Virus record (IMG/VR): IMGVR_UViG_3300030060_003428
Location: 1 to 27,903 of that record
Length of the DNA stretch: 27,903 bases
Strand: one strand, 5' to 3'
DNA from: a virus
This document shows, in pieces, positions 1 through 27,903 of the stretch (position 1 is the first letter of the stretch; every line of letters starts with the position of its first letter). The notes under the pieces were generated by a model that worked only from the letters and a program-made list of their open reading frames with translations, was not told the origin of the DNA and searched no databases. The position numbers and the translations under genes are program-made.

Positions 1-192
1 TCAGCCTTTATTTTAAAAATTACACAAGATAGCTCTGCACGAACAGTAACTTTTCCATCAAGTGTTGACTTTGCTGGAGGCAGTGCTCCTACGATTACAT
101 CATCAAATGGAGGAGTTGACGTGTTTGGTTTTTTAACTGTTGATGGTGGAACAACCTATTATGGATTTACACTAGGACAAGCATTAGCGTAA
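1..192 (+). CDS. C-terminal end of a phage tail/fibre protein (partial)
   Basis: The frame is open from the first base and ends in TAA, giving 63 residues of a protein whose start lies outside the window. The visible part is rich in T, S, G and V and ends VDGGTTYYGFTLGQALA, a beta-rich composition typical of marine phage tail-fibre tips. The next gene begins 10 bases later behind an AAGGGAT ribosome-binding site, and it is itself a tail-type protein, so a tail or receptor-binding role fits. The exact family cannot be named from this fragment. Confidence 0.75.
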   Translation, partial: SAFILKITQDSSARTVTFPSSVDFAGGSAPTITSSNGGVDVFGFLTVDGGTTYYGFTLGQALA

Positions 193-202
193 GGGATAAA
201 GT

Positions 203-2227
203 ATGTCAGTATCAAAATTATTATCAGCAGCAAGTGGAGTAGGTGGAGAAAGTCTTGATGTAGATGATGTTTTCAGCATTGATTTATGGAATGGAAATAG
301 TAGTACTCAAAGTATTACTAATGGAATTGATGTAAGTGGGGAAGGGGGTTTGATTTGGATAAAATCTAGGGATTATAATACTTCTACTAATGGTGGTTAT
401 GACCATTGTTGGTTTGATACAGAAAGAACATCTCCTACTGCTAACGCTATTCATTCTAATAATAATGAAGCTTCTGGTTCAGAAGTTGGATTTCAAAATT
501 TTAATGATGATGGATTTTCACTAAGCAACGATAGTAGTGGTGGTCAAAAAATTAATACTTCAGGAAATAGATATTGTGGTTGGACTTTTAGAAAAGCATC
601 TAAATTTTTTGATATTGTAAAATATACTGGCGATGGAAATTCAAGCAAAACAATATCACATAATTTGGGCACAACTGTAGGAGCAATTTTTATTAAAAAT
701 GTTTCTAATGCTGCTGATTGGAAGGTTTTTCATCGTAGCCTCGGAGAAACAAAAGCTTTAACTTTAAATGCTACAAGCACGGCAAGCACTAACTCATCTT
801 TTTTTAATGATACAGCACCAACAACAACTGCTTTCACTGTTGGAAATTCAACTGATGTAAATAATAGTGGTCAAACTTATCATGCTTTTTTATTTGCACA
901 CCATGATGATGATGGAGATTTTGGTTCTGAAGGTGACCAAGATATTATACACTGTGGTAGTTATACTGGAAATGGCAGTACAACTGGTCCAACAATTACT
1001 TTAGGATTTGAGCCACAGTGGATACTTTTAAAACCCTCATCAATAGGTCTTAATTGGTTAATGTATGATATTATGAGAGGTTGGAGTTTTGATGATAGTG
1101 ATTTTTTTATAATGGCAAATACAAACGATGGTAGTCCATTGGGTTTTTTGCCTTCTGAAATAGACCATTCAACAAGCTTTGGTGGAAATTTTGCAGACCC
1201 AACACCAACAGGTTTTAAAATTAAATCTTCAAGTGGTGCAGTAAATGGCAATGGGCATACTTACACATATATAGCTATTGGTCGTTCTACAAAAGTGCCG
1301 ACTGCGAGTAGTCAAGTTTTTAAAGCTAATTCTTATGCTCAATTTGAGCAAGGAACAGGTGCAAAAATAACAACAGGATTTCCTCTTGATATGCAAATTG
1401 CAACATATAGTTCTTCTAGCAGTCCTGAAGAGTCAGTCCGATTGTTTGATAGACTCAGAGGTTTAAGAACAGGTAGTGCTGCTTTTGACACTCCATCGTT
1501 AACTGTTAACTCAACTAGCTCAGAAGATGCGTTTACCAATGGTACTAATGGAGTTGACACTACTGGATTTGCAGTCGCTACAAATTATAATGATAAAGAT
1601 GCAGTTTTTTGGAATTGGAAGAGGGCAAAAGGTTTTTTTGATATTGTTGAATTTGTAGGAGATGGAAGTGCTGGAAATCATGCTCATCGTCTTGGGGTCG
1701 CACCAGAAATGTTTTGGATTCGAAGCAGAGGTAGTGCAAGCTGGGCAGTGTTTCATGCTAGTCATGGAGCAACAAAGGGTTTGTTTTTAAATGATAGTGG
1801 AACAGGAGCAACGACCTCTGGATTTTTTAATGATACTGCACCCACCTCATCTGTTTTTACAGTAGGTGCTTCTTTCAATCAAGCTTCTAGTACTATGTGT
1901 TATTTATTTGCAACTCTTGCTGGAATAAGTAAAGTTGGAAGCTATTCTGGCAATGGGTCTAATCAAACAGTAGATTGTGGATTCTCATCAGGTTCTTCAT
2001 ATGTTTTAATTAAACGCACCGATGCGACAGGCAGTTGGCACGCCTTTGATTCATCGAGGGGGATAGTAGCTGGAAATGAACAAGCATTACTTTATAATGA
2101 TGCTTCAAAAGTAAATAATACTGACAGTATTGACCCAGCTAACAGTGGTTTTATTGTAAATCAAAATACTACAACAAATTTAAATGTTTCAAGTGCAACT
2201 TACATTTTTTATGCAATCGCAGCTTAA
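203..2227 (+). CDS. Repeat-built tail / receptor-binding protein (DUF7483-like)
   Basis: A 674-residue, S/T/N/G-rich protein made of repeated beta-type modules. A unit running FFDIV..GDG, then W-x-VFH, then FFNDTAP-T/S-x-x-FTVG occurs at residues about 135-215 and again at about 478-556. Each is followed by a GSYTGNG or GSYSGNG unit (about 252-362 and 579-674). I recall this module from tail proteins of marine phages (DUF7483-type), where it is thought to form a tail fibre or adhesin; the exact domain name is from memory. It lies between another tail gene and a tail-assembly-chaperone-like gene, so a virion surface protein that contacts the host is likely. There is no signal peptide or membrane segment. 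Start: ATG behind an AAGGGAT site. Confidence 0.75.
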   Translation: MSVSKLLSAASGVGGESLDVDDVFSIDLWNGNSSTQSITNGIDVSGEGGLIWIKSRDYNTSTNGGYDHCWFDTERTSPTANAIHSNNNEASGSEVGFQNFNDDGFSLSNDSSGGQKINTSGNRYCGWTFRKASKFFDIVKYTGDGNSSKTISHNLGTTVGAIFIKNVSNAADWKVFHRSLGETKALTLNATSTASTNSSFFNDTAPTTTAFTVGNSTDVNNSGQTYHAFLFAHHDDDGDFGSEGDQDIIHCGSYTGNGSTTGPTITLGFEPQWILLKPSSIGLNWLMYDIMRGWSFDDSDFFIMANTNDGSPLGFLPSEIDHSTSFGGNFADPTPTGFKIKSSSGAVNGNGHTYTYIAIGRSTKVPTASSQVFKANSYAQFEQGTGAKITTGFPLDMQIATYSSSSSPEESVRLFDRLRGLRTGSAAFDTPSLTVNSTSSEDAFTNGTNGVDTTGFAVATNYNDKDAVFWNWKRAKGFFDIVEFVGDGSAGNHAHRLGVAPEMFWIRSRGSASWAVFHASHGATKGLFLNDSGTGATTSGFFNDTAPTSSVFTVGASFNQASSTMCYLFATLAGISKVGSYSGNGSNQTVDCGFSSGSSYVLIKRTDATGSWHAFDSSRGIVAGNEQALLYNDASKVNNTDSIDPANSGFIVNQNTTTNLNVSSATYIFYAIAA

Positions 2228-2244
2228 CAAAGGATTATATTAAT

Positions 2245-2739
2245 ATGGCAGAATACAGACACAGAACAAGTGGTGAAGTAAAAACAAAACAGGAATGGAA
2301 AAAACATTTTAAAAATATGTCTACACCTTCCGTGTGGAATCAGAATGTTTGTGACGCAATGAATATTGACCCTATTTTACCAAGCCCACCAGCTTCAATA
2401 ACTTCTTATCAAATCAGCGTAAGAGATGGAGTTGAGCAAGATGCAAAAGGCAACTGGGTAGAAAAATACGTTGCTCAAGATATGTTTGTAGCAACATCTG
2501 AAAAAACAAAAGAAGAATTAGAAAAAGAATATCAAGCTAAAATAGACTCTGGTGTGGCTGACCTTGTTAGAAGTCAACGCAATCAACTTTTAGTAGAGTC
2601 TGATTGGACAATGGTTACTGACAGTCAGTTGAGTGACTCTAAGAAAACAGAATGGAAAACATATAGACAAAAGTTAAGAGACATTCCTGCTAGTTCGGGT
2701 TTTCCTAACTCTATTACTTTTCCAGATAAACCTGAATAA
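2245..2739 (+). CDS. Phage tail assembly chaperone-like protein
   Basis: A protein of 164 residues. The C-terminal part (about 108-150) reads VRSQRNQLLVESDWTMVTDS, then a short polar stretch ending YRQKLRDIP. This is the hallmark pattern (R-x2-LL-x2-SDW ... YR-x2-LRDIP) of the Phage_tail_APC family found next to tail fibre genes. The N-terminal half, with K/E-rich segments and a PSPP linker, is not recognised. It follows the tail protein by 17 bases, with AAAGGA 10 bases before the ATG. By family it should help fold or attach the tail fibre just upstream. The motif is clear; the chaperone role is inferred from family and neighbours. Confidence 0.7.
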   Translation: MAEYRHRTSGEVKTKQEWKKHFKNMSTPSVWNQNVCDAMNIDPILPSPPASITSYQISVRDGVEQDAKGNWVEKYVAQDMFVATSEKTKEELEKEYQAKIDSGVADLVRSQRNQLLVESDWTMVTDSQLSDSKKTEWKTYRQKLRDIPASSGFPNSITFPDKPE

Positions 2740-2760
2740 TAAACATGAGGAGATAGAACA

Positions 2761-3189
2761 ATAGACCCTATATCGATAGCGTTAGTTTCGTTTACTGCAA
2801 TAAAGAAAGGCATTGCTCTCGGAAAAGATTTGCAGTCCATGAGCAAAGATATAAACTCTTTATTTTCTTTTATTGATGGAGCGAAAGAAGCACATAAGAA
2901 AAACGATAAGAATGACCCATTGTCATCTTATATTGCTTATGAAAAAGCAAAAGACTTTGAACAAGATTTAAGAAGAATTATTATTGAAAGCCGAGGCATG
3001 TCTGGTTGGAATAAGTTTCAACAGTTTCGCACACAAGCCAACGAACAACAAAGAAAAAGTAGATATGCTGCAATGCAAAAGAAAGAACAGATAATAACAA
3101 TACTTTCGATTACAGCAGGTATTTTAATATTCATAGCAGGTGCTGTAGGTATTGTTTTATTTGCTAAATATTTAAAGGATTCACAATAA
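2761..3189 (+). CDS. Small phage membrane protein, apparent ATA start
   Basis: Starting at the ATA codon at 2761 the protein has 142 residues; the first conventional start in frame is TTG at 2830 (119 residues). ATA is preferred because a strong ribosome-binding site (GAGGAG, 2747-2752) lies 8 bases before it, an in-frame stop sits just upstream at 2746, and the extra residues ((M/I)DPISIALVSFTAIKKGIA) look like real protein. Phage proteins of this type, as I remember them, begin MDPISI. The middle is charged and helical; residues about 108-136 form one hydrophobic segment (ITILSITAGILIFIAGAVG), followed by a short KYLKD tail. Function unknown; a membrane-bound late protein (lysis or entry helper) is possible. 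Its stop overlaps the next start (TAATG). Confidence 0.6.
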   Translation: MDPISIALVSFTAIKKGIALGKDLQSMSKDINSLFSFIDGAKEAHKKNDKNDPLSSYIAYEKAKDFEQDLRRIIIESRGMSGWNKFQQFRTQANEQQRKSRYAAMQKKEQIITILSITAGILIFIAGAVGIVLFAKYLKDSQ

Positions 3190-3419
3190 TGGAAATAAAC
3201 CCTATATTGTTTTGGAATGTGATACTAACTTTAGTTTTAGCTCCTGCATTTTGGGCTTTTCGTAATTTGTTAAGTGAAGTAAAAAGAATTGATATTTTGT
3301 TAAATAGAACAAGAGAAGACTATGTCACAAGGAATGAAATGAGAGATGATATGAAAGTGGTTGTTGATGCCCTTCATCGAGTTGAAGATAAATTAGATAG
3401 AGTATTGAGCAAGGATTAG
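3189..3419 (+). CDS. Small membrane-anchored coiled-coil protein
   Basis: A protein of 76 residues with one N-terminal hydrophobic segment (about 5-24, ILFWNVILTLVLAPAFWAF), then a charged stretch to the end with heptad-like spacing (VDALHRVEDKLDRVLSKD). This suggests a bitopic membrane protein with a soluble coiled coil. It overlaps the preceding membrane-protein gene by one base (TAATG), so the two are probably translated together and may act as a pair. Small holin or spanin-like proteins can have this shape, but nothing specific identifies it, and the endolysin lies far away on the other strand. Confidence 0.65.
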   Translation: MEINPILFWNVILTLVLAPAFWAFRNLLSEVKRIDILLNRTREDYVTRNEMRDDMKVVVDALHRVEDKLDRVLSKD

Positions 3420-3423
3420 GTAA

Positions 3424-5631
3424 ATGGAAAATACAATGAAACCTCCTGTAACCCAAAAAATAATGCAAAGACGTTTTAAGGGTTTTACGCCACAGCAGAA
3501 GGCTATGATTTTAGCTACTAAAAATTTACAAGACGGCACACCTGCTGCAGCAAAAGAATTAGCTAAAGCAACATCAATAGCCATGAATGAGATTAACAAA
3601 AGATTTAATACTATGAAGTTTAATAAGGGGGGTACTTCTCGTGTTTTAGATGAAATTGGTGGTGATGTTGTAAAAAGTCGTGGTCAGTATTTTATTAAAA
3701 GTGATGAAGGGCAATATTCAAAACCTTATAAAACTGCATTGGACGCATACTATGCTAATCCTGATTCTTATATTAATAGAGTGAAAAAAAGGGATAGTGC
3801 TGTTGTTGGCATACCTGAGTCTGAATTTACCACGCCTCCGAGAACAATAATGCCCCCTCCACCAGAAGGGGAATCAGAGACCCCTCCACCAGAGGGGGAA
3901 TCAGAGACCCCTCCTATTACTGAGCCGACTAATACAATCGCTCCTTCCACAGGTCCAGTTGATATTTTAGGATCTACTGAGGAAATTCTAAGAGGGAATG
4001 TAGGATTAAGTGATGCTGCAAATCCAGATCCTGTTTTAATAAGTGACGAAAAGGTAGCGGAAGGTGAAATTGATGAGAAGGTTGGTCAAGTTGATGCTTC
4101 TGAAGAAGGGAGTCCTACTGTAACTACCACTTTAGGTACGGCAACAACCGCAGCAGTTCCAGAGGCTAAAGCTCCTGCTACAATAACTGATCCACAGTTA
4201 ACACAACCAAATATTGATGCAGCAGCACAAGTTGCTCCTGTAAGTGGAGCAGTAAGTCCTCAAGCACAAGTTACTGCACAACAATTAACGCCTCAACAAT
4301 TAGCTTCACTTAATGTCGAAGCTGCTCAACTAGATACACCACAACAAATAGATGCTCCAGATCCAAGAGTTATTCAGTCTGGCGAGTTAGTTACTGGTAT
4401 TGATGCAGATGCAACAAGGGCTGCCCAGTTTACGGAGCAAGTAGAGGCTGCTCAAGGTGAAGTAGGTGAATTGTCTACTGTTAAAGGGCAACTTGCTCAG
4501 TTACAAAAAGAGTTTGACAACGATGAAATACCTATTTGGGCAGTTGGTGCATACAGACAAACACAACAAGCATTGGCAGCTAGAGGATTGTCAAGTTCAA
4601 GCTTGGCAGGACAAGCTATTGTTCACGCTTTTATGGAGTCAGCTATTCCTATTGCTCAAGCAGATGCTCAAGTATTTGCTAATTTTGATTTGACTAATCT
4701 TTCAAATAGACAACAAAGAGCTATGTTAGCCGCTCAACAAAGGGCTACTTTTATTGGTTTAGAATTTGATCAAGCTTTTCAAGCACGAGTTTTAAATGCT
4801 GCAAAAATTAGTGATATCGCTAATATTAATTTTTCAGCTGAACAACAAATTGCAATAGAAAATTCACGATTAGCTCAAACAGTGGATATTGCTAATTTAA
4901 ACAATAGACAAGCTAAAATTATGGCAGATGCTGGTGCAATGGTACAAGTAGATTTAAGTAACTTAAACAATAGACAAGAAGCGGTTGTACAAAATGCTAA
5001 ATCCTTTTTGCAAATGGATATGTCTAATTTAGGGTTTGAGCAACAAGCCGCTATTTTTGAGGCTCAGTCTAGAGTTCAATCCTTGTTTTCTGATCAAGCT
5101 GCAATTAATGCCGCTAAAAACTTTAATGCTCAAAGTGAAAATGAAATGACTCGTTTTTTTGAGGGCTTAATTAATAACACTAATTTACAGAATGCAGCTC
5201 AACAAAACGCAATGGAGCAATTCAATGTAGACGCTGAAAATAGTATAGCTCAATTTAATTCACAATTAATTAATCAAAGAGAATTATGGAATGCGGAGAA
5301 TCAAAGATATATTGCAGAATCTAATGCAAACTGGAGAAGAGCGGTGACAACAACAAACAACGCTACAACTAATGCGAGCCAACAAATAGCCGCACAAAAT
5401 CAAGCAAATCTAGAAATGAGAGCTTATGATAATCTTTGGCAACGTAATCGAGATATAATGAACTTCGCATTTACAACAGCTGCAACAAAAGATCAATTTG
5501 CTCATGAATTACTATTAGCTAGTATGGAGAATAAAGGTGTAAAAACAATGGCTTCAGGAACACTACTTGGTGCAATTATTAATGGTTTCTTTGGTAATAC
5601 AGACATATTAAAAAGTTTATTCCCAGTATAG
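3424..5631 (+). CDS. Q/A/N-rich virion protein (probable internal virion/ejection protein)
   Basis: A 735-residue protein. The N-terminal domain (1-125) is basic and helical. A low-complexity linker follows with PPPEGESET repeats (about 143-165) and then a long T/P/A-rich stretch to about 300. The C-terminal half (about 300-700) is almost entirely polar helix, rich in Q, A and N, with recurring NLSNRQQ / NLNNRQA / NLNNRQE / NLGFEQQ units about 25-45 residues apart, typical of elongated virion proteins. It heads a run of large late genes like the T7 gp14-gp16 internal virion set, so a role in the ejection channel or core is plausible. No enzymatic motif is seen. Start: ATG with AAGGA 8-9 bases upstream. 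Confidence 0.6.
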   Translation: MENTMKPPVTQKIMQRRFKGFTPQQKAMILATKNLQDGTPAAAKELAKATSIAMNEINKRFNTMKFNKGGTSRVLDEIGGDVVKSRGQYFIKSDEGQYSKPYKTALDAYYANPDSYINRVKKRDSAVVGIPESEFTTPPRTIMPPPPEGESETPPPEGESETPPITEPTNTIAPSTGPVDILGSTEEILRGNVGLSDAANPDPVLISDEKVAEGEIDEKVGQVDASEEGSPTVTTTLGTATTAAVPEAKAPATITDPQLTQPNIDAAAQVAPVSGAVSPQAQVTAQQLTPQQLASLNVEAAQLDTPQQIDAPDPRVIQSGELVTGIDADATRAAQFTEQVEAAQGEVGELSTVKGQLAQLQKEFDNDEIPIWAVGAYRQTQQALAARGLSSSSLAGQAIVHAFMESAIPIAQADAQVFANFDLTNLSNRQQRAMLAAQQRATFIGLEFDQAFQARVLNAAKISDIANINFSAEQQIAIENSRLAQTVDIANLNNRQAKIMADAGAMVQVDLSNLNNRQEAVVQNAKSFLQMDMSNLGFEQQAAIFEAQSRVQSLFSDQAAINAAKNFNAQSENEMTRFFEGLINNTNLQNAAQQNAMEQFNVDAENSIAQFNSQLINQRELWNAENQRYIAESNANWRRAVTTTNNATTNASQQIAAQNQANLEMRAYDNLWQRNRDIMNFAFTTAATKDQFAHELLLASMENKGVKTMASGTLLGAIINGFFGNTDILKSLFPV
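3854..3914 (+). repeat. 27-bp in-frame tandem repeat (about 2.3 copies)
   Basis: Two copies of a 27-base unit (3854-3880 and 3881-3907) differ at one base and are followed by a partial third (3908-3914). The unit encodes PPPEGESET and extends a proline/glutamate-rich linker in the virion protein. Being in frame and nearly identical, it probably arose by recent slippage. Confidence 0.85.
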
Positions 5632-5639
5632 GTTCATAA

Positions 5640-6851
5640 ATGGAAAATTTAAAATCAAATTTTATAGAGTATGTTAAAGGTGCAAGTCGCCAAGACTTTG
5701 AAGAAATTAAGCCACCTAAAAAGGGTCTTATGAATCAAATAAAAAAGACTCCTAAAAAGTTTAATTTTCAGAAAATTATAAGAGACTTAAAACAACAATA
5801 TCTACCGCCGCCTGACCCTTTGCCAGTTAAAGAAGACTCTAATATGGGGTTTATTACTGATGTGGTAGGAAAAATATTTAAAGATTCTGTTACTAGGCAA
5901 ATTGAATATAAACAAAAAGTACGCAATAATGCTAACAAAATTCAAGATGACATGGAATATTTTAGTAGTAACATAGTAAATGTGCAACCTACTGAAACCG
6001 ATCTTGAAATAGAACGTATGTTAAAAGAAGTAAATACACCAGAGGAGAATAAACAAGGCTCTACAGTAACCTCCACAGACACTTATGAAGTTCCTCCTTT
6101 AAACTTAGATTCAACTTCAAAAGAAAATTTAGATATGCCTGTTGAGAAAAAAGAAAAAATTCCTCCAATAAAATTCATAAATTATGCTGTATCTTTTTTT
6201 GAAGAGTTTGAAGGAAACTTAGGTGGAGACAATGTTACTGGAAAAGAAACTTTACCATATGGTATTTTAAAGAAGACTGCTATTAGAAAAAATATAATTA
6301 AAAAGGATGTCGAGACAGATCTTGAGTATGCAATTAGATTTTATGATACTTTAGAAAAAGAAATGATAAAAAAGTATTTTAGTAGTAAAAAAGGCATTTC
6401 TTATGATGATTTTAGTAGAAATGAAAAAGTATCTATATTAAGTACTTATGCTAATAATGGAAGCTTTGCAAGAATGCCTAAATATGAAAAGGCTTTATTA
6501 AAAGGAGATAGGGCAGAAATGGGTAGACAATTATTAGATGTAATATCAGTAACAGAACCAGGAGCAAAAGTTAAAACTACTTCTTCAGGTTTAGCTGTGA
6601 GAAGAGCTGCTGAATATAATTTACTTAATCCGAAATCAAAACAAATAGCTTTTGTTAAAATGGTGGGTGAGAACAATAAATTTAACACACCAGTGACATA
6701 TGAATATAGAGATAAGGATAATAACATTATGTTTTCTTTTAGACCATCACAAAGACTAATATCTACGTCTAGTGTACCAAAAGACGGATCCTCTACAAAA
6801 GTTTATTCTGTCTTAAATAAATATAATGATTTTATAGAAAGGAATATATAA
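5640..6851 (+). CDS. Virion protein with GH24-like lysozyme domain
   Basis: A 403-residue protein. Residues 1-170 are basic and low in complexity, with a PPKKGLMNQ motif at 25-33. Residues about 176-345 resemble a phage lysozyme: FFEEFEGN (E191 in the position of the catalytic Glu of the EG motif), PYGI at 206-209 in place of the TIGYG motif, a helical region with YANNGSF, and SGLAVRRAAEYNLL (316-329), which matches the G-L-x2-RR-x-AE signature near the end of GH24 domains. Such domains in internal virion proteins cut peptidoglycan so that phage DNA can enter. The catalytic loop is divergent, so activity is not certain. The gene lies inside the virion block, directly upstream of further large virion genes. 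Confidence 0.65.
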   Translation: MENLKSNFIEYVKGASRQDFEEIKPPKKGLMNQIKKTPKKFNFQKIIRDLKQQYLPPPDPLPVKEDSNMGFITDVVGKIFKDSVTRQIEYKQKVRNNANKIQDDMEYFSSNIVNVQPTETDLEIERMLKEVNTPEENKQGSTVTSTDTYEVPPLNLDSTSKENLDMPVEKKEKIPPIKFINYAVSFFEEFEGNLGGDNVTGKETLPYGILKKTAIRKNIIKKDVETDLEYAIRFYDTLEKEMIKKYFSSKKGISYDDFSRNEKVSILSTYANNGSFARMPKYEKALLKGDRAEMGRQLLDVISVTEPGAKVKTTSSGLAVRRAAEYNLLNPKSKQIAFVKMVGENNKFNTPVTYEYRDKDNNIMFSFRPSQRLISTSSVPKDGSSTKVYSVLNKYNDFIERNI

Positions 6852-7445
6852 ATGTTTAACTTTAACGCACCAATTCCTGGAGAATCTTTAACTAAAGATT
6901 TAGGAGGATATGCATGGGAAAACCCTCCTAAGTTTGATTTACTTGAGGATGCCTTAGATGATTATTTATTAGAAATGCAAAAAAAAGAAGTTAAAGATGA
7001 TATATTCTTATTATTAGATATAGGTGTTCCTTTAGATATTGTCGTAGAAACCTTAACACTAAATGGAGTGATGAAAGGTAGACATAACATAGATGTTCAA
7101 ATTTTGTTGATGCCTTTGCTTACAGAGTACATAAAGGCTTTAGCAGATGTTTTAAATTTAGAATATATCGAAAGTACAGAACAATTAGAGGAGACTCCTC
7201 AAGCAATGAAGGAGAAGGAAAATACTAGGTTGATAGCACAGTTGAATGCTGAGTTAAAAGGTTTGTCAGCTAAAAAAATTAAACAAGATACTGGTTTATC
7301 TTTAATTGAAAACATTAAAGAAACATTAGAAGAAGAAGGGGACATTATACCTCCAGAAGACAATGATATTGAATTAAGCTCTGAGTCTATTTCTGAGGGG
7401 GATTTAGACACTCCTCGTAAAGGTTTAATGAGAAAGGAAAAGTAA
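6852..7445 (+). CDS. Conserved marine-phage structural protein
   Basis: A 197-residue acidic protein. Its start, MFNFNAPIPGESLTKDLGG, and the later segment VETLTLNGVMKGRHNIDVQI match a protein family I remember from cyanophages and pelagiphages (MFNFNAPVPG...), usually annotated as a structural or hypothetical protein. The last 80 residues are charged and probably flexible, ending DTPRKGLMRKEK. The KGLM string recurs in the neighbouring virion proteins. AAAGGA lies about 9 bases before the ATG; the gene starts right after the stop of the lysozyme-domain gene and ends one base before the next. Its molecular role is not known to me. Confidence 0.6.
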   Translation: MFNFNAPIPGESLTKDLGGYAWENPPKFDLLEDALDDYLLEMQKKEVKDDIFLLLDIGVPLDIVVETLTLNGVMKGRHNIDVQILLMPLLTEYIKALADVLNLEYIESTEQLEETPQAMKEKENTRLIAQLNAELKGLSAKKIKQDTGLSLIENIKETLEEEGDIIPPEDNDIELSSESISEGDLDTPRKGLMRKEK

Positions 7446-7446
7446 T

Positions 7447-9279
7447 ATGAGTTTTGCAGTTGGACTTGCTAACGAACTGGCTAGAGGTATTAAAGAGAGA
7501 ACTGAAACTAGAAATAAATACATTTCTGAAGAAATGAGATTAGCTAAACAAGTGGGTATTCCTGCTCGTTTAGATAAACTGAATAAAGTCAATCAAAGTA
7601 TGGGACTTATCCAAGATATTCGAGCAAATGTGAATGGGGATTTACCAGATGAATTTTTTTTAGCTGTTGCTGGAGGAAAAGCGGGTATCACTTTAGATGA
7701 GTTAAGAGCTCTTACTACCAAATCTGCTTTACAAAAAACACCTATAGATAATATCGATCTTCAACAGATTGTTTCTTTAAATGGTTTTAATTATGAAGCA
7801 GGTTTAAAAAGTGGTTTAAGTGAATTGTACGGCTTAACTCAACAAAAGATTGAACAAGATCCAGAACCTAAAAACGATAACACTTTCGGTAAAAATTTAA
7901 TTATGGCAGGTTTTGCTTTAAATCCTCAACAAAGTGCAGAAGATTATTTAGAAACGGCAAGTATTTTAGGACTGCCAGTAAATGATGTGATTGCAGGTAT
8001 TGGAAGAGACAAAGGCACAATACAAGGCTTTGATCAGATAACAGGTGAAGGAATATCGAGTATTGGTACACAGAAAAGTGAAGAATTTATTATGCAAAAA
8101 GATATGTTGAAAGAACGAAAACTATTTCAATCAACTGTATCGCAAGCACTAAAGATTGTAGCACCTGGTGTTTTAAAAGATTTAAGAATGACATCTGACG
8201 GAGATATTGAGTCTATTGAACTACTAAGTGGATTGAACCTAGAAGGGACTAACGCAGAAGCGTATAAAGATGCAGTGGTTTTACTTAAAGATAGTATTTT
8301 TAATGCAGTAACATACCAGTATCTTCTTATAAATAGGGAGTTTAAAGGACAGAGAGACGATGATTTTGATCGTAAGGTAATAAATGACCTTTCTGATAAA
8401 GTAAAAGAAGTAATAACTGAGTTTTCAAAAGAAAATAAAAAGTTTTTAGAAAATTCTATTCCGCAAAAAACCTTCGCACAAACTAGTGATGGTTTGACTG
8501 ACGCTTTAAAACAAGGTCTTCAGCAAGTTAATGACTCTTATTTAGGAACTCCTAAGGAAGTAATCACAACAACTGAACCCCCAGGAGATGACACAACTAA
8601 ACTCCTAGAAGAACTTATACAAAACTTTTCTAATAATAACCTTACAGATAAAAATTGGTCCAATGCTTCATATATTTCTGAACTTTCTGCAAAAGATTCC
8701 GTTACTGAAACTGTGCGTAAAGTTAAAAAACTTTTAGGGACAGACGAAAACATTAAAGAATTTGTAGATACATACGCAGGTACAACGCCAGGCACGAAAT
8801 TAGGCACGGCTTACAAGATATTAGCACAATCTATGAAAAAACCAGAAAAAACTACTAAGACAGATGAAGAGATAATAGAAGAGATAATACAAGAGTTTTT
8901 ACAAAGCAAGCCTTTTATAAATATAAGTAAGAGTATGGAGCAATTTATTGAAACACATGGCGAGGATAAAGTGAAGGAATTTGCACAAAAAAATGAAAAA
9001 GTGCGTGAATTGTATGACATTTATCTTAAAAATAAAAAACAACCTAAGGAGAAATCTAAAACTGAAGAGTATCTTAAAAAAGAAAAAGAGTATAAAGAAA
9101 TTATTTCTAATAAAGATTATAAAAAGGAACCAGTTCCTAGAAAGCCCTCAAGTAAATCCATTTTCTCTACTACGGAAGAAAGAAAATTATGGGATAAATA
9201 CTTTGGAGACACACATTCTTCAAATGGTAACCCTAAAGGAATGTTCAATACTGGTGGTCTTATGAGCAGAAGAGGTTAA
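7447..9279 (+). CDS. Large virion protein, unknown fold (ends in GGLMSRRG)
   Basis: A 610-residue, mostly helical, charged protein without membrane segments or recognisable enzyme motifs. The N-terminal 60 residues are strongly helical (MSFAVGLANELARGIKERTE). The C-terminal third is rich in K and E, and the end reads GMFNTGGLMSRRG. Position between a conserved structural protein and a 1385-residue membrane-interacting protein in a tightly packed late operon (1-2 base gaps) supports an internal virion or ejection protein, comparable in place to T7 gp15. That role is inferred from context only. AAAGGA lies about 8 bases before the ATG. Confidence 0.5.
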   Translation: MSFAVGLANELARGIKERTETRNKYISEEMRLAKQVGIPARLDKLNKVNQSMGLIQDIRANVNGDLPDEFFLAVAGGKAGITLDELRALTTKSALQKTPIDNIDLQQIVSLNGFNYEAGLKSGLSELYGLTQQKIEQDPEPKNDNTFGKNLIMAGFALNPQQSAEDYLETASILGLPVNDVIAGIGRDKGTIQGFDQITGEGISSIGTQKSEEFIMQKDMLKERKLFQSTVSQALKIVAPGVLKDLRMTSDGDIESIELLSGLNLEGTNAEAYKDAVVLLKDSIFNAVTYQYLLINREFKGQRDDDFDRKVINDLSDKVKEVITEFSKENKKFLENSIPQKTFAQTSDGLTDALKQGLQQVNDSYLGTPKEVITTTEPPGDDTTKLLEELIQNFSNNNLTDKNWSNASYISELSAKDSVTETVRKVKKLLGTDENIKEFVDTYAGTTPGTKLGTAYKILAQSMKKPEKTTKTDEEIIEEIIQEFLQSKPFINISKSMEQFIETHGEDKVKEFAQKNEKVRELYDIYLKNKKQPKEKSKTEEYLKKEKEYKEIISNKDYKKEPVPRKPSSKSIFSTTEERKLWDKYFGDTHSSNGNPKGMFNTGGLMSRRG

Positions 9280-9281
9280 AA

Positions 9282-12200
9282 ATGGCTGTAATAAACGAAA
9301 AACTGTATTATCAAGCGAACAGTGATACTTTAAAAGATAGGACTTTTGCTGAAGCAGCTAGAGACAATACAAATATGCTACTAGATATGTATACCTTTTT
9401 AAAATCTCAACGTAAAGGGTATACACAAGACGAATTAGAGAAAATGGATTTAGACGATATTATAGGTGAAGTGAATGAACACTTTAGAGTTGGTATGGGA
9501 GGGGCACAAAATATCGTAACAATAACTAAAGACTTTAACTTTTTAAAAGATGAAAAGAATACAGATGCTGAAAAAGAGGCTTACAGTCGTTTATATGAAG
9601 CTTTCACCAATCAAGGGGAACAAGAAGGCTTTTCATTTGAAAAGATAACAGATTATGCGGAAGGATTTTTAACAGACCCTGCTAACATTGCCAGTGCGGC
9701 AGTAGGTTTAGGTACTTTTGGTTTGGGTACGGCTGCCGTTCAAGCGGGAAAGACAGTAGGTAAAAAAGCGGCAATTAATCAAGCAAAAAAAGAACTTAAA
9801 AAAATAGTACAAAAGAAACTCTTAAAAGAAACTGCTGTTGTAGCAGGAGTTGACGCAGCACTTGGAGCTGCTACAGGTACGATTGATGAATTTACAAAAG
9901 CTAGAATAGCAGAAAATGTAAATAAAGATTACAAGTTTAGCATGGCAAATGTTGCAAAAAGAGCCGCATTGCAGTCTGCTGTGGGTGCTACAACAGTATA
10001 TGGTTTGGGTAAAATGCCTACCTTCAATCTCCCTTTTACAAGGATTAATATCAATAGAAGTAGAGAAGATGAAGCTATGAGAATATTTGATGCAGTTCAA
10101 AAAGGCATCAAAACACAAAAGGCTGTGTATAAAGATGCAAATGCAGCTGCGAATCAAGTTATCAAAGATATTAAAATAACTAAAAAACTTAAAACAAAAG
10201 AAGGTCAAGTAAGTCAAGATGCAGTCTTTAAAGAAATTAGTAAGAGATTATCATTTATAGATAAAAGCAAAAAGCCGTTGAATAAAGACTTAGTACAAAA
10301 AGGTCAAAATTTAAAAATCTATAATTTGTTAAGTGAAGAAACAAGAGACAACTCTGAAGTTGTAGGTGGATTTGATGTTGATACCCTAAAGAGAATTGCG
10401 GCAGCAGGAATGGACTTAGTTAAAACTTTAGATGTCGATGTGCAGTATATCAGTCCTGTCCCTAGAGTTGGCAAAGAAGATTTGGCTAAGTTAAGACTGA
10501 CAATAAAAAATGCTGAAGGAAAAGTTTTACAAAAGAATAGACAACTTAAAAAAGGTGAAAAGCCTATTAACTTTACTGTAAAAGATGCAGAAAAACTAGA
10601 TGAGGCTAAACAAATAACTCAAAAGTATAATCTAACAGATTTTGAATTTGCCAGTATTTATGATGAGCCTTCGATAGACTTACGAATTACAGAAAAATTA
10701 GCCGATGCAATTAGATATGGGATACCTTCTTCAGATAACGTAAAAAAGACTTTGAAGAGAAAGAAACCAGGCAGACCTTCAAATCAATACAATGCTGGAG
10801 TTAAATTAATTCAAGATTTAAAAACAAAGTATAAACTATCTGATACAGAGTTTTCATCTTTATTCGCTGCTGAGTTTTCTGAAGCAGGTAAAAAATTACA
10901 AATAGCTTCACAATTAGCTAACATAGATCGTAGAGATCAATTAGCAAAATTAACAACAAGTTTAGAAAAACTTTTTGAACCTGAAACATCTCCTTTTAGT
11001 CCTATAAGTTCTCAAAGAATAGTAGATGAAGCCAAAGATCAACAAAATCAATATGAAAAGTATTTAGATAAAGGAGTAACTTATAGAAAAGCTTATGATT
11101 TTCTTAGAGCTCTTTCTGACTCTAGAATTGCTTTTATGACGACTCAAATAGCAACAACTGCCCGTAATACTATTTTTGGTGGTATTTATGTTGGGCTTGA
11201 TTCACTTGATTACACTGCTGCAAATGTTTACCGATTAATGTCAACAGGAACAGTAAGAGAAGAAATAGAAAAACAAGTTAGCGGACAACCTATTGTTAGA
11301 ACAGCAAAGGATATGTCTTTAGTTGAAAGATTTAATATTTTTGATGGATCATTTGACGTAGTAAAAAGTTTAACTATTAACCGATCTGAAGCGGAAGCAA
11401 TGCAGGCTCTACTTCAACAGCCCTACGCTAAAGAGTTAAACTATTTATTTAATAGTCGAGGATTGATTGAAAGTGAAATGACTTCTAACTCCAAGCTATT
11501 AAATGTAGCTACAAAACTTAATGTTCTAAATCAATTTAGTGACCATCAGTTTAAAAGGGCTGTGTTAATGGGTAATCTAAATCGAAGACTCAAAGCCGCA
11601 CCTAATGCAGACGTTGTAGGTAGAAACATTTTTGAAGTTATGCAAAGAGGCACAGCTAATCAAGTTGACGAAAGAGTTTTTTTAAAGTCAGTTGATGAAG
11701 CCTATAATAAATCTTTTCAAACTCAGTTTGGATTATATGGAGAAGTCCCTTCTAGTAAGAAGATAAATACGGCTATAAACTATTGGAAGTCTACAATTAT
11801 AGGCACTCTAGCAATACCTTTTCCAAGATTTGTTTTATCGCAAGCTAAATTTATTAATGATTATATACCTATTCCTTTTTTAGTTAAAGGACAAATAAGC
11901 AAACGGGTAGATTTTAGACCACAGACTATATACCCTAACGATAAATATAGATATGAAACAATCGATCCTTTTACTGGGGAACCTATGTTCAAAGCTATTT
12001 CTAAGTATTCGGATGCTGAAAACTTTGGTAAAGCTATAGCGGGTACGATAGCTTTAGCTGGAGGTTTTTTATTTGCTTATCATAAAGCAGACCAAGGCTA
12101 TAATTGGAACGAATATCCTATAGAAAAAACAGGAAAAACTGGCAATATAGCACCCATACTAGGTCCTTTAGCTCTTCATTTTTTGGTTGGAGATTTTATA

Positions 12201-13439
12201 TATAGATTATATTCTGGCAAAGAAGTTGATCTTCCTAAATTTACAAAGGAAGTATCAAAAACTTATGTTGGAACAGATTTAAGAGTATCAAACCCAGTAG
12301 CAAAAATATCTAGGTATGCTATTAGAGGAGACTATAAAAAATTAGTAGAGTATGGCTTTGATGTGTTAGCATCCTTTACTTATCCTGCTGCTATATTAAA
12401 AGACATTGTAGGTCAATTTGATCCAAGGTCCGCCATGATCCCTGACACTTCTGATTATGAAGGCAACATATTTGAGTTTTTAGGGGTTAAGTTTTCTGAG
12501 TCTAGCTTGAAAAGAGCTGCTAGATTTCTTCCTGATTTTGGATTTTTTGATTATGGAAGAGATGCTCCAGAATTTGTTGTTGATGATCAAGAAATTAATG
12601 ATAAGTATAAAAGTAAAGGAGTTCCTGGTCAAAATATGTACGACAGTCCTTTGTACACTCCTTTTAACAAATATCCTTTACAAGTAGACAATCCTCTTTT
12701 TTACAAACAAATTGGGGGTTTAGGTGTTGTTAATGCTAAGAGTACATTACAAAAAGAAATGTCTCGTCTTCAAATTGATGAATTTGAACAGTTTAGAGAC
12801 TATGAGTTTGAAAATAAATTCATGAAAGTTGTTGTTGCGAGAAGTATGTCTCAAAGCTTTCCAGATGAAATGGAAGCGATTATAGGAAATAAGATACCTA
12901 CTAATGCGTTAGCTGTTAAAAACAAGTATGCTCGACCTATATATTATAACGACTTAATAAACGATAACGATAGAAGGAATTATATAATAAGCAAGATAAA
13001 AAAGAAGAAAGCAAAGATTCGAGAGAATTTGAATAATGAAATGGACAAGGCTCTTCAAGAAGTTAAGTTTTCAGATAACGTAAAAACACAAAATGTTTCT
13101 GATTGGCAACTACTAATATATTTAAGAGGTAAGTTTGAGGAGCTTTACAATTCAAAAAGTGATAATAACGTGTATAATTATTATAAATCCCTAAAAAGAC
13201 TTAATGATGAATATACAGAGGAGCCTTTTGAGGGTTATCCTCTCTATGATCCTAACGGAGAATATCAACAGAAAGAATACGAAAGACGAGAGTTTGATAT
13301 GCGTAGTATATTGTTAGACATACGAAAAAACAATAAAAGTCCCACAGATAGTCCACAGCTTATAAACGAGATCACAATGACTAAAAAGTTTATAGAAGCT
13401 ATGAAAAAAGCAGATAAAAGAATAAAATTATTAGAGTAA
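9282..13439 (+). CDS. Giant internal virion / DNA-ejection protein (T7 gp16-like position)
   Basis: A 1385-residue protein, last gene of the late block. Small-residue-rich hydrophobic stretches suited to membrane insertion occur near residues 125-155 (ASAAVGLGTFGLGTAAV), 185-200 and 230-245, and again near 830-850, 915-935 (AIAGTIALAGGFLFAY) and 955-977 (APILGPLALHFLVGDFIYRL). Two copies of a helical unit, KYNLTDFEFASIY (about 447) and KYKLSDTEFSSLF (about 516), precede charged segments. The size, membrane segments and position last after a lysozyme-domain virion protein fit a protein that enters the host envelope to form a DNA channel. No catalytic motif is seen. The role is inference; the gene is certain. 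Confidence 0.55.
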   Translation: MAVINEKLYYQANSDTLKDRTFAEAARDNTNMLLDMYTFLKSQRKGYTQDELEKMDLDDIIGEVNEHFRVGMGGAQNIVTITKDFNFLKDEKNTDAEKEAYSRLYEAFTNQGEQEGFSFEKITDYAEGFLTDPANIASAAVGLGTFGLGTAAVQAGKTVGKKAAINQAKKELKKIVQKKLLKETAVVAGVDAALGAATGTIDEFTKARIAENVNKDYKFSMANVAKRAALQSAVGATTVYGLGKMPTFNLPFTRININRSREDEAMRIFDAVQKGIKTQKAVYKDANAAANQVIKDIKITKKLKTKEGQVSQDAVFKEISKRLSFIDKSKKPLNKDLVQKGQNLKIYNLLSEETRDNSEVVGGFDVDTLKRIAAAGMDLVKTLDVDVQYISPVPRVGKEDLAKLRLTIKNAEGKVLQKNRQLKKGEKPINFTVKDAEKLDEAKQITQKYNLTDFEFASIYDEPSIDLRITEKLADAIRYGIPSSDNVKKTLKRKKPGRPSNQYNAGVKLIQDLKTKYKLSDTEFSSLFAAEFSEAGKKLQIASQLANIDRRDQLAKLTTSLEKLFEPETSPFSPISSQRIVDEAKDQQNQYEKYLDKGVTYRKAYDFLRALSDSRIAFMTTQIATTARNTIFGGIYVGLDSLDYTAANVYRLMSTGTVREEIEKQVSGQPIVRTAKDMSLVERFNIFDGSFDVVKSLTINRSEAEAMQALLQQPYAKELNYLFNSRGLIESEMTSNSKLLNVATKLNVLNQFSDHQFKRAVLMGNLNRRLKAAPNADVVGRNIFEVMQRGTANQVDERVFLKSVDEAYNKSFQTQFGLYGEVPSSKKINTAINYWKSTIIGTLAIPFPRFVLSQAKFINDYIPIPFLVKGQISKRVDFRPQTIYPNDKYRYETIDPFTGEPMFKAISKYSDAENFGKAIAGTIALAGGFLFAYHKADQGYNWNEYPIEKTGKTGNIAPILGPLALHFLVGDFIYRLYSGKEVDLPKFTKEVSKTYVGTDLRVSNPVAKISRYAIRGDYKKLVEYGFDVLASFTYPAAILKDIVGQFDPRSAMIPDTSDYEGNIFEFLGVKFSESSLKRAARFLPDFGFFDYGRDAPEFVVDDQEINDKYKSKGVPGQNMYDSPLYTPFNKYPLQVDNPLFYKQIGGLGVVNAKSTLQKEMSRLQIDEFEQFRDYEFENKFMKVVVARSMSQSFPDEMEAIIGNKIPTNALAVKNKYARPIYYNDLINDNDRRNYIISKIKKKKAKIRENLNNEMDKALQEVKFSDNVKTQNVSDWQLLIYLRGKFEELYNSKSDNNVYNYYKSLKRLNDEYTEEPFEGYPLYDPNGEYQQKEYERREFDMRSILLDIRKNNKSPTDSPQLINEITMTKKFIEAMKKADKRIKLLE

Positions 13440-13446
13440 ATAAATT

Positions 13447-13495
13447 AAAAAAAAAAGAGAGTCATATAAGCGAAGGATAAACACTATAGACTCTC
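13447..13495 (-). terminator. Intrinsic terminator of the leftward (early/replication) operon
   Basis: On the minus strand GAGAGTC (13495-13489) pairs with GACTCTC (13463-13457), with 3 more pairs possible past a bulge, and is followed directly by ten T residues (13456-13447). This is a hairpin plus U-tract in the right place to end leftward transcripts after the ribonucleotide reductase gene, 55 bases past its stop. On the plus strand there is no T run after the stem, so it probably serves the minus strand only, although it also separates the two converging blocks. The loop is large (25 bases). Confidence 0.6.
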
Positions 13496-13549
13496 AGTTA
13501 TTTACTCAGGGCATGTAGTCAACTAACTACTGTCTCCTATCATAAAGAT

Positions 13550-15484
13550 TTATGATTCAATGTCAACCACTTCACAAGCATCTCCACTACAAGCAAACGT
13601 TTGTACACCTGCTGTTGTATCTTCTAATTCAAACTTAGTAAGATTTGTCCATGTTATTTCTTTTGGCATTTTTGCATGGGCTTCTTTATATTGTTCTTCG
13701 TTTATCTCTTGATAAGGAGCTTGAGGATATACATTATCATCTGTAGGTAAAAAAGATATACCAGAGATATCATCAAAATATTTATATACAAAAGATGCTA
13801 CATCTACCCATTCTTCATCTCGAACTGAAACAGTACAACTCGGTTTATGCTCGCACCATTCTTCTTGATATATCTTCCACATTAGTAATTGATCGAGTGC
13901 AGACATGTCATTTCGTGTAACGCAGTTATCTGGTGACTTGACGGGAAAACTAAAGATAGTGGTGCTTTCGGGTTGATGAACACAAGACTCATAGGGAACA
14001 CCTTCTTCAATTAGAAGTTTAGTTAATGCATCATTATTGTCTCCTCGGATTGTGCGAATATAGTATTTACTATGCCTTGCATGTATGCCGCTTGCACTAT
14101 CGCAAAGTTGCGAGACAGTACCAGAGGGCTTGACACAAGTAATCGAAGTGGACTGTTGTATACCTAGCTTGTCTGCGTACTCTTTGTTTGTATTTATTGC
14201 TTCTGTTTTCAAAGCTTTTAATATATTTCTTAAATGTTCATTCTTACCATTCGTTAACGTATTATCCATTATACCAGTTAGCGATACTCCTAATAATCTT
14301 TCTTCTTCTGTATTCTTCTTCCAAATGTCACGAAGATAAGGAAAGTTAGTTAAGGTAGATTGTGCTGTGCCTAAGATGGTTGCAAGTCTTACTTTTCTTT
14401 TTAATGATTCTAAATTATCTGTTGCTCGAATAACTACTTCAGATAAATTACAGAACTGATATGGACGCAAGATAACTTCACTACAAGGATTACAACCAAA
14501 TTCATGTAAGTATTCTCTTCTTCCTGTTTTCTTTGCTTGATTCTTGGCGGAGAACCGATTGAATATTCCTCTTTCTCCTGCTCTTGATCTAATTAAAGCA
14601 GTAAATTCACTCATGAAAGTTTCAGCATCTGGTCTTGCAGACTTATCATCATCTCTTTCCGTTTTGTATACAACGGAATTATTTGATAAATTTAAATAAG
14701 ATTTATCTATCCAAAACTCTCCAGACTTTGCGTCTCTCATTTCAATATCATCAAGTTCAGATAATGAAATCATGGCACTTCTTCTTACACCACCTACGAC
14801 AACAACTTGCCCGATCTTACACATCAAACAATGACAATCGTAAGCAGATAGTTGTTTGCCTTTATTCTTAATAAATAAATCTTTAGTAAACTCAAATAAA
14901 GAAGCTAAAGGTTCTGGTCCACTTGCTCTTCCACCAAATGTTTTTAACCTAGCACCTTTGGGACGAATCTGACTTAGATCATATCTGAGTATTTTACCTT
15001 CATATAAGTTTTCAATAAATTCTCTAAAAGCTACAGCCCACCCTTCTTTTGAATCGTCTACGACTATATTCATTGAGCTTTCAATAAGTTCATTAGGAAC
15101 TTTAGGTAATGCTTTTACATAGTCATACTCAACTGAAAATCCAACTCCTGTTCCACATAATAATATGTACATCGTTTCATCAAACACACGCACATCATTG
15201 ACTGGAACATAACAACAATTATATCCTGCTGTATTGTCCCTCTCTAATGCTTTTCCAGCAGTCATTAAGGCTCGCATGGATGGTACAACCTGAAGAGTCA
15301 ATATAGCCTCGTAGAGGTCTTCTCTGTCCTTCTGAGAGAGAGTTACTTTAGAACATATATAGTCCATATATCTTGATACTGTTTCATCCCATGTTTCTCT
15401 TCTTTTTTCATTATCTAACCACTTAGCATAGCGAGAAACAGCGATGAAGTTTTGATAGTCAGAGGGTAGTAAATTTTTATTCAT
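13550..15484 (-). CDS. nrdJ: B12-dependent (class II) ribonucleotide reductase
   Basis: A 644-residue monomeric-type class II reductase that reduces ribonucleoside triphosphates to dNTPs using an adenosylcobalamin-derived radical. Key residues are in place: the redox cysteine in YNCCYVP (C90/C91), LLCGTGVGFSVE (109-120), the active-site NPCSE (332-336; C334 and E336) with its partner in QFCNLSE (C345), the KPSGTVSQLCDSASGIH loop (about 456-472), and the C-terminal shuttle pair CSGDAC (C632, C637). It is somewhat shorter than Lactobacillus RTPR (739 residues). It is the last gene of the leftward operon before the terminator and supplies dNTPs for phage replication. Adenosylcobalamin must come from the host or environment. 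No riboswitch is visible in the 84-base gap upstream. Confidence 0.95.
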   Translation of the reverse strand: MNKNLLPSDYQNFIAVSRYAKWLDNEKRRETWDETVSRYMDYICSKVTLSQKDREDLYEAILTLQVVPSMRALMTAGKALERDNTAGYNCCYVPVNDVRVFDETMYILLCGTGVGFSVEYDYVKALPKVPNELIESSMNIVVDDSKEGWAVAFREFIENLYEGKILRYDLSQIRPKGARLKTFGGRASGPEPLASLFEFTKDLFIKNKGKQLSAYDCHCLMCKIGQVVVVGGVRRSAMISLSELDDIEMRDAKSGEFWIDKSYLNLSNNSVVYKTERDDDKSARPDAETFMSEFTALIRSRAGERGIFNRFSAKNQAKKTGRREYLHEFGCNPCSEVILRPYQFCNLSEVVIRATDNLESLKRKVRLATILGTAQSTLTNFPYLRDIWKKNTEEERLLGVSLTGIMDNTLTNGKNEHLRNILKALKTEAINTNKEYADKLGIQQSTSITCVKPSGTVSQLCDSASGIHARHSKYYIRTIRGDNNDALTKLLIEEGVPYESCVHQPESTTIFSFPVKSPDNCVTRNDMSALDQLLMWKIYQEEWCEHKPSCTVSVRDEEWVDVASFVYKYFDDISGISFLPTDDNVYPQAPYQEINEEQYKEAHAKMPKEITWTNLTKFELEDTTAGVQTFACSGDACEVVDIES

Positions 15485-15568
15485 GTTGTAGTACCTTTTT
15501 GCTCGATTTATTGTTATTTTTACGAACCATTAAACTAAAATAAATAATTTAATTAGTAAACGTATTTA

Positions 15569-15910
15569 TTAGATCTTTTCGTTTTTTTTATTCATCTCAA
15601 TAAGATCTTCAATAAAGAATTTAATCTTCTGAAGATCGTATTCGAGATCGACACCTTTTTTTTCACCTAATCGATAACATGCTTTGAAGATATTTCCTCT
15701 AGCAAAACTCATGTTTTTATAACTAATTAAATGTTTCAGTTCTGTAGCAGTAGGAGGTAGTTTATAGTAATCAGTTGATCCACCTTTTGAAGTAATCTTT
15801 TTTTTACCTGTTGCATTTGAGCTACATATTTCACACTCAGGACAACTTAAATCATCATCTAAAACATGATCGCACATTGCACAGTATTCGTTATGAGATA
15901 AAATTTTCAT
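15569..15910 (-). CDS. DUF3310-like small protein with N-terminal zinc ribbon
   Basis: A protein of 113 residues. The N-terminus holds closely spaced CxxC pairs (CAMC at 10-13, CPEC at 23-26, then C29), suggesting a zinc ribbon. The C-terminal half (about 46-106: DYYKLPPTATELKHLISYKN, then FARGNIFKACYRLGEKK and YDLQKIKFFIEDLIEMN) matches the pattern of DUF3310 (SaV-like) phage proteins, with the GN-I-x-K-A/Y-x-x-R core. Such proteins are often encoded beside nucleotide metabolism genes in phages; biochemical function is not established as far as I know. The start overlaps the stop of the preceding gene by 4 bases (ATGA), implying coupled translation. The RNR gene follows after 84 bases. Confidence 0.7.
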   Translation of the reverse strand: MKILSHNEYCAMCDHVLDDDLSCPECEICSSNATGKKKITSKGGSTDYYKLPPTATELKHLISYKNMSFARGNIFKACYRLGEKKGVDLEYDLQKIKFFIEDLIEMNKKNEKI

Positions 15911-16263
15911 ATTTTTTTATTTTTTCTAACGACATCATCCAACATTTTTTTTGCATCTAATGCGGATTTGCTATTCTCATCAAAGTTTTTGTCATTATTC
16001 ATGACCATTCTATAATTTTTATTAGAAATAAAGTCGTTATATTGTTTTTCTTCTTCTTCATCGAAGTTTAAAAGGTCTTCAATATCTACCCATTCTGCAT
16101 TTTTAACTTTTTTTATATCATCTACAGTTATATTCTCACAACTATTAAAGGTTTCTAGTAAAGCAAATGCAACTTCATGAAAGCCTGGATCATTTTTTAT
16201 TGCATTGATTAACATATCTGTTCGTAAGTTGTGTACAATCTCTCTTTTTCTTTTCTCATCCAT
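15907..16263 (-). CDS. Small acidic phage protein, unknown function
   Basis: A 118-residue acidic, probably helical protein with no motif I recognise. Features are a basic start (MDEKRKREIVHNLR), a DDIKKVKNAEWVDIEDLLNF segment near the middle with a run of Glu, and a lysine-rich end (VVRKNKKI). It overlaps the endonuclease gene before it by 8 bases and the zinc-ribbon gene after it by 4, so it is clearly part of the operon and translated in coupling. A replication or nucleotide-metabolism accessory role is only suggested by its place. Confidence 0.6.
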   Translation of the reverse strand: MDEKRKREIVHNLRTDMLINAIKNDPGFHEVAFALLETFNSCENITVDDIKKVKNAEWVDIEDLLNFDEEEEKQYNDFISNKNYRMVMNNDKNFDENSKSALDAKKMLDDVVRKNKKI

Positions 16264-16705
16264 CGTATTTTCTCCTTTTTGTTTTTAGTTTAACTGTAGT
16301 TAATTTTAATTGTTTACCTTTAATGGTTAACCATTTCATGGGGATCACTCGATGTGCATATAAAAAACCTTTTTTATCACACCAATCCGCATAAGTGGTT
16401 TTAGAACCTTTATATAGTTTACTATTTACATTACTAAATATAAATCTAATGTCTAGTTCGGGATGTTGTTTTTTTATTTCTAAGTGTTTATATCTATCTT
16501 CGCTATCAAAGAAACCTTTTGTTTCTATAATGATACCATTATCTAAAACAAAATCTGGTGTGTAAAGTCGATAACGTAAGTCCTCCCATTCTATTTTAAG
16601 AGCTTCATAACGAACTTTTCGTTTACGTTCTCTTAGAAATGATGCAACGCTTTTTTCTAGACCAGATCTATATCTCGCTCGATTGTGTTTTATTATTCTG
16701 CTCAT
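16256..16705 (-). CDS. T7 endonuclease I-like Holliday-junction resolvase
   Basis: A protein of 149 residues, the size of T7 gp3 (149). This nuclease cuts branched DNA and helps break down host DNA and resolve phage replication intermediates. Catalytic residues of the PD-(D/E)xK fold can be placed: E17 in YRSGLEKSVA, D51 in YTPDFVL, and E61 and K63 in IIIETKGF, in the order and spacing of T7 E20, D55, E65 and K67. The start lies inside the upstream exonuclease gene (38-base overlap), so both are translated from one message. The C-terminal tail is basic (KLKTKRRKYDG), fitting DNA binding. Confidence 0.92.
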   Translation of the reverse strand: MSRIIKHNRARYRSGLEKSVASFLRERKRKVRYEALKIEWEDLRYRLYTPDFVLDNGIIIETKGFFDSEDRYKHLEIKKQHPELDIRFIFSNVNSKLYKGSKTTYADWCDKKGFLYAHRVIPMKWLTIKGKQLKLTTVKLKTKRRKYDG

Positions 16706-17558
16706 TTTCCTCTGCTACCTTTGTGTAGTAAACGATGGGTAACTCTTTTGCTTTCGATACTTTCGAAGGCAACTCCTGCAAATTATCCCAACAATCTTTT
16801 TTAAACCTACAGAAGGTGCATTCTTTGGGTAAAATATAATTACCACTAGGTACACCTCTGTAGGTCTCAGGAACATCCTCAAAACATTTTATAAAAGGTT
16901 TGTCGTTTGTGATGTAGTCTACTGTTGTTTTAATATTATTCATTACAGCTTCTGTATCTACACCTTCAGCTTGAACATACTTAAAATCACCACTTGCTTT
17001 ATTTATAACCCACCATCCACCTGGCTCAACGTTAAGAGCTTTTGCATAGCCAACAAGTTGAGAAACATATCCAAAACCATCTTTATCGTTTAAAGAATCA
17101 AATGAATTAAACTTATTATTAAAAGACCAAGGGGATGCAGATTTAATATCATCTACAACATTGTTCATAGTTAAATCATACTCACCTGGAACTTCATGGT
17201 CTTTTAATTTCAATGAAACCTTATCAGAATCTTTAAAATCTACTTTAGCTTCTCTCATGACTCCTTTAAATACCGCCTCAATCAAATCTCCTAGTAACAT
17301 ATTTAAAACAAAATATGAGGGGAAACCTTCAGCAACTTCAGGTTTATTTTTTTCATACCATAACTGGCATGTAGGTCTTCCAATGTTTGACATTCGAAGT
17401 TTAAAGTCTTCTCTTTTTGTTTGTTGAAATTGTTTGATTAAAGATTTCTTGATGTCCTCAGTGATTAGGTCTATGTTTTCGATTGACATAGACCTTTCAC
17501 CTTTTGAACATTTTTCTAAGAAATCATGGATGCTTAATTCAGCTTCAAAATGTTCCAT
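16668..17558 (-). CDS. Cas4/RecB-like exonuclease with Fe-S cluster cysteines
   Basis: A 296-residue PD-(D/E)xK nuclease. The visible motif set is LGDLIEA (89-95), PGEYDL (124-129), VDDIKSA (135-141, D137 and K139 catalytic) and the RecB-family Q-x3-Y motif (Q167, Y171). Four cysteines, C64 near the N-terminus and C247, C250 and C256 near the C-terminus (CTFCRFKKDC), are arranged as in Cas4 and AddB, where they hold a 4Fe-4S cluster. It takes the place of T7 gp6, a 5'-3' exonuclease used in host DNA degradation and recombination. The polarity here is not known. The start ATG lies at the edge of a hairpin that buries its ribosome-binding site. The end overlaps endonuclease I by 38 bases. Confidence 0.85.
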   Translation of the reverse strand: MEHFEAELSIHDFLEKCSKGERSMSIENIDLITEDIKKSLIKQFQQTKREDFKLRMSNIGRPTCQLWYEKNKPEVAEGFPSYFVLNMLLGDLIEAVFKGVMREAKVDFKDSDKVSLKLKDHEVPGEYDLTMNNVVDDIKSASPWSFNNKFNSFDSLNDKDGFGYVSQLVGYAKALNVEPGGWWVINKASGDFKYVQAEGVDTEAVMNNIKTTVDYITNDKPFIKCFEDVPETYRGVPSGNYILPKECTFCRFKKDCWDNLQELPSKVSKAKELPIVYYTKVAEENEQNNKTQSSEI

Positions 17559-17573
17559 TAGGATTACTCCTAA
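17558..17573 (-). promoter_or_regulatory. RBS-sequestering hairpin with GNRA loop before the exonuclease gene
   Basis: On the minus strand UUAGGA-GUAA-UCCUAA forms a 6-bp stem closed by a GUAA (GNRA class) tetraloop. The left arm and loop contain the Shine-Dalgarno AGGAG, the right arm ends with the A of the exonuclease ATG, and the left arm contains the UAG stop of the upstream 331-residue gene. A ribosome finishing the upstream gene would open the stem, so the hairpin probably couples exonuclease translation to that gene. Confidence 0.6.
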
Positions 17574-18565
17574 CTCTCAATTCCATCCGTTTCTATGAAC
17601 TCTTCAGTTTTATTCTTACTTTCTTCTGATACAAGCTCTTCTTTAAGAGTTCCCTCATACTTTTTATGTTCAGAACTAATGTAATCATTTGTTTGAGTTA
17701 TGTGTTTAAAAAATAAAGAAGAATTTAATTTGAACTCATCTGTAAGTTCAAAGTCTTTAAAATCAGATATAGAAGGCTCGACTGCATGGAAAGAGATATC
17801 TTTTTTGTAAAGTTCTGATTTCATTGTTAGTGTATAGCCAGGAAGCATCCTATGCTTACCTGTTTTCTTTGTAGTCGTTCTAACTAAATTGTCTAACTTT
17901 TTGACGCTTGTGGCTTGTGCAGTTTCAAAACACATAGCTAATTGTGTTGGCGAATTATCATCTGCGTCTTTTCTACACCAAACCCCATCTCTGTAAACGA
18001 CACTATTATTTTCTTGATCTAAAATATTATCACAAGTTGCAATTCCATAAATATGAATCTGTCTACTATTTGCTTTTTTTGCTTCTTTTTGATCGTCACT
18101 AAGACTGTTATAGTTTGAATCAAAACCTAGTTTCTTTACACCATTATTAAATCCACCAAACGTATCAATCCGATCTTTAGTATCATTACCCATCAGAAGT
18201 GTTTTTCTGTAAACATTTTTTTCTCTATTAAATGGAATCTTAGAATCCTTCTTTTGTGCATAGTAACGTTGATAAGAGTATTGAACATTGTAGATTTGTA
18301 ATTTAAAATCTTTAACGTAACAAGTCATCTGATCATTAAAATTAAATATAGAGAACCATCCTGGCTCTGCTACAACACTTTTAATTATTTTACCTTCGAC
18401 TTCAAGCTCATATGAAACAGGTTTACTAAGTAATTTCGTTCTTGGAAGTCTTACAATATCATTTTGTACTGCAGCTGAAGGATCTACCTCTAAAGTAATC
18501 ATATGTGAAAGTTTTTCTAATTCTTCTAATTCTTGTTTTGTATTTTTTGTAACTAAGTTTGTCAT
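17570..18565 (-). CDS. Replication-module protein, possible ssDNA-binding protein
   Basis: A 331-residue protein without an enzyme motif that I recognise. Residues 1-55 include a hydrophobic beta-type segment, followed by an aromatic-rich region (GWFSIFNFNDQMTCYVKDF; YNVQYSYQRYYAQKK) and an acidic, disordered-looking C-terminus rich in E, S, K and T, ending EFIETDGIES. An acidic tail on an aromatic-rich core is what T7 gp2.5-type single-strand binding proteins look like. The place between DNA polymerase and exonuclease, where a binding protein would be expected, supports this, but sequence identity to such a family is not shown. ATG directly follows the polymerase-frame stop in the order TAAATG on the shared junction, with AAAGGAAA upstream. 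Confidence 0.5.
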   Translation of the reverse strand: MTNLVTKNTKQELEELEKLSHMITLEVDPSAAVQNDIVRLPRTKLLSKPVSYELEVEGKIIKSVVAEPGWFSIFNFNDQMTCYVKDFKLQIYNVQYSYQRYYAQKKDSKIPFNREKNVYRKTLLMGNDTKDRIDTFGGFNNGVKKLGFDSNYNSLSDDQKEAKKANSRQIHIYGIATCDNILDQENNSVVYRDGVWCRKDADDNSPTQLAMCFETAQATSVKKLDNLVRTTTKKTGKHRMLPGYTLTMKSELYKKDISFHAVEPSISDFKDFELTDEFKLNSSLFFKHITQTNDYISSEHKKYEGTLKEELVSEESKNKTEEFIETDGIES

Positions 18566-20623
18566 TTAAATTTCCTTTAATTCTAACCAATTATATCCAA
18601 TTTTTGTTTCTAAAAGTAATGGTACGTTGAAGTGAACCCGAAGGTATTTCAGGATCAAGTCGGGCAGATTTTGATTTATAGATTCGACTGCATCTCTCAC
18701 TTTTTGATCCTCGCAAGGACTCACATCAACAACCAAACTGTCGTGTACCGAATTTACAATACAACTTTTACAGTTGTCAAGTTGTAAATCCAATTCTATT
18801 AAACATATCTGTATTAAATCCGCTGAAGCCAGAGATTGAACAGGGTAGTTTTTAATTCTTGTAAAATGCGTAGGCGTTCCATCCACCTTCCTTTTAATGT
18901 CGGGGAAAGAAAACTGTCGCCCTGAAGGTGTAGTTATAAAAGATTTAGACAAGGCAGTGTCTCCCAATTCTTTGTGCCACTTTGAAATGCCTTGATACTT
19001 CTCTTGAAAATGTCTTATGTAAGCAGCGTCTGCCTCAGTTTTCCCAAAGGGACTCGAACCAAAGAGAGGTGAAAATGTTCTGCTTTTTGCTTGTCCTCGA
19101 TTCGTTGGTTGACCTGCATTTGTAAGAAATTTAGCTGTATATGAATGCACATCAAAGCCTGTTTCTATTTCTTTAATAGCTACTTTGTCTTGGCTTAAAA
19201 AGGCAGCCACTCGAAATTCGAGCTGAGCAAAGTCTGCTTCAAGAATCTTTCCATCTTCAAACCTTGAAACAAAAACTTTTTTTACTGGAAACGTACCACC
19301 CCTTGGCATATTCTGCATATTAGGTTGCCTTCCACTAAATCTGCCAGTCGCAGTAATATGTTGAGTCAGTCCAACGTGTAGGTATCCGTCATCCTTTGTA
19401 AAAAGTTCTATAGATTTTAGATAAGTATTTAAGTAACTTTCTAAAGCGGAGTATCTTCTAAGTTTATTTAAGAACTCTTCAGCTAATTTATTATTTATAA
19501 TTTTAGCTTTAGTTTCTAAAAGTTCTAAAATATCTTTTGATGTATTAAATCCAGAAGCAGACACCCATTTTTTATTTACAGGTGTAAATTTTAAACCTGC
19601 TACTTCATCCAGTTTTTCTAAAGTATAGCCCAAAGCATCACAATTTTTACACTTGTTAGGTTTTTTAAACTTAGATCCATCTTTTCTAACTTTGTAGACA
19701 AACTTAGCTCCTTTACAAATGTCACAAATGGACGCTTTTGTCTTATACATTACTGTTGAATTTTCATTTATGATGTTTCTTAAAGTTTGATTTTGACTCC
19801 AAGGAGTTTCTCTACATTTCCTAAATAAATCTTCACCCCATGATTTTTTACTATTAATCTTTCTTGAAAAAACTATTTGTGAAACTTGTTCTGGTGAATT
19901 TAAGTTTAAAGGAGTATCTCCCATGACCTCTTTTATCTTTTTATGTAGCCACTCTAGTATCTCAGATCGCTCTTTCTCAAACTCACTTTTAACTTCTTTA
20001 AGAACATCCATATCAACTTTAAAACCATTGATGTACATCTTAGTCAAAACCTTACAAACATTATTTGTGATATCTATTATATTTTTTAAAGGTAAACTTC
20101 TCTCAGTTTCCAACTCTTGAGTTAAACATATGTACAAATCTTTAGTAATTTTTAAATCGTATTCTAGATACTCACAAAGTTCTAAATAAGGAATCTGTTT
20201 AGTCGTGTACCCTTTCTCAAAGTAAGTTTTTAGTGTGTCTTTCTTTTGATCTAACTCATATCTTTTAGAACATTCTGCCAAGGACAAAGGTTGTTTTAAT
20301 CCTCTGAGTAACACATACTCACAGAGCATTGTATCAAATATTTCTCCATTATACTTAAAACCACAACACCAGAGCCACTGAAGATCATGTTGTGCATTGT
20401 GCATAATTAAAAGCGTTGTTTTATCTAGAATAGATTGAAGTTCCTGTGGATCATCTGGTTTCTCTATTTCATCATGATCAAAAGTAAATATTTTATAATC
20501 GTTGGGTTTATCTACATTAACAACTCCAACCATCGTCAATGTGTTTGAATTTTCAAAAGGATCTAAATGTAATTTATTATGTTTTTTTATTGTTGTGTTC
20601 TCAACATCTAATACTATTCGCAT
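18566..20623 (-). CDS. Family A DNA polymerase with DnaJ-like zinc insertion
   Basis: A 685-residue T7-type replicative polymerase. The N-terminal 3'-5' exonuclease has LDVENT (D6, E8), IMHNAQHDLQWLW (D80) and EYLEYDLKIT (D156). A zinc-binding insert at about 298-333 has CDIC (C300, C303) and CKNCDALG (C325, C328), resembling half a DnaJ central domain. The palm/fingers follow: motif A ADFAQLEFR (D464), motif B R509-x3-K513-x3-F517, motif C NSVHDSLVVD (D628). The insert placement is as I recall for the HMO-2011 polymerase. Motif C has Ser where Pol I and T7 have Glu after HD, and the ddNTP-discrimination position is Phe, as in E. coli Pol I. Start ATG follows AGAGGTGAG, 10 bases after the helicase stop. 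Confidence 0.93.
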   Translation of the reverse strand: MRIVLDVENTTIKKHNKLHLDPFENSNTLTMVGVVNVDKPNDYKIFTFDHDEIEKPDDPQELQSILDKTTLLIMHNAQHDLQWLWCCGFKYNGEIFDTMLCEYVLLRGLKQPLSLAECSKRYELDQKKDTLKTYFEKGYTTKQIPYLELCEYLEYDLKITKDLYICLTQELETERSLPLKNIIDITNNVCKVLTKMYINGFKVDMDVLKEVKSEFEKERSEILEWLHKKIKEVMGDTPLNLNSPEQVSQIVFSRKINSKKSWGEDLFRKCRETPWSQNQTLRNIINENSTVMYKTKASICDICKGAKFVYKVRKDGSKFKKPNKCKNCDALGYTLEKLDEVAGLKFTPVNKKWVSASGFNTSKDILELLETKAKIINNKLAEEFLNKLRRYSALESYLNTYLKSIELFTKDDGYLHVGLTQHITATGRFSGRQPNMQNMPRGGTFPVKKVFVSRFEDGKILEADFAQLEFRVAAFLSQDKVAIKEIETGFDVHSYTAKFLTNAGQPTNRGQAKSRTFSPLFGSSPFGKTEADAAYIRHFQEKYQGISKWHKELGDTALSKSFITTPSGRQFSFPDIKRKVDGTPTHFTRIKNYPVQSLASADLIQICLIELDLQLDNCKSCIVNSVHDSLVVDVSPCEDQKVRDAVESINQNLPDLILKYLRVHFNVPLLLETKIGYNWLELKEI

Positions 20624-20633
20624 ACTCTCACCT

Positions 20634-21857
20634 CTATGCTGTATATCTTGAAGTTTCTCCGTCTAAATTTACTGTAATATTGCCATGCCATCCTCCTTTC
20701 AATTTGTTTTTAGCTATAATAAGGTATCTAATTGGACTTTGCTCATCGTCTTCGGTAGCGTCTTCTCTTTTACCTATAAGAATCATAAGATCCGCCTCAG
20801 CAGCTTTACCTGTTTTTGATCCTTCTAACATAGATTGGTTTAAGGAATAAGAGCGACCCTCTGCTTCTGCCGATAACTGAGACATCCAGATGATTGCACA
20901 ACCATACTGTTTTCCAATATTCCTTGCATGGATCGCTGCGTCTTTTAAGTAGACATCAGATTTGTCGGAAGTTTTGGTAGCAAACTTATCCCCCATATCT
21001 AAAACTACAACGTCTGGTTTTTCTGATTTTACAACTTGTTCAACCCAAGCTAGATCATTACCTGTCGAGTCTTTAAAATGTATATTAGCTTTTACAGAAG
21101 CATACTTTTCTTTGTAGCTATCTGTATCCTTTTCTATTGTCTCCCATTTTTCATTATTGGCAGCAGATATGTATCTTTGAACAACTCGATAATACGCTTC
21201 TTCATTTGTTAAAATTAAACACTTTGCACCTTGGTGAGCAAACCCCCCAGGAGAAGCAATCAAACTAGCATGAAAACTGGTTTTGCCCATGTTAGGTCTA
21301 GCACCGATAATTATTAAATGACCTTTATTAATTCCTTCAATCCTTTTACTTAACGATGGAATATTAAACTTCCATTGTGTCTCTAAGCTATTTAGTTTAG
21401 CTATTGTATCTAACGAAATATCTTCCCATTCAATATTCATTGAAGGCATGAAGTCATCATTATGGGTTTCAATTAGATTTCTTAAAGGCTCGAGCGTTTC
21501 AACAGTACCATTCAAATAATCAAAGCCTAGATTACTGATTTGCTCACCCAAACTTTGCCTAAACAAATTAGATAAAACATCCTTCGTAACTTCAGGAGTC
21601 ATAAGTTGTTCCTTATCTAATTTATAAAACAAGTTTTGAAATAGTTCTTTGTTAGAAGTTGTGATTGTAGGATTGTTTGAGAAGAAAAGACCTTCTAACT
21701 CTTTTGTTGTAATAGATTTATTATACTTAGACATTGCTTGATCTAATGTAATTTTTATTCTTTTTATATTATTAGTAAATAAACTATTTAAATGTTTACT
21801 TTTATAACTTTCGTAGAAATCTTTATTCATTAGTGATTTAAGTAATGTTAGTTCCAT
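20634..21857 (-). CDS. DnaB-like replicative helicase
   Basis: A 407-residue hexameric helicase of the DnaB / T7 gp4 RecA-fold class, which unwinds the fork using NTP. Walker A is GARPNMGKTS (about 185-194) and Walker B VVVLDMGD (about 283-290), with the later WMSQLSAEAEGRSYSLNQSM segment (about 320-340) containing the helicase-specific loop and sensor region. The N-terminal 150 residues look like a DnaB-type helical domain, and no primase zinc finger is present, since the primase is the separate gene just upstream. I start it at the ATG at 21857, which follows GGGGACTAAC; a TTG four codons further upstream is possible but less likely. The polymerase gene follows after 10 bases. Confidence 0.88.
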   Translation of the reverse strand: MELTLLKSLMNKDFYESYKSKHLNSLFTNNIKRIKITLDQAMSKYNKSITTKELEGLFFSNNPTITTSNKELFQNLFYKLDKEQLMTPEVTKDVLSNLFRQSLGEQISNLGFDYLNGTVETLEPLRNLIETHNDDFMPSMNIEWEDISLDTIAKLNSLETQWKFNIPSLSKRIEGINKGHLIIIGARPNMGKTSFHASLIASPGGFAHQGAKCLILTNEEAYYRVVQRYISAANNEKWETIEKDTDSYKEKYASVKANIHFKDSTGNDLAWVEQVVKSEKPDVVVLDMGDKFATKTSDKSDVYLKDAAIHARNIGKQYGCAIIWMSQLSAEAEGRSYSLNQSMLEGSKTGKAAEADLMILIGKREDATEDDEQSPIRYLIIAKNKLKGGWHGNITVNLDGETSRYTA

Positions 21858-21939
21858 GTTAGTCCCCAATCTTGCTTTATTTTTTTATATGTTGTACAAA
21901 TACTTATCACTTGCTCTGACCCTCTCACCAGCATCATAG

Positions 21940-22728
21940 TCAGAGTAAGTGACTAACTTTTATTATATCCTCCTCTACTTTATATTTAAGATCATCTTTT
22001 AAAGACACTGCAAATACACAAGGATGTTCAGCTTTAAGTTCCTTGGTGTATTTAATTGTTTTCTTTTTTGCATCTGGATCTAAGGCAATTAATACCTTTT
22101 TATATTCTTTTAATTTATACTTAGTTTTCTCGGAAAGATTTGTTCCCAAAAGGGCCATGCCATTCACATTACAGATTTTAGAAATTATGATTGCACTAAG
22201 TATGTCTTCAACAACTACAACAGTGTTATTGTCCTTTCTTGAAATATAATAGTCTGCATTTGAACCATATCTCAACCATTTTGGATATCCATTATTCAAA
22301 GTACGACCAATCGCATCAATTAAAATACCAGAATCATTACGAATAGGAAACACAGCTCTTTTGTCTTTGACATCGTAAGATAAAGATACTTCATCAAGAC
22401 CCCATTTCGTAATAAAAGCATCCATGAGAGAGTTATCTATGTCATAAGAAACATACTCAGGATACATAAAGATGTCTGATTTGTTTTCTAGATCTGATGG
22501 ACTTCTTTTCTTGAGAATAAATTCTAAATCTTGTCTTGTATAGCCCGCTTTTACAGCACCTTTTATGTTACAACTTACTCTATAACAATTAAAAATTATT
22601 GTACCATCCATCTTTATTGCCGTTAAAGTTCTTCTACCTCCACAAGAAGGACAATTTACTCTAACATTTTCTGATTCATTTAATGTTAGATCTTCAATAA
22701 ATGTTAAGATATTCATTTTATGTTCCAT
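21940..22728 (-). CDS. Phage primase (zinc finger plus toprim)
   Basis: A 262-residue DNA primase resembling the N-terminal half of T7 gp4. The zinc-binding site is CPSC (C26, C29) with NCYRVSC (C48, C53). The toprim fold is seen from VVVVEDILSAIII (about 170-182, catalytic E174) and VLIALDPDAKK (212-222, D217 and D219). It would make RNA primers at the fork for the helicase and polymerase encoded directly downstream; here primase and helicase are separate proteins, whereas T7 fuses them. There is no clear Shine-Dalgarno before the ATG at 22728, and a second ATG four codons on is equally possible. Confidence 0.88.
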   Translation of the reverse strand: MEHKMNILTFIEDLTLNESENVRVNCPSCGGRRTLTAIKMDGTIIFNCYRVSCNIKGAVKAGYTRQDLEFILKKRSPSDLENKSDIFMYPEYVSYDIDNSLMDAFITKWGLDEVSLSYDVKDKRAVFPIRNDSGILIDAIGRTLNNGYPKWLRYGSNADYYISRKDNNTVVVVEDILSAIIISKICNVNGMALLGTNLSEKTKYKLKEYKKVLIALDPDAKKKTIKYTKELKAEHPCVFAVSLKDDLKYKVEEDIIKVSHLL

Positions 22729-22740
22729 TTAATGTTAACA

Positions 22741-22790
22741 AGACCCCTTCGGGGTAATTAAAAAATTAAATTTAATTTGTAAAGGGGTCT
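22741..22790 (-). promoter_or_regulatory. Overlapping inverted repeats in the primase leader (alternative hairpins)
   Basis: On the minus strand GGGGTCT (22747-22741) can pair either with the adjacent ACCCC (22755-22751) across a GAA loop (ACCCCGAAGGGGT), or with AGACCCCTT at 22790-22782 (9 bp, AAGGGGTCT as partner), with an AT-rich spacer of 32 bases. The two foldings exclude each other. The element lies between the integrase and primase genes, just before the primase start. It could be an attenuator, an operator or an attachment site; nothing decides which. Confidence 0.4.
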
Positions 22791-22820
22791 ATTTGTAAAT
22801 AATTTTATGTAGTGATAAAA

Positions 22821-23732
22821 CTACCACAGGGTTTTTCTGTCGGATAAGGCAACTAAAGCAGATTTTAGTGTGTGTTTGAGATAAGGTTTTAAGGAACTAG
22901 GATTCTGATGACCAGAAACACTCATAATAGAAGCTATATCCTTTCCAGATTCAACCATCTCAGTAACAGCAGTCCTTCTCATATCAGATGCGTATAACTC
23001 TGGAGGCAAGTTACACTCTCTCTTAATTCTATTAACATGTCGGGATATTTCTTGTTTTGTGTAGGGTTTATAACCAGAACTGTTCTGTACAAGAGAGGGT
23101 GCAACATACTTTGTTATTTCTCCAAACCTCTCTACTTGTTCCCATAGCATTTTCATAAGATTTTTATCGTAAATTGGTAGATGAACTTTTGCTCTTCTTT
23201 TAGATTGTTCTAAATTTAATTGTTCTTTTTCAAAATCTATGTTTGACCATTGCAATTCTCGTATATCTCCTATGCGTTGCCCAAAAGAATACGCCATATG
23301 CACGATTAAACCTATATTTACTGTCTTCCAGTCTTTATAAGCATGATCTAAGAAGATTTTTACTTGTTCTGGCGTCCAAATTACCTTTCGATTTGTTTCT
23401 TTGACCCTTGTAATGCCCATCGTTGGATTATCAGTAATCAATTCTAACTCTTTACCATAATTGAATACCTTTTGAAGCACAGAAAGTGTATAGTTGGCTG
23501 TTCTAATGCCTTTATTTAACCATTCATCATAGCCTTGTTTAAAAACAGAGCGAGATAACTCGTTTAATTTGTAATTAGCAATCGTTTTATCATTTACTTT
23601 TGTAATTAATGCTCGATTAAGATTGACTTGATAGTCTCGTTTTGTAGTGTCTCTAAGTTTTTTAAAATCATGAGATTCTTTATAGTGTTGTACAAGTGTA
23701 TAGAAATTACTTTTGTTTGTAATCTTTTTCAT
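22821..23732 (-). CDS. int: Tyrosine recombinase / phage integrase
   Basis: A 303-residue site-specific recombinase that would insert and excise the phage genome. The N-terminal 100 residues form an arm/core-binding type domain (TLVQHYKESHDFKKLRDTTK; LSVLQKVFNYGKELELI). The catalytic domain shows R153 in FGQRIGDIRELQW, a Lys in SKRRAK (about 177-182), R252 in ASDMRRTAVTEMV, H275 in VSGHQNPSS and the nucleophile Y284 in PYLKHT. The usual His of the HxxR box is Ser249 here. AAGGAA precedes the ATG. The upstream leader carries a strong palindrome (23769-23803). The gene lies between lysis genes and the replication operon and suggests a temperate lifestyle. Confidence 0.93.
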   Translation of the reverse strand: MKKITNKSNFYTLVQHYKESHDFKKLRDTTKRDYQVNLNRALITKVNDKTIANYKLNELSRSVFKQGYDEWLNKGIRTANYTLSVLQKVFNYGKELELITDNPTMGITRVKETNRKVIWTPEQVKIFLDHAYKDWKTVNIGLIVHMAYSFGQRIGDIRELQWSNIDFEKEQLNLEQSKRRAKVHLPIYDKNLMKMLWEQVERFGEITKYVAPSLVQNSSGYKPYTKQEISRHVNRIKRECNLPPELYASDMRRTAVTEMVESGKDIASIMSVSGHQNPSSLKPYLKHTLKSALVALSDRKTLW

Positions 23733-23768
23733 TACAATTCCTTTCTTAAATTTTAAATGTAAGTAGTC

Positions 23769-23803
23769 CTCCCTACAACTGAGTTGGAGTCACTTGTAGG
23801 GAG
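23769..23803. repeat. Imperfect palindrome upstream of integrase
   Basis: CTCCCTACAA (23769-23778) and TTGTAGGGAG (23794-23803) are perfect inverted repeats. After one C/C mismatch, TGA and TCA also pair, leaving a 7-base loop. On the plus strand it is followed by TAGGTTTTT, so it could end a plus-strand transcript, though no plus-strand gene is near. Ten bases on, AGTGT-CTTA-ACACT (23814-23827) forms a smaller stem. It lies 37-71 bases before the integrase start; operator, attachment-site core or structured leader are all possible. The rest of 23733-23962 shows no gene. Confidence 0.6.
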
Positions 23804-23962
23804 TAGGTTTTTAAGTGTCTTAACACTGCAAAGTCACTCATGCGAAAATGATTAAATATAAACACAAGCCTTTGTTGCAGAGGATATAACGCTCTCACTG
23901 CTTACGTTATCGTCAGGAAAGAAATCATAAAGAAACCTGTCGATGGTATATTTTCGCCTATT

Positions 23963-24079
23963 TTAGGGTGAAAATCTAGTAAAAGTTGATAAAGCTATTT
24001 GATTTAAAGAAAACTCTAACGCAGCGATACCAAATACAATAATTAATGTAATATACAAAGCATCTTTTTTCATTGTCAT
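23963..24079 (-). CDS. Tiny membrane protein (38 aa), possible lysis accessory
   Basis: A short ORF of 38 residues: a basic start (MTMKKDA), one hydrophobic segment (about 7-22, ALYITLIIVFGIAALEF) and a polar tail ending in TRFSP. The start overlaps the stop of the upstream 55-residue ORF by 3 bases (ATGA), the typical spacing of coupled genes. It is the second of two small membrane ORFs following the SleB-like endolysin, so a holin, antiholin or spanin part is the most natural guess, without motif support. It fills most of what would otherwise be an empty 0.5-kb gap between endolysin and integrase. Confidence 0.5.
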   Translation of the reverse strand: MTMKKDALYITLIIVFGIAALEFSLNQIALSTFTRFSP

Positions 24080-24243
24080 GTGATTCTCTTTCTAATTTTA
24101 TCTTTTAAATCTTGATAGTCTTTGTCTGACATGTATAAAAATATAAAAAGAATAAGAACTCCTTTAGAACACGAATGAAGATAATCTAAAACATCTCTTG
24201 TTTCTTTATTGGCTAGTTCTCTATGTATCTTTTTAAAAAACAT
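24076..24243 (-). CDS. Small membrane protein (55 aa), holin candidate
   Basis: A short ORF of 55 residues starting MFFKKIHRELANKETRDVLD, followed by one hydrophobic stretch (about 26-38, SKGVLILFIFLYM) and a strongly charged C-terminus (SDKDYQDLKDKIRKRIT). Start ATG lies 8 bases after the endolysin stop; its own stop overlaps the next tiny ORF. Size, single membrane segment and charged tail fit small class II/III-type holins or related lysis proteins, and the neighbour is an endolysin. No sequence family is recognised, so the holin role is inference from context. Confidence 0.5.
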   Translation of the reverse strand: MFFKKIHRELANKETRDVLDYLHSCSKGVLILFIFLYMSDKDYQDLKDKIRKRIT

Positions 24244-24251
24244 GTTTATAC

Positions 24252-24725
24252 TTACTCTTTATTTTCGTTATGCTTGCTAATTAATTCAATAAAATTCTTA
24301 GGTCTGAGCAAGGGTCTATTTTCTTTATAAGGTCTATAGAAAACATGATTGCCAACTTCACTCACAAATTCATAGTTACTTTGCCAGTAAGGAGTAATTT
24401 GATTACTATGATAATGTGTTACCTCATCGCCGACAACAGAGATGTACTCTCCATTTCTTAACATTAATTCAGCGATAGCTTTAGCTCTTTGATAAGAAAA
24501 CCTATCCGTCATAGTATCAGATTGCCCATCACACCACCAAGAGAATTGGCAGCCCTGACTATTTTCCTCTAAAACAACAGAACAAATATCATTTGGATGG
24601 TCATGAGATGCAACTCTGTTTAAAGTTACTTCAGCTACAGCTATTTGTCCTGCAACCTCTTCTCCCCGAGCTTCAAAGTAGATGTTCGCACTCAAACATA
24701 ACAATGCAGTTGTCTCTAATATCAT
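24252..24725 (-). CDS. SleB-like cell wall hydrolase (endolysin)
   Basis: A 157-residue Hydrolase_2 (SleB/CwlJ) family protein, cutting peptidoglycan glycan strands. Family hallmarks: ANIYFEARGEEVAGQIAVAE near the N-terminus (the Glu of YFEARGE is the expected catalytic residue), VTLNRVASHDHPNDICSVVL, the CQFSWWCDG motif, and a C-terminal region THYHSN...PYW with a GNHVFYR end. The start is set at the ATG at 24725, since AAAGGAG lies 8 bases before it and overlaps the stop region of the previous gene; an in-frame extension to 24782 is unlikely. There is no clear signal peptide, so export would need a holin, and two tiny membrane ORFs follow immediately. By place on the early strand it is separate from the late virion block. 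Confidence 0.88.
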   Translation of the reverse strand: MILETTALLCLSANIYFEARGEEVAGQIAVAEVTLNRVASHDHPNDICSVVLEENSQGCQFSWWCDGQSDTMTDRFSYQRAKAIAELMLRNGEYISVVGDEVTHYHSNQITPYWQSNYEFVSEVGNHVFYRPYKENRPLLRPKNFIELISKHNENKE

Positions 24726-24726
24726 T

Positions 24727-25038
24727 TCATTCTCCTTTACAAAGTATATGAACACGTTTGACAACTTCATCATTGTGCCCACCTATGTGCCAATGATATA
24801 TATCTCTGATGTCTTTACCATATTTGCCAAGATAGTTTCTACCATTCTTCCAATTATAGATTGTCGCTATAAGTCCATCACTGAATTTTAAAACCCATGT
24901 TCCGTCTGTTTTGTAACCATCCCAATCAAAGGGCTCACCAAATAACGTCACTAACTTCTCATAAGAGATTTCGATGTCCCCTCTGAGACACGTTTCATTA
25001 ATCTCAGTTGAATATTTATCTAATATTTTGTATTCCAT
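24727..25038 (-). CDS. Conserved small phage protein (WKNGRNYLG type)
   Basis: A 103-residue protein with the pattern ISYEKLVTLFGEPF...DGYKTDGTWVLKFSDGLIATIYNWKNG and a final YHWHIGG. I remember this arrangement (LFG-P...D-x-YKTD-x-W...DG-x-ATIYNWK-G-NYLG...WHIGG) from small proteins of many tailed phages, where no function is assigned. It begins behind a strong AAAAGGAG site 13 bases after the methyltransferase stop. Its last codons (TGTAAAGGAGAATGA) provide the ribosome-binding site for the endolysin gene, so the two are coupled. Confidence 0.65.
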   Translation of the reverse strand: MEYKILDKYSTEINETCLRGDIEISYEKLVTLFGEPFDWDGYKTDGTWVLKFSDGLIATIYNWKNGRNYLGKYGKDIRDIYHWHIGGHNDEVVKRVHILCKGE

Positions 25039-25051
25039 TTTCTTTCTCCTT

Positions 25052-26497
25052 TTATTTTGTTTCTTTCAATTTAGTTTCTTTGATTGCCAATGCAATTTGC
25101 ATTGGTATTTGTGGCAATACAGCATTGCCTAGTCCTTTTAGTCGCTTTGCACGATCTTTTTTTCCTCTTGCAACTCTTGGTATATCTTCTGGCTCTTGTA
25201 TAAAACCATCGTGTTGTTGTGGGTTATCACAATCAAGATCTGTCCAACCTCTATCGTATCCCATCAGCCACTCTACCCAATCAGGATTTAGAGAATTTTT
25301 TTCTATATTATTTAAATTTTCCTCAACAACTTTTGTACCTAGAGTATGACTCCTCGATCCAGATTGCACACTTGGAGGCACAACATAACCATCTTTAAAA
25401 TCTCTTGCTCGTGGTGTGGGCCACATCTCTGTCATTTTTTTATATGATCTATGATTCTCCATTTTTGTTTTTGTCATTACCTCTAAGTCTTCTTGTGAAA
25501 TAATTCCATCAACCATTTTTTTATAGAGGTTTTGATACTGACCTTCGCTACCATGACCATACCCTTTAGTTGTAGGAGTGGGCCACATCTGATCCTTTTC
25601 ATGCCATTCTGTAACAACGACTGTTGTCATTTCTTTATCGTACTGTATTGTTTTTAAATAAGGTTTTATTTTTTGCCAATCTTCTACAGAAGGATAACTA
25701 AATCCAGATTTATCACGCCTAAACCAGTGTTCTATTGTGGTTTTTTTCATGTTTGTTTTTTCAACAAGTTCTTTAATTGAAGTATTATTTCTTAAAAATT
25801 CAACAAATTGTTTTTGTTCTGGGAGCTTCGGACGTTGTATCATTTGATAATCTTTATAGACTTTAATTAAATCTGGGTTTTTAACTATTTCTTCCATCAT
25901 CACTTCGTCACTCAATGTTATTTGAACAGTATGTCCACTGTTTCGTTGGGTTTTCCCTTGAACAAGTTTAGTAGCGTGTTTTAAACTATCTCGTCCATCC
26001 TTTGTATCAACTGTCGTGGGTGTTCTCCACATCTTCATCGTTTCTCCATCGACTTGCTCTCTCAAATTACTAGGTTTAGTACGCCCTTTGCGATGACCAT
26101 TTTGCATTTTTAATGTAGCCTCTTTACTTCTCTGTGGAAGATGATCAAGTGTATTAGGTGTTGCCCACAAACTTGCAGACGATCCAGATTCTTTCTCTTT
26201 TGTGGGGAGCACCAACCGAGTAAGCTGGTATATTGAACGTCTGGCAGGTGTATTTTTCATTTTCCATGTCAAGGAGAACTTGGTCGAGTCCCAACGCAAT
26301 ATGACCAGGAACATTTTCAAAAACACACCAAGCGGGTCTTTTGAGTGCAATGATTTTATGTATGTAGGGCCAGATGTGGCGAGGGTCTTCGGTCCCTTTT
26401 TGTTTACCTGCAACTGAGAACGGCTGACAGGGATATCCAGAACTGAGGATTGTGTTTGACCATTCAATGTCTGTGGAAATAAATCTTTCTGTGTCAT
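25052..26497 (-). CDS. C5 cytosine methyltransferase, target-recognition/C-terminal half
   Basis: A 481-residue protein. Residues 1-108 are encoded in the +1 frame of the catalytic-half gene (344-base overlap). From about 109 the protein takes over the enzyme: SLWATPNTLDHLPQRS, three further W-x-TP units (at about 156, 304 and 358), a helix-turn-helix-like segment (about 224-280: LPEQKQFVEFL, then SIKELVEKTNMKKTTIEHWF), DWVEWLMGYDRGWTDL (406-421) and the conserved motif X-type end RLKGLGNAVLPQIPMQIALAI (452-472). It should recognise the target and complete the fold of the catalytic half. AAAGGAA lies 7-8 bases before the ATG at 26497, so independent initiation is possible; a +1 frameshift giving one chain is the alternative. 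Confidence 0.75.
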   Translation of the reverse strand: MTQKDLFPQTLNGQTQSSVLDIPVSRSQLQVNKKGPKTLATSGPTYIKSLHSKDPLGVFLKMFLVILRWDSTKFSLTWKMKNTPARRSIYQLTRLVLPTKEKESGSSASLWATPNTLDHLPQRSKEATLKMQNGHRKGRTKPSNLREQVDGETMKMWRTPTTVDTKDGRDSLKHATKLVQGKTQRNSGHTVQITLSDEVMMEEIVKNPDLIKVYKDYQMIQRPKLPEQKQFVEFLRNNTSIKELVEKTNMKKTTIEHWFRRDKSGFSYPSVEDWQKIKPYLKTIQYDKEMTTVVVTEWHEKDQMWPTPTTKGYGHGSEGQYQNLYKKMVDGIISQEDLEVMTKTKMENHRSYKKMTEMWPTPRARDFKDGYVVPPSVQSGSRSHTLGTKVVEENLNNIEKNSLNPDWVEWLMGYDRGWTDLDCDNPQQHDGFIQEPEDIPRVARGKKDRAKRLKGLGNAVLPQIPMQIALAIKETKLKETK

Positions 26498-26669
26498 TTG
26501 CTAATTCCTTTACATCATTACATATTTTTACGTTTGGAAATCTTTTCTTTAATATATCTCTTGTCCATTCTTCTATATCACAAAATAAAATGGGTTTACT
26601 TAGTCCTGCATCCATAAAACCTTTAGCAAACCCCCCTATACCAGAGCATAGGTCAATATGATTCATCAT
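26154..26669 (-). CDS. C5 cytosine methyltransferase, catalytic half
   Basis: A 171-residue protein with the front part of a Dcm-type enzyme that methylates C5 of cytosine with S-adenosylmethionine. Motif I is HIDLCSGIGGFAKGF at the N-terminus, motif IV GYPCQPFS (catalytic Cys of the PC pair), motif VI CVFENVPG and motif VIII VGAPHKRERIWIV. It stops 8 residues after motif VIII, so it lacks target-recognition region and motifs IX-X, which are in the overlapping gene. Start is set at 26669 (ATGATGAAT) because AAAGGAG lies 10-13 bases before it, not at 26720. Known precedents for two-polypeptide C5 enzymes are M.AquI and M.EcoHK31I. Likely role: protecting phage DNA from restriction. Confidence 0.9.
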   Translation of the reverse strand: MMNHIDLCSGIGGFAKGFMDAGLSKPILFCDIEEWTRDILKKRFPNVKICNDVKELANDTERFISTDIEWSNTILSSGYPCQPFSVAGKQKGTEDPRHIWPYIHKIIALKRPAWCVFENVPGHIALGLDQVLLDMENEKYTCQTFNIPAYSVGAPHKRERIWIVCKFVGNT

Positions 26670-26913
26670 TTTTATTCTCCTTTTGCCTTTCTTTTTCTTT
26701 TTGCCTATACATTTTACCATAAGCTCTCATGTAGGCGTTCCAACTTTCTTTGTTGTTTTGTCTCCATTTTTTATTCTGAGATGAACGCTTATCTTTATTC
26801 TTTTCATAGTATTGTTTATAATATTCTCTTAAATGATCACGATTATTTTTTCTCCATTCTCTTCGATATTCTCTAAAATACTCTTCTTCAGTTTGATTTT
26901 CTTTTTTATTCAT
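26653..26913 (-). CDS. Small highly charged, lysine/tyrosine-rich protein
   Basis: An 86-residue protein rich in K, R, E, N and Y, with a repeating pattern of the type REYRREWRKNNRDH, LREYYKQYYEKNKDK, SQNKKWRQNNKES. It looks like one long basic helix with about 15-residue periodicity. Comparable segments occur in front of HNH nuclease domains in phages, but no nuclease domain follows here. It overlaps the preceding gene by 8 bases and the methyltransferase start by 17, and its terminal codons include the AAAGGAG site used by the methyltransferase. Function unknown; nucleic-acid binding is a reasonable guess. Confidence 0.6.
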   Translation of the reverse strand: MNKKENQTEEEYFREYRREWRKNNRDHLREYYKQYYEKNKDKRSSQNKKWRQNNKESWNAYMRAYGKMYRQKEKERQKENKNDESY

Positions 26914-27238
26914 GGCAAACCCACTCCCAAGTTACAAAATGTTTTAATAGATCTAGACTTATCGTAGGTTCTTCAGTGTCACCATTATCATCACACCCTA
27001 AGACTAATCCTTTATTGACTAAGTAAATTGGAGGTTGATGATGTCGGTTGAACTGCCAAGGATGTGTCACATCAGCATAGAACCCTTCATCATCAACATA
27101 GATACCATCAGAACCATAGGGTATCCTCACGACATCAAAAGTTTTACATCCAGTCAGAGTATAGATTTGTTTATAATCTCCATTGTATTTTACCTCTGTT
27201 ATTTCTTTTAATTCTGGGTTAATTAAAAATGCTTTCAT
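26906..27238 (-). CDS. DUF3846-like small protein
   Basis: A 110-residue protein: KAFLINPELKEITEVKYNGD, then YKQIYTLTGCKTFDVVRI and GIYVDDEGFYADVTHPWQF. The pattern of KA-x-x-I-(D/N)-P at the start, an IY-x2-(T/I)-x-C segment and IYVDDEG is that of DUF3846 proteins found in phages and mobile elements, of unknown function. Three ATG codons in a row (27244, 27241, 27238) follow AAGGAG; the last has the best spacing and is chosen. It overlaps the next gene by 8 bases. Confidence 0.65.
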   Translation of the reverse strand: MKAFLINPELKEITEVKYNGDYKQIYTLTGCKTFDVVRIPYGSDGIYVDDEGFYADVTHPWQFNRHHQPPIYLVNKGLVLGCDDNGDTEEPTISLDLLKHFVTWEWVCHE

Positions 27239-27240
27239 CA

Positions 27241-27426
27241 TCATTCTCCTTTCCATTTTTTACAAAAAGTATTTAACCATTTTGATTGTTCTTCAGTTAA
27301 TTGAGTACCTTTAGCGTCTATATTCCACATGAGCATTAACTCGGCACTCTCTAATTCTAAATTATTTTTTTCACCCCAATCATTAAACTCTTTATGTAGT
27401 CTTTCATTCCAACCCTCATTTGTCAT
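27241..27426 (-). CDS. Small hypothetical protein (61 aa)
   Basis: A 61-residue, tryptophan-rich acidic/amphipathic protein (MTNEGWNERLHKEFNDWGEK, LMLMWNIDAKGTQLTEEQSK, WLNTFCKKWKGE). No family is recognised. Of two in-frame ATGs (27432 and 27426) the second has proper spacing to the AAAGGAG site and is used. It overlaps the upstream gene by 11 bases, and its last codons (AAAGGAGAATGA) form the ribosome-binding site of the following gene. Confidence 0.55.
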   Translation of the reverse strand: MTNEGWNERLHKEFNDWGEKNNLELESAELMLMWNIDAKGTQLTEEQSKWLNTFCKKWKGE

Positions 27427-27745
27427 TTTCATTCTCCTTTACTATTTGTAACATCTCTTCAAATGAATTAGTTTCACCAATAAGTCCCATATCCAAACCC
27501 TCTTCGGCTTCAATCTCGTTAGGAAATTTTTCTATTATAAATTTATATTTTATGCCCTCACTTTTCATTTCATCACTATTTAAGTCAATGAACCACACTC
27601 TAATATTTCCCTTTTTATTTGTGTAGGAAGGTGCAAGGTCGTGTACAAAGGATGAATCTTCGAACCCATTTTTTATGAGATTGTCAATACTACAATTCAT
27701 ATTGTACTTTTTGTATCCATGCCAATTAACTATACTATTTTCCAT
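27416..27745 (-). CDS. Small hypothetical protein (109 aa)
   Basis: A 109-residue protein with two parts: an N-terminal domain to about 60 (NSIVNWHGYKKYNMNC, then VHDLAPSYTNKKGNIRVWFI) and a C-terminal acidic region (EKFPNEIEAEEGLDMGLIGE, FEEMLQIVKENENDK). No known motif is seen. Start: ATG at 27745, 7 bases after a strong AGGAGG that lies in the last codons of the gene before it; a TTG two codons upstream is rejected. Member of the early small-gene string. Confidence 0.55.
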   Translation of the reverse strand: MENSIVNWHGYKKYNMNCSIDNLIKNGFEDSSFVHDLAPSYTNKKGNIRVWFIDLNSDEMKSEGIKYKFIIEKFPNEIEAEEGLDMGLIGETNSFEEMLQIVKENENDK

Positions 27746-27747
27746 TC

Positions 27748-27903
27748 TCAATCCTCCTCACACTCATGGTCGAAGGCATAGGTAGAAGCGATAACGTCCT
27801 CGTCTTCCTTACCCTTGACCCAAACGTCAACAACAATGCCCTCGTCTGTCGAATGAATACGCACGGAAAATTTCTTGATTGTGAACCATGCGTTACCATC
27901 TAC
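27748..27903 (-). CDS. C-terminal end of a small conserved phage protein (partial, GC-richer)
   Basis: The frame is open from the right edge and ends in TGA, giving 51 residues: GNAWFTIKKFSVRIHSTDEG, VVDVWVKGKEDEDVIASTYA, ending FDHECEED. The pattern (F/Y-T-I ... I-x-x-TDEG-x-VVD-x-W ... ED-x-x-x-AST-x-AFD-x-E) is one I recall from small phage proteins of unknown function. By my count it is about 47% G+C, clearly above the AT-rich neighbours, and uses GAC, GAG and GTC codons rare elsewhere here. The start lies beyond the window. Confidence 0.65.
   Translation of the reverse strand, partial: VDGNAWFTIKKFSVRIHSTDEGIVVDVWVKGKEDEDVIASTYAFDHECEED

Follow-up and report, generated by a model that had tools for sequence, protein, structure and literature searches.

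The window analysed here, a viral contig of 27.9 kb, carries on its minus strand two overlapping genes, alpha and beta, that divide between them the motifs of a C5-cytosine DNA methyltransferase. The alpha ORF extends from 26720 to 26154 and probably starts at ATG 26669 (MMNHIDLC), which is preceded by the Shine-Dalgarno sequence AAAAGGAG (26677..26684, minus strand); the resulting gene (26154..26669, minus strand) ends in the TAA at 26156-26154 and encodes a putative catalytic subunit of 171 aa. Motifs I (DLCSGIGG), IV (GYPCQPFSVAG, with the PCQ hallmark), VI (FENV, with ENV) and VIII (GAPHKRERIWIV, with RxR) are all found in alpha, which matches Pfam family DNA_methylase (PF00145, E=5e-32), phrog_363 (E=5e-47) and, in the PDB, M.HhaI (E=1e-12). 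The end of a very charged 86-aa ORF (26653-26913, minus strand) overlaps the start of alpha; it matched no family apart from a weak hit to phrog_14214 (E 0.04).

Beta (25052..26497, minus strand, 481 aa) is read in the +1 frame relative to alpha. Its Shine-Dalgarno sequence AAAGGAA (26505..26511, minus strand) lies within the alpha codons for VKEL, and an in-frame TAG sits one codon 5' of the beta ATG. An earlier sequence-only reading had assigned beta its own Shine-Dalgarno and ATG, and this part stands; the spacing it gave, AAAGGAA-N8-ATG, does not, the actual arrangement being AAAGGAA-N7-ATG (or AAAGGA-N8-ATG). Residues 15-175 of beta match PHROG family 1008 (E=1.4e-31). A PDB sequence search with beta returned no relevant match, and the AlphaFold model of beta alone was poor (pTM 0.32) and unfit for a structure search.

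The product of beta begins with a conserved N-terminal segment (SLTWK...), the core of which, FSLTWKMKNTPARRSIYQL (26222..26278, minus strand), is a predicted hairpin in which W78, T83 and L92 are invariant among 53 betas, as is G43 of the same segment. Behind it lie four WxTP cassettes, all on the minus strand: cassette 1 (WATPNTLDHLPQRS...NLREQVD; 26030..26167), common to 36 other cassettes of the set, cassette 2 (WRTPTTVDTKDGRDSLK...; 25904..26029), cassette 3 (25424..25585) and cassette 4 (WPTPRARDFKDG...SGSRSHTLGT; 25292..25423). Cassette 2 carries a helical, helix-turn-helix-like insert (25586..25903, minus strand) that is also present in three relatives (L002, L005 and L008) and absent from the close kin L006; the middle of this insert (beta residues 222-293) shares 49% identity with a portion of a methyltransferase of Staphylococcus phage Alsa. 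The motif IX equivalent, LNPDWVEWLMGYDRGWTDL (25235..25291, minus strand; residues 403-421), reads LNPDWVEWLMG and was assigned by position and pattern. Motif X (RAKRLKGLGNAVLPQIPMQIALAI; 25082..25153, minus strand; residues 449-472), with its hallmark GNAVxPQ, is in the beta frame here and in the alpha frame in most relatives.

The two genes share 344 bases (26154..26497, minus strand), in which alpha motifs IV-VIII are encoded over the beta N-terminal segment. The coordinates bear out the sequence-only reading of a catalytic half (motifs I-VIII) and a recognition/motif X half in frames offset by +1, and translation shows that the two dual readings it picked out, SLTWK over LDMENE and PTKEKESGS over PHKRERIWI, are both correct. 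When the window alpha was shuffled synonymously, the +1 frame of the overlap acquired a mean of 4.5 stops and was open in none of 100 shuffles; over 110 relatives the mean expectation is 3.5 stops, and the real overlap is open. The possibility had been raised that a base is missing or extra near 26170. No base has been gained or lost there, because the three nearest relatives (L004, L006 and L009), on separate contigs, show identical frames and have an alpha stop.

To see how widespread the overlap is we used viral loci, 80 of them retrieved with beta as the query and 64 with only alpha, together with cellular/prophage loci on bacterial and archaeal genome contigs. In all 63 of the alpha-fetched viral loci that reach motif VIII the +1 frame is open across this motif; it begins 95-149 codons before it and carries LNPxW unless the contig end intervenes, and the third frame is usually short at this place. 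A cellular scan with the alpha peptide gave no matches; the scan with the beta alignment (beta motif WVEWLMG) did yield loci, and among the 77 of these with a full alpha and motif IX, motif IX is in the +1 frame in 72, with an overlap of at least 60 codons in 71, and in the alpha frame in 4. Three of these 4 (L205, L234 and L239) keep WxTP cassettes in the +1 frame, and the fourth, L194, is a true single chain. With IX and X both in the alpha frame and the recognition cassettes alone in +1, the three loci represent a third division of the enzyme. An apparent hybrid of split and fused forms was seen in Gordonia phage Gudmit (L153), where the +1 frame has some of the WxTP cassettes and the alpha frame those that follow, along with IX and X. 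The overlap occurs in phages of Paenibacillus, Lacticaseibacillus, Rhodococcus, Xanthomonas, Escherichia, Rhodobacter, Porphyromonas, Bacteroides and cyanobacteria, for which database annotators have called one or both frames. The +1 frame of a classical phage Dcm-like gene (L160) has, at the corresponding place, open stretches of only 11+24 codons. Homologues thus keep the +1 overlap, which was one of the checks that the sequence-only reading had named.

That reading left unseen that most relatives are fully nested and that motif X moves between frames. Among 110 non-redundant loci, 72 are nested: their alpha continues past motif IX and contains motif X. The window type accounts for 28; a further 8 missed the strict pattern and 2 are cut by the contig end. 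The first motif IX pattern overlooked the variants LNPQWVAWLMG and LNPxHSRWLMG, both of which inspection finds in the +1 frame. In the nested form alpha stays open through the recognition region and ends in motif X, so that beta, with the cassettes and motif IX, lies inside it. No stop interrupts the alpha frame of the recognition region in 76 of the 80 nested-form loci, where 5.6 stops are expected per locus; in window-type loci the alpha frame of this region has 15.6 stops against 15.1 expected. On the alpha tree the exchange between nested and window-type forms needs 9 changes, at least 8 of which are forced by well-supported branches, although long branches make the deepest groupings uncertain. 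There has therefore been repeated movement of motif X between chains, and of motif IX too in three loci; motif X has changed frame at least 8 times.

Selection in the two frames was followed along the gene. Fourfold sites of alpha differ in 31.9% of cases upstream of the beta start and in 14.7% within the overlap, and a sign test over 42 disjoint pairs, 34 of which change less in the overlap, gives 7e-5, with the proviso that the pairs are not fully independent and that codon constraint may not have the same baseline in the upstream and overlap parts of alpha. Difference rates at alpha codon positions 1/2/3, from 27 nested-form pairs, are.103/.069/.227 upstream,.077/.039/.127 in the overlap,.264/.157/.150 in the recognition region, where the beta wobble position is highest, and.119/.095/.308 at motif X. 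Alpha-3 is thus the fastest position upstream and, though damped, also in the overlap; alpha-1 (the beta wobble) takes over across the recognition region, and at X alpha-3 is fastest once more. Protein-level constraint thus switches from alpha to both, then to beta and back to alpha along the nested gene. A permutation test that keeps codon pairs gave no more than a modest excess for frame 1 (BLOSUM z 8.4, against 4.6 for frame 2). Fourfold sites, codon positions, stops and this test show the second frame to be constrained within the overlap. The beta start is conserved as well: a Shine-Dalgarno sequence stands before the first ATG of beta in 84 of 110 relatives, compared with 20% for other internal ATGs, and several loci without this Shine-Dalgarno and ATG start at a GTG in the same place. 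On this sequence evidence the two-frame arrangement is not a broken gene; selection maintains it across many bacterial phyla, in their phages as well as their prophages. The suggestion that the overlap is ancient and conserved, as in M.AquI and M.EcoHK31I, and not a lesion is borne out by the homologues and by the constraint on both frames.

The structural evidence comes from a nested relative, L011, to whose alpha the window alpha is 64% identical. Its predicted alpha resembles M.HhaI without the small domain, with the core and the motif X helix mostly at pLDDT of about 90-98, while the linker 169-284, where the DNA codes for the beta recognition region, has pLDDT of about 35. The model superposes on M.HhaI 11-324 (Z 22), its motif X helix on the C-terminal helix of M.HhaI, and alpha is accordingly modelled with an M.HhaI-type catalytic fold. 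The single-chain locus L194, on an Actinomycetota contig, encodes 730 aa in which the motifs of alpha are joined by the N-terminal segment of beta, by several WxTP cassettes and by motifs IX and X. The stretch behind its motif VIII matches the dual-coded beta N-terminus (E 2e-5; 31.4 bits against at most 23.8 in 20 shuffled controls), and its C-terminal part matches beta with E to 1e-21. The order of these parts in a single chain supports alpha and beta as two parts of one enzyme.

The 110 betas contain 352 cassettes, 1-7 per beta, with a median length of 41 aa. Cassettes recur at differing positions and in both nested and window-type forms, a distribution that fits their being exchangeable specificity units, each of which may read one target. 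With 1-7 such cassettes, beta is probably the specificity subunit.

Taken together, the frames and their conservation make it very probable that the locus encodes a heteromeric phage C5-cytosine DNA methyltransferase, two chains of one enzyme made from two overlapping frames. One mRNA would carry two independent ribosome starts, at 26669 for alpha and at 26497 for beta. Alpha would give cofactor binding and catalysis (motifs I-VIII); beta would give the DNA-recognition domain, made of the N-terminal segment, several WxTP cassettes and IX, together with the motif X helix in the window, and so the small domain that the M.HhaI-like fold of alpha is without. The two would fold together into one enzyme and methylate the DNA of the phage, and perhaps that of the host, at sites that the cassettes determine, probably as a protection against restriction; evasion of restriction is the usual role of phage methylases. 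In most relatives the alpha frame of the recognition region would also be translated, giving a disordered linker behind which motif X can dock back on the core. From this arrangement we infer that two polypeptides are made and associate, and likewise the activity, the target sites and the biological role of the enzyme.

Out-of-frame readings of related DNA do resemble one another, and the strict permutation excess is only modest, so the +1 frame might merely echo conserved alpha DNA, with beta beginning at the cassettes and its N-terminal 110 codons nonfunctional. We give this little credence: synonymous change is halved in the overlap, which has no stops where 3.5 are expected, the beta start is conserved, G43, W78, T83 and L92 are invariant, the N-terminal segment is homologous to in-chain sequence of L194, and the classical Dcm-like gene lacks a comparable open +1 frame. 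An equally improbable alternative, already listed by the sequence-only reading, is a programmed +1 frameshift near motif VIII that yields a fused chain, the upstream open second frame being a by-product. A single base does part IWIV from a fused ASLWATPN in the window, and a single-chain relative exists. However, the beta Shine-Dalgarno and start are conserved about 100 codons upstream, the beta frame is under constraint before any shift point, the alpha stop falls at a variable distance past motif VIII, and no slippery site common to the relatives was found at the junction; in most relatives no shift is needed, because alpha reaches motif X in its own frame. A recent inactivating indel or an assembly error in one methyltransferase gene, conceivable for a metagenomic contig in which a single-base change would join the frames, has a negligible probability and is refuted by L004, L006 and L009 on other contigs and by essentially all relatives, which have the same frames with neither decayed.

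M.AquI and M.EcoHK31I had been proposed as precedents. The second chain of M.EcoHK31I is nested in an alternative frame. Each of the two is a C5 enzyme that occurs naturally as two chains (PMC3404938). Compared by motif division, M.AquI is like the window, its larger chain having I-VIII and its second chain IX-X (PMC3404938), and this is the division found in the two ORFs here. The M.AquI alpha also has part of the variable region (PMC3404938), whereas the window alpha stops a few residues past motif VIII and leaves every recognisable cassette to beta, whose start lies about 110 codons before the cassettes, within alpha, which gives the 344 shared bases. In M.EcoHK31I, compared in the same way, I-VIII and X are in one chain and IX in the other (PMC3404938), the pattern of most relatives (for example L011, L005 and L149); this division is seen in 72 relatives and not in the window, where X is in beta. 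The predicted recognition domain of M.EcoHK31I is in the large chain (PMC3404938), while here codon rates and cassettes put recognition in the +1 frame. By analogy of motif division, then, the window is the M.AquI-like end of a series, and the nested form resembles M.EcoHK31I as regards X and IX.

In databases the beta frame (phrog_1008) and the alpha frame (phrog_363) are listed as separate 'DNA methyltransferase' or hypothetical proteins, and in Paenibacillus phage Sitara gp60 is annotated within gp59 as 'g59 internal gene'; in these PHROG and Sitara entries we found no statement of a two-frame enzyme. M.SPRI and M.phi3TI are multi-specific Bacillus phage C5 methyltransferases with tandem cassettes in the variable region; they share with beta the several tandem recognition cassettes and differ in being a single chain in one frame. 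The ShiLan domain is alike in that an out-of-frame ORF lies in a phage methylase gene and the methylase reads through it as a poorly ordered insert, but the hidden protein is an HNH homing endonuclease and not a methylase subunit (PMC11855218). The part of the literature that we covered, which dealt with the enzyme, with methylase genes that overlap and with the internal gene of the Paenibacillus phage, gave no description of the two-frame family.

New here are the breadth of the arrangement, the two-frame constraint along the gene, the switching of motifs and the finding that cassettes are shuffled in a gene read in two frames. Outside small viruses, genes on one strand seldom overlap over a long stretch with both of their proteins conserved; in the present case the two products would be parts of a single enzyme. 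Belief and doubt are evenly balanced on the broader proposal that the two-frame C5 methyltransferases of phages and prophages form a large class that has mostly gone unrecognised. In this class a catalytic chain would be paired with a modular, HsdS-like specificity chain in +1, the cassettes would be shuffled among phages, often without loss of either reading frame, and IX and X would pass from one chain to the other. An origin of the beta N-terminal domain by overprinting is plausible; if the class is real, this domain would have been born in that way on motifs IV-VIII. Many 'DNA cytosine methyltransferase' entries would then be the catalytic half only, with the specificity half unannotated in +1, and methylation targets could not be predicted from such entries because that half is missing from the annotation. 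The natural series from one chain through the window type and the nested type to cassettes alone in the second frame lets one test the origin of overlapping genes and the movement of motifs between two chains.

The surroundings of the two genes give a phage context. The minus strand of the window encodes a B12-type ribonucleotide reductase (13550-15484), a family A DNA polymerase (18566-20623) and a tyrosine integrase (22821-23732). There are also two separate endolysin-like genes, at 24252-24782 (minus strand) and 5640-6851 (plus strand), one of which is a Hydrolase_2 cell wall hydrolase and the other a match to phrog_31077.
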